From NCBI RefSeq assembly GCF_000214355.1, contig NC_015577.1, positions 3,587,389 through 3,651,388 of the forward strand: a DNA stretch of 64,000 nt. Reading direction: 5' to 3'. A model generated the notes under the pieces. It was not told the DNA's origin. It ran no database searches and saw nothing but the letters and a program-made list of their open reading frames with translations. The position numbers were made by a program, and so were the translations under genes. Origin of the DNA: Leadbettera azotonutricia ZAS-9 (GTDB taxonomy: Bacteria; Spirochaetota; Spirochaetia; Treponematales; Breznakiellaceae). Below, piece after piece: positions 1 through 64,000 of the stretch; the stretch's first letter is position 1; every line of letters begins with the position of its first letter.

Positions 1-1165
1 CGGCAAACTGGGCGTTGAGAACGGCCCATATCGGAAAATAGCAAAGTATCACCAGGACAAGCCCAAGGCCTATGCCCCGCGCTTCGAGGGTAAGGTTGGA
101 AAAGACCAGGGGTATGAGAAAATATGCGGCGGCAGCTCCAACAATACTGATGACCGCGCCTGCAATTAATCCACCTGACAGTATCCATTTGCCCCGGCTG
201 CGGGCCTCGTCCAGTTTGCCTGCCCCGAGGCTTCCACCGACCAGTACAGCTGCGGTAGTCCATATCCCTCCAAAAAGGAGAAAGAAGATATTGGCAATGG
301 TACTGCCCGCGGACATACCCGCCATGGTTTCCGCCCCTCCCCTGCCGTTGTAGAGGGCGACCATGATGGTCTCGGAAGCGACCCACGAAGCTTCGGAGAT
401 GAACATCATCACGGATTTGGAAATTATCTTCCTTACCAAAGACCGGTCCACTTTGAGGATATATCTGAAGGGGCTATAAAAGGCTATCTTTTTTCTGTTT
501 GCATAAATGATGAAGGCCGCTGCTTCAAAGGTCCTCGCAGCGATAGTAGCAATGGCAGCGCCGCTTATTTCAAGCCGCGGCGCCCCGAGATTCCCGTAAA
601 TCAGGAACCAGTTGCCAATAGTGTTAATCACCGTAGCGATAGCGGAAATATAAAGCGGAACCTTTGTCTCGCCTGTTTCCCTGAGGGACGATCCGATGGC
701 AGTCGAAATAACCATGGGCACAAGGGTAAACGAAATCAGCCTGAGATAATTGGCGCCCCTTGGGATAACTTCATCCCTCGCAGCATTCCCCACGGTCATC
801 ATTCCGATAAGCCCTTCGGGGATAATCCAAAACAGAACAAAGAACGCCAAAGCCCCCGCAAGGCCGAAGAGCACCTTGAAACGGTACGCATGCTTCATGC
901 CCTCGGGATCATTCGCGCCCCTGAACTGGGCAAGGTAGATGCCCCCCGCCTGGCAGGTGATGTTCACGAAGACAATATAAATAAAGAGCATTTGGTTTGC
1001 CACATTTACTGCGGCCATACTGGCGTCCCCAAGGCCCGCGACCATGAAGTTGTCGATGAGGGAGACCATGCTCATAATGAACTGCTGGAGCATTACCGGG
1101 AGGGCGATACTCAGGGCTTCCCGGTAAAAACTAAGAGGACCCAAACGTTTAACACGGAACGGCAA
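1..1165 (-). CDS. MATE-family multidrug/Na+ antiporter, C-terminus cut by window edge
   Basis: The minus strand is open from about 1165 to base 1 and reads as a multi-helix membrane protein. The first helix contains LPVMLQQFIMSMVSLIDNFM, followed by GLGDASMAAVNVANQ, both typical of MATE exporters, which expel cationic drugs using Na+ or H+ gradients. About 388 residues are visible of a usual ~450, so only the end is missing. No ATG lies before the first helix. An in-frame TAG sits just upstream, so a TTG at 1165 with AGGA about 11 nt before it is the likely start. Family sure, substrate unknown. Unlike the second MATE gene at 32788-34143 it has no regulator beside it in this window. Confidence 0.85.
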   Translation of the reverse strand, partial: MPFRVKRLGPLSFYREALSIALPVMLQQFIMSMVSLIDNFMVAGLGDASMAAVNVANQMLFIYIVFVNITCQAGGIYLAQFRGANDPEGMKHAYRFKVLFGLAGALAFFVLFWIIPEGLIGMMTVGNAARDEVIPRGANYLRLISFTLVPMVISTAIGSSLRETGETKVPLYISAIATVINTIGNWFLIYGNLGAPRLEISGAAIATIAARTFEAAAFIIYANRKKIAFYSPFRYILKVDRSLVRKIISKSVMMFISEASWVASETIMVALYNGRGGAETMAGMSAGSTIANIFFLLFGGIWTTAAVLVGGSLGAGKLDEARSRGKWILSGGLIAGAVISIVGAAAAYFLIPLVFSNLTLEARGIGLGLVLVILCYFPIWAVLNAQFA

Positions 1166-1333
1166 TCTAGGCGTCCTGCTCGACTGCCAATGCTGCTATC
1201 AAAACATCCGCCATTTTTTCAAACCGCCATGCCTGAATACTAGCCTACAAAGGGCGATTATGCTAGGATCTTTTGACCCCTTGGAGGGGGTTTTGAGGAT
1301 TTAATCCCCATCTTATTCACAAGGCGGCGCCTC

Positions 1334-2506
1334 ATGGTTAACAAGGGTGAATATGTTTCAGATGAAGACTGGCGGCGGTTCCTGGAGTTCTCCAGGGATC
1401 TTGAAACTCCCTGTATAGTGGTTAATCTTCAAACTATACGGAACAACTTTACCCGGCTTAAAGGGCTTTTCCCCTACGCCGACATTTACTACGCGGTCAA
1501 AGCCAATCCCGAAGAAGAAATAATATCCCTGCTTGCGGAGCTCGGTTCCTGCTTTGACATAGCCTCCCGCCCCGAACTGGACAAGGTTCTCGCCCTGGGC
1601 ATCTCCCCCGAAAGGCTTTCCTACGGCAATACCATCAAAAAGGCCAGGGACATAGCCTACTTCCGCGAGAAGGGCGTCCCCATGTTCGCCACGGACAGCA
1701 AAGAAGATCTCAAAAACATAGCCCAGCAAGCCCCCGGCGCCCGCATCTACGTCCGTATATTGGTAGAAAACTCCACCACCGCCGACTGGCCCCTTTCCCG
1801 CAAATTCGGCTGCCACCCCGACATGGCCTACGACCTTCTCATCATGGCGCGGGATCTGGGCCTTACCCCCTACGGAATAAGCTTCCATGTAGGAAGCCAG
1901 CAGCGCGACATAGGCCAGTGGGACGACGCCATCGCCAAGACCAGGTATCTTTTCACTTCCCTGGAAGAAGACGAGGGCATAAGGCTTTCGATGATAAACA
2001 TGGGCGGCGGCTTTCCGGCCAACTACACCCAGCCCACCAACGACCTTGCAGAGTATTCAACGGAAATCAAACGCTATTTATTGGACGATTTCGGCGACGA
2101 CCTCCCAAAGATCATTCTGGAGCCCGGCCGCTCCCTTGTGGGCAACAGCGGCATCCTGGTCTCCGAAGTGATCCTGGTTTCGCGGAAAAACAACACCGCC
2201 CTAAACCGCTGGGTCTATCTCGACACCGGCAAATTCAACGGCCTTATCGAGACCCTGGACGAGTCCATCAAATATCCCATCGTTACCAGTAAAGATGTTG
2301 TAGGCGGCAAGGAAGCCGAGGTGATCCTCGCGGGCCCCACCTGCGACTCCATGGACATCCTTTACGAAGATTACAAATACCGCATGCCCGTGGATCTCAA
2401 GATAGGCGACCGCCTCTACTTTCTTTCCACCGGCGCCTACACGGGGAGCTACGCCTCGGTAAGCTTTAACGGCTTCCTGCCCATCAAGACGTATATTATG
2501 AAATGA
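1334..2506 (+). CDS. fold-III PLP-dependent decarboxylase, ornithine/lysine decarboxylase type
   Basis: A 390-residue alanine-racemase-fold decarboxylase. It would decarboxylate ornithine (possibly lysine or a related basic amino acid) to start polyamine synthesis in the cytoplasm. The PLP lysine is K56 in YYAVKANP. HVGSQ, the glycine loop GGGFP and the phosphate-binding EPGR follow in family order, and the catalytic cysteine is C337 in CDSMD. The length fits the short bacterial/eukaryotic ODC group rather than the ~700-residue AAT-fold enzymes. The start ATG is preceded by AAGGCGG. A possible extended -10 (TGCTAGGAT) lies near 1259. The gene is convergent with pheT and the two 3' ends overlap by 11 nt. 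Carboxynorspermidine or diaminopimelate decarboxylase is less likely because the sequence is short and has the CDS motif. Confidence 0.85.
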   Translation: MVNKGEYVSDEDWRRFLEFSRDLETPCIVVNLQTIRNNFTRLKGLFPYADIYYAVKANPEEEIISLLAELGSCFDIASRPELDKVLALGISPERLSYGNTIKKARDIAYFREKGVPMFATDSKEDLKNIAQQAPGARIYVRILVENSTTADWPLSRKFGCHPDMAYDLLIMARDLGLTPYGISFHVGSQQRDIGQWDDAIAKTRYLFTSLEEDEGIRLSMINMGGGFPANYTQPTNDLAEYSTEIKRYLLDDFGDDLPKIILEPGRSLVGNSGILVSEVILVSRKNNTALNRWVYLDTGKFNGLIETLDESIKYPIVTSKDVVGGKEAEVILAGPTCDSMDILYEDYKYRMPVDLKIGDRLYFLSTGAYTGSYASVSFNGFLPIKTYIMK

Positions 2507-4238
2507 CAGCCTCAATATCGATCTCCGCAGCCGTGCAGGGCATAGCCACGCCCCAGTTTTCCAGCAGCTCCGGATGCAGCTCTCCAAAAACGCCGATGCG
2601 CCGACCCTTATAGATGATGTTCGCCGCGCGCCCCGGAATAAAGCGTGAATCCCGGGATTCTTCCACCTGGTATTCGCTATTAATATAGTAGAAAAGTGTT
2701 TGAAGCTGCCCTGCCAGAGTGTTGAAATTGGCGTCCCTGTCCGCATGGAGGAAGCCAAGATACTGGCGGGTGGAAGTGCCGTAATTTTCCTTATCGTTGA
2801 GATACGCCACTTTCCCGATTTCAAAAATTTTATGGGGATACACCGCGTGCCCGGACACAGATTCGCTCGACATGAGGGAGGTCAGAACAGAGTCCCTCAC
2901 GTATTCGTAATTCTCGGTCATGGGGTTCGAGATGCGTATGGTCTTCTTCCCGTCGCCCCGCATTTTTTCTACAAAGTCCTTGCGTGAACCCAGGTAATTG
3001 TAAATCATTTCCTGATACCCCAGGCCCACCATGATCTCCTTCACCTTGCGGCTGAAAAGGGTGATGGGCGTAAGGCGGCCCACGGTAAAGTCATGGGGAC
3101 GCTCGGGCTTAAAGGTATTGAGGCCCCTGCCCATCATCACATCCTCGGCAACGTCTGCCGCATGGAGAAAATCGTTCCGGTATTCGGGGGGCCATGCCTT
3201 GACCCCTTCAAGGACCGCAGTACCGCCGCGCTCGGCCTCTGTCGCCTTTTCGGCCCTGACGCCCATTCCGGCAAGGGCGGCAAGGCAATCATCGGCGCTG
3301 AGCTTTTCGCCCAAAACCTTCTCGACCCGCGCAAGGGAACAGAACACAGGCTCCTGAAAATACCAGGGAGTGGTAACATTTTTCCCGAAAGGCGTGTCGT
3401 ACTCGTACTCCACTTCCACAGGCTCGATGGTAAAGCCGTTGTCGGCCAAATCGCAGGCCACGATGGAGGCAGCCAAAGTTACCGCAGGAAGATCCGTTCC
3501 GGTCAATTCCACGAAGAGATCCGTGTCGCCCACCTGCACTGCGCCAAGGTCAGCGGAATTGATGATGGGCGGATACGAAAGAATAGCCCCGGTGGTATCG
3601 GTCAAAAGCGGATGAAGGGGCTCATGCTCCTGGATAAAGCCGTACTCCTTGCCCTTGGGATGCTGCTTCAAAATTTCCCGCAAGGTCAGGGGCACGTCCC
3701 ACTGGAGGGGCACAAAAGAAACCGAATCGGGATCAACGGCCTTGTAGATGATGGGCCATTTGATGATCCCGATGCGGTAAAGGCCCATGGAAATAGTCCG
3801 CCGCTTGCGCCCGAAATTCCAGGCCAGCTTTTCCTGGGTCTGTATCATGTCCCGCAGCATGGGGTCAGAAATGGCCTTGCCTGACGCGATAAAGCCCGCA
3901 AGGAAGGGGCGCACTTTTTGCACGCTCTTTTCTACCTTGACTTTTTTGGAAGCCTTCTTGATATCCCCAGTTTTCGAGAAGAAAGGATAGTCCGGCATCT
4001 TCCCGCCGTTGTGAACCCTGAGCTGCCTGGCGCAGCCCGCAGTACCCCAAAGGTCGGGCCTGTTGGTATCGTTGAGCTCGATCTTGAGGATGCGCTCGGA
4101 GGGCGGCAGCTTCTTGTCCGAGTCCTCGTCCAACTCCGCCTTGGCAGAGCTGAGGGCGTCCTCGAATTCTTCTTTAGTGTTCCAGCGGCGTCCCGCAAGA
4201 GTATAGAATACTTCTTCGTTTACTTCAATCTTTGGCAT
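2496..4238 (-). CDS. pheT: phenylalanine--tRNA ligase beta subunit, archaeal/spirochete type
   Basis: A 580-residue PheT of the short form shared by archaea, eukaryotes and spirochetes; the common bacterial form is ~800 residues with extra domains. The N-terminus MPKIEVNEEVFYTLAGRRW and the segment KIELNDTNRPDLWGTAGCAR are characteristic. The last third contains the class II-like core (RISNPMTENYEYVRDSVL, then FGELHPELLENWGV). With PheS it charges tRNA-Phe. PheS is not beside it, so the subunits are encoded apart. No Shine-Dalgarno precedes the ATG; a -10-like TATTAT ends 6 nt upstream (see the promoter entry). The 3' end overlaps the decarboxylase gene. Confidence 0.95.
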   Translation of the reverse strand: MPKIEVNEEVFYTLAGRRWNTKEEFEDALSSAKAELDEDSDKKLPPSERILKIELNDTNRPDLWGTAGCARQLRVHNGGKMPDYPFFSKTGDIKKASKKVKVEKSVQKVRPFLAGFIASGKAISDPMLRDMIQTQEKLAWNFGRKRRTISMGLYRIGIIKWPIIYKAVDPDSVSFVPLQWDVPLTLREILKQHPKGKEYGFIQEHEPLHPLLTDTTGAILSYPPIINSADLGAVQVGDTDLFVELTGTDLPAVTLAASIVACDLADNGFTIEPVEVEYEYDTPFGKNVTTPWYFQEPVFCSLARVEKVLGEKLSADDCLAALAGMGVRAEKATEAERGGTAVLEGVKAWPPEYRNDFLHAADVAEDVMMGRGLNTFKPERPHDFTVGRLTPITLFSRKVKEIMVGLGYQEMIYNYLGSRKDFVEKMRGDGKKTIRISNPMTENYEYVRDSVLTSLMSSESVSGHAVYPHKIFEIGKVAYLNDKENYGTSTRQYLGFLHADRDANFNTLAGQLQTLFYYINSEYQVEESRDSRFIPGRAANIIYKGRRIGVFGELHPELLENWGVAMPCTAAEIDIEAVIS

Positions 4239-4274
4239 AAGTTGATAATAGGATAAAAAGAGGCCGATTTACAA
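4239..4274 (-). promoter_or_regulatory. putative leaderless promoter of pheT
   Basis: On the minus strand TATTAT (4250-4245) is followed by six bases and then the ATG at 4238. A weak -35, TTGTAA (4274-4269), lies 18 bp further upstream. Transcription would start at or next to the start codon. There is no ribosome-binding site. The -35 match is poor, so this is the least certain member of the leaderless set. Confidence 0.4.
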
Positions 4275-4306
4275 GAGCCATGGCGCCTGGCACCATTCAA
4301 AAAAAG

Positions 4307-4330
4307 TGCTATACTATACAAAGACGGAGG
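4307..4330 (+). promoter_or_regulatory. extended -10 promoter and RBS of the RNA ligase gene
   Basis: TGCTATACT (4307-4315) is an extended -10. The start point would be near 4322. CGGAGG (4325-4330) lies six bases before the ATG at 4337 and fixes that start rather than the earlier in-frame ATG at 4280, which lies upstream of this promoter and has no RBS. Confidence 0.55.
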
Positions 4331-4336
4331 TATCCT

Positions 4337-5335
4337 ATGCGTTCATTAGCCAGTATTCAAAAAGTTGGGAACATTTCGCCTATCGAGGGTTCGGATTTTT
4401 TGGAGATTGCCCATGTGATGGGCTGGCAATGCGTGGTAAAGAAAGGCGAGTTCAGGCCGGGCGATTTGGCTGTGTATTTTGAAGTGGACAGCTTTTTGCC
4501 TGAGGATGCTCGTTATGAATTCCTGCGTAAAACATCGTGGAAGGATAATGCGGACAATGGGCAGGGTTTTCGCATCAAGACCATAAAACTGCGGGGCCAG
4601 CTGTCCCAGGGGCTGCTGCTCCCCTTCTCCGGTTTTCCGGAACTGGCAGATTATTCTGTGGGCGCTGATGTCACAGAAATCCTGAATGTGAAAAAATGGT
4701 ATATTCCGGAAGTAGCCACCGGTTCGGGTACGTCGATTGGAGACAGGCCCCATGGCATACCGGCTTCCGACGAGATACGCATTCAATCGGCGACCGATCT
4801 GCTGGAACGCCTCTGCGGCGAGGCTTACTACATTACGACCAAAATGGACGGCACATCCTGCATCGTATATTGCATCGACGGTAAAATCGGCTGTTGCAGC
4901 AGAAACCACGAGATCAAGGACGAAAAGGATTCGCTCTATTGGGCGCCTGTGTATCACTACGGGCTAAAAGAAAAGCTTCTGGCCCTCGGCAAAAACATTG
5001 TCCTGACCGGCGAGCTTTGCGGGCCCGGCATACAAAAAAACAAACTGCGCCTGCCCCAATATGAATGGTATGTGTTCGATTATAAAGAATGGAACAAGGG
5101 CGTGTATGTATCCTACGAGGCCATGGTAGAAGGCTGCGTTGCACTGGGTGTTCCCACCGTACCCCTGGAGGAAGAGGGGGAACACTTCTCATACACTTTG
5201 GATGAACTCTTGGAAAAAGCTCGGGGCAAGTACCCGAGCGGCCTGGACAAAGAGGGTATCGTCGTGCGCCATAGCCGGTCGCCGCACCTGGTGTCCTTCA
5301 AGGTGCTCAACAACGATGCGCTGCTGAAGGAGTGA
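4337..5335 (+). CDS. RNA ligase, DRB0094 (Rnl5) family
   Basis: A 332-residue ATP-dependent RNA ligase of the Deinococcus DRB0094 type, which seals 3'-OH/5'-phosphate RNA ends, often at nicks. The N-terminal OB-like region has the family features KKGEFRPGDLAVYFEVDS and IKTIKLRGQLSQGLLLPF. The nucleotidyl-transferase domain follows, with adenylated lysine K169 in TKMDGTSCIVY, the downstream LTGELCGPGIQKN, and EGIVVR and SFKVLN as the last two superfamily motifs. The start is set by CGGAGG at 4325. It stands alone between divergent pheT and convergent hemerythrin. With Hen1-Pnkp at 27.6-31.8 kb the genome has at least two RNA-sealing routes. Its natural substrate is not known. Confidence 0.88.
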   Translation: MRSLASIQKVGNISPIEGSDFLEIAHVMGWQCVVKKGEFRPGDLAVYFEVDSFLPEDARYEFLRKTSWKDNADNGQGFRIKTIKLRGQLSQGLLLPFSGFPELADYSVGADVTEILNVKKWYIPEVATGSGTSIGDRPHGIPASDEIRIQSATDLLERLCGEAYYITTKMDGTSCIVYCIDGKIGCCSRNHEIKDEKDSLYWAPVYHYGLKEKLLALGKNIVLTGELCGPGIQKNKLRLPQYEWYVFDYKEWNKGVYVSYEAMVEGCVALGVPTVPLEEEGEHFSYTLDELLEKARGKYPSGLDKEGIVVRHSRSPHLVSFKVLNNDALLKE

Positions 5336-5400
5336 GGCGCGCTTAGGGGCACCTTTCTTGGGTAGCATTGTTCGATTAGCGGCAATCTTCCCGAATCCCT

Positions 5401-5835
5401 TCATTTGCCATTTTGTTCCTCCCATTTCTTAAAATATTCTACTCCGCCTTTGTCATGTGTTAATATGTGTTCTAAACACCATTTTCTTATGTATTGCATA
5501 AACCCCAGCAAATCTATTTCTCTCTTCCCCATTTCTATTTCAGTCATTATTTTTACAACGCTTATAAATATTTTGCCATGTTCTGCTTTATGTTCCTCAT
5601 AATGCGGAAAATTGGTTTTTTCCATCATTTCTTCTTCTGCGGAAAAATGCTTGGCAATATATTTTAGTATTATTTGTATCCGTGTATTAAAATATTTTAT
5701 TTCTTCTTCCCTATTTCCGTTACAATGTTTTAGTGCATCATTTATGAAATTTATTATTTCCTTGTGTTCATTATCCAATTTCTTAATATTCAGTAAATAT
5801 TTTGGATCCCATGCTGTATATTCTTTTGGTTCCAT
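5401..5835 (-). CDS. bacteriohemerythrin
   Basis: A single-domain hemerythrin of about 144 residues, a four-helix bundle holding a non-heme di-iron centre that binds O2. Iron ligands are visible in order: His in LDNEHKEI, HFSAEEEMM, HYEEHKAEH and HILTHD. In anaerobes such proteins sense, store or remove oxygen in the cytoplasm; spirochetes often link them to chemotaxis. The ATG at 5835 has GAAGGAAC just upstream. A GTG four codons earlier (5847) has no RBS and is less likely. Codon use is visibly more AT-rich than in the neighbouring RNA ligase. No operon partner is evident. Confidence 0.92.
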   Translation of the reverse strand: MEPKEYTAWDPKYLLNIKKLDNEHKEIINFINDALKHCNGNREEEIKYFNTRIQIILKYIAKHFSAEEEMMEKTNFPHYEEHKAEHGKIFISVVKIMTEIEMGKREIDLLGFMQYIRKWCLEHILTHDKGGVEYFKKWEEQNGK

Positions 5836-5871
5836 TTGTTCCTTCACGTATTGCCATTCTCTACCCTAAGC

Positions 5872-6081
5872 CTAGATCCGCGACCCGTCCAGCATCGTTT
5901 CCGGCAGAACAGCCGCCGGGCCATTCGCTTCCTTTCTTGCGGTGTAACTCCTCACTGCCGCCTCCACCAGAAATTCAATCTCCTCGTTGATACTCCGCTT
6001 ATTCTTTACAGCAAGCTCGAAAACAGCGTCATCCATCCATTCGGGGATTTGAATAGTCCGCAGTTTCTTCTTTTCTTTCAT
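5872..6081 (-). CDS. small ribbon-helix-helix (Arc/CopG-like) DNA-binding protein
   Basis: A 69-residue protein. The core KLRTIQIPEWMDDAVFELA, then KRSINEEIEFLVEAAVRSY, matches a ribbon-helix-helix dimer: one beta strand that reads DNA and two helices. Such proteins repress their own promoters, often as antitoxins or plasmid/phage regulators. A longer open frame extends upstream to 6222, but the ATG at 6081 begins the recognisable fold and sits directly behind a promoter-operator with three AGTCCC boxes. It is divergent from another small protein at 6170. No toxin-like gene follows it. Confidence 0.75.
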   Translation of the reverse strand: MKEKKKLRTIQIPEWMDDAVFELAVKNKRSINEEIEFLVEAAVRSYTARKEANGPAAVLPETMLDGSRI

Positions 6082-6117
6082 AGTCCCAATATAGTCCCAA
6101 AATGGGACTGTTGTCAA
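6082..6117 (-). promoter_or_regulatory. promoter with three 11-bp-phased AGTCCC boxes
   Basis: On the minus strand TTGACA (6117-6112), an 18-bp spacer and TATATT (6093-6088) form a promoter whose start point falls at the ATG at 6081. The hexamer AGTCCC occurs on the plus strand at 6082-6087 and 6093-6098, and inverted as GGGACT at 6104-6109. The copies are exactly 11 bp apart, one helical turn. Two lie between -35 and -10 and one between -10 and the start codon. This is the expected layout for cooperative binding by the ribbon-helix-helix protein it precedes. Confidence 0.7.
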
Positions 6118-6134
6118 TAGAAAAATTATACAAA

Positions 6135-6163
6135 TTGAAAATAAAGCAAATTTACTCGATAAT
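6135..6163 (+). promoter_or_regulatory. putative leaderless promoter of the small gene at 6170
   Basis: TTGAAA (6135-6140), a 17-bp spacer and GATAAT (6158-6163) end six bases before the ATG at 6170. The GGGG in between is too close to the ATG to act as a ribosome-binding site. It is back-to-back with the promoter at 6082-6117, so one operator complex could affect both genes. Confidence 0.5.
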
Positions 6164-6169
6164 GGGGAT

Positions 6170-6388
6170 ATGAAAAAGGTACAGCATAATGTTAGATGGG
6201 AAGGATGGCTTTCAAACGCCATAGACGAATGGGGAAGGGAAAATGGCGGGAAAACCTTTTCCGATTCGGTAAATTATCTGCTCGCCTGCGAACTGGATCG
6301 GCTTGGGTATAAGCGGGAAGTCTATGAGCCGGGGATATATGAAAAAACCAAAGACGAAAATACAGGCTTGAACAAGCCTCACCGATAA
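6170..6388 (+). CDS. small protein, possible ribbon-helix-helix regulator
   Basis: A 72-residue protein starting MKKVQHNVRWEGWLSNAI, then GKTFSDSVNYLLACELDRLGY and a charged tail. The pattern of a short strand, a helix and a second helix resembles a ribbon-helix-helix protein that judges replicon or toxin genes, but the match is weaker than for the divergent neighbour. The start is supported by the promoter at 6135. No downstream partner is present: the next 180 bases are non-coding up to the TetR gene. Function unknown. Confidence 0.5.
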   Translation: MKKVQHNVRWEGWLSNAIDEWGRENGGKTFSDSVNYLLACELDRLGYKREVYEPGIYEKTKDENTGLNKPHR

Positions 6389-6501
6389 CAGGGCGCCAGG
6401 CACTGAATTTGCCTAGTGCTCTCTCCTCGCAAGCGCGCTATATGTAGCGGTACAGTTGTTTATTCGAATACGCTGGTTTAGTACCCCTTGTTCGGGCCGT
6501 G

Positions 6502-6567
6502 TTGACATTTCATAGGGGTCAGATTACAATATAAATGACACTATGTCATTTATATCAAGAGGAGGGG
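6502..6567 (+). promoter_or_regulatory. TetR promoter with 27-bp palindromic operator and RBS
   Basis: TTGACA (6502-6507), a 17-bp spacer and TACAAT (6525-6530) make a near-consensus promoter. A perfect inverted repeat with 12-bp arms (6529-6540 ATATAAATGACA, 6544-6555 its complement) and a 3-bp centre overlaps the -10 and the start point (~6537). It is the likely site for TetR autorepression. AAGAGGAGGGG (6557-6567) is the RBS for the ATG at 6573. The preceding 6389-6501 holds no gene I recognise. Confidence 0.8.
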
Positions 6568-6572
6568 CATGT

Positions 6573-7205
6573 ATGCCTAAAGTTACGGAGGAATACCTGA
6601 TAGATAAAAGAAATTTTATTCTTAAATGCACAGGGGAGGTATTGAAAAAAAAGCCCCTGTATCTGATTACCATGCGGGACATTATTAAAAAATCCGGTTT
6701 CAGCCAGGGAGCGATTTATCGGTATTATTCGGGTTTGGACGGTATCTATGCGGACTTTATCAATACCTATACTACCAATACCTCGTTAGAACAAAGGATT
6801 GATACAGTATTAAGCTCAGGGCAGGCAGAAAAAACAATCCTTGCTGAATGTTTCATGGCAATGGGGGAGTACATCGAGGAACTATTGAAATCCGTTGTCG
6901 GCAAAACGTTTTTTGAACTGACGGTTTTATATGCCTATGATTTTGAGAAAAGAGCCGCTGTATTTTCCAATCTGAAGTTTAAGAAAAGCCTTGAGTACGC
7001 GCAAGGCAAAATTGTGGAATACGCCATGATCAATGTGGAGAAAGGCGTTTTCCGCCCTAAAATCCCTCCCCGCTCCATTATTCAGTTTGTAAGCAGCTTT
7101 ATCGATGGAATTGCGCAAAGCGTGGCACTCAATTCGTCGGAAATGGTTATTTCCGAAATGTTTCAAACCTTGGCAAAGGCTGTTGTCAATTTCCTGGAGG
7201 TGTAA
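6573..7205 (+). CDS. TetR/AcrR-family transcriptional repressor
   Basis: A 210-residue repressor. The N-terminal helix-turn-helix reads TMRDIIKKSGFSQGAIYRYY then SGLDGIYADF, the hallmark of the family; the rest is a variable helical ligand-binding domain. The ATG at 6573 has a strong RBS six bases upstream. An earlier in-frame ATG at 6543 lies inside the operator palindrome and is unlikely. It is followed four bases later by a hydrolase gene now broken, which was probably the regulated partner. Ligand unknown. Confidence 0.9.
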   Translation: MPKVTEEYLIDKRNFILKCTGEVLKKKPLYLITMRDIIKKSGFSQGAIYRYYSGLDGIYADFINTYTTNTSLEQRIDTVLSSGQAEKTILAECFMAMGEYIEELLKSVVGKTFFELTVLYAYDFEKRAAVFSNLKFKKSLEYAQGKIVEYAMINVEKGVFRPKIPPRSIIQFVSSFIDGIAQSVALNSSEMVISEMFQTLAKAVVNFLEV

Positions 7206-7208
7206 AAG

Positions 7209-7985
7209 GTGGGCAAAGTGCTGTTATTCATCATCGGCATTCTGTTTGCGGGAGTTCTGCTTATCCTGATAACCAGCCCCGGCAAACTTCCGCAGTTAAA
7301 AGATGCGCAAGGAAATGTCATTCAGGGTTCGATTTCCGAAAAAGCATTGATCGAAGTCAATGGAATCAGGCAGGGAATGTTTATTCGGGGAGAGAACCCT
7401 CAAAACCCCGTAATACTCTACCTGCATGGCGGCCCCGGAACGCCGATGCTGCAATTTATTTCTTATTTGGAAAAAAGCGAACACCTTGAAAAATATTTTA
7501 CTGTTTGCTACTGGGATCAGCGCGGCGCGGGAATGACCTACTCCAAATCAACAGATCCATCGACTATGACAACATAGCAAATGGTGGAGGATACGCATGA
7601 AATTACAGAATATCTCAAATCGCGTTTCGGTCAAGATAAAATATACCTCCTGGGGCACTCCTGGGGTTCATATCTTGGCGTTAAAACAATAGAAAAATAT
7701 CCAGAAAACTATCTCGCGTATAGACGATTTCTCGCAGCTTGAATATCTCGTAAAAGTCAGGACTGAAATTCTCAACAAATACGGAATCGGGCATTTGCAT
7801 CAGGGGCTTGCTTTTAAAGACATACTTAAAACGTTCTTGCAGAAAAATATTTAGATGCCCTGGAAGCTCCTAAAAAAGCCTTTTTTACATTTAGCAATTC
7901 TGCCCATTCTCCAAACATGGAAGAATCTGAAAAGTTTATTGCCGTTTTTCGTGAAATAGCATTTGAAAATTCGCCGGGCGAATAG
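7209..7985 (+). pseudogene. broken alpha/beta hydrolase (proline iminopeptidase-like)
   Basis: The gene starts with GTG just after tetR: a membrane anchor or signal (LLFIIGILFAGVLLILI), then the oxyanion segment LYLHGGPGTPM and YWDQRGAGMTYS of the proline-iminopeptidase-like fold. An in-frame TAG at 7575-7577 stops it. Reading on in the same frame gives [13 protein letters not shown], the nucleophile elbow. After PENYLAY the frame is lost and sequence seems deleted. A later frame continues [11 protein letters not shown], then AFFTFSNSAHSPNMEE with the catalytic histidine, and ends at TAG 7983-7985. Stop, deletion and frame changes together make a real pseudogene rather than a sequencing slip. 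Confidence 0.85.
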
Positions 7986-8040
7986 CAGTTGTTGAAGCGA
8001 CACGTCCGAGTATATTATGAGCCGGGCAGCTTTTCTTCTT

Positions 8041-8203
8041 AACTATATCCGAATCAATAAACAGTTTTTTCTTCATATGCCTTCTCGTAATATATAACCC
8101 ACTTTTTCGTCATTTTTAGCGAGTTTTTTTAGATCCTTTTCTGATATAATTCCGCTTAATTTTTCAATTAAAGGTGGATATTTTTTAGGTGGCGTATAGT
8201 CAT
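8041..8203 (-). pseudogene. decayed toxin-antitoxin pair (small antitoxin, PIN toxin stump)
   Basis: On the minus strand an ATG at 8203 gives MTIRHLK. After a one-base change in a run of six A the frame continues KYPPLIEKLSG, IISEKDLKKLAKNDEKVGY and ILREGI, stopping at 8073. That stop overlaps an ATG at 8076 that reads MKKKLFIDSDIV, the first beta strand of a PIN-domain ribonuclease with its metal aspartate. After about 12 codons the PIN similarity ends. The ATGA overlap is typical of a toxin-antitoxin operon. The antitoxin identification is inference from order and size. Sequence from 7986 to 8040 shows nothing recognisable. Confidence 0.4.
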
Positions 8204-8243
8204 AAAATAAATTTAAAAAAATTTAGTTTCACCAAAAACAGAG

Positions 8244-10946
8244 TCACCGCAATTTAAGTGTGACAATCCAAAAAGGCGGAACGTCGATTTGTACTTTTCC
8301 TCCGGTAAGGGTTAATTCTGAAAGGGTTTCTTCATTAAGCCCCGCCATAAATGCCTTTTTTACGGGGAATTTAAATTCCACTGCGCCTTTAATTTTTTTT
8401 GTGGTAGTATTGTAAAACCTTAAGATATGGCCTTCTTCAAATTCACAGGGTTTGAAACAGGTAACATTGAGGCCTTTGGAAAGGCTGAGAAAGCTTTGAG
8501 TTTGGGGAAGGGGGCCTTTGGCTGTGGGGGTCACAGGAAGAGCCGACAGGGGGACTGCGAAATTACGCGCTTCGATATAACTGGCTGAAGTTTCCCAAGT
8601 TTCCTTGTGGGGTATAACCGAGTACTGGAAGCTGTGCGCACCCTTGCACTGGCCTTCGGGGGCAAAAACAAGCCAGCCGCCCCGGTCTTTGCGGGTGCGC
8701 ATTTTCCACTTGCTGATTTCACCAACGCAGCGAAGCAGGGTTACGGCGATCACAGAACCGGATTCTTCGTTGTAAACTTCAAATTCAGGAAGACCCCGGT
8801 TAGCAATGGTAAGACCATGTTCATCACCGGAGACATCACAAAATTCCTTCTGAGGGTTGGTAGTAAAGTATTCCTGCCACCCCGGCTCAATTACCTTTTC
8901 TACAGGGCGCTCGTCTACCGAAAATGCTCCGGCACTGACTGAAAGTCCGGCTTTGAAGCCCAGGGGAAAAAGAACCCTGAGGCGGTGATACTCAGCCTTG
9001 TTGTCGAATTGGGTTTCCATATCCAGGCGGGGTATACCGTAATACAAAGTAAGCCTGGTAGTAAAACTGCAATCTACGAGTTTTCCGCTGCGGCGCACAT
9101 CGGTGTCAATTGTAGTTTCAGGAAGATGAAAAATACCAGATACAGAGATGGCCTGGCTGACTTTTCCATTTTTAACAGTTTTAATACTAAGTGAAGAAGG
9201 ATCGGCAAATACGGTACTGTCATATTCGGGAGGACAGTAGGTATATTCATCACCGCAGTCGCCTGAATCGGCGAGGCGGCCTATGCCGGTATAGAGGGCT
9301 TTGGTCTTTTTATCGAAAACTTTAAAACTGCCGTCAGTATCAGCGCAAACCTTAAAAAATTCATTTTCGATTTCGGAGATGGGAAGGGTTTCACAGGAAG
9401 CCGGTGTTTTAGCCCCGGAAGCACTAAAAACAGGCTTAAAACTTATGGTTTTGTAACCCATGGGGGGCACATCTTTAACAAGCAGGGTGATATTACAGCG
9501 CAGGGTGCAATACTGGTTCGGGAAGGTATAAGGGTTGAGTTTGAGCTTGCCGGTAAAAACTTCGGCGCTGTTAAGGAAGCAGGGAATCTCTTTTTCACCG
9601 TCAAAGGCTTTTACTGAAGCGGGAATATCCCTTCCCAGGAGATCCTCGATGGTAATTACTTTGGCCTTTTTGTTTCCGGTCTCGTTAAAATCAATCTTCC
9701 CCATAAGTACAGGATCAAGATCCACAGTAAGATTAAGTGTATCACTGCGGGAAATACCGGAAGAATTAAACACTGCGGCAGCAATATCGCCTTTGAGACC
9801 TTCAGCGCTGATACCATTGTAGAAAATACTGCAGCGATCGAGCAGGGCTGAGCCAATTTCGCGGGACTGGTTGTAGCGGTAAATCATGTCGCGGTGTACC
9901 GCATCTATGCTGCAGCCGCAGATGGAATCGTGGGGCTGGTTTTGGAGCAGGCTGCGCCATGCCTCGAGTATCAGTTCTTTCGGATAGGGATAACCCTGAA
10001 GAGCAGCAAAACTGTGAATGGGCTCCAGGGTATTTTCGAGAAGGCTCTGCACCTCAAAATTGGCCTGTTTAAGGTACATACGGGTAGAAATTGTGGATGT
10101 AAGTATAATGGCCGTATGGGTTCCCATCATTTCGCCCTTATGGGTTTTGATGCTTTTTCCTTTTATTTCTTTTTCAAGGGCAGTAAAAAATTCTTCAAGG
10201 GTGGTATGGACGATTTTTCCTTTCTTCATTTTTTGATTGGCGCCCTTTATCACTTTTGAAAGATAGGGAACCGCTTCAAGATGATCCCCGCCGTTGCTCA
10301 GGTAAAGTACATCGGTACTTGCTCTGGGGGATGAATCGTCTATGTATTTGTCCAAACGTTTAGCCAGAAGATCGGGATCATCGGGGAATTCAGCGCCCGT
10401 GGAATAACCTATGGGCATAAGGTTCACGAAAATTTTGGAGCCGTCAGGAGACTCCCAGTAGAATTCATTTTTATCCACATCTTCAGTAGCGCCCCGCCAA
10501 AAGGTCATCTGCTTCATGCCGAGGCCTGCAAGGATCTGGGGCATCTGCGACGGGTGACCGAAGGAATCGGGGAGATAGCCTATGTTCATCTTTTTGCCAA
10601 ATTTGCGGCTCAGCCTTTCACCCATAAGCCAGTTGCGTATATGGGATTCGCCTGAAATGAGCACTTCGTCGGGGAGCACATACCAGGGTCCGATTACCAG
10701 GCGTCCGTCCAGAACCAGTTTTTTAATCCTGTCAAAAGCCTCAGGCTTTACCGCAAGGTAATCTTCAATGGGTATCATTTGCCCATCCATCATAAAGGAA
10801 ACATAGCCGGGATCTCTTTCGAGTATGTCCAGAAGGTTATCGACCAGCCTTACCAGGCGCACCCTGAAATTCTGAAAATCCAGATACCATTCCCTGTCCC
10901 AGTGGGTTTTGGAAACCGCGTAGATTGTCTTTTTTGATACGGCCAT
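8244..10946 (-). CDS. alpha-mannosidase, glycoside hydrolase family 38
   Basis: A 900-residue retaining alpha-mannosidase that removes terminal alpha-mannose, probably from imported oligosaccharides since no signal peptide is seen. The zinc-site motif HWDREWY is at residues 15-21 (H15, D17). The catalytic nucleophile is D127 in YLPDSFGHPSQMPQI. HDSICGCSID supplies a further zinc histidine, and the C-terminal half is the usual beta-rich GH38 domain. The ATG at 10946 has GGAGG seven bases before it; the open frame extends 16 codons further without support. It pairs functionally with the GH2 beta-mannosidase at 53515. It is followed by the decayed toxin-antitoxin remnant. Confidence 0.93.
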   Translation of the reverse strand: MAVSKKTIYAVSKTHWDREWYLDFQNFRVRLVRLVDNLLDILERDPGYVSFMMDGQMIPIEDYLAVKPEAFDRIKKLVLDGRLVIGPWYVLPDEVLISGESHIRNWLMGERLSRKFGKKMNIGYLPDSFGHPSQMPQILAGLGMKQMTFWRGATEDVDKNEFYWESPDGSKIFVNLMPIGYSTGAEFPDDPDLLAKRLDKYIDDSSPRASTDVLYLSNGGDHLEAVPYLSKVIKGANQKMKKGKIVHTTLEEFFTALEKEIKGKSIKTHKGEMMGTHTAIILTSTISTRMYLKQANFEVQSLLENTLEPIHSFAALQGYPYPKELILEAWRSLLQNQPHDSICGCSIDAVHRDMIYRYNQSREIGSALLDRCSIFYNGISAEGLKGDIAAAVFNSSGISRSDTLNLTVDLDPVLMGKIDFNETGNKKAKVITIEDLLGRDIPASVKAFDGEKEIPCFLNSAEVFTGKLKLNPYTFPNQYCTLRCNITLLVKDVPPMGYKTISFKPVFSASGAKTPASCETLPISEIENEFFKVCADTDGSFKVFDKKTKALYTGIGRLADSGDCGDEYTYCPPEYDSTVFADPSSLSIKTVKNGKVSQAISVSGIFHLPETTIDTDVRRSGKLVDCSFTTRLTLYYGIPRLDMETQFDNKAEYHRLRVLFPLGFKAGLSVSAGAFSVDERPVEKVIEPGWQEYFTTNPQKEFCDVSGDEHGLTIANRGLPEFEVYNEESGSVIAVTLLRCVGEISKWKMRTRKDRGGWLVFAPEGQCKGAHSFQYSVIPHKETWETSASYIEARNFAVPLSALPVTPTAKGPLPQTQSFLSLSKGLNVTCFKPCEFEEGHILRFYNTTTKKIKGAVEFKFPVKKAFMAGLNEETLSELTLTGGKVQIDVPPFWIVTLKLR

Positions 10947-11004
10947 CGTGTACCTCCGCTGGATTAGTTTAACATTATCCCTTGTATCTGTCATCGCTAC
11001 CGGA

Positions 11005-11221
11005 GGCAGCCAAGGGCGGAGTTATGCAGCTTATCAAGGAACTTTCCAACGACTGGCTTGCCCGGGGAGTCAATGTAAACTGCATAGCTCCGGGCTATAT
11101 GGCCACCGACATGAACGAAGCCCTTCTGGCGAACGAAACCAGGTTCGCCCAGATCAGCGCCCGGATTCCTGCCAACAGATGGGGAACTGGCGCCGACATG
11201 AAAGGTTGTCAAAATTTTTAG
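11005..11221 (+). pseudogene. C-terminal fragment of a short-chain dehydrogenase (KduD-like)
   Basis: Reads AAKGGVMQLIKELSNDW, then GVNVNCIAPGYMATDMNEAL and IPANRWGTGADMKG, which is the part after the catalytic Tyr-x-x-x-Lys of a classical SDR, closest in pattern to 2-deoxy-D-gluconate 3-dehydrogenase. The lysine region is kept but the tyrosine and the whole nucleotide-binding half are gone. The 3' end is also lost: after DMKG the frame runs into AT-rich sequence and stops at 11221. The fragment is cut on both sides, so 11205-11221 probably marks the left edge of inserted DNA. Confidence 0.8.
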
Positions 11222-11298
11222 AGATATTAGAGAATTCATGAACTGAATCAACCTGTTATAAACAATATTTCTATTAAAATTCTGAAAAATTTTCGCTC

Positions 11299-11315
11299 GC
11301 GACATCAAGTGTCGT
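11299..11315. repeat. short palindrome, left copy of a pair bracketing the capsid operon
   Basis: GCGACATCAAGTGTCGT forms a five-base-pair hairpin. A close relative (14 of 17 bases identical) occurs at 15130-15146. Both copies follow a T-rich stretch (AAATTTT) and sit just outside the AT-rich four-gene operon. They could be recombination sites, ends of the island, or copies of a dispersed repeat. Confidence 0.5.
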
Positions 11316-11333
11316 ACCTAAACTCTAATATTA

Positions 11334-11377
11334 TTGATAGTTATCATTGAAAATGATAAAATCATTATCGAAGGTGG
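11334..11377 (+). promoter_or_regulatory. promoter-operator and RBS of the capsid operon
   Basis: TTGATA (11334-11339), a 17-bp spacer and TAAAAT (11357-11362) form a good sigma-70-type promoter. A perfect inverted repeat TTATCATT (11341-11348), GAA, AATGATAA (11352-11359) fills the spacer. A further half-site-like TCATTATC lies at 11362-11369. The arrangement resembles a repressor site; the half-sites are Fur-like in composition but not a full Fur box. AAGGTGG (11371-11377) is the RBS for the ATG at 11384. Confidence 0.65.
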
Positions 11378-11383
11378 ATAAAT

Positions 11384-11635
11384 ATGACTATAGGTAAATG
11401 GTATAACTGCTGTAAAGAAAACATGGAAGGAGAAAGATGCTTGTTCTGTGAAAACTTAAATTATTTCTATCATTCTGATGAAATTGATTTTGGCGTTCAT
11501 GAAAAATGGTTTACTTCTCAGCATTTTAAGGCCGAATTATGGATTCCTTCTCAAAAACCCATCCATTTACCAGTTATGACTCATTTGTTTGATGTTTTAT
11601 TTCAAAGCGATTCAGAAAACCAAGGGGGAATTTAA
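11384..11635 (+). CDS. unknown 83-residue protein, first gene of the capsid operon
   Basis: I do not recognise this protein. It has two cysteine pairs near the N-terminus (YNCCKENMEGERCLFCENL) that could hold a metal, then an aromatic segment and LPVMTHLFDVLFQ. The ATG has AAGGTGG seven bases upstream and its own promoter-operator. The stop overlaps the next ATG by one base (TAATG), so the two are translationally coupled. Base composition is strongly AT-rich like the rest of the operon and unlike the mannosidase upstream. A metal-binding role is only a guess. Confidence 0.7.
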   Translation: MTIGKWYNCCKENMEGERCLFCENLNYFYHSDEIDFGVHEKWFTSQHFKAELWIPSQKPIHLPVMTHLFDVLFQSDSENQGGI

Positions 11636-12366
11636 TGGATCATTCTAAAGCATTTTTATGGAAAATAGATTTGAATTTAAGGAAAAATTGTTTTGATCAT
11701 AAGGATATATACAACATACTTGAAAACATCACAAAATACATTCCTACATTAGATGATTATGATACTTATAATGAGGATGATATCAACAATTATGTTTTAC
11801 GATCAAGTGGTAATGCTGCTGCCAGGTTTGAATTATCATCTGACTCAATTTCTTATATATTCTACCATTCTGAAAATGATGATGAGTGGTTGGATTATCC
11901 AAATGTAATTTTTGATATTATTGAGTCCTCTGATATTATAAATCCATTATCAATAAATTATATTGAGCGATGTTCTGCTAATATTTTTAGGACAAAAATA
12001 AATCATGGAAGAATAATTAAAGATTTATTTATAAGGAATTCAGAATTCTCAAAATTGATGGAAAGTAATCCTATTATGAATTTTACTCCCGATTTCAGTG
12101 TTCTATTAGATAAAAAATTATCTATTTATAATAGGATTAATTTTAAGTCTGATAGTTCTTTACGAGATGACATGAATGAAACATATGCTAATTCTAAGGA
12201 GTTAACCGTATGGTTCTCCATCATTAAAAAAATTGGTTTTAATCCACAATTTAATATTTCTGAATGTTTTCGGTTATTCGACGCATATTACTCTAAGGAA
12301 TCTGATAATTTCAAAAGAAATATAGAAAACCCGATTTATAGATACTTAAAAGAATATGATAATTAG
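11635..12366 (+). CDS. unknown 243-residue protein upstream of the capsid gene
   Basis: No family recognised. The sequence is acidic, rich in Asn, Asp, Ile and Tyr, and has no signal peptide, membrane segment or obvious catalytic motif. It begins MDHSKAFLWKIDLNLRKN, is preceded by AAGGGGGAA, overlaps the previous gene by one base and ends eight bases before the capsid start. Its fixed place before the capsid gene suggests a partner, cargo or assembly factor, but portal and protease hallmarks are absent. Confidence 0.7.
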   Translation: MDHSKAFLWKIDLNLRKNCFDHKDIYNILENITKYIPTLDDYDTYNEDDINNYVLRSSGNAAARFELSSDSISYIFYHSENDDEWLDYPNVIFDIIESSDIINPLSINYIERCSANIFRTKINHGRIIKDLFIRNSEFSKLMESNPIMNFTPDFSVLLDKKLSIYNRINFKSDSSLRDDMNETYANSKELTVWFSIIKKIGFNPQFNISECFRLFDAYYSKESDNFKRNIENPIYRYLKEYDN

Positions 12367-12374
12367 GAGGAATT

Positions 12375-13553
12375 ATGTCAATACTAAACATTGATAAAAT
12401 TTTAACTGAATTAAGAAATTACTATAGAGATGGTACAAATAGTCTATTATTTAGGAATTCCCCTGTTTTTAAGTCATTGGGAAAGACTACAATAAGTGAT
12501 AATAAATATTGTTATAGTGTTCTCTATGGAGATGGTGGTTCGGCATCAGGGAACTATGACGATGCAAAAGATAAGGCTTTAAAAAACAATAAATTTACTG
12601 ATATTACCGTTCCATGCAAAGAATTATATGGTTCCTATTTTGTTGATAGTACATCCATTAAAGATCAAACTGAAACAGAAGTTATTCATGGAGCAGAATT
12701 ATTTATTGCTACAGAATCATTAAGAAAATTAATTGCAACATCTTTTTATGGTATGGGATATGGAGAATTTTTTAAAGTTAAAAAAGAGATCGCTACCAAA
12801 AGTGGCATAATGAATAACGTACAATTATCTGAAGAATCAATAATGTCTATTCATGTTGGAACCACATTTCAAGGAACAATAGAGTCTGGATTTCCAGGAA
12901 ACAGATTAGGAAAATCAATAAATGTTATAACTAATATTTCGGAAAATGTTATTACTTTTTCAGCAACAGAAAATGAAGTCTACCCAGAAAATTCATATTT
13001 ATGTATATCTGGATGCAGGGATACTGATGGTACACCATTATTACCACAAGGATTATCTGCTTGGGTGCCATCAATATACGAAAGGAAAGATGAAAAATGG
13101 GATAGATATATAGAAAATGATTTTAATGGACTAAAAAGATCAAAAGATATAAAAAGACTAGCAGGAGAGTTTATTATTCAAGCAGAAAATGAAAAAATTT
13201 CTGATTGTATAAAAAGATTATATAGACTTGTTTATAGATCTGGCTCTAAACCAAATGTTATAGCTATAAACGACCGTGTTTATGCAGCGTTATTAAAAGA
13301 ACTAACTCCAGGTTATTATAAAAAAGAGACTTCACAAAAGGAAAGTCAGAATACTTCTATAGATCTTGATTTTGCAAGTCAATATCTTGATTATATTATA
13401 GAAGACCCATATTGCCCTTCGGATTTAATTTATATTTTTGATAATGACAAAATTGAATTTGTTTTTTTTAATCAAAAAAGGAAGATGTTTTTTCGAAGAA
13501 TAAAAATGATACGCGTATACATATTAGTACCCTATTATGTGCTGAAAGAATAA
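12375..13553 (+). CDS. orphan HK97-type phage major capsid protein, frameshifted near the C-terminus
   Basis: A 392-residue product that follows the layout of a tailed-phage major capsid family: an N-terminal arm (LRNYYRDGTNSLLFRNSPVF), E-loop-like GDGGSASGNYDDAKDKALK, spine-helix region ATESLRKLIATSFYGMGYGE, a beta domain ending SYLCISGCRD, then GLSAWVPSIY, SKPNVIAINDRVYAALLKEL and DYIIEDPYCPSDLIYIFD. These correspond in order to segments of capsid proteins from phages of proteobacteria. The RBS AGGAGG is clear. A run of five A at 13502-13506 seems to have lost one base: the -1 frame continues IHISTLLCAERINMGSS and stops at 13651, giving a better capsid end (~425 residues). There are no terminase, portal, protease or tail genes nearby. 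Strongly AT-rich. Confidence 0.85.
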   Translation: MSILNIDKILTELRNYYRDGTNSLLFRNSPVFKSLGKTTISDNKYCYSVLYGDGGSASGNYDDAKDKALKNNKFTDITVPCKELYGSYFVDSTSIKDQTETEVIHGAELFIATESLRKLIATSFYGMGYGEFFKVKKEIATKSGIMNNVQLSEESIMSIHVGTTFQGTIESGFPGNRLGKSINVITNISENVITFSATENEVYPENSYLCISGCRDTDGTPLLPQGLSAWVPSIYERKDEKWDRYIENDFNGLKRSKDIKRLAGEFIIQAENEKISDCIKRLYRLVYRSGSKPNVIAINDRVYAALLKELTPGYYKKETSQKESQNTSIDLDFASQYLDYIIEDPYCPSDLIYIFDNDKIEFVFFNQKRKMFFRRIKMIRVYILVPYYVLKE

Positions 13554-13651
13554 ATATGGGCAGTTCTTTTATTACACTGAAAATACAAGGTAATATCTGC
13601 CTTTATGATACATCTAGTATCGGGGTATTAAAATTAATCAATGAATATTAA
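13502..13651 (+). other. apparent -1 frameshift and alternative C-terminus of the capsid gene
   Basis: At A5 (13502-13506) the zero frame goes on to MIRVYILVPYYVLKE and stops at 13553. Adding one A, or slipping back one base, gives NDTRIHISTLLCAER, then GSSFITLKIQGNICLYD and VLKLINEY, stopping at 13649-13651. The second reading uses the otherwise empty gap before the next gene. Programmed slippage, a mutation or a sequencing error are all possible. Confidence 0.6.
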
Positions 13652-13698
13652 TCATTATAAAAATTTGCTGATAATTATTTAGCAAAATCAGGAAAATC

Positions 13699-15021
13699 AT
13701 GTTTTTTAACACAATTAAAACTAAATTACGGAAACAAAAAATTCAATTTAATTTGAAAGAATCATTAAAACGTAATAACCAGCTATGGCAAGAAGAAGAA
13801 CTCATGAAAGAGGTACATCGAAAGCAAGAAGAACAATGGAGACAAGAGGAGCAGCAGAAGGAGGCCGAAGAAGAAAAAGAAGAACAATTGAGGGAACAGC
13901 AAGAACAACAAAAACAATTAAAAAAATGGATGGAAGAAAGGCTGCAAAAACAAAAGGAATATGAAGAAGCAGAAAAATGGGAACAGCAAGAGCAGCGAAA
14001 ACTGTTAGAGGAACTACGCCAAAAGAAACTCCATGAGCAAGAAGAGCAAAGAACGAACGAAAAACTCCACAGGGAAGCAGAGCGGCAAAAACCAGCAGAA
14101 CAACAGGAACAAGAAAAACAGAAAAGAGAGACAGAACAACAAAAGCAAGATGAATTATCAAACGAAAAAAAATTAAAAGGCGAGGAAAAATTAGGGAATT
14201 TTTTATATGATTTTTGTTCAGCTTATTTAGATAATGATATTTTTAAAATTTGTATAAAATTAAAAAATAAATTAGTAATCAACAATGTTATAAAATATGA
14301 CGATACTAATATAATACTCTGGTCTGCAGTAATTATATTTATTGTGTGTCACATAAATAAAATCCCCATTCATTTTGAAACAATGCCAGATTATTGCAAA
14401 TTAGATAATTTGGATATTCAATTTAAAGTACACAAAATCATTTTTGAATTAGATTTAAGCAATAATCAGGAATTAATCGAAACCATGGATTCTGAAAAAC
14501 GATGTATGCAGCATCAAGAATGGGAAGAAGAGCAAAAAACCCTGAAAAAGAACCGAGAAATTGAAAAACAGCGTGAGCGTGAAGAAAAAGCAAAACTATA
14601 CAAACAAAAACAGGAAGAAGAACAAAGAAGAGAGGGAGAACGCCGGAGACAAGAAGAACAACGACGCCAAGAAGAACATCGCAAATATGAACAGCAGCAA
14701 CGAGAAGAAGAACAGCAGCGTCAAAAAGAAAGAATGCGACAAGAATATCAAAAGCATCAAGATGGTGAACAATATGAATATAAACGAAGAAATGAATACA
14801 GAAGATCAAATTTTCGATATTCGGATGCAGAAACGAAAAAACATTGCGAAATTTTACGACTCTCTTTTAGTCTAACTAAAGAAGAGATTAAGAAAGCATA
14901 TAAAATTCAAATGAAAAAATATCATCCTGATATTAATAAGAATACAGAAGAATGCACTGAAATGGCAAAAAAAATTAACGCCGCAAAAGACTATCTTTAT
15001 AAATGGATTGAAAATCAATGA
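13699..15021 (+). CDS. coiled-coil protein with C-terminal J domain
   Basis: A 440-residue protein in four parts. Residues ~15-160 are a Glu/Gln/Lys-rich coiled coil. Residues ~165-255 are a compact segment (LGNFLYDFCSAYLDNDIF, then TNIILWSAVIIFIVCHINK) of unknown fold. Residues ~265-370 are a second coiled coil. Residues ~373-438 are a J domain with KKYHPDINK. The HPD tripeptide means it can stimulate an Hsp70 ATPase. J domains are normally N-terminal, so the order is unusual. It is the last gene of the capsid operon and a terminator follows. A structural or scaffolding rod that recruits DnaK is a reasonable inference; phages such as lambda need DnaK-DnaJ for replication and some depend on chaperones for capsid assembly. 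Confidence 0.75.
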   Translation: MFFNTIKTKLRKQKIQFNLKESLKRNNQLWQEEELMKEVHRKQEEQWRQEEQQKEAEEEKEEQLREQQEQQKQLKKWMEERLQKQKEYEEAEKWEQQEQRKLLEELRQKKLHEQEEQRTNEKLHREAERQKPAEQQEQEKQKRETEQQKQDELSNEKKLKGEEKLGNFLYDFCSAYLDNDIFKICIKLKNKLVINNVIKYDDTNIILWSAVIIFIVCHINKIPIHFETMPDYCKLDNLDIQFKVHKIIFELDLSNNQELIETMDSEKRCMQHQEWEEEQKTLKKNREIEKQREREEKAKLYKQKQEEEQRREGERRRQEEQRRQEEHRKYEQQQREEEQQRQKERMRQEYQKHQDGEQYEYKRRNEYRRSNFRYSDAETKKHCEILRLSFSLTKEEIKKAYKIQMKKYHPDINKNTEECTEMAKKINAAKDYLYKWIENQ

Positions 15022-15055
15022 AAAGATTAAGTAGTATCATTCAGAAAATTCCTAT

Positions 15056-15082
15056 AATGTATACTTTTTTATACATTTTTTA
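15056..15082 (+). terminator. intrinsic terminator of the capsid operon
   Basis: AATGTATA (15056-15063) pairs perfectly with TATACATT (15070-15077) across a six-base loop, followed by TTTTA. It lies 35 bases after the J-domain gene stop. The stem is AT-only apart from two pairs, so efficiency may be modest. Confidence 0.55.
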
Positions 15083-15129
15083 CTATTAATCCTCGATTTT
15101 TACAAAAAAAGCTTAAGAAATTTTTAAAC

Positions 15130-15146
15130 GCGACATTAGATGTCGT
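15130..15146. repeat. short palindrome, right copy of the pair bracketing the capsid operon
   Basis: GCGACATTAGATGTCGT has perfect six-base arms (15131-15136 and 15140-15145). It matches the copy at 11299-11315 in 14 of 17 bases, in the same orientation as far as a palindrome can show. Base composition rises towards the chromosomal average to its right. Confidence 0.5.
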
Positions 15147-15234
15147 CGGGCAAGGCTATTATTCCTTATATAGATTGATGGCTATGGAGGATTGAGTTTG
15201 TGTAAGTCATCCCCAGAGTGCCGAAGGAGCATAT

Positions 15235-16161
15235 ATGAAAATGAAATTTTACGGAGTGCGCGGCAGCTATCCTACCCCGGACGCAAGAATGATGGGCTAT
15301 GGCGGAAAGACCGCATCAGTAGCTTTCTTCAATGAAAACAGTAAAGGAAAAACAGTACCCCTTTTCATTGATGCTGGCAACGGTATTGTTACCGCTGGTC
15401 AAGAACTCATGAAGGGGCTGTTCGACGGGTCAGTAAATACTACTTTCCCCATTCTCTTTACCCACCTGCACCCTGATCATACGGAAGGGTTTACCTTTTT
15501 CGCCCCCAACTTCCTGCCTCAAGTAACCCTTTATTTACTGGGTATGGAAACCCTCAAAAAAAACGTGGGCGCAGTATTGAAGCAGAAAATGCTTCCGCCT
15601 ACATATCCCATTGAATATCGCGACCTAAAATCATACCGCAACCACGGGGTATTAAGTGATGGTCAAAGAATTGCCATAACTGCAAGTGGTATTCCTATCC
15701 CGTATACCGATACCGCTGCAAAAGCAAACAAAGACGAACTTGTCTATATCGTAGACGTGATGCAGTCCTTTGCCCCGTCGCACCCCCAGCAAGGCGCCCT
15801 TTATTTCAAGGTTACCGATGCTAAAACATCGAAATCCGTTGCTTGTATATGGGATATTGAAAGTCATACCGGCGGTGATATGAGAGTAATCAATTTCGCC
15901 AAAGGCTGTGATTATATGATCCACGATACCCAATATACTGACGAAGAATATTACAGCAATAAAATGATTGTTCAAGGCTTCGGCCATTCAACTTACAATA
16001 TGGCAATTGAAAATGCTACAAAAGCCGGTATTGGTACGCTTATACCTTTTCATTACAACCCTAACCATACTGACGAAAAATTGAATGAAATATTCAATAA
16101 TTTCAAAGACAAAAGTATATTGCAGTTTATGGCTAAAGAAGGAATGGCAATAGAGATATAA
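15235..16161 (+). CDS. metallo-beta-lactamase-fold hydrolase
   Basis: A 308-residue MBL-fold protein. It begins KMKFYGVRGSYPTPDARMMG, as in the cyclic-nucleotide phosphodiesterase/RNase Z-like branch, then FIDAGNGIV and the zinc motif THLHPDH (about residues 76-82). The later metal residues are visible as CIWDIESH, YMIHDTQYTDEEY and FGHSTYNMA. It is cytoplasmic; the substrate is likely a phosphodiester or another small ester but cannot be named. The ATG follows GAAGGAGC. Base composition is intermediate between the AT-rich genes on either side, so it may have a different origin from the capsid operon. A strong terminator follows. Confidence 0.85.
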   Translation: MKMKFYGVRGSYPTPDARMMGYGGKTASVAFFNENSKGKTVPLFIDAGNGIVTAGQELMKGLFDGSVNTTFPILFTHLHPDHTEGFTFFAPNFLPQVTLYLLGMETLKKNVGAVLKQKMLPPTYPIEYRDLKSYRNHGVLSDGQRIAITASGIPIPYTDTAAKANKDELVYIVDVMQSFAPSHPQQGALYFKVTDAKTSKSVACIWDIESHTGGDMRVINFAKGCDYMIHDTQYTDEEYYSNKMIVQGFGHSTYNMAIENATKAGIGTLIPFHYNPNHTDEKLNEIFNNFKDKSILQFMAKEGMAIEI

Positions 16162-16168
16162 CAGTTTA

Positions 16169-16197
16169 TCCTCCCGGTAATACCGGGAGGAATTTTT
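16169..16197 (+). terminator. strong intrinsic terminator after the MBL gene
   Basis: TCCTCCCGGT (16169-16178) pairs perfectly with ACCGGGAGGA (16182-16191) across AAT, followed by ATTTTT. This separates the MBL gene from the downstream J-domain gene. Confidence 0.9.
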
Positions 16198-16227
16198 AAA
16201 TAAATTCAAAATATTAAGGAGGTTTCA

Positions 16228-16905
16228 ATGAATAATTATGATATCCTTGGCGTACAATATAATGCAAGTATTAATGAAATCAGAAAAGCTTATAAAAGAC
16301 TTGTATTGCAATATCATCCGGATTTAAATAAATCCACGGATGCATATTCTAAATTCCTCGAAATCCATGAGGCATATGAGTCGATAGTAAATAATGCTGT
16401 ATTTAATGGCTCGGAAACATTTGATGATGAGTCATTTTATGAATATAGTACTCCATTCGAAAATATTGATGAATGGTGTGATATTGATCTTTCTGATATA
16501 ACTGTTGAAGAAGCAAAAACAAAAACTTTGAGGCTTTTAAGATTGTTAAGAAAGTATTTTCCCATAAATACTGAGTCAGATTATCATAAAACAAGACAAT
16601 GGATAATTGATGGATGGGAATATATTTTTGATATATATATGCGCGTTGAAGGAAATGGTTGGTATTATGCTAGAAAAATAGGAAAACCTTATCATGATAA
16701 ATTATATAAATATTTTTACAAGAATTCACAAACTTTTCAGCTAGATTATGTTTTAAAGATAATTGGTCGACTAGAATATAATCTTATAAACTGGGATACT
16801 AAAAAGAAAGTAAAACCAAATAGTCATAGGTTAGAATTATACCAATATAGCGAAAAACATCAGAAGAAGTGGTTATTTGAATTGCCAATCTATTTTAAAT
16901 TATAA
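16228..16905 (+). CDS. J-domain (DnaJ-like) protein
   Basis: A 225-residue protein with an N-terminal J domain: [20 protein letters not shown], then [11 protein letters not shown] with HPD at residues 30-32. The rest ([20 protein letters not shown] to ELPIYFKL) has no Gly/Phe linker or zinc domain, so it is a class C J protein that would recruit DnaK to one specific client. The RBS AAGGAGG is strong. The gene is AT-rich. The second J protein 1.2 kb upstream (13699-15021) carries its J domain at the other end. Its client is unknown; no Hsp70 gene is in the window. Confidence 0.85.
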
Positions 16906-17276
16906 GGATAGGTCCAAACCATATCGACGAAAATTTGATGAAAGTTTCATTTTTGATTGAATAGTCATATGGTTTATGATATTATATAAAACACATGAGT
17001 AAGTGTTATTAAAAGTTATGGCTCGATGCCTGAGTATAATTGTCTCTTTTCTGATATGCTTGACTGTATACTTTTACATGGATGAGAAAAGGGGAAACAA
17101 GAAGAAATACAGCGTAGAAGGTATTTTGAATTACACACTAATGAGATAGAACAGGGAGCTATATTTGACATAGAATCAATGAAAAGAGCTGAGATCGGAA
17201 GGATACATTTGTAACCCAAAAGTACCCCCGGCGAACCGGGAAGGAATCTATTGAGGCCAGAATTTTGCCAGGCTCA
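16906..17276. other. intergenic stretch with a long hairpin and a possible gene remnant
   Basis: No intact gene. AAACCATATCGAC (16916-16928) can pair with GTCATATGGTTT (16964-16975) apart from one bulge, with a smaller nested hairpin (GATGAAA, then TTTCAT) in the loop. It lies directly after the J-domain gene and could act in termination. Further on a short plus frame reads RRYFELHTNEIEQGAIFDIE and ends IGRIHL with TAA near 17215. That looks like the tail of a lost small gene, but I cannot name it. Confidence 0.35.
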
Positions 17277-17284
17277 CTAAATTC
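17277..17284. repeat. IS256-family target-site duplication, left copy
   Basis: CTAAATTC is present directly left of the element and again at 18626-18633 directly right of it, an 8-bp duplication as expected for IS256-family insertion. Both copies are identical, so the insertion is recent or unrearranged. Confidence 0.85.
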
Positions 17285-18625
17285 GGACGTGTCCGAATTT
17301 TTGTGTAAATGGCAATGAATTATTTAGAACGGAACCCGTTCATTGCCAAAAATAATAGCGAATTGGTTGAGCGCCATCCCCCAATCCCGTACCGGCATTG
17401 TCCATTTCTCTGACGCATTCCTAATTGCCAAATACAATATCTTAAATATAGCATCATCGTTCGGAAATGTCGAGCGGTTTTTTGTGACTTTTCGCAGCTG
17501 GTAATTTAATGACTCAATTGCATTTGTCGTGTAAATTGCCTTGCGGATTTCAGGCGGGTATTTAAAGAACTCGCTTAAGTCATCCCAGTGGGTATCCCAG
17601 GACTGGTATATCATCGGGTACTTGGCATCCCATATCTTGCCGAATTCTTCCAGTGCGTCACGGCCGGCTTCCTCGGTGGCTGCCGAATATATGGCCTTAA
17701 GATCGGCACAGATTTTTTTCAGGTCTTTCCAGGAAACAAACTTGGTGGAATTACGCACCATGTGGACAATGCACAATTGGATACGGGTCTTGGGAAATAC
17801 TGCCCGAACCGCTTCGGGGAAACCGGTAAGGCCGTCCATGCAAGCGATGAGTATGTCTTCCACTCCCCGGTTCTTTATTTCGTTCAGGACGCCCATCCAG
17901 AACTTAGCCCCTTCGTTCTCCGCTATCCAAAGGCCCAATACCTCCTTCTGACCCTCGAAATTCACTCCCAGAGCCACATAGACGCTCTTGGTACAGCTTT
18001 TCCCGTCCTGTTTGGTCTTGACCCTCAGGGCGTCCAAATACACGATGGCATAAGATTTTTCCAGCTGCCGATTCTGCCACTCCTTCACTTCTTCCATCAC
18101 CGCTGCAGTGACACGGCTTATCAATTCAGGGGAGACTTCCACGTTATATATTTTTTCCAGGTGTGATTTAATATCCCGGTCGGTCATCCCAAAGGAATAC
18201 ATCGAAATAACCTGGTCGTTAAATATAGGGAGCCGTCTTTGGTGTTTCGCCAGTATCTTGGGTTCGAACGTTCCATTGCGGTCCCGTGGTACCTGTATCA
18301 CTGCACTCTGATTCTCTGTCAGGACTGTCTTTTCACTGTACCCGTTTCGGCTGTCCCCCGAATTGTCCCCGGCGTTGGAATTCTTTTCATACCCCAAATG
18401 CTCGTCCATTTCAGCATTCATGACACGGCTTAGCAGCTTCCCTGTCAGATGCTTTAATAATCCTTCCTGTCCAAGGATTTCTTCCTGGGTCATTCCTTTA
18501 AGGTCTATCTGATCGAGTATTTGGTCGATCAGATCCTTCTCTTTCAGTTTTCGTGTACTGGCCATTTTGTCTCCTTGGTATTTCTACCATATTTTGGCCA
18601 TTTACACAAACTTCAGGACAGGCCC
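17285..18625. mobile_element. complete IS256-family insertion sequence
   Basis: A 1341-bp element. The left end reads GGACGTGTCCGAATTTTTG and continues TGTAAATGGC. The reverse complement of the right end reads GGGCCTGTCCTGAAGTTTG and continues TGTAAATGGC, giving ~29-bp imperfect inverted repeats. One transposase gene fills it. Identical 8-bp target copies flank it. Joining the flanks restores a continuous sequence that ends 14 bases after the stop of the membrane/coiled-coil gene at 18640. Confidence 0.92.
17324..18565 (-). CDS. IS256-family (Mutator-type) DDE transposase
   Basis: A 413-residue transposase, full length for the family (~390-415). The N-terminal region has SRVMNAEMDEHLGYEKN and RNGYSEKTV. 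The catalytic core has YLDALRVKTK (first Asp), ILIACMDGLTGFPEAV (second Asp) and AIYTTNAIESLNYQLRK (final Glu in the conserved TNAIESLN). The RVSRVTAAVMEEVKEWQNR type helical segment precedes the first Asp. The frame is intact, so the element could be active. The ATG is preceded by AAGGAGAC. Confidence 0.95.
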   Translation of the reverse strand: MASTRKLKEKDLIDQILDQIDLKGMTQEEILGQEGLLKHLTGKLLSRVMNAEMDEHLGYEKNSNAGDNSGDSRNGYSEKTVLTENQSAVIQVPRDRNGTFEPKILAKHQRRLPIFNDQVISMYSFGMTDRDIKSHLEKIYNVEVSPELISRVTAAVMEEVKEWQNRQLEKSYAIVYLDALRVKTKQDGKSCTKSVYVALGVNFEGQKEVLGLWIAENEGAKFWMGVLNEIKNRGVEDILIACMDGLTGFPEAVRAVFPKTRIQLCIVHMVRNSTKFVSWKDLKKICADLKAIYSAATEEAGRDALEEFGKIWDAKYPMIYQSWDTHWDDLSEFFKYPPEIRKAIYTTNAIESLNYQLRKVTKNRSTFPNDDAIFKILYLAIRNASEKWTMPVRDWGMALNQFAIIFGNERVPF

Positions 18626-18633
18626 CTAAATTC
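18626..18633. repeat. IS256-family target-site duplication, right copy
   Basis: CTAAATTC, identical to 17277-17284. Confidence 0.85.
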
Positions 18634-18639
18634 CGCTCT

Positions 18640-19857
18640 TCATTCCAGCTTAGTTTCTTGCCCAATCAATAAATCATCAGTATAATATGAATGTTCACCA
18701 TTTTCGTCCTTCCAATATATTAAATTCATTTTACTGCTTTTAAGATTTTTTTTCATATCATCACTTAATTCTTGGGCTTTTTTGATATCATCATTTAGCA
18801 TTGTTTTAAAATTTTCACTCTCCCTGCCAAATTCAGCAGATTTTTTTTCCAAGTCTTCTCTTTCTTCTCTTCTTCCCAATATTGAAAAATTCTTTTGCCA
18901 CCAACTCATTTGATTAATTGTATCAGACATTTTTGTAGAAATATCCTTTATTTCTTCAGAGTTGTCTTTTATTTCTCCCCATAGTTTATTATAAAAAGCG
19001 ATTTTTTCACTAAACCTAATCGCTGATTCACTCATATAACTCGGATCTTCTTGAATAGTTACTTTTAACCTCAACAAATCTATTCTCATATCCAGCATTG
19101 AAGACATAATTGCAAAATAGGCATCCATTTTTTTAAATTTTAAATCATCAGATGTTGTTGTTTCATTTATTTTTTGACTTGAATACAAATATTTATATCG
19201 TTCAAAAATAGGATTAATACTATTTTCTAATAAGTAAAGTCTTATAAGCATTTCATTTGTAAATTGATTACTGTTAGAAAATTGATCTTCTATATCTTTA
19301 AGACGATTAAAAGCACTTATTATTGTACCAATTTCTGTTGCTTCATTTCGTTGTATGCTTCTGTCGATGACTGCTTTTATATCATCTAATTTTTTATTTA
19401 TCGTCGCAAATTCACTCATGATAGCTATAGTTGAAATAGCTTGAAAAGCAATTAAAGGAGCAATAACTGGTATGACAGCTCCTGTGGCGGCAATAAATGG
19501 CGCTTGCGCAACAATTCTACCCGCCTCCATTACAGCGCTGCCTACCCCGTTTCCTATAGTCATTAATGTTGCCGGATTCGCAGTTGCCATAAATAGCTGT
19601 GTGGATGCAACAGTAGAAGCACCCAAAGAACCTGCTCCGATGCCAATCATAGATAGGATATTTTTTGAAGATATTTTACCCCCATTTTCTATATAGCTGC
19701 CTTTAGTAAAAAGATTTCCATTGAGTTTTTCAATAATCTGATCTCTTATGTTACCTTCAAAGGTAAGTAAGGCTACTTCTGAATTGTCATTTTGATTATT
19801 GAATTTTTGTGCTACTATTTGGCTTTTCTGTTTTTTCCTAAAAAATGGTAATTTCAT
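18640..19857 (-). CDS. unknown membrane-inserting/coiled-coil protein
   Basis: A 405-residue protein, not recognised. After a basic start (MKLPFFRKKQKSQ) comes a Gly/Ala-rich hydrophobic stretch at ~residues 66-150 (MIGIGAGSLGASTVAS, then AATGAVIPVIAPLIAFQAIS) that could cross or insert into a membrane as a helical hairpin. From there to ~380 it is helical and charged, with coiled-coil character (KKLDDIKAVIDRSIQRNE, EEREDLEKKSAEFGRES). A hydrophobic hairpin next to long helices recalls alpha-helical pore-forming proteins, which is speculation. It has its own RBS (GGAGG) and follows the WYL regulator gene on the same strand. AT-rich. The IS256-family element sits just past its stop. Confidence 0.65.
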   Translation of the reverse strand: MKLPFFRKKQKSQIVAQKFNNQNDNSEVALLTFEGNIRDQIIEKLNGNLFTKGSYIENGGKISSKNILSMIGIGAGSLGASTVASTQLFMATANPATLMTIGNGVGSAVMEAGRIVAQAPFIAATGAVIPVIAPLIAFQAISTIAIMSEFATINKKLDDIKAVIDRSIQRNEATEIGTIISAFNRLKDIEDQFSNSNQFTNEMLIRLYLLENSINPIFERYKYLYSSQKINETTTSDDLKFKKMDAYFAIMSSMLDMRIDLLRLKVTIQEDPSYMSESAIRFSEKIAFYNKLWGEIKDNSEEIKDISTKMSDTINQMSWWQKNFSILGRREEREDLEKKSAEFGRESENFKTMLNDDIKKAQELSDDMKKNLKSSKMNLIYWKDENGEHSYYTDDLLIGQETKLE

Positions 19858-19920
19858 AATTTCCTCCTGATAATATGTTACTATAATTTTGAATCATGTA
19901 TGCAGCATCCTATTTTATAG

Positions 19921-20907
19921 TTATTTATACTTCTTCCCTATCATCTCCACCTCCTCCCTCACCATCTTAACAAGTTCCGGCGGGTTCAAGACCTTCACCG
20001 TACGCCCCTGGCTTAAAACCCAGCGAAGCACATCAGGGAGCTGAGTTGTGGTAAATTTAACCAGAACCGAGCCATCCTCATTCTCCGTTATTTCCTGGGT
20101 TTCATGCCATTGACGCTCTAAAGCAAACGTTCTTACTTCATTATCAAACAAGAACTCTACAGTATATGGAGTACGCCGGGATGCCCAAATTCCCATCTGT
20201 TTATCAAAAAAATCATTAGGGTTAAAATCAGAAGGGATATCGAATACCTTATTAGTTATTACTACCTTCTTGATACGAGAAAATGAAAACACCCTCATTT
20301 CTTTTTTTTCATGACTAAAACCCAGAATATACCAGTTTCCACGATGGCAAATCGCATGATAGGGATCCATCATTCTATTCCTGTCAATATCGCCATTTAA
20401 CCGCAAAAAATCAAAACTTAATGCTTTTTTTGTTTGTAACGCTGTTATAATAGTATTAAAGGTAGTAACATCTATTTTACTTGGCTGGTCGGTAACAAAA
20501 CTGATATGAGAATTTAAAAAACCCGTATCTACTGAAACATTATTAGGTAATGAGCGTATAATTTTTTCAAAAATAATTTTGAGATTCTTTTCAAGCGGCG
20601 TATTACGATATTGATCAAGCATAGGCTCAAAAATGGCAAGAGAAAACAATTCACCTTCTGTAAGCATAACACTTTTTATAAAGAAATTATCATCAGTATA
20701 GTAATAACCCCGATGGGTGGTACTATATTCAATCGGCGCATCATACATGACCCTTAAGAATTCAATATCCCTCTGTATTGTCCGAGGATTCACTTCAACT
20801 TTTTTTGCCAGTTGAGCGACAGTTGAATATTTACCGGATCTGATTTCCGCATCAATCTCAAAAACGCGCCACGAGCGGACTTTTTCTTCAAATTTTTTAG
20901 CTTTCAT
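19921..20907 (-). CDS. WYL-domain transcriptional regulator
   Basis: A 328-residue regulator. The N-terminal winged helix reads STVAQLAKKVEVNPRTIQRD. The WYL domain follows (DPYHAICHRGNWYILGFSHE with the W-Y-I/L core, then MRVFSFSRIKKV), and the WCX extension ends it (TPYTVEFLFDNEVRTFA to MVREEVEMIGKKYK). WYL domains bind nucleic-acid or nucleotide ligands, and the family often controls phage-defence operons. Here it lies in a minus-strand group with a GmrSD-type nuclease upstream and a membrane/coiled-coil protein downstream. GAGGCGGTGG inside the preceding small ORF is its RBS, so the two are coupled. Confidence 0.9.
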   Translation of the reverse strand: MKAKKFEEKVRSWRVFEIDAEIRSGKYSTVAQLAKKVEVNPRTIQRDIEFLRVMYDAPIEYSTTHRGYYYTDDNFFIKSVMLTEGELFSLAIFEPMLDQYRNTPLEKNLKIIFEKIIRSLPNNVSVDTGFLNSHISFVTDQPSKIDVTTFNTIITALQTKKALSFDFLRLNGDIDRNRMMDPYHAICHRGNWYILGFSHEKKEMRVFSFSRIKKVVITNKVFDIPSDFNPNDFFDKQMGIWASRRTPYTVEFLFDNEVRTFALERQWHETQEITENEDGSVLVKFTTTQLPDVLRWVLSQGRTVKVLNPPELVKMVREEVEMIGKKYK

Positions 20908-20913
20908 TTAGAC

Positions 20914-21057
20914 CTATACCACCGCCTCGTACTTCCCAGCCTTAATCTGGTCAAAAATCTGCTCTACCTGGGCTTTAAGCTCCGCATACCCCGGAGTATC
21001 AGGCGCATAATAGAAGCCAAACATTGTCATTCCAAGATAAATTTTAGACTTTTCCAT
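20914..21057 (-). CDS. small unknown protein (47 residues) coupled to the WYL gene
   Basis: An ATG at 21057 gives MEKSKIYLGMTMFGFYYAPD, then TPGYAELKAQVEQIFDQIK and AGKYEAVV, stopping at 20914, six bases before the WYL start. Its 3' end carries the purine-rich RBS used by the WYL gene. No RBS of its own is clear. It may be a genuine small protein or the surviving tail of a longer one. Function unknown. Confidence 0.4.
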   Translation of the reverse strand: MEKSKIYLGMTMFGFYYAPDTPGYAELKAQVEQIFDQIKAGKYEAVV

Positions 21058-21133
21058 TAACAAAAATATACCACAAAATCCCATTCCTAAAAGCCATTTA
21101 CAATTAGTAGACGAAGTGCCCTCCCATATTTTA

Positions 21134-22873
21134 TTATTTTATTAAATTATTTTCATTAAGGAAGGATATAAAATTATCTATTATTTGGCGATTTCTATTT
21201 TCAATGTTTTCTTCAGTGAAATCTATGTTACCTTCTGATAATTTTACTAATTCCTTAATTTGAGTCCCCTTCTTCAGTTGTCCCTTACTGTTGGTAAAAC
21301 CTTGATAATATTTTATCTTGTCCGAAAATCTGTAATCGGATGCACGAATGTTAATTCTTTTTTCAAGTAAAGCCTTATTTCCAAGAGATTCAAGATTCTT
21401 TTCGTTCTTTAGAGTTTTATGATTTTCCTGACGTTTTCTTGCAAAAATATGTTCTATCTCAAAGATAGTCTCTGCTGACGGTAATGATTGCTCATTATTG
21501 GTGAATGCCCACCACGTCAACATTGATTTCGTGATTGGTCTGCCATTACTAAATACATAATGTTCAAAAGCATTTTTTGTATTATTAAAATCAAACTTAT
21601 AACCGGCAAATTCTACCGATTTGCCATTTACAATATTTAACATTTCTGCAAATACCGGTGTTCGCAAAGCATTCACTCCGGGATTAACTATTGCATAAGT
21701 CCATATAAAAGCAATAATTTTAGTTAGGAAATTTTCAAACTTATTATCATCAAGTTTTTCATTTGAATCTTTATTATGCATAAAATAAACCGACACAAAA
21801 TAATTCCACATCCCATTGGGAGCATAGTTTAATGTAAATAATTTTCGTAAAATTTTATCAGAAAACCTTTCACTATTTTGATTTGACACATCTTGCCAAA
21901 AATTAGCAAGAATCTTAAGATTATTAAATGTGTCGGCTCGTTTAAGTAAACTATATTTATCGCGTTCATAAAATTTACGAAGTGCTTCTGTCGTACTGGA
22001 TTTGATATCTCTTTTTGCACGTTCATAATACATATACCTTGTAAACAATTCGTCCATTGGGGTTCCGGTTGTTGGATAAAATATTTCCCCACATATTTCC
22101 TCAAGTTCCTTCCATTGAACAATAAAACTATCTTTTTCCCCTTTCTCACCATAGAATTTATAAAATTGTGCCTTGAATATGTCAGCATCTGAAAGAGGCA
22201 ATCCGCGATCATTAAGAGTTGAAAAAATTCTCAGTGCAGTATCCTGGGATTCTGCATCAATTGGCAGTAGAATACAATTGCCCAATATCCTTGCCGGAAG
22301 ATATGCAAAATATGCAGGATACTCTGATAAAAATTGATCGATTTTTTCCTGAAAAAAACGAAAATTCTTTGCATAATTACTTTTTTGTTCTTTCTTTACT
22401 TCACCATTTTTCAAAATTTCAAGAAACTCTTCTTTATCATTATCGGTTGCCACTTCTGAATTTATTTTCAATTTATTTACATCTGCTATTCCAAAGGCAT
22501 TCGTTTTCCAAATACATTGCGAAATCATCTCTCGTGTTTTTTTAGAATTTTCGTCTTGCATTTTACCAAATTTAACATAAAAAGCCCGCAACAATAGCAT
22601 TAAAGTAGTCAGACGCTGTTGTCCATCGATTATCTCCATTTTGTCATTTTCGTTTTTATAAGTTACAATAGAACCTAGAAAATATTCCTCATTATCATTA
22701 AAATTTTCATAATTATTATCAGGAATAGCAAAAGAAAAAATGTCATCCCAAAGTGTTTGACACTGCTCTTCCTCCCATGCATAAGGTCTTTGATAGTCGG
22801 GAATAAGAAAGTCAGACTTCTTATCTGAGAATAATAACATAATGGTCTTTTGATCTACGTTTAGTTTAGACAT
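21134..22873 (-). CDS. GmrSD-type nuclease (DUF262 + DUF1524)
   Basis: A 579-residue single-chain protein of the GmrS-GmrD type, modification-dependent (type IV) restriction enzymes that cut DNA with glucosylated or otherwise modified bases. The N-terminal DUF262 part has FLIPDYQRPYAWEEEQ and the ParB-like nucleotide motif IIDGQQRLTTLMLLLRAF. The DUF262 core goes on with ILPIDAESQDTALRIFSTLNDRG without its first bases in question. The C-terminal DUF1524 domain has EIEHIFARKRQE, the His-Me nuclease motif, then LESLGNKALLEKRINI. No break is seen. There is no RBS; the promoter -10 ends seven bases before the ATG. It is the first gene of the minus-strand group with the WYL regulator. Confidence 0.88.
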   Translation of the reverse strand: MSKLNVDQKTIMLLFSDKKSDFLIPDYQRPYAWEEEQCQTLWDDIFSFAIPDNNYENFNDNEEYFLGSIVTYKNENDKMEIIDGQQRLTTLMLLLRAFYVKFGKMQDENSKKTREMISQCIWKTNAFGIADVNKLKINSEVATDNDKEEFLEILKNGEVKKEQKSNYAKNFRFFQEKIDQFLSEYPAYFAYLPARILGNCILLPIDAESQDTALRIFSTLNDRGLPLSDADIFKAQFYKFYGEKGEKDSFIVQWKELEEICGEIFYPTTGTPMDELFTRYMYYERAKRDIKSSTTEALRKFYERDKYSLLKRADTFNNLKILANFWQDVSNQNSERFSDKILRKLFTLNYAPNGMWNYFVSVYFMHNKDSNEKLDDNKFENFLTKIIAFIWTYAIVNPGVNALRTPVFAEMLNIVNGKSVEFAGYKFDFNNTKNAFEHYVFSNGRPITKSMLTWWAFTNNEQSLPSAETIFEIEHIFARKRQENHKTLKNEKNLESLGNKALLEKRINIRASDYRFSDKIKYYQGFTNSKGQLKKGTQIKELVKLSEGNIDFTEENIENRNRQIIDNFISFLNENNLIK

Positions 22874-22880
22874 AATCGAC

Positions 22881-22909
22881 TTTATACCATTCTTTTAGAA
22901 TTTTATCAA
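22881..22909 (-). promoter_or_regulatory. leaderless promoter of the GmrSD-type gene
   Basis: On the minus strand TTGATA (22909-22904), a 17-bp spacer and TATAAA (22886-22881), with TGG before the -10 making it extended. Seven bases separate it from the ATG at 22873, placing the transcript start at about the start codon. No Shine-Dalgarno exists in GTCGATT. Confidence 0.7.
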
Positions 22910-23015
22910 GTGTTTATTTTTTAAATAAAAGCTATGTCTATATGGAACGCGTCAAAGTGCGCTTTGAATCACGATCACATTGAACCCCCACTTCTACAAA
23001 ACCCCAGTTTGCGTG

Positions 23016-23021
23016 TATACT
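23016..23021 (+). promoter_or_regulatory. -10 element of tex, leaderless type
   Basis: TATACT preceded by GTG. Eight bases (GATTAGAT) separate it from the ATG at 23030 and contain no RBS. The rest of 22874-23015 holds only a small TCAAAG/CTTTGA hairpin near 22950-22965. Confidence 0.5.
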
Positions 23022-23029
23022 GATTAGAT

Positions 23030-25462
23030 ATGGAATTTACTCAAGAATTTATCACCAACCTCAAAGTCAACGAAGTGGAGCTCATGCGGCGCATTGCCGG
23101 GGAGCTCAATATCAACATAAGCCAGGTTTCGACGGTAGTCGGCCTTTTGGGCGAGGGGAGCACGGTTCCCTTTATTGCCCGGTACCGCAAGGAAAAAACC
23201 GGCAGTCTGGACGAGGTGCAAGTGCGGGATATCGAACACCATTTCTCAAGCGGCACAAATCTTGAAACCCGGCGCATCGAAATCATCCGGGGTATCTTTG
23301 AACAGGGTAAGCTTACCGAGCCCCTCTATGAAAATATTTCGAAGGCCGCAACCCTTGCGGAGCTGGAAGATATTTATGCGCCCTATAAGCGCAAAAAGAA
23401 AACCCGCGGTATGGCCGCCGAAGAGAAGGGCCTTGGCCCCCTTGCCGAAGCAATGAAAGAACTTGACGCAGGCGCGCTCATGGCGAAGGCTGCGGAATTC
23501 ATACGCGAAGATGCGGAGCATCCCGAACTGTCGGTGGCCAGCGCTGAGGATGCGCTTCAGGGAGCCATGGACATTATTGCGGAACAGGTTTCGCAGGACC
23601 CTGAAAACCGCGCCGGCGTCAAATCGTTCTACCTTAAAGACGGGAAGATCATCATCAAGGGATCGGGCAAGACGGGCCTGGGGGATGAAGACGCCAAAAA
23701 GACTTCCACCTATCAGATGTACTTTGACTACACCGAGGCGCTTTCGCAGATTAAGCCCCACCGGGTACTGGCGGTGAACCGGGGCGAACGCGAAGGCGTG
23801 TTGGAAATCACGATTGATGTTGATGAAAACACTGCGGTGGAATTGCTGCAGGGCAAGTATACGCTTCACAATGATTATCACAAGACCGCAGTAGAGGACG
23901 GCCTCAAGCGGCTTCTGTCTCCTGCGGTTATACGGGAGATACGGGGCGACCAGGGCGATACTGCGGACGATCACGGCATATCGGTGTTCAGCCAGAATTT
24001 GAAAAACCTCCTCATGACTCAGCCCATTAAGGGCACGCGGGTACTGGGCGTTGATCCTGGCATACGCACCGGAACCAAGTGCGCGTTTTTGGACGACACG
24101 GGAAAATACCTGGCGAATTTCGTCATCTATAACCACAAAATTGAAGAGGCCAAAAAGCTCATCCTCGAAGGGGTTAAAAAATACGATATCCAGCTTATCG
24201 CGGTGGGAAACGGCACGGGCAGCAAAGATGTGCAGGAAGTTGTCTCCCAGGTGATTACTGAGAATAACCTTGAAGTGCTGTATACCGTTGTGGACGAGGA
24301 CGGCGCTTCGGTGTATTCGGCCAGCGATATTGCGCGGGAAGAATTCCCCGAGCTCGACCTTACCATACGGGGCGCCATTTCCATTGGCCGCCGCCTGCAA
24401 GATCCATTGGCGGAACTGGTTAAGATCGATCCCAAATCAATCGGCGTGGGGCTTTATCAGCACGACGTGAACCAGAAAAAACTTTCGGAAACTCTGGATG
24501 AGGTGGTTTCGTCGGTGGTGAATAATGTGGGGGTCAACCTCAACACCGCCAGCGCTTCACTTCTCAAATATGTGTCGGGCATCAACAGTTCCCTTGCGCG
24601 GAAGATCGTGAAGTACCGCGACGAGAAAGGAAAGATCGCAAGCCGTGACGAACTGGTGACGGTGCCGGGCATGGGGCCGAAAAGTTTTGAACAGTGCGCA
24701 GGGTTTTTAAAGATCCCCGAGAGCGCAAACCCCCTGGACAATACCTGGGTGCATCCTGAAAATTACGAAGCCGCCCGGGTGATACGCGAAACCATTACCG
24801 CTACGGGGAACCTCTCCAAAGAGATTTTGGCTGAACTGAAAGAGAAGCACAATCTGGGGGACACCACCCTCAACGACATTGTAGAAGAACTCAAAAAACC
24901 CAACCGCGACCCCCGCGACGGTTACCCCAAGCCCATCATGCAGAAAGGGGTGCTCACCTTTGAGGATCTCCACGAAGGCATGATGGTCACGGGGAAGATC
25001 AAAAACGTGGTGGACTTCGGCGCTTTTGTGGATCTGGGAATCAAAGAAACCGCCCTGGTGCATATCTCGGAATTGTCGGATCATTTTATCAAAGATCCTA
25101 TGGATCTTGTGAAGGTGGGAGATGTGCTGGAGTTCCGCATCATTTCCCTGGACAACGACAGACGCCGCATCGGCTTGAGCAGGAAGACCGAACGGAGTAC
25201 TGCGCCCACCCCGGATAGCGGCGCCAAGAAGAATGTTGTCGCGGTTAAGGCGGGTGGCGCTTCCCAACAGGCAAAGCCCCAGGGGCCGAGGCCCCAGCAG
25301 ACACAAGGCAGCAAACCCGGCGCGGCCTCGCCTCAAGCGCCAAGGCCGAACAAGGGTTCTGACAGGAACCAGGGGGTCCAGCTCAGGCCCGATGATGACG
25401 GCACCATGTACAATCCCTTTGCCGAGGCTTTCAGGAAGATGCAGGAAAAAGGAAAAAAATAG
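23030..25462 (+). CDS. tex: Tex-family RNA-binding transcription accessory protein
   Basis: An 810-residue Tex/Spt6-core-like protein that binds nucleic acid and affects transcription and stress tolerance. Domains in order: N-terminal helical region with STVPFIARYRKEKTGSLDE, YqgF/RNase H-like domain with VLGVDPGIRTGTKCAFLDD, tandem helix-hairpin-helix with YVSGINSSLARKIVKYRDE and VPGMGPKSFEQCAGFLKI, and an S1 RNA-binding domain with GMMVTGKIKNVVDFGAFVDL and LVHISELSDHF. A Pro/Gln/Lys-rich disordered tail of ~75 residues follows. No RBS is seen. The stop TAG lies in a 39-bp repeat that once led directly into mutT. Confidence 0.95.
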   Translation: MEFTQEFITNLKVNEVELMRRIAGELNINISQVSTVVGLLGEGSTVPFIARYRKEKTGSLDEVQVRDIEHHFSSGTNLETRRIEIIRGIFEQGKLTEPLYENISKAATLAELEDIYAPYKRKKKTRGMAAEEKGLGPLAEAMKELDAGALMAKAAEFIREDAEHPELSVASAEDALQGAMDIIAEQVSQDPENRAGVKSFYLKDGKIIIKGSGKTGLGDEDAKKTSTYQMYFDYTEALSQIKPHRVLAVNRGEREGVLEITIDVDENTAVELLQGKYTLHNDYHKTAVEDGLKRLLSPAVIREIRGDQGDTADDHGISVFSQNLKNLLMTQPIKGTRVLGVDPGIRTGTKCAFLDDTGKYLANFVIYNHKIEEAKKLILEGVKKYDIQLIAVGNGTGSKDVQEVVSQVITENNLEVLYTVVDEDGASVYSASDIAREEFPELDLTIRGAISIGRRLQDPLAELVKIDPKSIGVGLYQHDVNQKKLSETLDEVVSSVVNNVGVNLNTASASLLKYVSGINSSLARKIVKYRDEKGKIASRDELVTVPGMGPKSFEQCAGFLKIPESANPLDNTWVHPENYEAARVIRETITATGNLSKEILAELKEKHNLGDTTLNDIVEELKKPNRDPRDGYPKPIMQKGVLTFEDLHEGMMVTGKIKNVVDFGAFVDLGIKETALVHISELSDHFIKDPMDLVKVGDVLEFRIISLDNDRRRIGLSRKTERSTAPTPDSGAKKNVVAVKAGGASQQAKPQGPRPQQTQGSKPGAASPQAPRPNKGSDRNQGVQLRPDDDGTMYNPFAEAFRKMQEKGKK

Positions 25463-25497
25463 AGCATGAAAGATGCCATACTGAATGTCGCCGCCGG
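25459..25497 (+). repeat. 39-bp direct repeat, left copy (dead mutT start)
   Basis: Starts ATAGAGCATGAAAGATGCCA and ends GTCGCCGCCGG. It matches 26726-26764 at 38 of 39 positions. It contains the tex stop and a copy of the first ten codons of mutT, which then runs into VYPKSKIYT and a stop. The insertion of the Fic cassette therefore duplicated the tex-mutT junction. Confidence 0.9.
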
Positions 25498-25514
25498 TGT
25501 ATACCCTAAGTCAA

Positions 25515-25550
25515 AAATCTATACATGAGGATTGAATCATGTATAGATTT
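25515..25550 (-). terminator. intrinsic terminator of the Fic gene, possibly bidirectional
   Basis: AAATCTATACATGA (25515-25528) pairs perfectly with TCATGTATAGATTT (25537-25550), 14 bp with an eight-base loop. On the minus strand the stem is followed by TTGACTT after ATTT, a weak U tract that suits termination of the Fic transcript. On the plus strand the tail CTTAATATTTT is less typical but may also serve tex. Confidence 0.65.
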
Positions 25551-25577
25551 CTTAATATTTTATGCATGATAAAGTCA

Positions 25578-26666
25578 TTACAACTGCACATCATGCACAT
25601 TTGAAAGAAGCTTGTATAAGTCCCGATTAATGTAAAAATTATCTTTCCATAATTTCTGTTTTTCCAATATGCCGATCCGTACCAGCTCCTCAAGATATTT
25701 TGCCGCGGTCACTCTGGTCACTTTTAGGTCATTTTCTACAAATTTGATTTTAGTATAGGGGTGCCTGAATATATTATTCAATAAATCCTGGCTATAGATT
25801 CGCTTTAGCTCACCCCGCAATTTTCGTTTTTGTGACAACATGAGATTTTTTATCTGTTTGATAATTTGTGTTGTTTGCAGGGCTGTTTTTTCTATGCCAT
25901 CAAGGATAAATAACACCCATTCTTCCCAAGCATTATCCGTACGTACTTTCTGCAGAAGGCTATAATAAAGGCTTTTATTTTGGTTGATGTAACGACTCAA
26001 ATAGAGAATTGGAAAATCAAGAAGACCTTCCTTTACTAAATAAAGTACATTTATTATGCGTCCTGTACGCCCGTTTCCGTCATAAAAAGGATGGATGCTC
26101 TCAAACTGATGATGAATAATTGCCATTTTAATAAGGGGATCTAAATCAGATATTGAAGGGTCATTGATAAATTTTTCAAGATTACTCATTAACGATACAA
26201 TTGTATCATAGTCTTGAGGTGGCGTATAAACAGTTGTACCAGTTTGTTCATTCTTTAGTTCCGTTCCTGGCAATTTTCGAAATCCTGCTTTAGTTTCCAC
26301 CAGGATAGCCTGAATATCCAAGATCTGATTTATAGACAGAAAGCCCCTTTTTTTTAATATATCAAACCCGCTTGTAAGGGCATGGGCATAATTATATACT
26401 TCTTTTGCAGCAACAGTTTTGAATGTTTGGGAATAAAAATCTGATTGGAATATATCATCCTGAGTGGTAATAATATTTTCAACCTCGGAACTGCTTTTTG
26501 CTTCCTGTAATGAGAGGGTTCTAATAAGAATAGATTCATTCGGAATACTTAAAGCGCTTCCTTTCATTTCTGCCAGGGCACTGCGTGCAAAGGCGATTTT
26601 TCTTAAAACTACTTTTGATTCAACATCAATGGCAAGCGGTAATACTGGTATATTGTAATTGTCCAT
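25578..26666 (-). CDS. Fic-family protein (probable AMP-transferase)
   Basis: A 362-residue Fic protein. An N-terminal inhibitory helix S59-S-E-V-E63-N64 fits the (S/T)xxxE(G/N) motif, so class II autoinhibition. The core has IHHQFESIHPFYDGNGRTGR with the catalytic His and the full HPFxxGNGRxxR at about residues 191-202, preceded by the flap TTVYTPPQ. A C-terminal winged helix (NDLKVTRVTAAKYLEELVRI) could bind DNA. Such proteins usually attach AMP to protein hydroxyls. The gene and its promoter and terminator lie between two copies of the tex-mutT junction, against the direction of both neighbours. Target unknown. Confidence 0.92.
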   Translation of the reverse strand: MDNYNIPVLPLAIDVESKVVLRKIAFARSALAEMKGSALSIPNESILIRTLSLQEAKSSSEVENIITTQDDIFQSDFYSQTFKTVAAKEVYNYAHALTSGFDILKKRGFLSINQILDIQAILVETKAGFRKLPGTELKNEQTGTTVYTPPQDYDTIVSLMSNLEKFINDPSISDLDPLIKMAIIHHQFESIHPFYDGNGRTGRIINVLYLVKEGLLDFPILYLSRYINQNKSLYYSLLQKVRTDNAWEEWVLFILDGIEKTALQTTQIIKQIKNLMLSQKRKLRGELKRIYSQDLLNNIFRHPYTKIKFVENDLKVTRVTAAKYLEELVRIGILEKQKLWKDNFYINRDLYKLLSNVHDVQL

Positions 26667-26673
26667 AACTAAT

Positions 26674-26697
26674 ATCCTTACTTGAATAAGTATAACA
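26674..26697 (-). promoter_or_regulatory. extended -10 promoter and RBS of the Fic gene
   Basis: On the minus strand TGTTATACT (26697-26689) is an extended -10 and AAGGAT (26679-26674) the RBS, seven bases before the ATG at 26666. The cassette thus carries its own start and stop signals. Confidence 0.6.
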
Positions 26698-26725
26698 AAC
26701 TATTCAGGATAGGGTAAGAGGCTTT

Positions 26726-26764
26726 ATAGAGCATGAAAGATGCCATACAGAATGTCGCCGCCGG
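26726..26764 (+). repeat. 39-bp direct repeat, right copy (functional mutT start)
   Basis: Matches 25459-25497 with a single difference (A for T in codon 6 of the mutT copy). It contains the working mutT ATG at 26733. Confidence 0.9.
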
Positions 26765-27137
26765 AATTTTCATCAAAGACCGCCAGGTGCTAATCGCCCA
26801 GCGGAACCGGACGACCCGTAACCCCGCGTTTCGGGGACTCTGGGAATTCCCCGGCGGCAAGCAGGAAGAAGGGGAAACCATCCTCCAATGTCTGGAAAGG
26901 GAAATTATGGAAGAATTTGCAGTCCGGTGCAGGGCAGACAAAATCCTCATCGAAAGCCCCTACGCCTATGATTTCGGCGCCATCAACCTGGTGGGAATCT
27001 CCGGGGAACTTCTCGACGAAAACCTGACCCTGACCGTCCATGACGCATACCGTTGGGTACGGATCGAAGACCTGCCCAATTATGCCTTCCCTCCTGCGGA
27101 TCTGCCGTTGATAGAGCATATAAAAAATCTGCGATAA
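26733..27137 (+). CDS. NUDIX hydrolase, MutT (8-oxo-dGTP diphosphatase) type
   Basis: A 134-residue NUDIX enzyme that cleanses oxidised nucleotides. The Nudix box is complete: GGKQEEGETILQCLEREIME, then EF, with REIMEE supplying metal-binding glutamates. The N-terminal strand VAAGIFIKDRQVLIAQRN and WEFPGGKQ are MutT-like. The upstream copy of its first codons at the tex stop shows it was once coupled to tex with three bases between stop and ATG. It is now preceded by the Fic cassette, with only a distant AAGAGG as a possible RBS. Confidence 0.92.
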   Translation: MKDAIQNVAAGIFIKDRQVLIAQRNRTTRNPAFRGLWEFPGGKQEEGETILQCLEREIMEEFAVRCRADKILIESPYAYDFGAINLVGISGELLDENLTLTVHDAYRWVRIEDLPNYAFPPADLPLIEHIKNLR

Positions 27138-27171
27138 ACCGTGTTTTCCGTCTTGTCTTTTTTATCTGATA

Positions 27172-27180
27172 TGCTATATT
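27172..27180 (+). promoter_or_regulatory. extended -10, leaderless promoter of the gene at 27187
   Basis: TGCTATATT is followed by six bases (CAATCC) and the ATG at 27187. A partial -35 (TTGTCT, 27153-27158) lies 16 bp upstream. No RBS. Confidence 0.6.
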
Positions 27181-27186
27181 CAATCC

Positions 27187-27579
27187 ATGATAACCGAAAT
27201 CAATATTTCCGAATTCCGGGCAGACCTGGAGGCCGCTGTAAAGTCACTTGAATCCAAATACAGCGTGCGGATTGAATTTGGGCCTATCAGCTATAACGAG
27301 GCAATACTCTCCAGCAGGATGGACGCAAAAACCGTTGTAAACGGCGAGGTGATGGTAGACCCAATAGTCGAACTGAATGCGCTCCGCTATCTGCTGCGTT
27401 TTGGCCGCAAAGCAGAAGGGAAAATAATCGGAGCTGCCGTTGAATTGGACAGCGGGAAGCGGGGAAAGATCGTTGACTTTTCGAACCGGAAGAAAAACGA
27501 ACCCTTTACGGTCGAGGTAGATTCCAAGTTGTACGCCATTCCCCTGGGGGTCATTAAAAAATTTCTGCCAAGCGACTAA
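27187..27579 (+). CDS. unknown 130-residue protein upstream of hen1
   Basis: Not recognised. It begins MITEINISEFRADLEAAVKS, then YSVRIEFGPISYNEAILSSR, and has a C-terminal strand-rich part (GKIIGAAVELDSGKRGKIVD). There is no signal, membrane segment or catalytic motif. Basic and small, with a strand-loop-strand end that could bind nucleic acid; this is a guess. It stands 55 bases before hen1 on the same strand and has its own leaderless-type promoter, so it may be transcribed with the RNA-repair genes. Confidence 0.65.
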   Translation: MITEINISEFRADLEAAVKSLESKYSVRIEFGPISYNEAILSSRMDAKTVVNGEVMVDPIVELNALRYLLRFGRKAEGKIIGAAVELDSGKRGKIVDFSNRKKNEPFTVEVDSKLYAIPLGVIKKFLPSD

Positions 27580-27634
27580 GGCATCGGCAGAACTTGATCA
27601 AAGCCCCTGCCACGCCTAAGATGATTTTGTAATT

Positions 27635-29098
27635 ATGCTGTTAACCATAAGCTATCAGGGAGAGAACGCCGCAGACCTTGGCTACCTGCTCCACAAAAAT
27701 CCCAACCGGCCCCAGACTGTAGACCTTGCAGTGGGAAGGGCCCATGTGTTCTACCCGGAAGTCCTGCCTGATCGCTGTACTGCCGCCCTGCTTCTGGATA
27801 TTGATCCTCTCGATCTTGCCAGGGGGAAAGTTGGCTCCAAGGCAGGCGGTCTTTTTGATTATGTTAACGACCGTCCTTATGTAAGTTCCTCCTTTATGAG
27901 TACCGCAATTTCCCGGGCTTACGGAACCGCTCTGGCGGGGCGCTGCGAAAAACGGCCGGACCTGGCGGAGGCGGAACTGGATTTGACAGCGAATGTAACG
28001 ATGCTCCCCTGCCGGGGGGATACGGAACTGCTGGAAAAAATTTTTAAGCCCTTGGGCTATGAAGTCAGTTTTACTACTGAATTACTGGATGAGGAATTTC
28101 CCCTCTGGGGGCAAAGCTGCTATGTGAACCTGTGTCTCCGGGGGAAGAAGCGGCTGCGGGATCTGCTCAGGCATCTTTATGTGCTTATTCCGGTATTTGA
28201 TCTCCGCAAGCATTACTGGATCGGGGATGACGAGGTGGACAAACTCCTTGTTCACGGTGAAGGCTGGCTGGAGAATCATCCCGCCAAGGCCCTTATCACC
28301 CGCCGGTACTTCAACAGGCTGCAACGCTATACCCGGATAGCCCTGGACAGGATGGATAATGGCGAAGGCGGCCCGGGGGATATTTCCGCGGATGCAGTTG
28401 ATCCGACACTTGCAGTTCCCTTTGGGACAGAACCCTTTGTCCCCCTGAATACCCTGCGGCTGGAGGCGGTACTGAAGGTACTCAAGGAAAGCGGCGCCCG
28501 GTCGGTACTGGATCTGGGCTGCGGGGAGGGGAACCTGCTCCGTTTGTTATTGAAGGAAAAATGCTTTGAAAGGATAGCCGGGGCCGATGTGTCGGGTTCG
28601 GCGCTGGAACGGGCAGGGGAACGCTTAAATCAGGCTGTTTCCCCGGACAGCGGCCTCCCAACGGCGCTCCCGGAAGGACAAAAGAAGCGCCTCAGCCTTT
28701 TTCAAAGTTCCGTTACCTACCGGGACAGGCGCTTTGAAGGATACGACGCTCTTGCGCTTGTGGAAGTAATGGAACATCTGGATGAAAACCGTCTGGACGC
28801 CTGTGCTTCGGTGATCTTCTCCTGCGCCGCGCCGGAAACCGTGGTGATCACCACCCCCAACAGGGAGTACAACAAAAATTATCCGGTCCTCGGCGAAAGG
28901 CTGCGCCACAGCGACCACCGTTTTGAATGGAACAGGGCGCAATTCCGCACTTGGGCGGAAAAGATCGCCGCCCGTTACGGTTATCTTTTCCGCATTGAAG
29001 AAATCGGCGAAACAGATGAAGAAGCGGGCGCTCCGACCCAGATGGGGGTTTTCACCAAATGCATACACCCTGTGAATTTCAATTGGAAGCAAACTTGA
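27635..29098 (+). CDS. hen1: Hen1, 3'-terminal RNA ribose 2'-O-methyltransferase
   Basis: A 487-residue bacterial Hen1. The N-terminal ~240 residues (MLLTISYQGENAADLGYLLH to DRPYVSSSFMSTAISRAYGT) are the bacterial-specific domain that contacts Pnkp. The C-terminal methyltransferase has the SAM loop DLGCGEGNLLRLL at ~291 and the metal site EVMEHLDE at ~376, with the His-rich GERLRHSDHRFEW after it. It marks the 3' end of broken RNA before sealing, so the repaired site resists a second cut. Its stop overlaps the start of pnkp, typical of this pair. Confidence 0.95.
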   Translation: MLLTISYQGENAADLGYLLHKNPNRPQTVDLAVGRAHVFYPEVLPDRCTAALLLDIDPLDLARGKVGSKAGGLFDYVNDRPYVSSSFMSTAISRAYGTALAGRCEKRPDLAEAELDLTANVTMLPCRGDTELLEKIFKPLGYEVSFTTELLDEEFPLWGQSCYVNLCLRGKKRLRDLLRHLYVLIPVFDLRKHYWIGDDEVDKLLVHGEGWLENHPAKALITRRYFNRLQRYTRIALDRMDNGEGGPGDISADAVDPTLAVPFGTEPFVPLNTLRLEAVLKVLKESGARSVLDLGCGEGNLLRLLLKEKCFERIAGADVSGSALERAGERLNQAVSPDSGLPTALPEGQKKRLSLFQSSVTYRDRRFEGYDALALVEVMEHLDENRLDACASVIFSCAAPETVVITTPNREYNKNYPVLGERLRHSDHRFEWNRAQFRTWAEKIAARYGYLFRIEEIGETDEEAGAPTQMGVFTKCIHPVNFNWKQT

Positions 29099-31779
29099 AA
29101 AATTTGCAATTGATTATCCCCGAACTGTGTGTTGTTGCCCTGGTGGGCGCATCGGGCAGCGGGAAGTCTACCTTTGCACGCACTCATTTTAAGCCGACGG
29201 AAGTTCTCAGTTCCGATTATTTCCGGGGCCTTGTTTCCGACGACGAAACGGATCAGAACGCCACCCCTGCGGCTTTCGACAGCCTCTACTATGTGGCCCG
29301 CAAGCGTCTTGACGCGGGGAAGCTCACGGTCATCGACGCCACCAATGTGCAAAAAAAATCCCGCGAGGCGCTTATCAATCTTGCCAGGGAGCAGAATCTT
29401 TTGGCCGCTGCAATTGTATTTGATATGGGCGAATCCATCTGTCTGGAACGGAACAAGGCGCGGACGGATCGGAACTTCGGCGCCCATGTAGTGCGGGGGC
29501 ATATACGGGAATTGAAACGGAGCATCAGGAGTTTGCAGAAAGAAGGTTTCCGCTATGTGTATGTGCTCTCGACCCCTGAAGAAGCGGAGACAGCGGAAAT
29601 TGTCAGAACCAGGCTCTGGAACGACAAGCGGGACGAAAAGGGCCCCTTTGATATTGTCGGGGATGTTCACGGCTGTTACGACGAACTCTGCGCCCTCCTC
29701 GAAAAAATGGATTACACCGTGGATCGCGGGGCTTTTACCGCTCTTCCCCCGGCAGGGCGCAGACTGATTTTCCTTGGGGACCTCTGCGACAGGGGGCCGA
29801 AAAACGCGGCGGTGTTAAAGCTGGCAATGAACATGGCGTCTGCGGGGACTGCCCTCTGTGTTCCCGGTAACCACGATGTAAAGCTGCTGCGGAAACTCCG
29901 GGGGGCGGATGTCAAGCTGACCCACGGTCTTGGGCTTACGGTGGAGGAACTGGAAAAAGAGCAGCCGGAATTTATCGAACAGGCAATAGCTTTTCTGGAC
30001 GGTCTTGTGAGCCACTATGTGCTCGATCAGGGAAGGCTGGTAGTTTCCCACGCGGGGCTTGCGGAAAAACTCCAGGGTCGCAGTTCCGGCAGGGTTCGGG
30101 AATTCTGCCTTTACGGGGAAACCACCGGTGAAACCGACGAGTTCGGCCTCCCGGTCAGGATCAACTGGGCGGAAGAATACCGGGGCCGGGCCCTGGTGGT
30201 ATACGGCCATGTTCCTTCAAGGGAAGTCCGTTCCCTGAACAATACGGTGTGCATCGACACGGGCTGCGTCTTTGGAGGCAAGCTCAGCGCCTACCGTTAC
30301 CCCGAAGGGGAATTGGCCGAAGTAGAGGCCCTGCAGGAATACTACGCTCCGACAAAACCACTGGATATGGCGGATACATCCGCAGACGGCGGCGCGGAGG
30401 GAAACAGCGGGGAACTCCGGATCAGCGATGTTCTGGGGAAGCGGCATATCACCACCCGGCTCAACCGAAGTGTTACCATCAGCGCCGAGAGCAGTTCCCT
30501 TACCCTGGAAATCATGAGCCGCTTTTCCGCAGACCCCCGGTGGCTCATATACCTTCCCCCCACCATGTCCCCCTGCGGAACCAGCAAACGTGAAGGCTAC
30601 CTTGAATACCCCGAAGAAGCCTTTGACTATTTTCTGACCCAGGGTGTATCCCAAGTGATATGCGAAGAAAAACACATGGGTTCCCGGGCGGTGATGATCC
30701 TTTGTCGGAACGCCGAAATTGCCTGGGCGCGCTTCGGCATAGAAGACTTGACGGGCAGTGGCATTGCCGGTAATTCCGCAGAGGCCCCCGCCGGGATTAT
30801 CTATACCCGGACAGGCCGGCATTTCTTTGACACTCAAGCTTCCCCGGAGACTCTCATCCTCTCCCGTCTTGCAAATGTTTTGGACAAAAGCGGTTTCTGG
30901 GATGCCTTTTCTACCGGCTGGGTATGCCTGGATACCGAGCTCATGCCCTGGTCGGCCAAGGCCCGACAGCTCCTGATAGAACAATACGCCCCTGCGGGCA
31001 GATCGGGCAGAAGCGGACTGCGGGAGGCTATCGCGGCCCTGGAACAGGCTGTCGCTCACAATCAGACCGCTCCGGATCAGGCGGGTCCGTTAGCAAACTT
31101 GCCGCCGGCAAATCCGCCGCCCAAAACCGCCGATGCACAGGGCCCCCGGTCTATGGACATTGCCGGAGTACTGGAGGAATTCCGGGAACGGGGAAAATAC
31201 CTCGAACTCTATACTCAAGCTTACCGCCGTTACTGCTGGCCGGTTAATTCGGTTGACGATTACCGTATCGCCCCTTTCCATATTCTGGCCACCGAGGGCA
31301 AAGTCTGGAATAGCGAAAACCATCTGCGCCACCTTGAGGTGATCCGGGAGTACATGACCGGCGTTGATCCGCTTTTTATTGCCACCAATCACCTTGCGGT
31401 GGATCTGAGCGATTCCGCTTCCCGTGAAGCGGGGATAGCCTGGTGGCAAGCCCTTACCGAAAAGGGCGGAGAGGGCATGGTGGTAAAACCCCTGGATTTT
31501 ATCGCCAGGGGCAAGGACGGCATACTCCAGCCTGCCGTCAAATGCCGGGGCCGTGAATACCTGCGGATCATCTACGGTCCGGAGTACACCGATCCTGCCC
31601 GGCTCAACCGCTTGCGCAGCCGTTCACTGGGAAAGAAACGCCGCCTCGCCCTGGATGAGTTCAGCCTGGGCATGGAAGCCCTGGAACGCTTTGTTCAAAA
31701 GGAACCCCTGCACCGTATCCATGAATGTGTATTTGCCGTGCTGGCCCTGGAGAATGAGGAAGTTGACCCCCGGCTGTAA
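29059..31779 (+). CDS. pnkp: Pnkp, RNA end-healing and sealing enzyme (kinase-phosphatase-ligase)
   Basis: A three-domain repair enzyme. The kinase has the P-loop VGASGSGKSTFA near residue 30 and VIDATNV. The metallophosphatase starts at ~198 with DIVGDVHGCYDE, then GDLCDRGP and GNHD, and adjusts 2',3'-cyclic phosphate ends. The ligase-like adenylyltransferase has lysine K538 in EEKHMGSRAV, VCLDTELMPW and EGMVVKPL. Pnkp needs Hen1 to seal. Target: tRNAs cut by ribotoxins. The ATG at 29059 has GGGGG upstream; a TTG at 29095 overlapping the hen1 stop, with GGAAG before it, would give KNLQLIIPEL at the N-terminus, like known Pnkp proteins, and may be the true start. Confidence 0.95.
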   Translation: MHTPCEFQLEANLKNLQLIIPELCVVALVGASGSGKSTFARTHFKPTEVLSSDYFRGLVSDDETDQNATPAAFDSLYYVARKRLDAGKLTVIDATNVQKKSREALINLAREQNLLAAAIVFDMGESICLERNKARTDRNFGAHVVRGHIRELKRSIRSLQKEGFRYVYVLSTPEEAETAEIVRTRLWNDKRDEKGPFDIVGDVHGCYDELCALLEKMDYTVDRGAFTALPPAGRRLIFLGDLCDRGPKNAAVLKLAMNMASAGTALCVPGNHDVKLLRKLRGADVKLTHGLGLTVEELEKEQPEFIEQAIAFLDGLVSHYVLDQGRLVVSHAGLAEKLQGRSSGRVREFCLYGETTGETDEFGLPVRINWAEEYRGRALVVYGHVPSREVRSLNNTVCIDTGCVFGGKLSAYRYPEGELAEVEALQEYYAPTKPLDMADTSADGGAEGNSGELRISDVLGKRHITTRLNRSVTISAESSSLTLEIMSRFSADPRWLIYLPPTMSPCGTSKREGYLEYPEEAFDYFLTQGVSQVICEEKHMGSRAVMILCRNAEIAWARFGIEDLTGSGIAGNSAEAPAGIIYTRTGRHFFDTQASPETLILSRLANVLDKSGFWDAFSTGWVCLDTELMPWSAKARQLLIEQYAPAGRSGRSGLREAIAALEQAVAHNQTAPDQAGPLANLPPANPPPKTADAQGPRSMDIAGVLEEFRERGKYLELYTQAYRRYCWPVNSVDDYRIAPFHILATEGKVWNSENHLRHLEVIREYMTGVDPLFIATNHLAVDLSDSASREAGIAWWQALTEKGGEGMVVKPLDFIARGKDGILQPAVKCRGREYLRIIYGPEYTDPARLNRLRSRSLGKKRRLALDEFSLGMEALERFVQKEPLHRIHECVFAVLALENEEVDPRL

Positions 31780-31815
31780 GTGCGCTAAGCAAAGTATCCT
31801 AATATATATTTTCCA

Positions 31816-32355
31816 TCATTTTACGGGACCCAAAAAATCAAGATACAGCCTATAATTCTCCCCGTCAAAGCAGACAAAAATCACCCTGGCAATCCCTGGA
31901 GTTTCGGGCAGGGTCCTCTTGATCGTGTTTACGGCAATTTCAGCGGCTTGTTCTTTGGGGTACCCGAAAACACCGGTACTGATATTCGGAAAAGCGATGC
32001 TGGAAAGTCCCGCCTCTTCTGCGAGGATCAGGCTTTTCCGGTAGCAGGAAGCCAGCAAGTCCGGTTCTCCTCGGGTACCGCCATGCCACACAGGCCCAAC
32101 GGCATGAATCACTTTTTTACAGGGAAGCTGGCCGGCGCCGGTAATAACAGCATCTCCCGCAGGGCAAGGGCCGCCAGGATTATCTTTTCGGGATTTGGCA
32201 ATTTTAAGACATTCCTCAAACAGTTCAGGCCCTGCAGCCTCATGGATGGCGCCGTCCACCCCGCCTCCGCCCAAAAGGCCTGAATTGGCGGCGTTAACTA
32301 TTGCGTCTACAGCAAGCGTGGTAATGTCTCCCCGGATTATTTCGATAAGTCCCAT
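31816..32355 (-). CDS. macrodomain protein, ADP-ribose/O-acetyl-ADP-ribose hydrolase type
   Basis: A ~179-residue single macrodomain. Motifs: [36 protein letters not shown], and [14 protein letters not shown]. These are the adenine, first-loop and diphosphate-loop signatures of MacroD/YmdB enzymes, which remove ADP-ribose from proteins or deacetylate O-acetyl-ADP-ribose. The ATG at 32355 has AGAGGT seven bases upstream and is preferred to the in-frame GTG at 32364. It is third in a MATE-marR-macrodomain operon and convergent with pnkp. Whether it counters an ADP-ribosylating toxin or acts on RNA ends is unknown. Confidence 0.92.
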
Positions 32356-32360
32356 TACAT

Positions 32361-32798
32361 TCACCTCTCTTCAGTGATTGCCAGAAAACGGTTGATGAGC
32401 GTTATCAGACTGCGTGTTTCGTTTTTGCCGAAGCGGCTGATAATTCCTGCAAGCCGTTTTTCGGTTTCCTTCTCTGTCTTTTCGATAAAGCGGGTTCCTT
32501 TTTCGGTGAGGGAAAGCACAATGCATCTCCGGTTTTCTTTGTTGATTTCACGGGTCAAAAAACCTTTTTTTTCAAGGACGGCAAGCATTTGCGAAACCGC
32601 AGGTTTGGTAACGGATAGTGCGTTCCTGATTTTTTCACCGCTCAAATCCCCTTTGTGTTCCTTAATATAATAAAGCAGGGTAAATGACACGAGACTCATC
32701 TCATCTTCTTTGGGAGGAACAGCGGGACGGAATGTGTGGGTAAATTTTTTTAACATGAAAAGGGAATGCAGTAATTCATTGTGCAGTTCATTTTTCAT
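32361..32798 (-). CDS. MarR-family transcriptional regulator
   Basis: A 145-residue winged-helix regulator: [20 protein letters not shown] is the recognition region, followed by [20 protein letters not shown] with the wing, and flanking dimer helices. MarR proteins respond to drugs or oxidants and repress export genes. The start overlaps the end of the MATE gene by 11 bases, and its stop lies six bases before the macrodomain ATG. Its likely operator is the inverted repeat upstream of the operon at 34161-34189. Confidence 0.92.
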
Positions 32799-34143
32799 GA
32801 TGCTTGAGCTCCCTTAAAAGACCAAACACCAAAATAAGCGCAACCACGGTAGTAGCTATATCAGCAATGGGCTGTGAAAACACGAAACCCTCGAACCCCC
32901 AAAAATGATTAAGCACATACAGAAGGGGGATATAAAACAAACACTGTCTTCCCAGCGATACGATCATCCCCAGTACCGGCTTTCCAAGGGCTTGAAAGGT
33001 TATCATAATCGTCATCTGGATACCCATAACAGGAAGCCCGAACAGAAAAGCGTGTAAAAAGCTTGCCCCTGCCGCAATTGTTTCGGCGTCATTGATAAAA
33101 AGCGCAATGATGCCCCGCCCCGCCAGGGCAAAGGCGCCGACAAAGAATAACGCCAAAGCAGTGGTATACACAAGGGTTATTTTCATGCCCTTTTTGAGAC
33201 GCTTATAGTTTTTAGCCCCGTAGTTAAATCCCGCAAAGGGCTGGTACCCCATGGCCAGCGCCATTATCAGCATAAAGCTTAAACTTTCCACTCGTATGGT
33301 AACTCCCATGCCGGCAATTACCATGTCTCCGTAACGCGCGGCCATGAGATTCCGCAGCGCCATGGCAAGGCTCATCACGATATTTGAAAGCGCCGAGGGG
33401 AGTCCGATTTTGAAAATTTCTCCGTATATTTTTCCGGAGGGTTTAAAATCGCGGGGATGTATCGAAAGCATGGTATGGGGGGACATAAAACACCACAGGA
33501 GATACCCAAGTGAAGCGGCCTGTCCTATTACGGTGGCCCATGCCGCGCCTGCGGTTCCCATGTTAAAACCCAAAATAAACACCGGGTCAAGAATGATGTT
33601 GAGGATGATACCGATGAGTGTGCCAATCATCGCCTTATCGGTGGCGCCTTCGCTCCTGATTTGCCCCGACAACGAAATATTGAGCAGCGCAATTACAATA
33701 AACGCGGAAATAATCGAAAAATAACTATCCGCGTGCGCAAAGGTTACGTCACTCGTTCCGATGATGTGTAAAATCGGCTTACGGAACAAAAGCAGCGCAA
33801 TCGTAATAACAAGGCCTGCCATGATAGTCGTGTAAAAAGATACCGCGTTGGTATGTTTTGCAGTTTCCGTTTCCTTCGCGCCGAGCATACGGGAGATATA
33901 ACTTGACGCCCCCACGCCGAATATGTTCCCGATACCCTGGGACACCATAAAAAGCGGCATTGCCAGCGAAATGCCCGCCACCATGTTCGGGTCGCCGGTC
34001 TGCCCGATAAAAAACGTATCGGTCATATTGTAGACCAGCTGGGCGATCATGCTGAACATCATCGGAAGCGCAAGCCTGATAATGGCGGCCCAAACCGGAG
34101 TTGATTCCATTAGATGCAAGTTCTTGTTGCCCAACTGTGCCAT
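32788..34143 (-). CDS. MATE-family multidrug exporter
   Basis: About 451 residues and 12 helices. The N-terminal part has RLALPMMFSMIAQLVYNMTD, TFFIGQTGDPNMVAGIS and GAKETETAKHTN. The second half repeats the fold (VRIESLSFMLIMALAMGYQP with one residue order changed, then FNYGAKNYKR). It exports cationic compounds through the inner membrane. The ATG at 34143 has GCGAGGC nearby; the frame is open to 34215, but that reaches past the promoter-operator. Operon head for marR and the macrodomain gene. Substrate not predictable. Confidence 0.9.
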   Translation of the reverse strand: MAQLGNKNLHLMESTPVWAAIIRLALPMMFSMIAQLVYNMTDTFFIGQTGDPNMVAGISLAMPLFMVSQGIGNIFGVGASSYISRMLGAKETETAKHTNAVSFYTTIMAGLVITIALLLFRKPILHIIGTSDVTFAHADSYFSIISAFIVIALLNISLSGQIRSEGATDKAMIGTLIGIILNIILDPVFILGFNMGTAGAAWATVIGQAASLGYLLWCFMSPHTMLSIHPRDFKPSGKIYGEIFKIGLPSALSNIVMSLAMALRNLMAARYGDMVIAGMGVTIRVESLSFMLIMALAMGYQPFAGFNYGAKNYKRLKKGMKITLVYTTALALFFVGAFALAGRGIIALFINDAETIAAGASFLHAFLFGLPVMGIQMTIMITFQALGKPVLGMIVSLGRQCLFYIPLLYVLNHFWGFEGFVFSQPIADIATTVVALILVFGLLRELKHHEK

Positions 34144-34160
34144 TGTTTGCCTCGCAATTA

Positions 34161-34189
34161 TTAACATTTGAATAGTTAAGATATTAACT
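34161..34189 (-). promoter_or_regulatory. putative MarR operator upstream of the MATE operon
   Basis: AGTTAA (34174-34179), four bases and TTAACT (34184-34189) form a perfect inverted repeat. TTAAC (34161-34165) and GTTAA (34175-34179) form a second, overlapping one. Both lie 18-46 bases upstream of the MATE ATG, where the promoter must be. AT-rich dyads of this size are usual MarR sites. Confidence 0.55.
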
Positions 34190-34388
34190 TTAAGATAGCA
34201 TAAGCCGCTCATCATGACAAGGGGGGCTTGATTTCGCTGGATACATTGGCGATAAAATCATTTTTTCTGTCTTTCCGGCATGGCGCGATACGGACCGAAA
34301 AACCGCCCTTCCCCTTGCAAAATTGCCCCTATACGTTTAAATGGAATCGTTCTATCATTGGATTTCAGGACAAAAAAGGGGGATTTTC

Positions 34389-36239
34389 ATGGCTTTAGAG
34401 AAAAAAAAGAGGACCTTCAGTATTCTGTTCAAAATCGCAGGGGTGGCGTCAGGTTTGGTTTTAATAACCATAATTATTTTGGCGATTTTCAGCATACGGG
34501 ACTTGCAGAAAATAAGCCTCGAAACTGCGACTACGATTGCCCGGAGCAAACTGTCCGGCGATATAAACGCTCTGCAGGATGTGATCGACCTCGAATACGG
34601 CCGGCTCAGAATGCAGGACGGAAAGCTCTGCGACTCCGATGGCAAGCCCCTGGATGGCCGCACTGAACTCATTGATGACATCTCCAAAGACCTGGGGGTG
34701 GTTGCCACCATCTTTGTAAAAGAAGGAAACGATTTTAAGCGCATCACAACCAGCATAGTGGATGATACCGGGAAGCGGGCTGTGGGAACCATGCTGGGAA
34801 CCGGCAGCGCCGCCTATGGACCCATAACCCGGGGCGAATCCTATGTAGGAAATGCCGCGATCCTGGGCAAAGCCTATCTTGCGGCTTATCATCCGGTTTT
34901 CACTACCGGCGAAACAGGCAACGCTGGTGATATCATCGGGGTATACTTCATAGGGTTTGAATTGTCTGAAGTGCAGGATCTCATCAATACCGGGACCCGG
35001 ACAGGAGTGATACAGATAGTCATCATTTCCGTAATCCTGCTTGTAGTTTCGGTGATACTCAACCTGTCCCTGTTCAAAGGCATTATCGTCAATCCCATCA
35101 ACAAAATAGTGGCACAGCTCCAGCAGGTTTCTGAGGGGAACCTGACCCTAAAGCTCGACATCAAGAGCAATGATGAGTTTGGAAACATGGCCATCTACAG
35201 CAACCGCATGGTGGAAAACATGAAGAGCCTTGTAGGTTCAATTGTCACGCAGTCCAATAAGCTCCTCGAGATAGGCACCAGTCTGGCATCCAGCATGAAC
35301 CAGACTGCGGCTGCAATACACGAAATAACTTCCAATACCGAAAGCATGAAAACCCAGGTGGTCAATCAGGCGGTAAGTGTGGATCAGTCTTCGACCTCTA
35401 TGGAAGAGATCACCAAAAACATCGAAGAACTCAATGGGCATATCGGCCGACAGACCGGGGACATTGAACGTTCCTCCGCAGCAGTGGAAGAGATGCTTGC
35501 CAATATTTCCTCGGTTACCCGGACTTTGAATACAAACATGGATAATGTGCAGGAGCTTGCGGCAGCCTCGGAAAATGGCCACACTAGCATCATCGAGGTA
35601 TCCCAGGATATCCAGGAAATTGCAAAAAACTCTGAGGGCTTAAAAGAGATCAACTCCGTGATAGCCAACATTGCCAGCCAGACCAACCTCCTTTCCATGA
35701 ACGCAGCCATCGAGGCTGCCCATGCGGGCGAATCGGGCCGGGGTTTCGCAGTAGTGGCCGACGAGATACGCAAGTTGGCGGAAAGTTCCAATGTCCAGGC
35801 CAAGACCGTTTCCCAGGTGCTCAAAAAAATCCAAGCTTCAATACAGAAGATCACAGTTTCTACCAATGATGTGCTGATCAAATTCGGGAATATGGCAGAG
35901 GACATCAAAACCGTGACCAACCAGGAAGAGCAAGTAAAGGCCGCCATGGAGGAACAGAACGCAGGAAGCAAGCAGATCCTGGACGCTATCGGCGGCCTCC
36001 ACGACAAGAACCAATCCGTTAAATCGGGCTCCACTGTCATGCTTGCCAAAAGCGCTGAAGTCATTGAAGAAAGCAAAAAGCTTGAGATGATCACTTCCGA
36101 GATAACCACCGGCATGGACGAAATGGCTGCGGGGGCGCGGGAAATCAACCAGGCTGTGCAGGAAGTGAATAAAATCAGCCTGGAAAACCGCGAAAGCATC
36201 CAGGCCCTGATTGCAGAGGTAACCAAATTTAAGGTTTAA
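34389..36239 (+). CDS. methyl-accepting chemotaxis protein
   Basis: A 616-residue transmembrane chemoreceptor. TM1 is near the N-terminus ([20 protein letters not shown]), a periplasmic sensor of about 180 residues resembles a single Cache fold ([28 protein letters not shown]), and TM2 ([20 protein letters not shown]) leads to a HAMP domain ([18 protein letters not shown]). The cytoplasmic hairpin tip is [20 protein letters not shown], then [20 protein letters not shown]. It controls CheA-CheW and hence the flagella. The ATG at 34389 has GGGGGA five bases before it. No other chemotaxis gene is adjacent. Ligand unknown, perhaps a small organic acid or amine. Confidence 0.93.
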
Positions 36240-36275
36240 TGGGATCATATTGATTCTTGAAGAAGGCTTTCGTTT

Positions 36276-38051
36276 ATGTCCCAGATAAGCTGGCTCTGGA
36301 CTTACTTGAAGGGAAATCGGGCTCGCCTGACAGCGGGCTTTTTCCTTTCCGCAATCACCTCGGGGATGATCATCCTCAACCCCATGCTCTCGCAGCGGCT
36401 CATTGACGATGTGATAACCCCGGGGAATACCAAGCCCCTCATCCCCCTCCTGGCAACCATGCTCGTCATACAGGTTACCCGCCTTAGCCTGCGGTACATC
36501 ATGCACAATTTCTGCTTCGAGTTTGAAAGCAATATAGCCATGACGATCCTCAGGCATGATATGTTCAAGATGGTTCAGGGCCAGGACTTCCGCTTTTTGG
36601 GGAAATTCCCTACAGGCAACCTCATGACCCGCATGACCCAGGACCTGGACAGGGTGCGCCATACGGTTGCCTGGGTGACCTTTATGTTTGTGGACTCGGT
36701 GGTGCTTTTTGCTGCCGCGTTCACCTTCCTGCTCTTTGTGAACTGGCAGCTTGCCCTCTGTTTGACCTCCATTACCCCCTTTATCCTCTGGATAAGCCAC
36801 CGTTTCATGAAGATCATCAGGCCCCGCTTCGTGCTGCTCCGTGAAAAGCTCACCGATTTGGGGACTGTGGTTACCGAAAACATCGACGGCAACAGGGTGG
36901 TCAAGGCTTTTGCCCGGGAAGATCATGAAATCAGGAAATTTGAAGTCCATAACGCCGAATTCCGGGATGTAAGCTGCGAAAACGCCATCATTGCGGCCCG
37001 CTACAACCCGGCGCTTGAAGGGTTGAGCCAGCTTCTCCTGGTCATCACCCTGGTTGTCGGGGGGATCTTCCTGATAAGAGGCCAATTGACCGCAGGCCAG
37101 TATCTTTCGTTCTCTTCCCTTACCTGGGCTTTGGCAGGGCCCCTAAGGATGATGGCTGCCCTGCTTGCCGATATTGAACGGTACAACGCCACTGCCACCA
37201 TGCTGAAGGAAGTGGTGGAAGCCCCCCAGGGCTACCATGACAGTCCCGATTCCCTGGAACTCAAGGAAAGGCCCGCAGGGGGGATAGAATTCAAGGATGT
37301 GAACCTCATCATCAACGGGAATTCCATACTGAAGGATGTGAGCTTTAAAGCCTGTCCAGGAGACACCATAGGCATCCTGGGCAGCACCGGCTCGGGCAAG
37401 ACTTCGCTCATCAACCTCCTGACCCACTTCTATGAACCTACTTCAGGGGAGGTGCTGCTGGACGGGGTGGATGTGCGGAAGTACACTCTCTCGTCGCTGC
37501 GCCGCAACATAGGGCTTGCCATGCAGGATGTGTTCCTCTTTTCCGATGCGGTCAAGGGCAATATCGCCTACGGCAGGCCCGAACTGGACGAGGAATCGAT
37601 TGTCAGGCGGGCAGTCCAGGCGGACGCCGATCATTTTATCAGGCAGATGGAAAAAGGCTACGAGACCCTGGTAGGCGAACGGGGAACGGGGCTTTCGGGG
37701 GGCCAAAAGCAGCGCATTGCCCTTGCCAGGGCTTTGGCAATTTCACCTGCCATCCTCATTCTTGACGACACCACTTCGGCGGTGGACAGCGAGACTGAAC
37801 AGTACATACAGGATCAGCTGCGGAACCTGGACTTCCCCTGCACCAAGATCATCATAGCCCAGCGCATATCGTCATTCAGGGGGGCGAACCAAATTCTTGT
37901 CATGGACAAGGGCCGCATCGTGGAGCGGGGCCGCCATGAAGAGCTCCTCAAGAACAAGGGTTTCTACCATTATATCTGGAGCCTCCAATACAATGCCGGC
38001 ACAGAAGCAGGATGGAACCGCGAAGCCGGGGGGGCAAACAATGAAGCGTAA
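36276..38051 (+). CDS. ABC exporter half-transporter A (degenerate Walker B)
   Basis: A 591-residue type IV ABC exporter: six helices, then an ATPase with Walker A LGSTGSGKTSLIN, Q-loop, signature LSGGQKQRIALARA and Walker B AILILDDTTSAVD. The residue after the Walker B Asp is Asp, not the catalytic Glu, and the downstream switch His is replaced (IIIAQRISSF, Gln). These are marks of the non-hydrolysing site of a heterodimeric exporter such as TM287/288. It overlaps the partner gene by 11 bases. Substrate unknown: a drug, lipid or peptide. Confidence 0.9.
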   Translation: MSQISWLWTYLKGNRARLTAGFFLSAITSGMIILNPMLSQRLIDDVITPGNTKPLIPLLATMLVIQVTRLSLRYIMHNFCFEFESNIAMTILRHDMFKMVQGQDFRFLGKFPTGNLMTRMTQDLDRVRHTVAWVTFMFVDSVVLFAAAFTFLLFVNWQLALCLTSITPFILWISHRFMKIIRPRFVLLREKLTDLGTVVTENIDGNRVVKAFAREDHEIRKFEVHNAEFRDVSCENAIIAARYNPALEGLSQLLLVITLVVGGIFLIRGQLTAGQYLSFSSLTWALAGPLRMMAALLADIERYNATATMLKEVVEAPQGYHDSPDSLELKERPAGGIEFKDVNLIINGNSILKDVSFKACPGDTIGILGSTGSGKTSLINLLTHFYEPTSGEVLLDGVDVRKYTLSSLRRNIGLAMQDVFLFSDAVKGNIAYGRPELDEESIVRRAVQADADHFIRQMEKGYETLVGERGTGLSGGQKQRIALARALAISPAILILDDTTSAVDSETEQYIQDQLRNLDFPCTKIIIAQRISSFRGANQILVMDKGRIVERGRHEELLKNKGFYHYIWSLQYNAGTEAGWNREAGGANNEA

Positions 38052-39846
38052 AAAATTCGACCCCCAGAAAACCGCCCAGGGCCAGAACCGTTACGACGAA
38101 GACGAATACCTGGACGAGAAGGTCAGCCTCTTCAATATCAAGCGCTGCTTCGATTATCTTGCGAAGGTCAAGAACCACCTCACTACGGCTCTGCTTCTTT
38201 CGGTGGCGGGGAACCTTGCAAGCCTTGTAGGGCCCCTCTTTATACAGCGGGCTTTGGATGTGGCAGTCCCCAATAAGGACTACACCCTCCTCTTTCAGAT
38301 GGCGGGCCTTTTGGGCGTTTCGATTCTGGTGTCCATAGCCCTGGGGGCAGTGCGGAACGTGCTCGTCGCAAAAGCCGGCGCCGGGATCATCCACGATATC
38401 AGGTCGGACCTCTTTGTGCATCTCCAGAGGCTGCCCTTCGCTTTTTATGATTCCAGGCCCCACGGAAAAATCTTTGTCCGGGTGGTGCCCTATGTGAACA
38501 GCGTTTCCGACGCACTTTCCAACGGCATCATCAACTTCATCATAGAAGTGCTGAATATCATCTTCATCATCTTCTTTATGTATAAGGTAAGCCCGAGCCT
38601 CGCGACTGTAACGATAATAGGCCTCCCTGTGCTTGCCCTCTTTATCTGGACCATCAAGCCCATTCAGAGACGGGCATGGCAGCGGGTGTCGAACAAGAAC
38701 TCCAACCTCAATGCCTATATCCAGGAATCCATTGACGGCGTAAAAGTGACCCAGGCCTTTGACCGCCAGGACAGGAACATGGCGACTATGGAAAAGCTCA
38801 CCGATGAACGCAACAAGGAATGGATGAGGGCCCAGTACATTTCCAATACTACCTGGTTCTCCACAGAGACGATTTCGCAGATCGTGTTCTCCTTTGTGTA
38901 CATCATGGGCGCTTACTGGATGCACCCCATGGCAAGCTTCGGCATGCTCCTGGTAATGGGCAACTATGCCTGGCGCTTCTGGCAGCCCATCATCAACCTT
39001 GCAAATATCTACAACACTTTTATTACCGCCATGTCCTATCTGGATCGTATTTTTGATACCATCGCAGAACCGGTGAAGATCAAGGACGCCGAGGGGGCTG
39101 TGGAATTCCCCTTTGTCCGGGGCCATGTCGAATTCAAGGATGTGAGCTTTTCTTACGACGGCGCACGAAAAGTGCTTAACCACATTGACTTTGACGGCCA
39201 CCCCGGCGAGAGCATCGCCATTGTCGGCCCCACAGGCGCGGGCAAGACCACCATCGTGAACCTCCTCTCACGCTTCTACAATATCGAAGAAGGCCAGGTC
39301 TGCATCGATGGCCAGGATATCATGAAAGTAACCCTGAAAAGCCTCCGCAGCCAGATGGGCATCATGCTCCAGGATAGTTTCCTTTTTACCGGCACTATTG
39401 CCGACAACATACGCTACGGCAAGCTCGACGCCACGGATGAAGAAATACGGGCCGCAGCAAAACTCATAGGCGCCGACAGTTTTATTGACAAGCTCCCCGA
39501 CGGTTACAACACGAGGATCACCGAACGGGGCGGGGGCATATCCCAGGGCGAGCGCCAGCTTTTGGCTTTTACCCGCACCCTCATCTCCAATCCGCGCATC
39601 CTCATTCTGGACGAAGCTACCAGCAGTATTGATACGGGCACAGAACAACTGGTACAGGAAGGCATCAAGGTTTTGATGAAGGGCCGCTCCTCATTCATCA
39701 TTGCCCACAGGCTTTCTACAATCCGGGACTGCACCAGGATCATGGTCGTCAACGAAGGCCGTATTATGGAAATCGGTTCACATGATGAACTTATGGCCCT
39801 GAAAGGCCAGTACTATGAGCTTTGCCGCGCGCAGTATGAATCGTAA
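38041..39846 (+). CDS. ABC exporter half-transporter B (canonical ATPase)
   Basis: About 601 residues from the ATG at 38041, which overlaps the stop of partner A. Transmembrane region with an N-terminal ~45-residue extension rich in charged residues, then Walker A VGPTGAGKTTIVN, signature ISQGERQLLAFTRT and Walker B ILILDEATSSID, with His kept in FIIAHRLSTI. The Walker B Glu and the switch His are intact while the signature is ISQGE rather than LSGGQ, exactly complementary to partner A. The pair would have one active and one degenerate ATP site. The earlier in-frame start at 37897 is inside gene A. Confidence 0.9.
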   Translation: MKRKKFDPQKTAQGQNRYDEDEYLDEKVSLFNIKRCFDYLAKVKNHLTTALLLSVAGNLASLVGPLFIQRALDVAVPNKDYTLLFQMAGLLGVSILVSIALGAVRNVLVAKAGAGIIHDIRSDLFVHLQRLPFAFYDSRPHGKIFVRVVPYVNSVSDALSNGIINFIIEVLNIIFIIFFMYKVSPSLATVTIIGLPVLALFIWTIKPIQRRAWQRVSNKNSNLNAYIQESIDGVKVTQAFDRQDRNMATMEKLTDERNKEWMRAQYISNTTWFSTETISQIVFSFVYIMGAYWMHPMASFGMLLVMGNYAWRFWQPIINLANIYNTFITAMSYLDRIFDTIAEPVKIKDAEGAVEFPFVRGHVEFKDVSFSYDGARKVLNHIDFDGHPGESIAIVGPTGAGKTTIVNLLSRFYNIEEGQVCIDGQDIMKVTLKSLRSQMGIMLQDSFLFTGTIADNIRYGKLDATDEEIRAAAKLIGADSFIDKLPDGYNTRITERGGGISQGERQLLAFTRTLISNPRILILDEATSSIDTGTEQLVQEGIKVLMKGRSSFIIAHRLSTIRDCTRIMVVNEGRIMEIGSHDELMALKGQYYELCRAQYES

Positions 39847-40513
39847 ACTTGAAGAGGGGATTGAAGCGCTCGGTTTAAGCCGGGACTTTCTCCCCCTTTT
39901 GTACAAATACCTGGAAGAGATAGAACTTTTTAATCCCGCCTACGGTCTCGTAAAAGTCAAAGACCAGGATGAATTAGTAGTAAAACACTTACTCGACAGT
40001 CTTGCGCCGGCGGGGATAATTTCAAAACTGGCGGAAAAAAACAGGAACACTCCAAAACCGAATGGTACTTCTTCTGCTCCGTTGATTGCCGATGCCGGTT
40101 CCGGCGCGGGCCTCCCTGGTATTCCGCTGGCTATTTGCCTGCCGAATGTACAATTTACGCTGATAGAACGCATGGGCCGCAGGGCAGGTTTTTTGCGGGA
40201 CGCTATTGCAGTACTGGGACTGAGCAATGTTACGGTAGAAGAAGCAGAAATGGAAAAAGCCGAGCCTGCCCGCTTTGATATTATTGTGTTCCGCGCCTTC
40301 CGTCCCCTGGAACTGCCCATACTAAAAGGCTTGTTCCACCTCCTCAAGCCCGGCGGCGTACTGGCGGCTTACAAGGGAAGGCAGCAGGCGGTGGAAGAGG
40401 AGATGACAGGGGCGGAAAAACTGATGCCCGCTCTTGCGGGGAACTGGGAAAGCATACCCCTGGAAGTGCCTTTTCTTGAGGAGGAGAGGAGATTGGTGGT
40501 GATGAGGGCTTAA
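39815..40513 (+). CDS. rsmG: 16S rRNA (guanine527-N7)-methyltransferase
   Basis: A ~232-residue (225 from the ATG at 39836) SAM enzyme that methylates N7 of G527 in 16S rRNA. Motifs: EIELFNPAYGLVKVKDQDEL, VVKHLLDSLAPAG, the SAM loop IADAGSGAGLPGIPLAICLP and FTLIERMGRRAGFLRD, then FDIIVFRAFRPLE. It overlaps the ABC gene by 11-32 bases depending on the start chosen. Loss of this enzyme gives mild streptomycin resistance in other bacteria. The kinase gene follows with two bases between. Confidence 0.93.
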   Translation: MSFAARSMNRKLEEGIEALGLSRDFLPLLYKYLEEIELFNPAYGLVKVKDQDELVVKHLLDSLAPAGIISKLAEKNRNTPKPNGTSSAPLIADAGSGAGLPGIPLAICLPNVQFTLIERMGRRAGFLRDAIAVLGLSNVTVEEAEMEKAEPARFDIIVFRAFRPLELPILKGLFHLLKPGGVLAAYKGRQQAVEEEMTGAEKLMPALAGNWESIPLEVPFLEEERRLVVMRA

Positions 40514-40515
40514 TA

Positions 40516-42072
40516 ATGAAAACAATACACGCCTTTAAGGGGCCCGCATGGTTTTATCGGCTTAAGACCATGCAGAGGCTTTGGTTCTTTTATGCTCTTT
40601 TTTTTCTTTTACCCCTTTCACTATGGACAGTGTTTTATTATTTTCAGCTCAATAAAAATATTTCCAACAAATACCGGAATTACTATAGAGAAATAGTGAC
40701 TGACCGTTTTTCACTTTACAAAGATCGTATTAATGATATTGAGAGTTCCATAGAATTGTTCCAGCAGAATTATTATTTCCTTGATTATGTTGAAGACTGG
40801 AATATGTCGGTTGCTGAGCGGGTTGTTTCGTTTAACATCAATATAAGACCTCTTGTCGAGTATATGCTGTCCAGCAATGAATTACTTGATGATATTTTTA
40901 TTTACAGCAGGCGTTCCAGGCGTATACCACCTTACTACTTTATTAACGAATGGGATAAAAATTTTATCGCACAGGATATCATCAATCCTTTGGGGTTGAA
41001 AGAAGCTCTCTGGCAATACCGTATCGACAGTGGCGGTCTATTCTATTGTTACCTGTCTGTTTTCAATAAAGATTTTTCATCCACTTTGGCGGATGTAGTA
41101 CTCAGCGTGAACGCGTCAAAATTACTCGGTATGCTTTATATGGATATACCCGGCCTGCGGATTTTGATGGTGCAAGCCGGAAAAACATACATCCTTGGCA
41201 GGGAAGGAATTAATATTTTTTCCGGGGAGATAAAGTCAAACCATATACAGGAACTTGAACTGCCAGAATTCGGCGCTGTGCTGTATTTTTTTAACGACAT
41301 ATCTTTCTTTTCAAAAGAGGACATACCCGATATTTTGATTCCTGTATTTCTTTTGTTTGCTCTTCTCAGCTCTGTCATACTCGTCAGTTTCCGGCTGATC
41401 AACGATGCGTACCGGGCTGAGCTTCGGAGCCGTGATGCCCGTTATTATGCCCTCCAGGCCCAGCTCAATCCCCATTTCCTCCTCAATTCCCTAGAAAATA
41501 TCAGAATGATAGCCCTCATGCAGCATGACGATGAAACTTCCGGCCTGATTTACAAACTGGCCCGGATCATGAGCTATAGTCTCAGGCAGAACAACCTTGT
41601 TTCATCTCTAGCTAAAGAGATTGAGAATTGTCGGAATTATCTTGAACTCTGCATTATGCGCATGGGGAATAATCTCAGTTTTACCATTCAATGTCCTGAT
41701 GAGTTGAAAAATTTCAGATGTCCCAAATTTCTGCTCCAGCCCATTGTAGAAAATGCTGTGGAACATGCCTTTGATTTCCATTCTGGTAAAAAAATGATTT
41801 CAATAAGCGCAGACAAGAACAAAAAAGGAGTTGCCGTCTCGGTGGCGGATAACGGATGCGGAATGAATCCGGAACAGCTTGAAGGTTTGCGGGCTTCTCT
41901 CAGGGATTTCCACGAAAAAGACGGGGAAGAGCTGCCCGAGACGAGACACGGAATTGGCATCCTCAATGTCCACGAGCGAATAAAAATATTTTACGGTGAT
42001 GAATATGGTATTGAGGTAGATAGTTCCGCCGGCGCCGGTACTGTTTTCACCTTAAAACTTGGGTCTCCCTGA
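40516..42072 (+). CDS. YesM-type sensor histidine kinase
   Basis: A 518-residue membrane kinase: TM1 near residues 18-42 (LWFFYALFFLLPLSLWTVFY), an extracytoplasmic domain of ~230 residues, TM2 at ~273-297 (DILIPVFLLFALLSSVILVS), and the His_kinase domain with phospho-acceptor H320 in AQLNPHFLLNSLENI. The ATPase has FLLQPIVENAVEHAF and VADNGCGMNPEQL. It is a partner for the AraC-type response regulator at 47685, forming a two-component system that reads a sugar signal for the genes between. Not the usual order: kinase and regulator bracket the regulon. Confidence 0.9.
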   Translation: MKTIHAFKGPAWFYRLKTMQRLWFFYALFFLLPLSLWTVFYYFQLNKNISNKYRNYYREIVTDRFSLYKDRINDIESSIELFQQNYYFLDYVEDWNMSVAERVVSFNINIRPLVEYMLSSNELLDDIFIYSRRSRRIPPYYFINEWDKNFIAQDIINPLGLKEALWQYRIDSGGLFYCYLSVFNKDFSSTLADVVLSVNASKLLGMLYMDIPGLRILMVQAGKTYILGREGINIFSGEIKSNHIQELELPEFGAVLYFFNDISFFSKEDIPDILIPVFLLFALLSSVILVSFRLINDAYRAELRSRDARYYALQAQLNPHFLLNSLENIRMIALMQHDDETSGLIYKLARIMSYSLRQNNLVSSLAKEIENCRNYLELCIMRMGNNLSFTIQCPDELKNFRCPKFLLQPIVENAVEHAFDFHSGKKMISISADKNKKGVAVSVADNGCGMNPEQLEGLRASLRDFHEKDGEELPETRHGIGILNVHERIKIFYGDEYGIEVDSSAGAGTVFTLKLGSP

Positions 42073-42078
42073 AAACCG

Positions 42079-42110
42079 GTAAATTTGTCAGTGTTTTCTG
42101 AAATAGTGTC
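42079..42110 (+). promoter_or_regulatory. 32-nt conserved element upstream of the GH36 gene
   Basis: Starts GTAAATTTGTCAGTG and ends GAAATAGTGTC. It matches 44182-44213 at 28 of 32 positions. It sits 53 bases before the GH36 start. A likely binding site for the AraC-type response regulator. Confidence 0.65.
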
Positions 42111-42131
42111 ATCCCGGTGCTGTTGTTGCTA

Positions 42132-42140
42132 TGATATAAT
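42132..42140 (+). promoter_or_regulatory. extended -10 promoter of the GH36 gene
   Basis: TGATATAAT. ACGGAGG lies between this and the ATG at 42163 (RBS GGAGG with an eight-base gap). The 32-nt element ends 21 bases upstream, in the -35 region, a typical place for activator binding. Confidence 0.6.
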
Positions 42141-42162
42141 TTTATGAACGGAGGAATGTTAT

Positions 42163-44172
42163 ATGGAAAATCAATATTTTGAATGCAGTAATAGAATAGT
42201 TTTTTCTGTTGGGGCTCAATGCGTCAACCTGGGGTTCCCCAGTCTTGAAATAGACGATGTTCCGGTATCGGGGAAAAATATCCTTTCGAAGACCGGGAGA
42301 ATATCCGAAAGGGGGGTGGGATTTTTTCCCCTAAGCCTTACAGGCGCCGCGAAGGCAGAAATGGAAGTCCGTCTTTATCCGGGGTTTGTCCGCATCAGGT
42401 ACCGGCTTGGAGGAAGCGGCGCACGGCTTACCAAGCCAACAAAAAAAGATGTTTTCTGCTATACCTGTTTTGAAATCCCTCCCCAGAGTAAAATCACCGA
42501 GGTGCAGCTTAATCAGTATACTAATCTCCGTCATACCTATCTTCCCCAGATCATGGAACGGCCCGAAACTGCATGGCTTGAAAAGACATCTTTCGCCGGT
42601 CCGGTACTGCTGGCGGAATACCAGGATCACATCCTGCTCTGTGCCTACGAACACGGTGGTGAATACACGGATAATTTCCTCGGCTTCACTGTTAACCAGG
42701 AAACCGGCGCTTATGCAATAAAACTCGAATGCTGCGAGGGTACCTATTGTAATGGAACCTATTTCAGCGATAGGGAACCCTATGTGACTCCTTGGTTTCA
42801 AATTGGCCTTTATAAGGGAAACAGCGCTGATATGCTCAAGCAATACCGGAATTTTATACTTCACGATATGCCGGAAAGCCCGGCGTCCAGGACGCCGTAT
42901 ATTTTTTACAATACCTGGAATAACCAGGAACGAAACAGGGCTTTCAGGGGACGGAAATACCTCCAGGATATGAGCACAAAAGAGATGCTGAAAGACATAG
43001 ATGTGGCTCACAGTATCGGTATTGATGTATTCGTTCTTGACAGCGGCTGGTATAAAAGTACTGGCGATTGGGAGGTAGATCCGAACCGCTTCCCGGATAA
43101 TTTAAAAGAAATTCGTGCTCATCTTGATAGCTATGGAATGAAGCTGGGACTTTGGTTTAATCCCACCGCCGCTGCGGTGAATTCTCAAATAAACAGGGAG
43201 CATCCTGAATACCGAAAACAAATTAATGGCGAAGACCATAATATTGGTCCTGTTTGGGAAACCGAAGAGAGTTACGGTATGTGTCTGGTTTCAGACTATG
43301 CCGATTGGTTTATAGAAAAACTGGTGAGCATGGGAGAGCGCTATGGCGTTCGTTACTTCAAATGGGACGGAGTAGATATGGGAGGCTGTACGGCTGATCA
43401 CCATCATCATGGCGGCCCTGAATCAAGCCCCGAAGAACGTGAGCGGTATTTTCGCTTTCAGTGCGGCCTGGCTCTGACCAGAATCGCTTCCGAAGTGAGC
43501 AGACGTCTTCCGGGGGCTATTGTAGATCTGGATGTGACTGAAGGTGGACGCTATGTAGGCCTTGGATTCCTCACGGCAGGAAAATTTTTCCATATGAATA
43601 ATGGCCCTTACTATCACGATTTAGATATCCCCAACGGACAAACCATCTACCGGGATAACTGGAATGTCTTTTTCTTTGCCGGTGCTGCCAGAAATCAAGT
43701 ATGCCGTCAGTCCTTGGCCTATGACACTATTATTCCTTCAATACTGTTTCTTACCCACTTCCTGCCAGACGGTCCTTCCTGGGCCAGGCAACATGCGCTT
43801 GCGTCTCTCTGCCTGGGGGGCAACGGAATTTGGGGAGATCTCCAGTCCCTTACGGCTGAAGAAATTGAGGAGATGGCATCCACTATCAACCGGTATAAAA
43901 AGGTTGCCGGAGATGTAACCGAAGCTTATCCTCTGGTCAGAGGATTTAACGGCGCCAGCCCTGAAATCCATGAAAAAATAAACAGTAAAACCGGAAAAGG
44001 ACTTGTAGCTGTCTTTACCCGTGAATCGGTGAATGAGATCTATGTAACTCAGCCGCTGACGCGGAATCCTATCATCACCGGCGCCGACAAATGGGAACGC
44101 CTCGGGGATGGCAGAATAAAGCTGTTCTTTTCGCTGGACAGGAACGAAGCCAGAATCGTATTCTTTGAATAA
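42163..44172 (+). CDS. GH36-type alpha-galactosidase
   Basis: A 669-residue GH36 clan-D enzyme. The N-terminal beta domain is followed by a TIM barrel: IDVFVLDSGWYKSTGDWEVD, PNRFPDNLKEIRAHLDSYGM, LGLWFNPTAA, then the nucleophile D402 in VRYFKWDGVDMGG. The general acid is probably in DLDVTEGGRYVG. No signal peptide. It would act on alpha-galactosides brought in by the transporter that follows, or on N-acetylgalactosaminides. The length fits the ~700-residue bacterial GH36 group. Preceded by the regulator element, so a regulon member. Confidence 0.85.
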   Translation: MENQYFECSNRIVFSVGAQCVNLGFPSLEIDDVPVSGKNILSKTGRISERGVGFFPLSLTGAAKAEMEVRLYPGFVRIRYRLGGSGARLTKPTKKDVFCYTCFEIPPQSKITEVQLNQYTNLRHTYLPQIMERPETAWLEKTSFAGPVLLAEYQDHILLCAYEHGGEYTDNFLGFTVNQETGAYAIKLECCEGTYCNGTYFSDREPYVTPWFQIGLYKGNSADMLKQYRNFILHDMPESPASRTPYIFYNTWNNQERNRAFRGRKYLQDMSTKEMLKDIDVAHSIGIDVFVLDSGWYKSTGDWEVDPNRFPDNLKEIRAHLDSYGMKLGLWFNPTAAAVNSQINREHPEYRKQINGEDHNIGPVWETEESYGMCLVSDYADWFIEKLVSMGERYGVRYFKWDGVDMGGCTADHHHHGGPESSPEERERYFRFQCGLALTRIASEVSRRLPGAIVDLDVTEGGRYVGLGFLTAGKFFHMNNGPYYHDLDIPNGQTIYRDNWNVFFFAGAARNQVCRQSLAYDTIIPSILFLTHFLPDGPSWARQHALASLCLGGNGIWGDLQSLTAEEIEEMASTINRYKKVAGDVTEAYPLVRGFNGASPEIHEKINSKTGKGLVAVFTRESVNEIYVTQPLTRNPIITGADKWERLGDGRIKLFFSLDRNEARIVFFE

Positions 44173-44181
44173 TTAAATTCT

Positions 44182-44213
44182 GTAAATTTGTCGGTATTTT
44201 CTGGAATACTGTC
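44182..44213 (+). promoter_or_regulatory. 32-nt conserved element upstream of the binding-protein gene
   Basis: Starts GTAAATTTGTCGGTA and ends GGAATACTGTC, second copy of the 42079-42110 element. It ends 62 bases before the ATG at 44276. Confidence 0.65.
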
Positions 44214-44275
44214 GCTTTACAGATCCTCTAACCGATAGTAAAGTGAATTATCAGACTTATCATTTGGAGGAAAAA

Positions 44276-45805
44276 ATGAAGAAACGAATTGTATTAATCA
44301 CTGCCCTTGCTTTGGTAATAGGTTCCATGGTATATGCTGCAGGGCAAAAAGGCAGTTCCCAAGCACAGGCGGGAAGCAAGACAACGGAATTGTCAATGTT
44401 TGTAAACTTTTCCTGGTATCCGACCGATTCGTGGACCGGAATTATTCCTGAAGAGATTACTCGAAGAACCGGAGTCCATATTAATGTTACTAGAGCGGTT
44501 GACGGGCAGCAGCTCGGTCTCATGCTTGCATCAGGAGATTTGCCGGATCTGGTTTATACGGATGTCTTGTTGGAACGTCTTGCTGATGAATCTGTCTCCT
44601 ATGCTTATAATAAACTAATTCAGCAGTACACTCCCGATTGGAAAGTTGACAATATGCTTGTTGCCAACGCGCGTCTGCATAATCAGAGTGGGGATAATAA
44701 TTTTTATTTTATAAAGAATAATTTTAATACTCCCCAGGAATTTAAAGAAAAAGCTCACGGCCTTCAATTGGCGACTTTGATCACAAGAGGGGATATACAG
44801 GATGTATTGGGTAATCCTCCTTTGAATACTTTAAATGATTGGTCTAATCTTATGGCCACGGTAAAGGCAAAATACCCCAACCTGATTCCTTTTACATTTG
44901 CCAATTGGGGAACCCAACCATTTAAAATCGCACATGGGGTTCCCGATACTGATTTTGGAGAAGAAAATGGTAAGGCTTTCTATCATATCAACAGCCCCTA
45001 CTACAAAGATTATCTCATCTACATGAATCAGTTTTATAGAAAGGGCTATATGCTTGCTGATAACTATTCTCTCTCGGCTACGGACGCTGAAGCTTTATTC
45101 TACAATGGGCAGACTTTTTCAAAATCCGGTGCGTCTGGCTTTGAACCTTACACCTCCGGGGTACAAGCTCAAAGAGTGGATCCCAAAGCATATTCGAATA
45201 ATGTGTTAATTTTAAGTCCAAGATCAAAATATTACCGTGTGAGTACCGGATGGGCCGGTATAGCTATCACAAAAAAATCCAAAAACCCTGAAGCGGCGAT
45301 TAAATTTATGCAGTTTATGTGGACTATGGAAGGGGCACGATTGGCCAACTGGGGCCGCGAAGGGATTGAATGGACTATGGGATCAAACAATATGCCGGTT
45401 TTCAGTAAAGAATGGAATGACGCCTACGCGGATACTCCGGTATTTGATAAAAAATATAATGGTAATTGGTATTTTTCTGCTGATGCCATTACCGAATTTG
45501 ACGGCCGCGCAGCCGCCTTACCTCCTGAGTACCTGGAATCGTACCAGAAAATGATGCCCTATGCCTACATTTGTCCCTGGTTAGGAGCAGCTATGCCTCA
45601 ATCGGGAAGCGCCGAACGGGATATCTTTAATAAACTCATTGATATGGTGAAAAGCACGGAAACAAAGTGTATTCTAGCGGAGAATGACACGGAATTTAAT
45701 AGATATTACAATGAACTTATGAGCAACGCGAAAACAATAGGGGTTGATAAGCTTGAAGTTTATGTGAATGCCCAATTACCCAAATACCGTGCCATGTATC
45801 AATAA
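44276..45805 (+). CDS. ABC sugar-binding protein, LplA type
   Basis: About 509 residues from the ATG at 44276, which has GGAGG six bases upstream. The signal peptide is KKRIVLITALALVIGSMVYA, cleaved near VYAAG. There is no lipobox cysteine, unusual for this family in spirochetes, where such proteins are mostly lipoproteins, so the product may be free in the periplasm. The body matches the large LplA-type solute-binding proteins for oligosaccharides (GIIPEEITRRTGVHINVTRA, GWAGIAITKKSKNPEAAIKF). It works with the two permeases that follow; an ATPase is not in the cluster and is probably shared. Confidence 0.9.
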   Translation: MKKRIVLITALALVIGSMVYAAGQKGSSQAQAGSKTTELSMFVNFSWYPTDSWTGIIPEEITRRTGVHINVTRAVDGQQLGLMLASGDLPDLVYTDVLLERLADESVSYAYNKLIQQYTPDWKVDNMLVANARLHNQSGDNNFYFIKNNFNTPQEFKEKAHGLQLATLITRGDIQDVLGNPPLNTLNDWSNLMATVKAKYPNLIPFTFANWGTQPFKIAHGVPDTDFGEENGKAFYHINSPYYKDYLIYMNQFYRKGYMLADNYSLSATDAEALFYNGQTFSKSGASGFEPYTSGVQAQRVDPKAYSNNVLILSPRSKYYRVSTGWAGIAITKKSKNPEAAIKFMQFMWTMEGARLANWGREGIEWTMGSNNMPVFSKEWNDAYADTPVFDKKYNGNWYFSADAITEFDGRAAALPPEYLESYQKMMPYAYICPWLGAAMPQSGSAERDIFNKLIDMVKSTETKCILAENDTEFNRYYNELMSNAKTIGVDKLEVYVNAQLPKYRAMYQ

Positions 45806-45819
45806 ATAAAGGTTCGAGC

Positions 45820-46764
45820 ATGAACAACAGTATGAAAAATACTGAAAAACCCTGGTGGAAACGTTTATGGGTCCAGCGGGGCTTGCAGGCTTTTGTCTTT
45901 GTGGGTATCGCGTACCTTTTTGTCTTTAACGTGATACCCATGGTGGGCCTTATCATCGCTTTTAAAAACTATCATATCCAGAACGGCTTGTTAGGGATGT
46001 TTACCGGTGAATGGGTGGGGTTTAAGTATTTTATAGAATTTTTCCATGAATATAATTTCTCGCAAATTTTGCGGAATACCGTGGTCATTAGTTTGTTAAA
46101 GCTTATTTTCGGTTTTCCCGTTCCCATCATTCTTGCAATAGCCCTGAATGAAGTACACAACCGCAAAATAAAACGGGTAATACAGACCGCCAGTTACCTT
46201 CCTTATTTCATTTCATGGGTTATTGTATCGGGGTTTTGCGTCATTTTTTTGAATACCCGTAATGGTGCGATTAATAGCGTACTTGTAGGCCTCGGTATCC
46301 TTGAAAAGCCCGGTAATTTTCTCGGCGGACCCGATTTTTTCTGGACTCTGGCAGTAATTACCGATGTCTGGAAAAGCATGGGCTGGTGGGCTATTTTATT
46401 TCTGGCGGCGATTAGCGGCATAGATCCTACTCTCTACGAAGCGGCCATTGTTGACGGCGCCGGAAGGATGTCAAGGATTTGGAATATTACCATTCCCGCC
46501 ATACTCCCCATAATTACAGTGATGATGATTCTCAATATAGGCGGTCTTTTTAACGGGAACTTTGATCAGAGTTTTCTCCTGGGAAATACCGGTAACAGGG
46601 ATACTTCTGACATTATCGGGACTTATGTATTTCGTGTCGGCCTTAGTGAGGGACGTTTTGATTACGCTACGGCAGTTGGCATGATCCAGTCCTTAATGTC
46701 GGTACTGTTGGTATTTGGGAGCAACAAGCTGTCAAAAAAACTGACAGGCAGCAGCCTTTATTAA
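45820..46764 (+). CDS. sugar ABC permease, LplB type
   Basis: A 314-residue inner-membrane permease with six predicted helices. The start has a cationic N-terminus and VGIAYLFVFNVIPMVGLIIA. The EAA loop for the ATPase reads LYEAAIVDGAGRMSRIWNIT. It is 14 bases after the binding-protein gene. Partner of LplC at 46778. No coupling ATPase is nearby. Confidence 0.92.
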   Translation: MNNSMKNTEKPWWKRLWVQRGLQAFVFVGIAYLFVFNVIPMVGLIIAFKNYHIQNGLLGMFTGEWVGFKYFIEFFHEYNFSQILRNTVVISLLKLIFGFPVPIILAIALNEVHNRKIKRVIQTASYLPYFISWVIVSGFCVIFLNTRNGAINSVLVGLGILEKPGNFLGGPDFFWTLAVITDVWKSMGWWAILFLAAISGIDPTLYEAAIVDGAGRMSRIWNITIPAILPIITVMMILNIGGLFNGNFDQSFLLGNTGNRDTSDIIGTYVFRVGLSEGRFDYATAVGMIQSLMSVLLVFGSNKLSKKLTGSSLY

Positions 46765-46777
46765 GGAAGTATGAATA

Positions 46778-47674
46778 ATGGGAAAAAGAACCATAAGAAA
46801 AACCAGAGAAGACTATATCATTAATTTTGTTATCTATTTATTTCTTGGAATTATATTTTTTGTAACCGCTTATCCTTTTTATCTCTCTATAATACTTTCA
46901 TTTAATGAAGGGATAGATGCCGCCAATGGGGGCATTTACTTTTTTCCCCGGAAATTCACCTTAAGTAACTACCAAGGTTTTCTTACTGATGAGAAATGGA
47001 TTTTGGCTATCGGGGTAACCACTGTCCGTACCCTACTGGGTACCATTGTAACTACCTTGTTTACCTGTGTTGTGGCCTATGGCCTTGCCCAGGAAAACCT
47101 TGTAGGTCGCAAAGTGTATATGACCATAACAATACTCTGCCTGTATTTTTCAGGAGGTCTTATCCCTTATTACATGGTCTTGAGATCTCTTCACCTTATT
47201 AATTCTTTCCTTGTGTACATCGTCCCCTCGGCGTTGAACCTGTTTTACGCTCTGGTGGCAATTTCATTTTTTCAAAACCTTCCCAAAGAATTGCATGAAT
47301 CGGCTCATATTGACGGTGCAGGAGAAATTCCAATTTTTTTCAAAATTATTCTTCCGCTCTCAAAACCTCTCTTAGCAACCATTGCTATTTTTACCGGTGT
47401 GGGGCACTGGAATTCCTGGTTTGATTCGGCATTTTTTGTTCAAAACAAGAATCTCCGTACCCTTGGGTATCTTTTGATGGAAGTAATTAACCGAAGCAAT
47501 TTAAATACCCGGTCTCAAGCATCAATTATGGCCGTAACATCCAATATTGTTCTTACCCCTATGGCCGTACAAGTAACTGCCATGGTAATTGCTGCCTTCC
47601 CCATAATGATCATTTATCCTTTTTTACAAAAATACTTTATCACCGGCCTTACAGTGGGTTCGGTAAAGGGGTAA
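46778..47674 (+). CDS. sugar ABC permease, LplC/YtcP type
   Basis: A 298-residue permease with FVTAYPFYLSIILSFNEGID near the start and the EAA loop ELHESAHIDGAGEIPIFFKI. The C-terminus ends KYFITGLTVGSVKG, the conserved end of this group. It begins 13 bases after LplB and is followed by the response regulator ten bases later, so all are in one operon. Confidence 0.92.
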   Translation: MGKRTIRKTREDYIINFVIYLFLGIIFFVTAYPFYLSIILSFNEGIDAANGGIYFFPRKFTLSNYQGFLTDEKWILAIGVTTVRTLLGTIVTTLFTCVVAYGLAQENLVGRKVYMTITILCLYFSGGLIPYYMVLRSLHLINSFLVYIVPSALNLFYALVAISFFQNLPKELHESAHIDGAGEIPIFFKIILPLSKPLLATIAIFTGVGHWNSWFDSAFFVQNKNLRTLGYLLMEVINRSNLNTRSQASIMAVTSNIVLTPMAVQVTAMVIAAFPIMIIYPFLQKYFITGLTVGSVKG

Positions 47675-47684
47675 ACTAACATCC

Positions 47685-48455
47685 ATGCGGGTATTGATCC
47701 TGGATGATGAATCCAACATTGTGAAGGGACTTTCCTTCATGATCAATAAATTTAATCTGCCACATTGCGAAATATTTCCCATGACTAATCAGGAAGAAGC
47801 TTTGGTGCTATATCAGGAAAAACCGGCGGATATTATCCTGGTTGATATTTCTATGCCTGGTATGTCAGGGCTTCAATTTATAGAAAAGGCGCTGCAAATC
47901 GCCCCTTGCCGCTTTGTCGTTCTTTCAGGCTATAGCGATTTCAATTATGCTCAACAGGCAATACATCTTGGTGTAAAGGAATATTTGATAAAACCTGTGG
48001 ACGAGAATGATCTTAACCGTATACTCTCGGAAGTTTTCAAGGAACTTTACCATATTGCTCCTGAAGACTTTATTGACATTTCATCATTGGCTCAATTTAA
48101 TGATGCCTATAATTCTGAAATAGGCAGACAAAAGTTTTCGAAACACATGCAGGAAATTATTAATTATATCAATGACAATCTCGGAGGTGATGTTTCCATC
48201 ACCAGGCTGGGAGACATTACCGGACTCAACCCTAATTACATCTCTTCCCTCTTTATCAAGGAAATGAATATAGGGCTTCACAAATATGTGGAATCCCTGA
48301 GATTAATGAAGGCCATGCAGATGCTTAAGGAAGACGGGAATGTTACCATGGGCAAGATAGCAACAGCCCTCGGCTATTTCAATGAACGCCAATTTTTCAG
48401 GATGTTCAAAAAATACACCGGTAAAAGCCCGGGAGAGTTCCGCAATTCAGAATAA
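47685..48455 (+). CDS. YesN-type response regulator, AraC family
   Basis: A 256-residue regulator. The receiver has LILDDESNIVKGLSFM and the phospho-Asp in DIILVDISMPGMSGLQF (about residue 54), and KEYLIKPVDENDL as the switch. The C-terminal double helix-turn-helix (ISRLGDITGLNPNYISSLFI with a T for S, then MGKIATALGYFNERQFFRMF) ends KKYTGKSPGEFRNSE. The linker is short: YesN proteins often reach ~500 residues, so this is a compact version. It would bind the 32-nt elements at 42079 and 44182. Confidence 0.9.
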   Translation: MRVLILDDESNIVKGLSFMINKFNLPHCEIFPMTNQEEALVLYQEKPADIILVDISMPGMSGLQFIEKALQIAPCRFVVLSGYSDFNYAQQAIHLGVKEYLIKPVDENDLNRILSEVFKELYHIAPEDFIDISSLAQFNDAYNSEIGRQKFSKHMQEIINYINDNLGGDVSITRLGDITGLNPNYISSLFIKEMNIGLHKYVESLRLMKAMQMLKEDGNVTMGKIATALGYFNERQFFRMFKKYTGKSPGEFRNSE

Positions 48456-48487
48456 ACAGACAAAGAAATACATTTGGTGATAAGGGT

Positions 48488-48726
48488 TTAAGGCGCCTGT
48501 CCGGCAAGCCACTGAAGGGTATTAAGTTGTATAACCCCCTCATGGTTTACGTTGGGCATATACTCGTCCAGGGTAAGCAGGTATTTAGGATGGTTGTCGG
48601 GAATTTTCCGCAAGGCCTCAAGCTCTCAGTTTAGGGTATCAGGGTCAAGAACCGTTGCTTGGTAATAGGCGATCCCTCCCCTCAGATTCGGCATCGCCTT
48701 CGGTGATAAAATCAATTTCCCTAATA
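48488..48726 (-). pseudogene. C-terminal remnant of an archaeal-type ATPase (DUF4143 class)
   Basis: On the minus strand REIDFITEGDAESEG is seen first, then in another frame IAYYQATVLDPDTLN, a TGA, ELEALRKIPDNHPKYLLTLD, EYMPNVNHEGVIQLNTL and QWLAGQAP ending at 48488. This is the end of the AAA-type ATPases with a C-terminal DUF4143 nuclease-like part. The frame change, the internal stop and the lack of the ATPase half make it dead. Confidence 0.75.
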
Positions 48727-48749
48727 GTGAAGTTATAAACGCAGATCAC

Positions 48750-49136
48750 TCATTCTATGATGCTTATTCCTTCTTTTTTGGCCAGCATAAGTAACGGGTG
48801 ATCGAGTGTCAACAAAGTTGCCCCCGTTCTTCGGGCAAGGGATAAATAGAGCATGTCATAAGCGGAATAATCCAATCGTATTGCTTCATTACGGGCTTCT
48901 ATATTGTTTTCCCTTATGGGGATAAATTCGTCAACCAGTCCTTCTGCTATTTCCAGCAGTTCACTGCATTGTTCCCGCTTTATAAAATTTCCCTTGTAGT
49001 ATTTTCTTATAACATTGGCAACTTCGATTCTAAAAAACTCGGAGCTAACTACTTTTTCTGACTTTTCTATCGCTTCACTGAAATCAATTCCTTTTCCTTG
49101 TTGTAAGACAATGGCTATTGCGGCATTGCTATCCAA
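48750..49136 (-). CDS. PIN-domain toxin, VapC/FitB type
   Basis: A 128-residue PIN ribonuclease. Acidic metal ligands: D in LDSNAAIAIV, E in FFRIEVANVI, D in DYSAYDMLYLSLARRTGATL, and the final D in LTLDHPLL. It would cut RNA when freed from its antitoxin. The start is odd: the first strand IVVLDSN needs ATT at 49145 right after an in-frame TAG, while the first standard option is TTG at 49136. The gene overlaps the antitoxin by 22 bases or more, implying translational coupling. Confidence 0.85.
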   Translation of the reverse strand: MDSNAAIAIVLQQGKGIDFSEAIEKSEKVVSSEFFRIEVANVIRKYYKGNFIKREQCSELLEIAEGLVDEFIPIRENNIEARNEAIRLDYSAYDMLYLSLARRTGATLLTLDHPLLMLAKKEGISIIE

Positions 49137-49387
49137 TACAACAATCTATCCCTATCCTCCCGTATTAGTTTTTCCGGATCAGGGAAAGTATCTACATCCT
49201 TTAGATTTAATTTTTTAATTCTATGCAATACAGATTTTCGGCGCAATTTTCTTTCCTGCGTAAGATTTAAAGCATTTTTCAAGAGGACTATCGTTTGCTG
49301 AGAAATGCTCCGGTTTTCAATTTCTGCCATTTGTGAGATTGTTTCATAAAGTTCCTGTGGACAATCCCTTACCTGTAATAATGGCAT
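49115..49387 (-). CDS. ribbon-helix-helix antitoxin of the PIN toxin
   Basis: About 90 residues from the ATG at 49387, which has AAGGAG seven bases upstream. The open frame is longer upstream, but that part is inside the operator. MPLLQVRDCPQELYETISQM, then ENRSISQQTIVLLKNALNL, is a ribbon-helix-helix DNA-binding part. The basic and acidic tail (RIKKLNLKDVDTFPDPEKLI) would wrap the toxin. It overlaps the toxin gene. Confidence 0.75.
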   Translation of the reverse strand: MPLLQVRDCPQELYETISQMAEIENRSISQQTIVLLKNALNLTQERKLRRKSVLHRIKKLNLKDVDTFPDPEKLIREDRDRLLYWIAMPQ

Positions 49388-49404
49388 ATCAAGCTCCTTT
49401 GCCT

Positions 49405-49438
49405 GCATATATTTCAATAATATATGCGTTTTGCATAC
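49405..49438 (-). promoter_or_regulatory. putative operator of the PIN toxin-antitoxin pair
   Basis: GCATATAT (49405-49412), seven bases and ATATATGC (49420-49427) form a perfect inverted repeat. A third partial copy TTGCATAC follows at 49431-49438. They lie 18-51 bases upstream of the antitoxin ATG, as expected for autoregulation. Confidence 0.55.
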
Positions 49439-49550
49439 AATGTCAAGAAAAAAGAGAGTCTGATAGGTACGTAACGGACAAAATGCGCTTTTTTCCCTCT
49501 GTTTTGCAGGTTTGTCCCATTTTTCTACTATATGTATAAGTGATAATTCA

Positions 49551-50684
49551 TCAATAGAAGCTGTTTTTATAAGCCTCGTCAAACATGGCGACTATGTTCT
49601 GAGGGGGTACATTCCCCATAATGTTGTGAACCTGGTTAAAGACAAAGCCGCCGCCCGGTTTGAAGATGGTACTCAATTCTTTTACGTTTTTTCTAACCGT
49701 ATCTTCATCCTTGAAGCCCAGTATATTCTGGGTATTGCAGCCTCCGCCCCAGAAAGTAAGCTTGCCGCCGAATTTCGCTTTCAGCTCTGCAGGGTCCATA
49801 TCGGAGGCGGAAATCTGCACCGGGTTGAGTATGTCCAGTTCTGCCTCAATGAGACCCGGGATCAGGGGCTTTATGCTGCCGCAGCAATGAAGGAACAGTT
49901 TGATATTTGAATTCTCATGAACGATGTGATTAAATTCTTTCATGTAGGGCATGACAAATTGCTCGAAACAGTCGGGCGAAAAGAAAGGCCCCGACTGCAT
50001 TCCCATATCGGCGTTGATTTCGATGCAGCCTATATGCTCACCGCCGTATTTGAGGATGCGGAAAAATTTCTCGATTTGGCTTTTCAGGCGGGCCTTGTTC
50101 TCGGCTATCACCTTGTCGGGGTCGGTAAGCATATCGCAGGCCATTTCGAGGCCTGTAAAAAAGGCGCTGAACTCTCCCATGAGGCAGGTGAATTTGTCAG
50201 TTTCCTGATAGATACGTTCGGCCTCATGGCAGAAATACTCAAGGTTTTCCTCATCAGGATAATCCTTTGCCTGAATCCAGCTGCCGTCAAAAAAGAAGCC
50301 GTCCAGGGGCATACGCATTTTTTCGCTTCCCCTGCGAACCACAAAATAATCACCTTCAATCTCCGGAGTCCACTGTTCAGGAATGAGAAAACGATAGTCA
50401 TCGCGGGCATTCCATTCCTTGAGTTTCTTATACGGGGGGTTGAGGAGCACTGTATCGCAATGGAACTTTTCGAGTATGTCATCGTCCACCCTCGCGAGCA
50501 TCTGCACGGTGTCCGCAAGCTGTATCCTGTCGAGGGATAGGCCCAAATATTTACGAAGATTGTAATAGGCGAATATGGAGATGCCCGTAGAAAAATGAAT
50601 TCCCAAATCAATGGGATAGCGATCCGCTTCCTCATGGTTCAGGGCTTTATAGATTCTTTCACGGCTGGTGAGAGTTTCTTTCAT
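49551..50684 (-). CDS. uroporphyrinogen decarboxylase-like (URO-D fold) methyltransferase
   Basis: A 377-residue URO-D fold protein. SRERIYKALNHEEADRYPID is the start of the MtaA/CmuA-type branch, which moves methyl groups to or from corrinoid or thiol cofactors, rather than HemE. A His-Cys-Cys zinc-like site appears in LFLHCCGSIKPLIPGLIEA, then DILNPVQISASDMDP and GKLTFWGGGCNTQNIL. AAGGAT is the RBS. A dead relative is divergent at 50781-51220. No corrinoid protein is adjacent, so the substrate is open; the neighbouring isomerase suggests a sugar-related use seen in some such clusters. Confidence 0.85.
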   Translation of the reverse strand: MKETLTSRERIYKALNHEEADRYPIDLGIHFSTGISIFAYYNLRKYLGLSLDRIQLADTVQMLARVDDDILEKFHCDTVLLNPPYKKLKEWNARDDYRFLIPEQWTPEIEGDYFVVRRGSEKMRMPLDGFFFDGSWIQAKDYPDEENLEYFCHEAERIYQETDKFTCLMGEFSAFFTGLEMACDMLTDPDKVIAENKARLKSQIEKFFRILKYGGEHIGCIEINADMGMQSGPFFSPDCFEQFVMPYMKEFNHIVHENSNIKLFLHCCGSIKPLIPGLIEAELDILNPVQISASDMDPAELKAKFGGKLTFWGGGCNTQNILGFKDEDTVRKNVKELSTIFKPGGGFVFNQVHNIMGNVPPQNIVAMFDEAYKNSFY

Positions 50685-50752
50685 GGCTTATCCTTAAAGC
50701 AATAAAATAGCACAGCAAATATCAAAAGACAACTGGACTTTTCTCCGGAGAG

Positions 50753-50761
50753 TGGTATAAT
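50753..50761 (+). promoter_or_regulatory. extended -10 promoter of the dead URO-D gene
   Basis: TGGTATAAT, 19 bases before the ATG at 50781, with AGGGGGAG as the RBS. Both signals are intact although the gene is not. Confidence 0.5.
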
Positions 50762-50780
50762 GTATGCTTCAGGGGGAGCC

Positions 50781-51220
50781 ATGAAAGACAGACTCAGTTC
50801 AAAGGAAAGGCTCAAGATAACTATAACCAACGGTATACCCTTTTCGAGGCCTACTGCAAGGCAGTGGAATATTTCGACAGAGACGGCTGGAACGTGGATG
50901 GCTTTTCTGGATATGCTGGTCAACGAAACCGAACTCAACTGCGTGAATCCTTTGGAAGAACCTCCCATGGGGATGTGAATCTGGCGCTGGTGAAGAAGCT
51001 CTACGGCAGCCGCATAGCCCTTATGGGCAACCTCCCCACCACCAGCGTGATGCTTAAGGGGAGCGCGGAAGATGTGGAAAAAGCCGCCCGGAAGGCCATT
51101 GATGACGCCGGCGCCGGAGGTGGGTTTCTCCTTTCCACCGGCGATCAGTGCGGACGGGATACACCGGAGGCAAATATCTTCAAGCTGGTAGAGGTTGCAA
51201 GAACCTACGGAAAGTATTAA
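50781..51220 (+). pseudogene. internally deleted URO-D fold gene
   Basis: The start MKDRLSSKERLKI is kept, then the frame reads unrelated residues, then FLDMLVNETELNCVNPLEEP. A shift leads to DVNLALVKKLYGSRIALMGN, LPTTSVMLKGSAEDVEKAAR and GGGFLLSTGDQCGRDTPEAN in another frame, ending TYGKY at 51220. Most of the barrel is missing. It is a paralogue of the intact gene at 49551-50684 in family only, as the C-termini differ. Confidence 0.85.
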
Positions 51221-51237
51221 ACAGTTGACAGCAATCA

Positions 51238-51246
51238 TGCTATAAT
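51238..51246 (+). promoter_or_regulatory. extended -10 promoter of the sugar isomerase gene
   Basis: TGCTATAAT. GGGGG (51253-51257) before the ATG at 51264 is the RBS, so the leader would be only about ten bases long. Confidence 0.6.
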
Positions 51247-51263
51247 TTTAACGGGGGTATCAA

Positions 51264-52109
51264 ATGTACAAAGGATTTTCGTCGGGTATGCTTGGATTCG
51301 GTGGGCGCAAGATAGAGGAAGATATTCCTCTGGCCGTGAAATACGGCTATGGGGGCATCATCATCGATATAGTGGAGGAATCGAAAAAAGATCCTGCCCA
51401 GTTCAACGATCTTCTTGCAAAAAACAAATTGAAAAACGGCGGTTTCGGCCTGCCGGTCGAATTCCGTCAATCGGAAGAAAAATTCGAAGAAGGCTTAAAA
51501 AAATTCCCGGCCTGCTGCGAATTCGCCCAAAAAACAGGAGCTCTGCGCTGCATCACCTGGCTTAGTCCGGCCAGTGATACTCTCGACTATAAAAGCAATT
51601 TTGAGCTTCACAAGACAAGGCTTGCAAAGGCCGCAAAAATTCTGGAAAATCACGGTATACGCTTCGGCCTGGAATTTGTAGGCCCCCCAAGTTCCCGAAA
51701 AGGAAAAAAATATGAATTCATTCACAATCTGGCAACCCTGGATGAATTGCTTGACGCCATCGGGGCCTCCAATATGGGATACCTTATGGATGTTTATCAT
51801 TGGGATCTGGCAGGCCAGAGTTACAAGGACTTCAAAAAAATCCCGGGCAAGGAATGGGTCGTAATGGCTCACATAAACGATGCGCCCGCCGGTCTTGCGC
51901 CGGAGGATCAGCAGGATTTGGAAAGGGAGCTGCCCGGCGCTACCGGTGTACTCAAAATCGGAGACTTCATGAAAGGCTTGCAGGATTTAAAATATGACGG
52001 CCCCGTTTATGTGGAACCTTTCTACAAGCCATTCAAAACCATGGCCTTCGAGGATGCCCTCAAAATGTCCACTGCAGCAATGGACAAGATTTGGACAAAA
52101 TGGGAATAA
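51264..52109 (+). CDS. sugar phosphate isomerase/epimerase, AP endonuclease-2 fold
   Basis: A 281-residue TIM barrel of the xylose-isomerase-like group. Motifs: GGIIIDIVEESKKDPAQFND, GIRFGLEFVGPPSSRKGKKY with a metal Glu, MGYLMDVYHWDLAGQSYKDF with metal Asp and His, VVMAHINDAPAGLAPEDQQD with His, and GPVYVEPFYKPF with Glu. Four metal ligands are present, so it is likely active as an isomerase or epimerase of a sugar or inositol derivative. A 47-base decayed copy of part of the gene occurs at 53356-53402. Confidence 0.88.
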   Translation: MYKGFSSGMLGFGGRKIEEDIPLAVKYGYGGIIIDIVEESKKDPAQFNDLLAKNKLKNGGFGLPVEFRQSEEKFEEGLKKFPACCEFAQKTGALRCITWLSPASDTLDYKSNFELHKTRLAKAAKILENHGIRFGLEFVGPPSSRKGKKYEFIHNLATLDELLDAIGASNMGYLMDVYHWDLAGQSYKDFKKIPGKEWVVMAHINDAPAGLAPEDQQDLERELPGATGVLKIGDFMKGLQDLKYDGPVYVEPFYKPFKTMAFEDALKMSTAAMDKIWTKWE

Positions 52110-52225
52110 AATTGGAAAAATCTGAATATTGCGATAGTTCGGAGTAAATTCGAATTTTACTATAGGGGGTCCCTTTCCTTGATGAATGCCTTGTAAAAGA
52201 GTATACTAAATCCATACATGTATAT

Positions 52226-52813
52226 CTATGATTTCATGCAACCCCGAATGGTTCCCCGATAATTGCGGGCGTTGCACCCCACGATTTTACTGAAGTATTC
52301 ACTGAATATCTTGTAAGAATTGTAGCCGACTTGTTCTGCAATTTCATAGTGTCTGAGATCCGATTTTTCCAGCAGCTCTTTGGTTTTTTCAATTCGAATA
52401 ATGTGGAGCCATGCATTAAAACCTTTGCCCGTTTTACTTTTAAGAAGCCGGGTAAGGTAACTGGGAGAAATATAAAGTGCAGCAGCTACGTCAGCCAGAG
52501 AAAGATCAGAAGCGCAATTATTAGTGATAAAATTAAGGGCATTCCTTATTTGAGCGCCATATTTTGAATAATCATTGTTCACCATGGAAAAAATCGCATC
52601 TCGAATCATATTAGGCGTATAGACACCGGCAAACAATTCCTTAAGCCGAATATAAAATTCAGTGTTATCGCTAAATACCTGAATAGACCGGGCGATGTCC
52701 AGAAATATCTCCTGAAAAACCAGCTTATCGGGCTTTATGCTGGCAAGCTGCCGGAAAAGAGAATCAATCTCTTCAGAAAGAGTAGAAAAATTGCCACTTC
52801 TAACATTTTGTAC
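52226..52813 (-). pseudogene. N-terminally truncated AraC/YesN-type regulator
   Basis: On the minus strand the C-terminal double helix-turn-helix is intact: DLSLADVAAALYISPSYLTR and HYEIAEQVGYNSYKIFSEYF. The frame is open upstream with a plausible linker (NIVQNVRSGNFSTLSEEIDS, IKPDKLVFQEIFLDIARSIQ) but no receiver or start; it meets an oppositely oriented permease fragment at about 52808. The first ATG gives only a 136-residue DNA-binding piece (52226-52636), which might still be made. The exact break lies between 52805 and 52860. Confidence 0.75.
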
Positions 52814-53303
52814 AATATTACGCTCAAAGGCAAGAAATTTCTGTTCTGGTTGAGAAATACCGCCATAGCTTTGGTATTCATTGTTCTTTTTGGTTTTATT
52901 GTAGGATACCTGATATCACGGTTCAGGTTCAGAGGGCGTAAATTTATTTACACTCTCTTTATGATGGGCATGATGGTTCCTATGCATGCGCTATTGATAC
53001 CTATCTACATATTATTCAGTAAATCAGGACTCACCAACCACTGGTTTACCATTGCTTTCCCCAATGTGGCTTTTGGACTTCCCATGGCAATTTTTCTGAT
53101 AGAAAGCTATATAGGGACCATTCCCAAGAAACTTGAAGAGGCGGCAATAATAGATGGCCCAGGGTTTTCAATGACGATGTTTACGATCATCTTCCCCCGT
53201 ATGATGACAACCATGGTTATAGCGATGTTTCCGGCCATATTGATCTATTTTTTTTTCCAAAAAAATAATCCAAGGGATGATGTCCGGAGCAATTAAAGGC
53301 TGA
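52808..53303 (+). pseudogene. truncated sugar ABC permease (MalG/UgpE type)
   Basis: Begins inside the protein at KFLFWLRNTAIALVF, then GYLISRFRFRGRK, MHALLIPIYILFSKSGLTN and the EAA loop KLEEAAIIDGPGFSMTMFT. About the first 70 residues are missing. Near the end an extra A in a run of seven shifts the frame: the present one ends at 53296, while the next frame gives IIQGMMSGAIKG and TGA at 53301-53303, the normal family ending. Two lesions, so dead. Confidence 0.85.
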
Positions 53304-53355
53304 TGGTTTTGTAGCAGTATTTATAGGGGATTAATAATTTCAATGGAAGTACATC

Positions 53356-53402
53356 ATGGATGTTTGCCACCGGGATCTGGCGGACCGGAGTTACAAGGAC
53401 TT
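53356..53402 (+). repeat. decayed fragment duplicating part of the isomerase gene
   Basis: Forty of 47 bases match 51786-51832 in the isomerase gene, from ATGGATGTTT to ACAAGGACTT. It would read MDVCHRDLADRSYKDF. Flanking sequence is unrelated. It shows that a second isomerase gene once stood here or that a small piece was copied. Confidence 0.7.
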
Positions 53403-53444
53403 TTCCACTTCCCAATTTATTAATTATGTGTTATAAAGATTTAA

Positions 53445-53556
53445 TTGAAACATGTATTATTGGTTATCATACTGGCATTGGTTTCTGCTGCCTGCCAGAA
53501 AATAGGAGTAAACCATGAAACTTTCACTTACAAAAGACTGGAAATTATTATACCGT
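53445..53556 (+). pseudogene. remnant lipoprotein signal peptide before the beta-mannosidase
   Basis: From a TTG at 53445 the frame reads KHVLLVIILALVSAAC, a signal peptide with a good lipobox, then QKIGVNHETFTYKRLEIIIP overlapping the mannosidase gene in another frame and stopping at 53556. With the permease fragment just upstream this is likely the first codons of a lost sugar-binding lipoprotein. An extended -10 (TGTTATAAA) lies at 53429-53437 and may now drive the mannosidase gene. Confidence 0.4.
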
Positions 53557-56031
53557 GATTTGTCGGTTACCGAAAATCAGGCGCTGGATGTCCTTGAAGC
53601 CAAGGACTTTATCGATGCGGGCAGCCTGCCCTGTGACGCCCATGTGCCCCTTATCAAAGCCGGGGTCATACAGGACCCGGTGGTTGCGGATTATAGTTAC
53701 GCCTGTGAATGGATGGAAAGGAAATCCTGGTGGTACCGCCGTGATTTCGAAGTAGCCGAAAAAGATCTTGCCTGCCGCGCCGCGCGGCTTGTTATTGAAA
53801 GCCTGGATCTTTTTGCTCATATTTTCATCAATGGAAGGCTTGTGGGAACACATCAGAGCTGCCATTTCCCCTATGTTCAGGATATAGCCAAATACCTTCA
53901 TGCAGGGAAAAACTCCCTCCTGGTACGCCTGAGTATGGGGCCCGAGGGCGTGACCAAGGGTGATTACGATTACCTCGCTGATTACATCTGCACTGAATAT
54001 GACGGCGGCAGAGGAGACCGGGGAGAAAAGGCTCGGGCCTTCCTCCGCAAGCCCCAGTATGTTTACGGCTGGGACTGGGGTCCCCGGGTGGGAACTGTAG
54101 GGATAATGAAGGACGCCTGGATAGATTTTCTGGGGGATGCCGTAATTACCCATGTACAGCCCATTACGATGGAAGCCAAAAAAGACGCAAAACTGCGTTT
54201 CGAGGTTGAGTTTGAAAGCCTCCTCCCCATATCAACCCAGGAAGCCTGGCTTACCCTGGATGTCAAGCTTGAAGGGAAAGCGGTATATACCGAAATCCGC
54301 AATGTCCTGGCTTTGTCGGGTACGAATTATGTTGATTTCGCGGTAACACTGCCGGATGCAAAATTGTGGTGGCCCAGCGGTGCAGGAGCCCAGCCCCTTT
54401 ACACCGCCGAAGTTAGTATTAAAACTGCTAAAACAAAAACTAAAAGCGATCCGGTAAAATTCGGCATCAGAACCGTAGAACTCAACCTGGAAAAATACGG
54501 CGACAACGATCACCGCTTTGCTGTCCGGGTCAATGGTATTGACATTTACTGTAAAGGCGGCGACTGGATTCCCGCAGATTCCATATACGCCAGGGTAAGC
54601 TCCGCAAAATACCGTACCCTGATTGCAGAAGCAAAAGAATGTAACTTTAATATGCTGCGTATTTGGGGCGGCGGCCTTTACGAGCAGGATGAATTCTACA
54701 ATCTCTGCGACGAGATGGGTATACTGCTCTGGCACGACTTTATGTTTGCCTGTACCCTTGTACCTGATAATCAGGAGTGGTATCTGGAATTGGTCAGAAA
54801 AGAAATCGACTACCAGACCAAACGGCTCAGGCGGCATCCTTCCCTGGCCCTGTGGTGCGGAAATAACGAAAATCCCATGATATTCGAAAATTACTTAAAA
54901 GCCGATGCCAAAGACCGGTTCTCAGGCGGCCTTCACATTTACAATGAACTTATCCCATCCCTTATCAGATCAAACTGTCCCGAAATCCCCTACTGGCCTT
55001 CTTCACCTTACGGCGGCAAGAACCCCAATGACAACGAAGTTGGAGACCGGCACCATTGGGGAGACTGTACCATGAATCCCGATATGGAAAAACGTATAAC
55101 ACCGGAAGCTTACGATCTGGTTACATCCCGTTTTGTTACCGAATACGGATACATAGGTCCCTGTTCCGAAGCTACCATTAAAAAGTATTACGGCAAGAAC
55201 CCGATGGTTCACAATGATAAAATCTGGAACCTCCATAACAATACTTTTGAAAAAGCCACGGTTCCCGAGGGGATACGCAAACACTATATCGATCCCGAGG
55301 GGCTTGAGCTTAAGGATTACCTCCAGTACGCACGGCTCGTGCAGGGTCTTATGTACTCTTATTCCCTTGAAGCAATCCGTTTCTATCCCAAAAATGACGG
55401 TTCCCTTTTCTGGATGTACAACGATACCTGGGGCGAAGTTGGTTGGACTATTATCGATTATTACCTTGACCGCAAGCCTTCTTATTATTATGTGAAACGC
55501 GCCTTTGAGCCCACCAAATTTATCCTGCGGGCTGCTAAAGACAAAGTACGGGTCATGGGAATAAACGATACGACAAAAGAGAAAAGCGTAGAACTGGAAT
55601 ACGGTTACGCCGGTTTTGATGGGAAGTTTGACAAAGCTAAAAAGACTGTGCTGCTGCCGGCCTTTAGCAAAGGTATTGTGCTGGAATTTTCCAAACCCAA
55701 GGGGGATGTCAAAAAAGGCGTCATTTATGCCCGGGCAAAGGATGCTCCCCTGGCGATCCTGCGGACAGGACCGTTCCGCAATTATGCTGCTGCTGATAGT
55801 TCTGTAACAGTCACCAAATTCGAAACCAAGGGAAAAGACATCCAGGTTACCCTTCAGAGTTCAGGTTACAGTCACGCCGTTTCACTGGGGCTTCCGGCGG
55901 ACATTCACCTTGACGACGAGTATTTCGACATGCTCCCCGGTGATGTACATACGGTAACAATCAGGGATGCAGCCGGTAAGCTGGAGAAAACTGGCGTCAA
56001 ACCGAGATTTTTGAAACCTGGCAAAAAGTAG
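53515..56031 (+). CDS. beta-mannosidase, glycoside hydrolase family 2
   Basis: An 838-residue GH2 enzyme. The sugar-binding domain has SWWYRRDFEVAEKDL and LDLFAHIFINGRLVGTHQSC, then KPQYVYGWDWGPRVGTVGI, typical of beta-mannosidases. The acid/base is E452 in LWCGNNENPM and the nucleophile E543 in FVTEYGYIG. No signal peptide, so cytoplasmic, acting on imported manno-oligosaccharides or N-glycan cores. The RBS ATAGGAG is clear. The GH38 enzyme at 8244 removes alpha-linked mannose and this one beta-linked. Confidence 0.95.
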   Translation: MKLSLTKDWKLLYRDLSVTENQALDVLEAKDFIDAGSLPCDAHVPLIKAGVIQDPVVADYSYACEWMERKSWWYRRDFEVAEKDLACRAARLVIESLDLFAHIFINGRLVGTHQSCHFPYVQDIAKYLHAGKNSLLVRLSMGPEGVTKGDYDYLADYICTEYDGGRGDRGEKARAFLRKPQYVYGWDWGPRVGTVGIMKDAWIDFLGDAVITHVQPITMEAKKDAKLRFEVEFESLLPISTQEAWLTLDVKLEGKAVYTEIRNVLALSGTNYVDFAVTLPDAKLWWPSGAGAQPLYTAEVSIKTAKTKTKSDPVKFGIRTVELNLEKYGDNDHRFAVRVNGIDIYCKGGDWIPADSIYARVSSAKYRTLIAEAKECNFNMLRIWGGGLYEQDEFYNLCDEMGILLWHDFMFACTLVPDNQEWYLELVRKEIDYQTKRLRRHPSLALWCGNNENPMIFENYLKADAKDRFSGGLHIYNELIPSLIRSNCPEIPYWPSSPYGGKNPNDNEVGDRHHWGDCTMNPDMEKRITPEAYDLVTSRFVTEYGYIGPCSEATIKKYYGKNPMVHNDKIWNLHNNTFEKATVPEGIRKHYIDPEGLELKDYLQYARLVQGLMYSYSLEAIRFYPKNDGSLFWMYNDTWGEVGWTIIDYYLDRKPSYYYVKRAFEPTKFILRAAKDKVRVMGINDTTKEKSVELEYGYAGFDGKFDKAKKTVLLPAFSKGIVLEFSKPKGDVKKGVIYARAKDAPLAILRTGPFRNYAAADSSVTVTKFETKGKDIQVTLQSSGYSHAVSLGLPADIHLDDEYFDMLPGDVHTVTIRDAAGKLEKTGVKPRFLKPGKK

Positions 56032-56038
56032 AAAACCC

Positions 56039-56071
56039 TGCTATAATAGGCCGGTGGGCAGCGCCACCGGC
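56039..56071 (+). promoter_or_regulatory. extended -10 and GC hairpin spanning the activase start codon
   Basis: TGCTATAAT (56039-56047) is six bases before the GTG at 56054. GCCGGTGG (56050-56057) pairs perfectly with CCACCGGC (56064-56071) across GCAGCG and encloses the start codon, followed by TTAATTTT. It may be a terminator of the mannosidase gene, a translation-control hairpin of a leaderless transcript, or both. Confidence 0.55.
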
Positions 56072-56956
56072 TTAATTTTCAACATCCAGCATTTCTCAAT
56101 CCATGACGGGCCGGGGATACGAACTACGGTCTTTATGAAGGGATGCAGCCTCCGTTGCTATTGGTGCCACAACCCCGAGTCCCTCAATTCAGGCCCTGAG
56201 CTGCAGTTTACCCCCTCCCGCTGTATAGGCTGCGGGGCTTGCGTTGAGGTCTGCCCTTATGCCGACCCCGAAAAAACTGCCCGTTTTACCCCCGCCTGCA
56301 CAAACTGCAGCGCCTGCGCCAAGGTCTGCTACGCCGGGGCTCTCAGTATTGCGGGTCGGCAGTACCATGCGGAAGAACTCGCCGAACTCCTCCTTAAAGA
56401 TAAAAAACTCCTGGCAAATTCCGGCGGGGGCGTCACTTTTTCGGGAGGCGAACCTTTGCTGCAGGCGGATTTTGTAAGCGCTGTCTCTGCCTTATTGAAA
56501 AAAGAAAACATTCATACCGCAATAGAAACGGCTTCTAATGTTCCCTGGGAATCTTTCGAAAAGACTCTGCCCCTGACGGATCTTTTCATCTGCGACATCA
56601 AAGCCTTTTCAGACGAACTCCACCAAAAAGGAACCGGGGCCGGCAATAGGCAGATCCTGGATAATCTGACCCGCCTCAGCAGGACCGGGGCCGGGATCCT
56701 GTTCCGTATCCCCATAATTCCCTGCTATAATGATACTGAAGATGCTGTTCTGGAAATTGGCGGCTTTGTTCAGAGCCTGGAGCAAAAACACCCGGTGGAA
56801 CTTCTGGCCTTCCACAACATCTGCGCAGGGAAGTACGATGCCCTGGGAAGAGAATTTGCCGCCAGGGACACTAAACCCCCAAGCGGGGAATTTATGGGGC
56901 ATTTGAAAAGTACCCTTGAAGAAAAGCTTGATACGGAGGTTATATGGAAACCGTAA
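56054..56956 (+). CDS. glycyl-radical enzyme activating protein (radical SAM)
   Basis: A 300-residue activase that makes the glycyl radical on its partner. NIQHFSIHDGPGIRTTVFMK is the usual start, then C31-x3-C35-x2-C38 (CSLRCYWC) for the SAM cluster. Two 4Fe-4S ferredoxin-like motifs follow (CIGCGACVEVCPYA and CTNCSACAKVCYAG), and SGGGVTFSGGEPLLQ. The start must be GTG at 56054 for the conserved N-terminus; it lies in a hairpin and has no good RBS. It overlaps the enzyme gene by 13 bases. Confidence 0.93.
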   Translation: MGSATGLIFNIQHFSIHDGPGIRTTVFMKGCSLRCYWCHNPESLNSGPELQFTPSRCIGCGACVEVCPYADPEKTARFTPACTNCSACAKVCYAGALSIAGRQYHAEELAELLLKDKKLLANSGGGVTFSGGEPLLQADFVSAVSALLKKENIHTAIETASNVPWESFEKTLPLTDLFICDIKAFSDELHQKGTGAGNRQILDNLTRLSRTGAGILFRIPIIPCYNDTEDAVLEIGGFVQSLEQKHPVELLAFHNICAGKYDALGREFAARDTKPPSGEFMGHLKSTLEEKLDTEVIWKP

Positions 56957-59148
56957 ACATCATGGAAAAAACACGTATCGATAAACTCAGGGCTATTGCC
57001 TTTGACAATGGCCATCATCCGAATAATGGCGTGGAGCTTGAATACCTCACGGCCAAGGCCTATCTTGAAACAGGGACAGAACAGTTTCACAACCTCCGCA
57101 GAGCCAAAATCGACTGCGCTATTTTTGACAATTACAATATCGAAGTTACCCCCGGTGAACTGCTCGCGGGCCGCTTCTCTCACGATACGGCGCTGACAGC
57201 AGAACAGGAAGAACTGCGCCGAAAAGGCAGTGAGGCCATCAAAAACGGCGGCGTCATGAGCGGCTATGCTCAGGCTTCCACAGGCCACCGGGTGCTGGAC
57301 TATGAAAAGCTCCTTAACAAGGGCGCCAAAAGCATCCTCGCCCAAATTGAAGAAAAACTCTCCGCCATTGATTACAGCAAAACCGATGACGCTGAAAAAG
57401 CCCTTTTCTACCAATCGTCAAAAATTTCCCTGGAAGGTCTCTGCCGTTTTGCCTGCCGTTTCCACGACCAACTTCTGACCCTCGCTGACAGAGAAAGCGA
57501 TTCTGTCCAAAAGGCCGAATATCTCAGGATGGCGAAAAATTTTGAAAAGGCCCCTTACGAACCCTGTACTGGTTTTTACGAGGCCCTGCAGATCGTGTGG
57601 TTCTGTCAGTTCAGTCTCAACCTCCTGGCCGATACCAGCCTGGCTGGTCGGGCCGATAATTATCTTTATCCCTTTTATAAAAGCGATATTGAAAAGGGCC
57701 TCCTTACACCCGATGAAGCCTATGAATTGATAGTAAACTTTTACTGCAAACAAAATGAAATTTACGACACCTGGCCCGGTTCGCTCATGGTAGGCGGGGT
57801 AGACAGGCAAAACCGTCCTGTATGGAATGAACTCTCCGAAATGTTTATTAACGCAATAGAAACCACCGGCCTCATTAACCCCTCGGTTTCGGTGGCATAC
57901 ACCAAAGATATGCCCCCTCATCTTCTTGATACCTGCGTCGATATAATTTCCAAAGGCTATACCAAACCTTCGATCTTTAACGACCGCATAGTAAGAAAGG
58001 GTCTTGAGGATGCAGGCGTTAACACTATTGATGCGCGGGAATATATTCACAGTACCTGTGTGGAAATTACCCCCATTGCCTGTTCCAATATACAGGTTGC
58101 CACACCGTACATTAATCCGACCAAGGCCCTTGAGTATGTGCTTGGCAGGGGCCGGCCCCTCTTCGGCGAAGCGTGCGGGCTTTCAAAAGATATTATCATT
58201 AGTGAAGATGACTTTGAAGATTTTGACAGTTTTTATACTACCGTAAAAAATGTCATGGCGGAAATTATACGCAAAGCCATGATCGACGACTGCTATTATG
58301 CACTCCAGAGGAAACGCTATCATTCATCACCGCTTTCATCGGCCCTCATCAACGATTGTATTGAACTGGGTATGGACGCGGGAGCCGGGGGCGCCAAGTA
58401 TAACTTTATCTATCCCTGTTTCCCCGGCTATGTAACCCTGGTAGATTCCATGGCGGCAATCAAAACCGCTGTCTTTGATGAAAAGAAACTTACCCTGAAC
58501 GAACTTGCCGGTCTTTGTGCAACAAATTTCAAAGACGAAGAAAGGATGAGGCTTTACCTTGTTAACCGCTGCGCCAAATTCGGAAACGATGATGACAGCG
58601 CAGATGCCATAGGCAAGGACTTTTATGACTTTCTCCGTACTGAACTTACAAAATACCGCCACTGCCTTGGAAAAACCGCTACCTTCCACCCCAGCTACTT
58701 CGCCTGGATACAGCACGGCAGGCTGGGAAAGATCGCCGCCGCCACCCCCAACGGCAGGAAGCAGGGCGAAGCTCTTTCAGAAAACCTCGGCGCTTCCCAG
58801 GGCATGGATAGAAATTCTCCTCTGGGAGTGGTAAGATCAATCTCCAAGCTGGATCAAAGTTACGGCATAGGCGGCATAGCGACCAACTTCAGGTTTTCCC
58901 AATCCTTCGCGGCGTCAGCGGAAGGCAAAAGAGCCCTGGTAGAATTTATCAAGTACTTCATGGATCAGGATTGTTTTGAAATCCAGTTCAATGTGGTGGA
59001 TCAGGCTGTCCTTCTGGACGCCAAAGCGAACCCGGAAAAATACGCAACCCTCATGGTACGTGTTGCAGGCTACAGCGATTATTTTACCAATCTTGCCCCG
59101 GAGATACAGGACGAGATCATACTGCGAACGGAGCACAACGCAATATAG
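56944..59148 (+). CDS. glycyl-radical enzyme (pyruvate formate-lyase superfamily), substrate unknown
   Basis: A 734-residue glycyl-radical enzyme. The thiyl cysteine is C372 in IHSTCVEITP and the radical glycine is G709 in LMVRVAGYSDYF. It lacks the double cysteine of true pyruvate formate-lyase (a Val follows C372), so a dehydratase or C-C/C-N lyase is likely. After the Cys the sequence VEITPIACSN keeps the Glu two residues on as in dehydratases. Known classes use glycerol, propanediol, choline, hydroxyproline or aryl acids; none can be chosen by eye. GGAGG precedes the ATG. Between the activase and UxaE, so a role in hexuronate or polyol breakdown is possible. Confidence 0.88.
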   Translation: METVNIMEKTRIDKLRAIAFDNGHHPNNGVELEYLTAKAYLETGTEQFHNLRRAKIDCAIFDNYNIEVTPGELLAGRFSHDTALTAEQEELRRKGSEAIKNGGVMSGYAQASTGHRVLDYEKLLNKGAKSILAQIEEKLSAIDYSKTDDAEKALFYQSSKISLEGLCRFACRFHDQLLTLADRESDSVQKAEYLRMAKNFEKAPYEPCTGFYEALQIVWFCQFSLNLLADTSLAGRADNYLYPFYKSDIEKGLLTPDEAYELIVNFYCKQNEIYDTWPGSLMVGGVDRQNRPVWNELSEMFINAIETTGLINPSVSVAYTKDMPPHLLDTCVDIISKGYTKPSIFNDRIVRKGLEDAGVNTIDAREYIHSTCVEITPIACSNIQVATPYINPTKALEYVLGRGRPLFGEACGLSKDIIISEDDFEDFDSFYTTVKNVMAEIIRKAMIDDCYYALQRKRYHSSPLSSALINDCIELGMDAGAGGAKYNFIYPCFPGYVTLVDSMAAIKTAVFDEKKLTLNELAGLCATNFKDEERMRLYLVNRCAKFGNDDDSADAIGKDFYDFLRTELTKYRHCLGKTATFHPSYFAWIQHGRLGKIAAATPNGRKQGEALSENLGASQGMDRNSPLGVVRSISKLDQSYGIGGIATNFRFSQSFAASAEGKRALVEFIKYFMDQDCFEIQFNVVDQAVLLDAKANPEKYATLMVRVAGYSDYFTNLAPEIQDEIILRTEHNAI

Positions 59149-59157
59149 GAGATCAAT

Positions 59158-60582
59158 ATGGACTATCTTGGATTCAATGCCTACGAAAAATCAATCAACC
59201 GGAAAGGTGCTTCCACGGTTTTTCTAGCCGCAGACGGAAATGAAACCTTCCTTGTGGTACAGGGTAAAAACCCAGGCTTCAAGGGAACCAAACTCCCGGG
59301 AAACAAATTTAAAATCCCCCTGGATCACAAAAACGCAGTAATACTGCGAAAGCTTTTTCCGTTTACCGCTCCCAGCCGGGTGCTTAAACAGGAACGCAGC
59401 TTTGGCGTCGGCGACCGCTTGGGCATTGCCGCTCCGGGGCACATCAGGGTATTTGAAAAATATGACGCCTGGCCCGTATTTGCCCAGCAGTCCATACGGG
59501 AACTCAACCTCACAAACCGTACTTACGAAGATGTCCTTGACGCTGTTACCTTTGCGGTTTTCCGCGAAGGCTTTAAAAAACCCTGGGGCGCTGACGGCGA
59601 TCACCTCAAGACTGCCAAAGACGTAAAATACGCCCTCTCCCTGGGCTTTACCATGATAACCCTGGACTGTTCAGAGCATATCAAAAACGATGTCACTGAC
59701 GAGAATGCCCCTGAGCTTCCCAAAAAATACAGCGACAAATATTTAGGCAAACAATTTGATGTTGGCGAAGGCCTTGTCTTAAGTTTTACCGAAACTGATC
59801 TTAAAAAAATCGCGGCCATCTACGGCGAAGCTATTACTTTTGCTGTTGATATGTACAAAAAGTTTCTCAAAAAAGGCCAGGCCGATTTTGAAATCTCCAT
59901 CGACGAAACTTCTACGCCCACTACCCCCTTGCAGCATTACTTCGTCGCCCGGGAACTCATAGACGAGGGAGTATCCTTTGCAACCATAGCCCCCCGTTTC
60001 TGTGGGGAATTCCAGAAGGGCATTGACTACATAGGCGACTTAACCCAGTTCAACAAAGAGATAAAAGCCCACGCCATTATTGCCCGCCACTTCAAATACA
60101 AGTTGAGCATACATTCGGGTTCAGACAAATTCTCCGTCTTCCCCGGTATAGGCAAGGAAACCCGCCGCATCTTCCACGTAAAGACCGCGGGCACCAACTG
60201 GCTCGAAGCTGTACGGGTCATAGCCGCCGCCGATCCCACACTCTACCGGGAGATCCACAAGTACGCCCTTTCCGCCTTTGACGAAGCGAAAAAGTATTAC
60301 CACGTAACTACAGACCTCAAAAAAATTCCCGACGTAGATAAAGTCAGCGACGCTGACCTGCCCAAACTTTTTGATGCCAACCCCGACCGTTCCAACGATA
60401 ATGTGCGCCAGCTCATCCATATAACCTACGGCCTCATCCTGAGCAAAAAAAACGAGGACGGCTCTTTTACCTATAGAGATAAACTCTACAAGCTTTGGCG
60501 GGATCGGGAGAATGACTATACTGCGGCCCTGGTAAAACATATTGGAAAACACATGGAATTGCTGGGAGTCAAAAAGGCTTAA
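59158..60582 (+). CDS. uxaE: tagaturonate/fructuronate epimerase (UxaE type)
   Basis: A 474-residue protein that matches the UxaE pattern: VLKQERSFGVGDRLGIAAPG near the N-terminus, KPWGADGDHLKTAKDVKYAL, DFEISIDETSTPTTPLQHYF, APRFCGEFQKGIDYIGDLTQ and KLSIHSGSDKFSVFP. UxaE interconverts tagaturonate and fructuronate, linking galacturonate and glucuronate pathways. It starts ten bases after the glycyl-radical gene with GGAGATC as the RBS, so it is co-transcribed. The stump of a KduD-like gene at 11005 also belongs to hexuronate use. Confidence 0.85.
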   Translation: MDYLGFNAYEKSINRKGASTVFLAADGNETFLVVQGKNPGFKGTKLPGNKFKIPLDHKNAVILRKLFPFTAPSRVLKQERSFGVGDRLGIAAPGHIRVFEKYDAWPVFAQQSIRELNLTNRTYEDVLDAVTFAVFREGFKKPWGADGDHLKTAKDVKYALSLGFTMITLDCSEHIKNDVTDENAPELPKKYSDKYLGKQFDVGEGLVLSFTETDLKKIAAIYGEAITFAVDMYKKFLKKGQADFEISIDETSTPTTPLQHYFVARELIDEGVSFATIAPRFCGEFQKGIDYIGDLTQFNKEIKAHAIIARHFKYKLSIHSGSDKFSVFPGIGKETRRIFHVKTAGTNWLEAVRVIAAADPTLYREIHKYALSAFDEAKKYYHVTTDLKKIPDVDKVSDADLPKLFDANPDRSNDNVRQLIHITYGLILSKKNEDGSFTYRDKLYKLWRDRENDYTAALVKHIGKHMELLGVKKA

Positions 60583-60599
60583 GATCCGGGGAGCTATGT

Positions 60600-61436
60600 A
60601 TGGAAAAAGCATATCTTGAAAAGGCCCTGGGGGATCTCATAAACACCAGCCCAGGCAATTATATAACCAGGGAAACTGCTTTGCGGCCCGATCTGGCGGG
60701 AATGCGGATCTTTGACGAGCCTCTTATCGGATATGCTGCCGCAGGGGATCCGTATTTTGCAGAACTGAAAAAGCCCGGCATTATCGGCAGCCATTTTATG
60801 GCTCCCCGAGAATGGCTGGACAGCGCCGAAACAGTGATCGCCCTCTTTCTTCCCTTTACCGAACAGGTAAAGGCCGCCAACCGCAAAAATCCTGATTGGC
60901 CCGCCGATGAATGGCTCCACGCCCGAATCGAGGGGCAAGCCTTTCAGAACACTGTCTGCCGTCATGCCATTGATCTGCTTAAGGGTCAGGGCTTTGCCGC
61001 CTCCGCTCCCATGATCGATTCCCGCTTTTCCCAGACCAGCCCGGTTACTGCAGACAAAAACGAGCAGGGCTATTATACCAGCAATTGGTCCGAACGGCAC
61101 GCCGCCTATGTCTGCGGCCTGGGTACTTTCGGCCTTTCCAAAGGGCTTATCACCCGCCGGGGAATCGCCGGACGGTACATCAGCTTTATAACCAGCGCCC
61201 GGTTTGAACCGGATCAGCGGCCCTATACCGGCGTCTACGACTACTGTTCCCGCTGCGGGGCCTGTGTCCGAAACTGTCCCGCAAAAGCAATCTCACTGGA
61301 AACAGGAAAGAGCCACCCCCTCTGCTCAGCCTTTGTGGAATCCACCCGGAAAAAACACGCTCCCCGCTACGGCTGCGGCAAATGCCAGGTGGCAGTACCC
61401 TGTGAAAGCGGGATTCCCCTTCCCTTGTTTAGCTAG
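60600..61436 (+). CDS. ferredoxin-type iron-sulfur protein related to epoxyqueuosine reductase
   Basis: A 278-residue protein. The middle has [20 protein letters not shown] and [20 protein letters not shown], as in QueG-related proteins, then a cluster motif [20 protein letters not shown] and near the end [16 protein letters not shown]. It is shorter than QueG (~310-380) and lacks a complete second classical motif, so it is an uncharacterised relative rather than QueG itself. The ATG follows GGGGAGC. Between uxaE (17 bases before) and purE (23 bases after); it is probably not a purine enzyme. Confidence 0.75.
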
Positions 61437-61459
61437 CCCCAAATATGGTAGGCTTAACC

Positions 61460-61939
61460 ATGAAAGCCGCCATTATCTTTGGTTCTCAGTCAGACAAACC
61501 GGTAATGAAAAAAGCTGCCGATGTGCTGCGAGAAATGGGGGTCGAATACACTGCCCACATACTTTCCGCCCACCGGGTTCCTGAACTTCTGAGCCAAACC
61601 CTAAAAGAACTTGAAGTCTCCGGCGTTGAGGTGATCATTGCGGGCGCGGGCCTTGCCGCCCACCTCCCCGGAGTCATCGCCAGCCAGACCCTGATCCCGG
61701 TTATCGGCCTTCCCATTGCCTCAGGGGGCCTCGGCGGTATGGACGCCCTCCTCTCCATCGTGCAGATGCCTAAGCCCATACCGGTAGCAACCGTGGGTGT
61801 AGACAACGGCGCCAATGCGGCCCATCTCGCGTGCCAGATCCTGGCCCTCAAATATCCTGAATTGAAAAAGAAACTGGAAGCCGCCCGGATTAAAATGAAA
61901 GCTGATTTTGCAAATGAAAATAAAGGAGTGGAATTATGA
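61460..61939 (+). CDS. purE: 5-(carboxyamino)imidazole ribonucleotide mutase/AIR carboxylase, PurE
   Basis: About 159 residues. [36 protein letters not shown] and [20 protein letters not shown] are PurE signatures, then [20 protein letters not shown]. Carboxylation step of purine synthesis. FGSQSD rather than MGSxSD and [12 protein letters not shown] are features of class II PurE (AIR carboxylase using CO2), known from Treponema; PurK is not in this cluster, which agrees. The start at 61460 fits the family better than the ATG at 61445. It overlaps purC by four bases (ATGA). Confidence 0.93.
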
Positions 61940-62655
61940 GCGCCAAAGAAATTAAGCAAGGCAAACAGCTCTACGAAGGCAAGGCCAAAAAAGTTTTCGC
62001 TACCAGCGATAAAGATCTTGTAATCATCCATTATAAAGATGACGCCACCGCTTTTAACGGTGAAAAAAAAGGCCAGATTGAAGACAAGGGCGTCATGAAC
62101 AATAAAATCGCCTCGGGCCTTTTTGAGCTGCTCAAAAAATCAAAAATCCCCACCCACTTTGTTTCGCACTTAAACGACAGGGATATGCTCTGCAAGAAAG
62201 TAAAGATCATTCCCCTGGAAGTAATCGTGCGCAATGTTGCCGCCGGTTCCATGGCAAAACGTCTGGGACTCAAAGAAGGAACCAAACTCAAGACCACAGT
62301 TTTTGAACTTTCCTATAAGGACGATAGTTTGGGCGATCCTCTTATCAACGATTCTCATGCCGTTGCCATCGGGGCCTCAACCTTTGACGAAATCGAAAAA
62401 ATAAAAAAAATCACCTTTAAGATAAACGATATCCTGTCCGCCTTCTTCCTCAAAAGAGGTATCAAGCTCATCGACTTTAAACTTGAATTTGGCAAAACCC
62501 CCGATGGCAAAATAGTGTTGGCGGACGAAATCTCCCCCGACACCTGCCGCTTCTGGGACGCCAAAACCAACGAAAAACTCGACAAGGACAGGTTCCGCCG
62601 GGATTTGGGTAACGTAAAGGAAGCTTACATTGAAATCCTCAACCGTATTGGATGA
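61936..62655 (+). CDS. purC: phosphoribosylaminoimidazole-succinocarboxamide synthase
   Basis: A 239-residue SAICAR synthetase. [60 protein letters not shown] and [20 protein letters not shown] without its first base in doubt are the standard motifs, of the YEGKAKK type. It uses aspartate and ATP on CAIR. The start overlaps the purE stop (ATGA). Its end overlaps the start of purF by 26 bases. Confidence 0.96.
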
Positions 62656-64000
62656 TATTATTACTGACGACAAGCTTCATGAAGAATGCGGGGTCTTCGG
62701 CGTCTATCTCAACGACCCCAGCCGGGATGCAGCGTCCCTGGTCTACTACGGTCTCCTCTCCCTCCAACACCGGGGACAGGAGAGCGCCGGCATAGCCGCA
62801 ACCAAAGACAAGGCCATAGAATACCGCAAGGGCATGGGCCTTGTAAGCGATGTCTTTACGCCTGAAATTCTCGAACAGATAAAGGGGTCGTCTGCGGTAG
62901 GTCATGTACGTTACTCCACCATGGGTTCCAGCACTATTGATAACGCCCAGCCTTTTGTGAGCCGCTTCAAGCTCGGTTCCATTGCAGTAGCCCACAACGG
63001 TACTCTCACCAATGCCAACGTGGTGCGGGAACTTCTTGAGGACGCAGGCATAGGTTTTACTTCCTCAAGCGACAGCGAAGTAATCGTCAACCTCATTGCC
63101 AAAAATTATAAAAAAGGCCTTGAGCGGGCTTTAACCGACACCATACAGTTCATCAAAGGTTCTTACGCCCTGGCTGTGCTCACCGACGAAGTCCTTGTAG
63201 GTGCGAGAGACCCCAACGGCATACGGCCCCTCTGCCTGGGCCAGCTCGACGGCGGATGGATACTCGCAAGCGAGTCCTGCGCAATTGACGCTATAGGCGG
63301 CAAATTTGTCCGCGACATCGAACCCGGCGAAGTGGTGATCATAGGCAAAGATCAGGTACTCACCTTCTCGTTCAGCGAAAAAACCCGCCGGGCGGTCTGC
63401 TCCTTTGAATATGTTTACTTTGCCCGCCCCGACAGCATCATCGACAAGGTTGATGTTTACGGCGCACGCATAAGAGCCGGAGAAATCCTCGGCAGGGAAT
63501 CTGCGGTCGCGGCGGATTTAGTCATAGGCGTCCCCGATTCCGGCATACCCGCCGCCATAGGCTACGGCAGGGCCACCAAAACACCCTACGGCCTGGGCAT
63601 TGTTAAAAGCAAATATGTGGGCCGTACCTTCATCTCCCCCAATCAAATCCAGCGGGAAAAAGCAGTGTCCGTAAAACACAATGTCATTGCCAGTGAAGTC
63701 AAAGACAAGCGTGTGGTGATCATAGACGATTCCATAGTGCGGGGCACCACAAGCCGCCGTCTGGTAGCAATATTGAAAGGCGCAGGCGCAAAAGAAGTGC
63801 ATATCCGCGTATGTTCCCCGCCGGTGCGCTGTCCCTGTTATTTTGGCATCGACACCCCCCACCGCAAGGACCTCATCAGCAACGGCAACAGCGTCAGTGA
63901 ACTCTGCCGTTCCCTGGGCGCCGACAGCCTTGCCTTTATTTCCGTCGAGGGCCTCCTCGAAGCCCTGGACGGCCAGGGCGGCTATTGCCTCGGCTGCTTC
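62630..64000 (+). CDS. purF: amidophosphoribosyltransferase, C-terminus beyond window
   Basis: 457 codons visible of a usual ~470-500. An N-terminal propeptide ([18 protein letters not shown]) precedes the catalytic Cys in [34 protein letters not shown] and [11 protein letters not shown] are the Ntn-glutaminase motifs. The PRPP loop is [31 protein letters not shown] and YCLGCF give late cysteines that often hold an iron-sulfur cluster. It is the first committed step of purine synthesis. The start is TTG at 62630 with AAAGGA six bases before; no ATG fits. It overlaps purC. Confidence 0.95.

Follow-up and report, generated by a model that had tools for sequence, protein, structure and literature searches.

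Results

The locus and its surroundings

The DNA considered here (the window) is a stretch of 64,000 nucleotides, positions 3587389-3651388 of the genome of Leadbettera azotonutricia ZAS-9, a single contig of 3,855,671 bases. Four open reading frames, all on the + strand, lie where the original prediction had placed them (Table 1), and they encode proteins of 83, 243, 392, and 440 amino acids. The first three are nearly contiguous, with a 1-bp overlap followed by an 8-bp gap, and their starts are preceded by the Shine-Dalgarno-like runs GGTGG, GGGGG, and GGAGG. The near-contiguity claimed for the whole set does not, however, extend to the gene encoding the 440-aa protein, which begins 145 bp after the capsid gene. 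That a single transcript covers all four genes is only assumed.

Table 1. Features of the four-gene unit and its borders (positions within the window)
Feature	Position	Strand	Basis
Left hairpin-forming palindrome, CGCGACATCAAGTGTCGT	11298..11315	.	genome pattern search, folding
Promoter-like TTGATA-17-TGATAAAAT overlapping palindrome TATCATTGAAAATGATA, then GGTGG ribosome-binding site	11334..11375	+	consensus matches only
83-aa orphan protein, cysteine cluster NCCKENMEGERCLFC	11384..11635	+	ORF and family searches
243-aa orphan protein	11635..12366	+	ORF; 1-bp overlap with 83-aa ORF
392-aa HK97-fold protein, phage-MCP-derived, C-terminally shortened	12375..13553	+	NF033394, relatives, fold
440-aa coiled-coil-like protein, weak DUF6398, C-terminal J domain	13699..15021	+	Pfam, composition
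AU-only terminator-like hairpin with U tract	~15056..15080	+	fold z -5.8
Right hairpin-forming palindrome, CGCGACATTAGATGTCGT, upstream of 308-aa metallo-beta-lactamase-fold gene	15129..15146	.	genome pattern search, folding
308-aa metallo-beta-lactamase-fold gene, 41% GC	15235-16161

A private promoter-operator had been claimed for the unit. A well-placed, extended -10 promoter-like site does exist (11334-11362), together with a palindrome; shuffled versions of the region, though, contain sites of this kind at least as often. The overlapping GATAAT-like palindromes (TATCATTGAAAATGATA and GATAAAATCATTATC) recall Fur-type metal-regulator boxes, which we take to be a resemblance and nothing further. 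The hairpin at the other end, claimed as a terminator, is terminator-like and, although made of A and U only, clearly nonrandom. Rfam gave no match.

Two near-identical palindromes bracket the unit. Among the matches listed in the 3.86-Mb genome, the pattern CGCGACATYARRTGTCGT, allowing at most one mismatch, is found only at 11298 and 15129, a uniqueness that is partly built in, as the pattern was derived from those two sites; 0.01 occurrences of CGACAN5TGTCG are expected per window. Both copies are in direct orientation and a transcription unit follows each of them, so that shared operators are as probable a reading as the ends of an element.

The claim that the genes are AT-rich unlike their flanks is correct for the left side, where the AT-rich block begins inside a truncated short-chain dehydrogenase (SDR) fragment (10997-11210). 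This fragment, identified by reading the translation, is likely a rearrangement scar. The claim fails on the right side, where AT-rich DNA is back at about 16 kb and continues to about 22.9 kb, broken by the 308-aa gene and an IS256 element. Since AT-rich DNA extends beyond the four genes, the unit belongs to a larger, mosaic island of about 11.7 kb. Beyond the unit, the island carries a 225-aa J-domain gene (AT-rich, 16228-16905, close to the four genes), an IS256-type transposase, and a minus-strand AT-rich block (18640-22873) encoding a 405-aa protein, a WYL-WCX regulator, and a GmrSD/DUF262 restriction protein. This last block has the appearance of a small defence module. Its GmrSD and WYL genes match defence models of PADLOC, and none of the four genes matches a PADLOC model below E 0.1. 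The neighbours are consistent with a defence island, but a defensive role of the capsid unit is not thereby demonstrated.

The predicted absence of phage genes was confirmed: no terminase, portal, tail, or integrase gene lies between 10.5 and 23.5 kb. A tblastn search of the same interval with the other genes of the relative phages described below gave nothing but two weak matches (E 0.002-0.005), both outside the unit, and no portal homologous to theirs appeared among the matches listed for the genome. With its signals intact, no portal, and no phage remnant in the unit, the gene is, as had been proposed, an orphan HK97 capsid gene outside any recognisable prophage. No second orphan copy was found in 394 genomes of the order, so the case is single, and with one genome only, purifying selection on the present form of the gene is not measurable. 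No paper on prophages of Leadbettera azotonutricia came up in the literature, nor one that pairs an orphan capsid with a J-domain protein.

Relatives of the 392-aa protein

Family match, homologues, and fold agree in making the 392-aa protein a relative of phage major capsid proteins (MCPs), as the original prediction of an HK97-type major capsid gene would have it. The protein matches NF033394 (capsid_maj_Podo, NCBIfam) over residues 6-368 (E 3.5e-8), but at 33 bits it falls below the curated cut-off of 80 bits. It is a distant relative of NF033394, outside the family as its curators delimit it. Pfam offered only a sub-threshold match to SU10_MCP, and no encapsulin family (e.g., PF04454) matched in either Pfam or NCBIfam. 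PHROGs gave no match, nor did plain tblastn against phage and plasmid records reveal any relative. The sole match among sequences of solved structures (2ekm, E 0.008) was taken as noise, as were profile matches to such sequences at E 0.7.

The first relative came from a genome search that turned up, in a genome of the Treponema family, a protein with 27% identity, and this led to two further proteins with 32% and 28% identity. When the three were aligned, the alignment brought in 36 viral contigs; scanning again with the closest of the relatives uncovered none nearer than 32%. Altogether, 25-32% identity to the 392-aa protein was seen in about 40 MCPs, from contigs of tailed phages and from (pro)phages of the Treponema family, and NF033394 is matched by 30 of the 30 relatives that were aligned. 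Their contigs are either viral, with lengths of up to 38 kb, or from the Treponema family, and the relatives examined adjoin genes encoding portal (phrog_156) and terminase (phrog_2), in one contig also integrase. The sequence relatives found are phage MCPs, and by sequence the 392-aa protein is not an encapsulin. The most fitting label for it is that of a phage MCP derivative that is divergent, shortened, and orphan.

Predicted structure and loss of presumed lattice parts

The AlphaFold model of the 392-aa protein (pTM 0.68, mean pLDDT 67) has the HK97 fold that the original prediction had proposed to look for, with the E-loop/P-domain parts at low confidence. Comparison of the whole chain with known structures placed phage capsids in the eight best rows, with Z scores of 11.6 (7f38), 10.0 (HK97 prohead II), and 9.3 (SU10), and capsids are among the top matches in BFVD. 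Pyruvate kinases came first in the Foldseek PDB list, but their alignment covers only a small beta-barrel (125-215), and the whole-chain aligner puts capsids first. The model also resembles the encapsulin 3dkt (Z 7.6). The model of a phage relative, though, scores Z 14-16 with many encapsulins, and so the fold match cannot tell encapsulins from phage MCPs.

In the HK97 fold, the A-domain forms the centre of the capsomer, while the E-loop and P-domain connect capsomers to one another. The 392-aa protein has not been eroded evenly. Ninety-three residues are conserved in phage, in the sense that at least 90% of the phage relatives have them in common, and it retains 51 of these, as compared to 79% for the lowest phage. 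Only 8 of 37 are retained in residues 37-111 and the C-terminus, as opposed to 43 of 56 elsewhere (Fisher p 1.8e-7), and the A-domain part has kept 34 of 44. The eroded regions would correspond to the E-loop/P-domain and to C-terminal lattice parts. The protein is also short, 392 amino acids against 447-495 in the phage relatives. According to the alignment, it is missing a C-terminal stretch of about 45 residues, as well as the C-terminal end, both present in all phage relatives, with a short strand-like segment left in place.

The models tell a similar story. In the eroded parts, pLDDT is mostly 26-46, versus mostly 70-92 in the model of a phage relative made with nearly the same alignment, where strands 73-90, 405-409, and 419-431 are confident. 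Nothing in the 392-aa model corresponds with confidence to the C-terminal strands (405-431). The protein has probably lost the ability to build a normal head.

Divergence and the open reading frame

In a tree with the phage relatives, the terminal branch of the 392-aa protein amounts to 3.48 changes per site, about 16 times the median of 0.22, the position of so long a row being unsure and the composition of the protein deviating from the others. One phage-context relative, L021, is long-branched as well (1.93). The divergence may predate the capture of the gene, having arisen in an unsampled phage lineage. Despite it, the frame of 392 codons (29% GC) has stayed open, with a chance of 6e-17 in random DNA of this composition, and codon-position bias is consistent with coding. 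Drift over so long a time would be expected to bring stops, and the open frame therefore argues against plain decay. The gene is probably still translated, and we infer long retention by selection.

Neighbouring genes

The original prediction saw the four genes as a self-contained operon and a dedicated capsid system, and proposed that the same gene order be sought in other spirochaetes. None of the genomes or contigs searched holds the four together a second time. The genes for the 83-, 243-, and 440-aa proteins are absent from the loci of all phage relatives, and the 83-aa protein has no relative in the phage collection. Searches of 383 other spirochaete genomes, of phages and plasmids, and of viral contigs gave no relative of the 243-aa gene. 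Among the matches listed, its only relative is a paralog, 40% identical, on the same chromosome (G000:C1:2195038-2195772), a lone gene of 35% GC in surroundings of about 53% GC, with no capsid or J gene nearby. The notion of a dedicated system of four genes is not supported, given the paralog that stands alone and the phage relatives that do without the other three. The 243-aa gene was considered as a phage scaffold protein and rejected, as it is unlike the 203- and 228-aa genes that precede the relatives' MCP. Neither Pfam nor NCBIfam recognised any enzyme family in the neighbouring genes.

The claim of a coiled-coil/J-domain protein after the capsid gene was borne out. In the 440-aa protein, two stretches rich in E, Q, K, and R (31-165 and 263-375) flank a weak DUF6398 segment (PF19935, E 3.2e-6), and a C-terminal J domain follows (PF00226, E 1.8e-11) with HPD at 409. 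J-domain genes are found separately in phages and also beside another head cassette of the same genome; the matches listed for the genome include eight to the J domain, six of them above cut-off. The J-domain protein is tied to the capsid protein by adjacency, and any link between them is conjectural.

Discussion

Origin and possible function of the 392-aa protein

The explanation we prefer, tentatively, is that a phage MCP was captured into a defence-like island and retained there as a protein that serves outside of a head. By hypothesis, an MCP gene of a tailed phage (of the podovirus-type NF033394 group) became detached from its phage and was kept in the AT-rich chromosomal island. Its product would retain the A-domain core and the inserted beta-barrel, and with them the ability to form capsomers, which, after the loss of much of the E-loop/P-domain and of the C-terminal strands, could no longer be joined into a shell. 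Such subunits or capsomers might act as a decoy: when a related phage infects, they would combine with its MCP, and head assembly would stall. The J-domain coiled-coil protein, if it is part of the unit, could direct such complexes to DnaK. Among specific actions we consider the decoy the likeliest, yet taken alone it is doubtful. More doubtful still is the full version, in which an MCP with its core kept and its lattice contacts gone was exapted as an assembly poison or sensor, together with a chaperone-recruiting J-domain protein, within a defence island.

The most serious competitor, a real possibility if a somewhat lesser one, is that the gene is a relic: all that survives of a phage that has decayed, brought or stranded by rearrangement next to unrelated AT-rich genes and drifting without function, its frame unbroken so far. 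This would account for the erosion of the lattice-forming parts and the lost C-terminus, for the single occurrence, and for the rearranged surroundings, with their SDR fragment and IS256 transposase. It does less well in explaining how 392 codons escaped any stop or frameshift at such divergence, why the A-domain has held on to most of its conserved residues, and why the translation signals are intact. The original prediction dismissed a relic on the grounds that it would not keep such signals. The signals are indeed intact, but the argument is weak by itself; the frame that stayed open despite extreme divergence provides a better one. On balance, we lean slightly towards exaptation and away from the decay of a relic.

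It is unlikely, though conceivable, that the protein still works as the MCP of a divergent phage or satellite lineage not sampled so far, an element with ends at 11298 and 15129 that borrows its terminase, portal, and tail. The bracketing palindromes, found nowhere else in the genome at one mismatch or fewer, would suit such an element, the two tail-less head cassettes described below indicate that capsid-bearing elements exist in this host, and the long branch of L021 shows that a relative in phage context may also diverge greatly. But the unit has no integrase, terminase, or portal of its own, both head cassettes have their own, unrelated MCPs, the C-terminal strands missing here are present in all relatives, and the palindromes may equally be operators. 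The domesticated shell of the original prediction, if read as an encapsulin-like nanocompartment made from a phage MCP with a neighbouring protein as cargo, is very improbable: the HK97 fold, the similarity to 3dkt, and an operon free of phage genes would fit, but the protein matches no encapsulin family in Pfam or NCBIfam, no enzyme cargo gene is recognised, the parts that make a shell lattice are lost, and the family of the 243-aa protein occurs without a capsid gene.

Comparison with known systems

The closest known proteins, the NF033394 MCPs, share with the 392-aa protein homology over residues 6-368, the inserted beta-barrel, the A-domain core, and the HK97 fold. They differ in being longer, in having the C-terminal strands and the E-loop/P-domain residues that it has mostly lost, and in that its gene adjoins no portal, terminase, or scaffold gene.

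Phage capsid genes have been reused as encapsulin shells. If, in the present case, the host kept the capsid core and stripped the lattice parts, then this would be another route of reuse, at the level of the capsomer, and it would point to a simple way of blocking phage head assembly. If the gene is only a relic, it calls for caution: an orphan capsid gene that is open and bears signals does not, taken alone, point to a system.

Three traits define encapsulins: HK97-fold shells, self-assembly, and cargo loading (PMC8346489). As with families 1-4 described there, the case here is one of a phage-derived HK97 fold outside a phage genome, in a short operon, but the 392-aa protein has neither family match nor recognised cargo enzyme, and it is nearest to phage MCPs. 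Nor is it of the form of family 4, which consists of the A-domain only, about 100 aa. The capsid-forming satellites called cf-PICIs encode, besides an MCP, a protease, portal, connectors, and both terminase subunits (PMC10690885). What the unit has in common with them is a small chromosomal element that includes a capsid gene and lacks tail genes, but of the gene set of a cf-PICI, integrase included, it has the MCP alone. Phage J-domain proteins (phrog_14336 and phrog_31004) also have the J domain in a phage-like context, and the J domain of the 440-aa protein matches phrog_14336 with E 3.6e-6. In the 440-aa protein, however, the domain forms the C-terminal end of a long chain, E/Q/K/R-rich and with weak DUF6398, for which no full-length relative was found.

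Other capsid cassettes in the genome

Two tail-less head cassettes lie elsewhere in the genome, one at G000:C1 ~1389935-1397545 (L082 14935-19866 and L083 9-2545) and the other at ~448145-453892 (L084 13145-18892). Both have the same order: terminase small, terminase large (phrog_2), portal (phrog_12), regulator, protease (phrog_80), and MCP (phrog_10), the assignments coming from PHROG scans for the first cassette and for the MCP of the second, and from ORF similarity for the rest of the second. Neither MCP is related to the 392-aa protein. The first cassette has an integrase (phrog_1), and the second lies beside an integrase fragment. The two look like capsid-forming phage satellites, and they match the description of cf-PICIs far better than does the unit containing the 392-aa gene.

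Beside the first cassette is a restriction cluster (L083 5366-11984, G000:C1 ~1400366-1406984) with methyltransferase and restriction subunits matching type III models, an Orf5/DUF262-type protein, and GC content down to 28%. Two Hsp70-like genes with GIDLGTT motifs, recognised by eye only, adjoin the integrase of the same cassette (L082 8595-12413, G000:C1 ~1383595-1387413).
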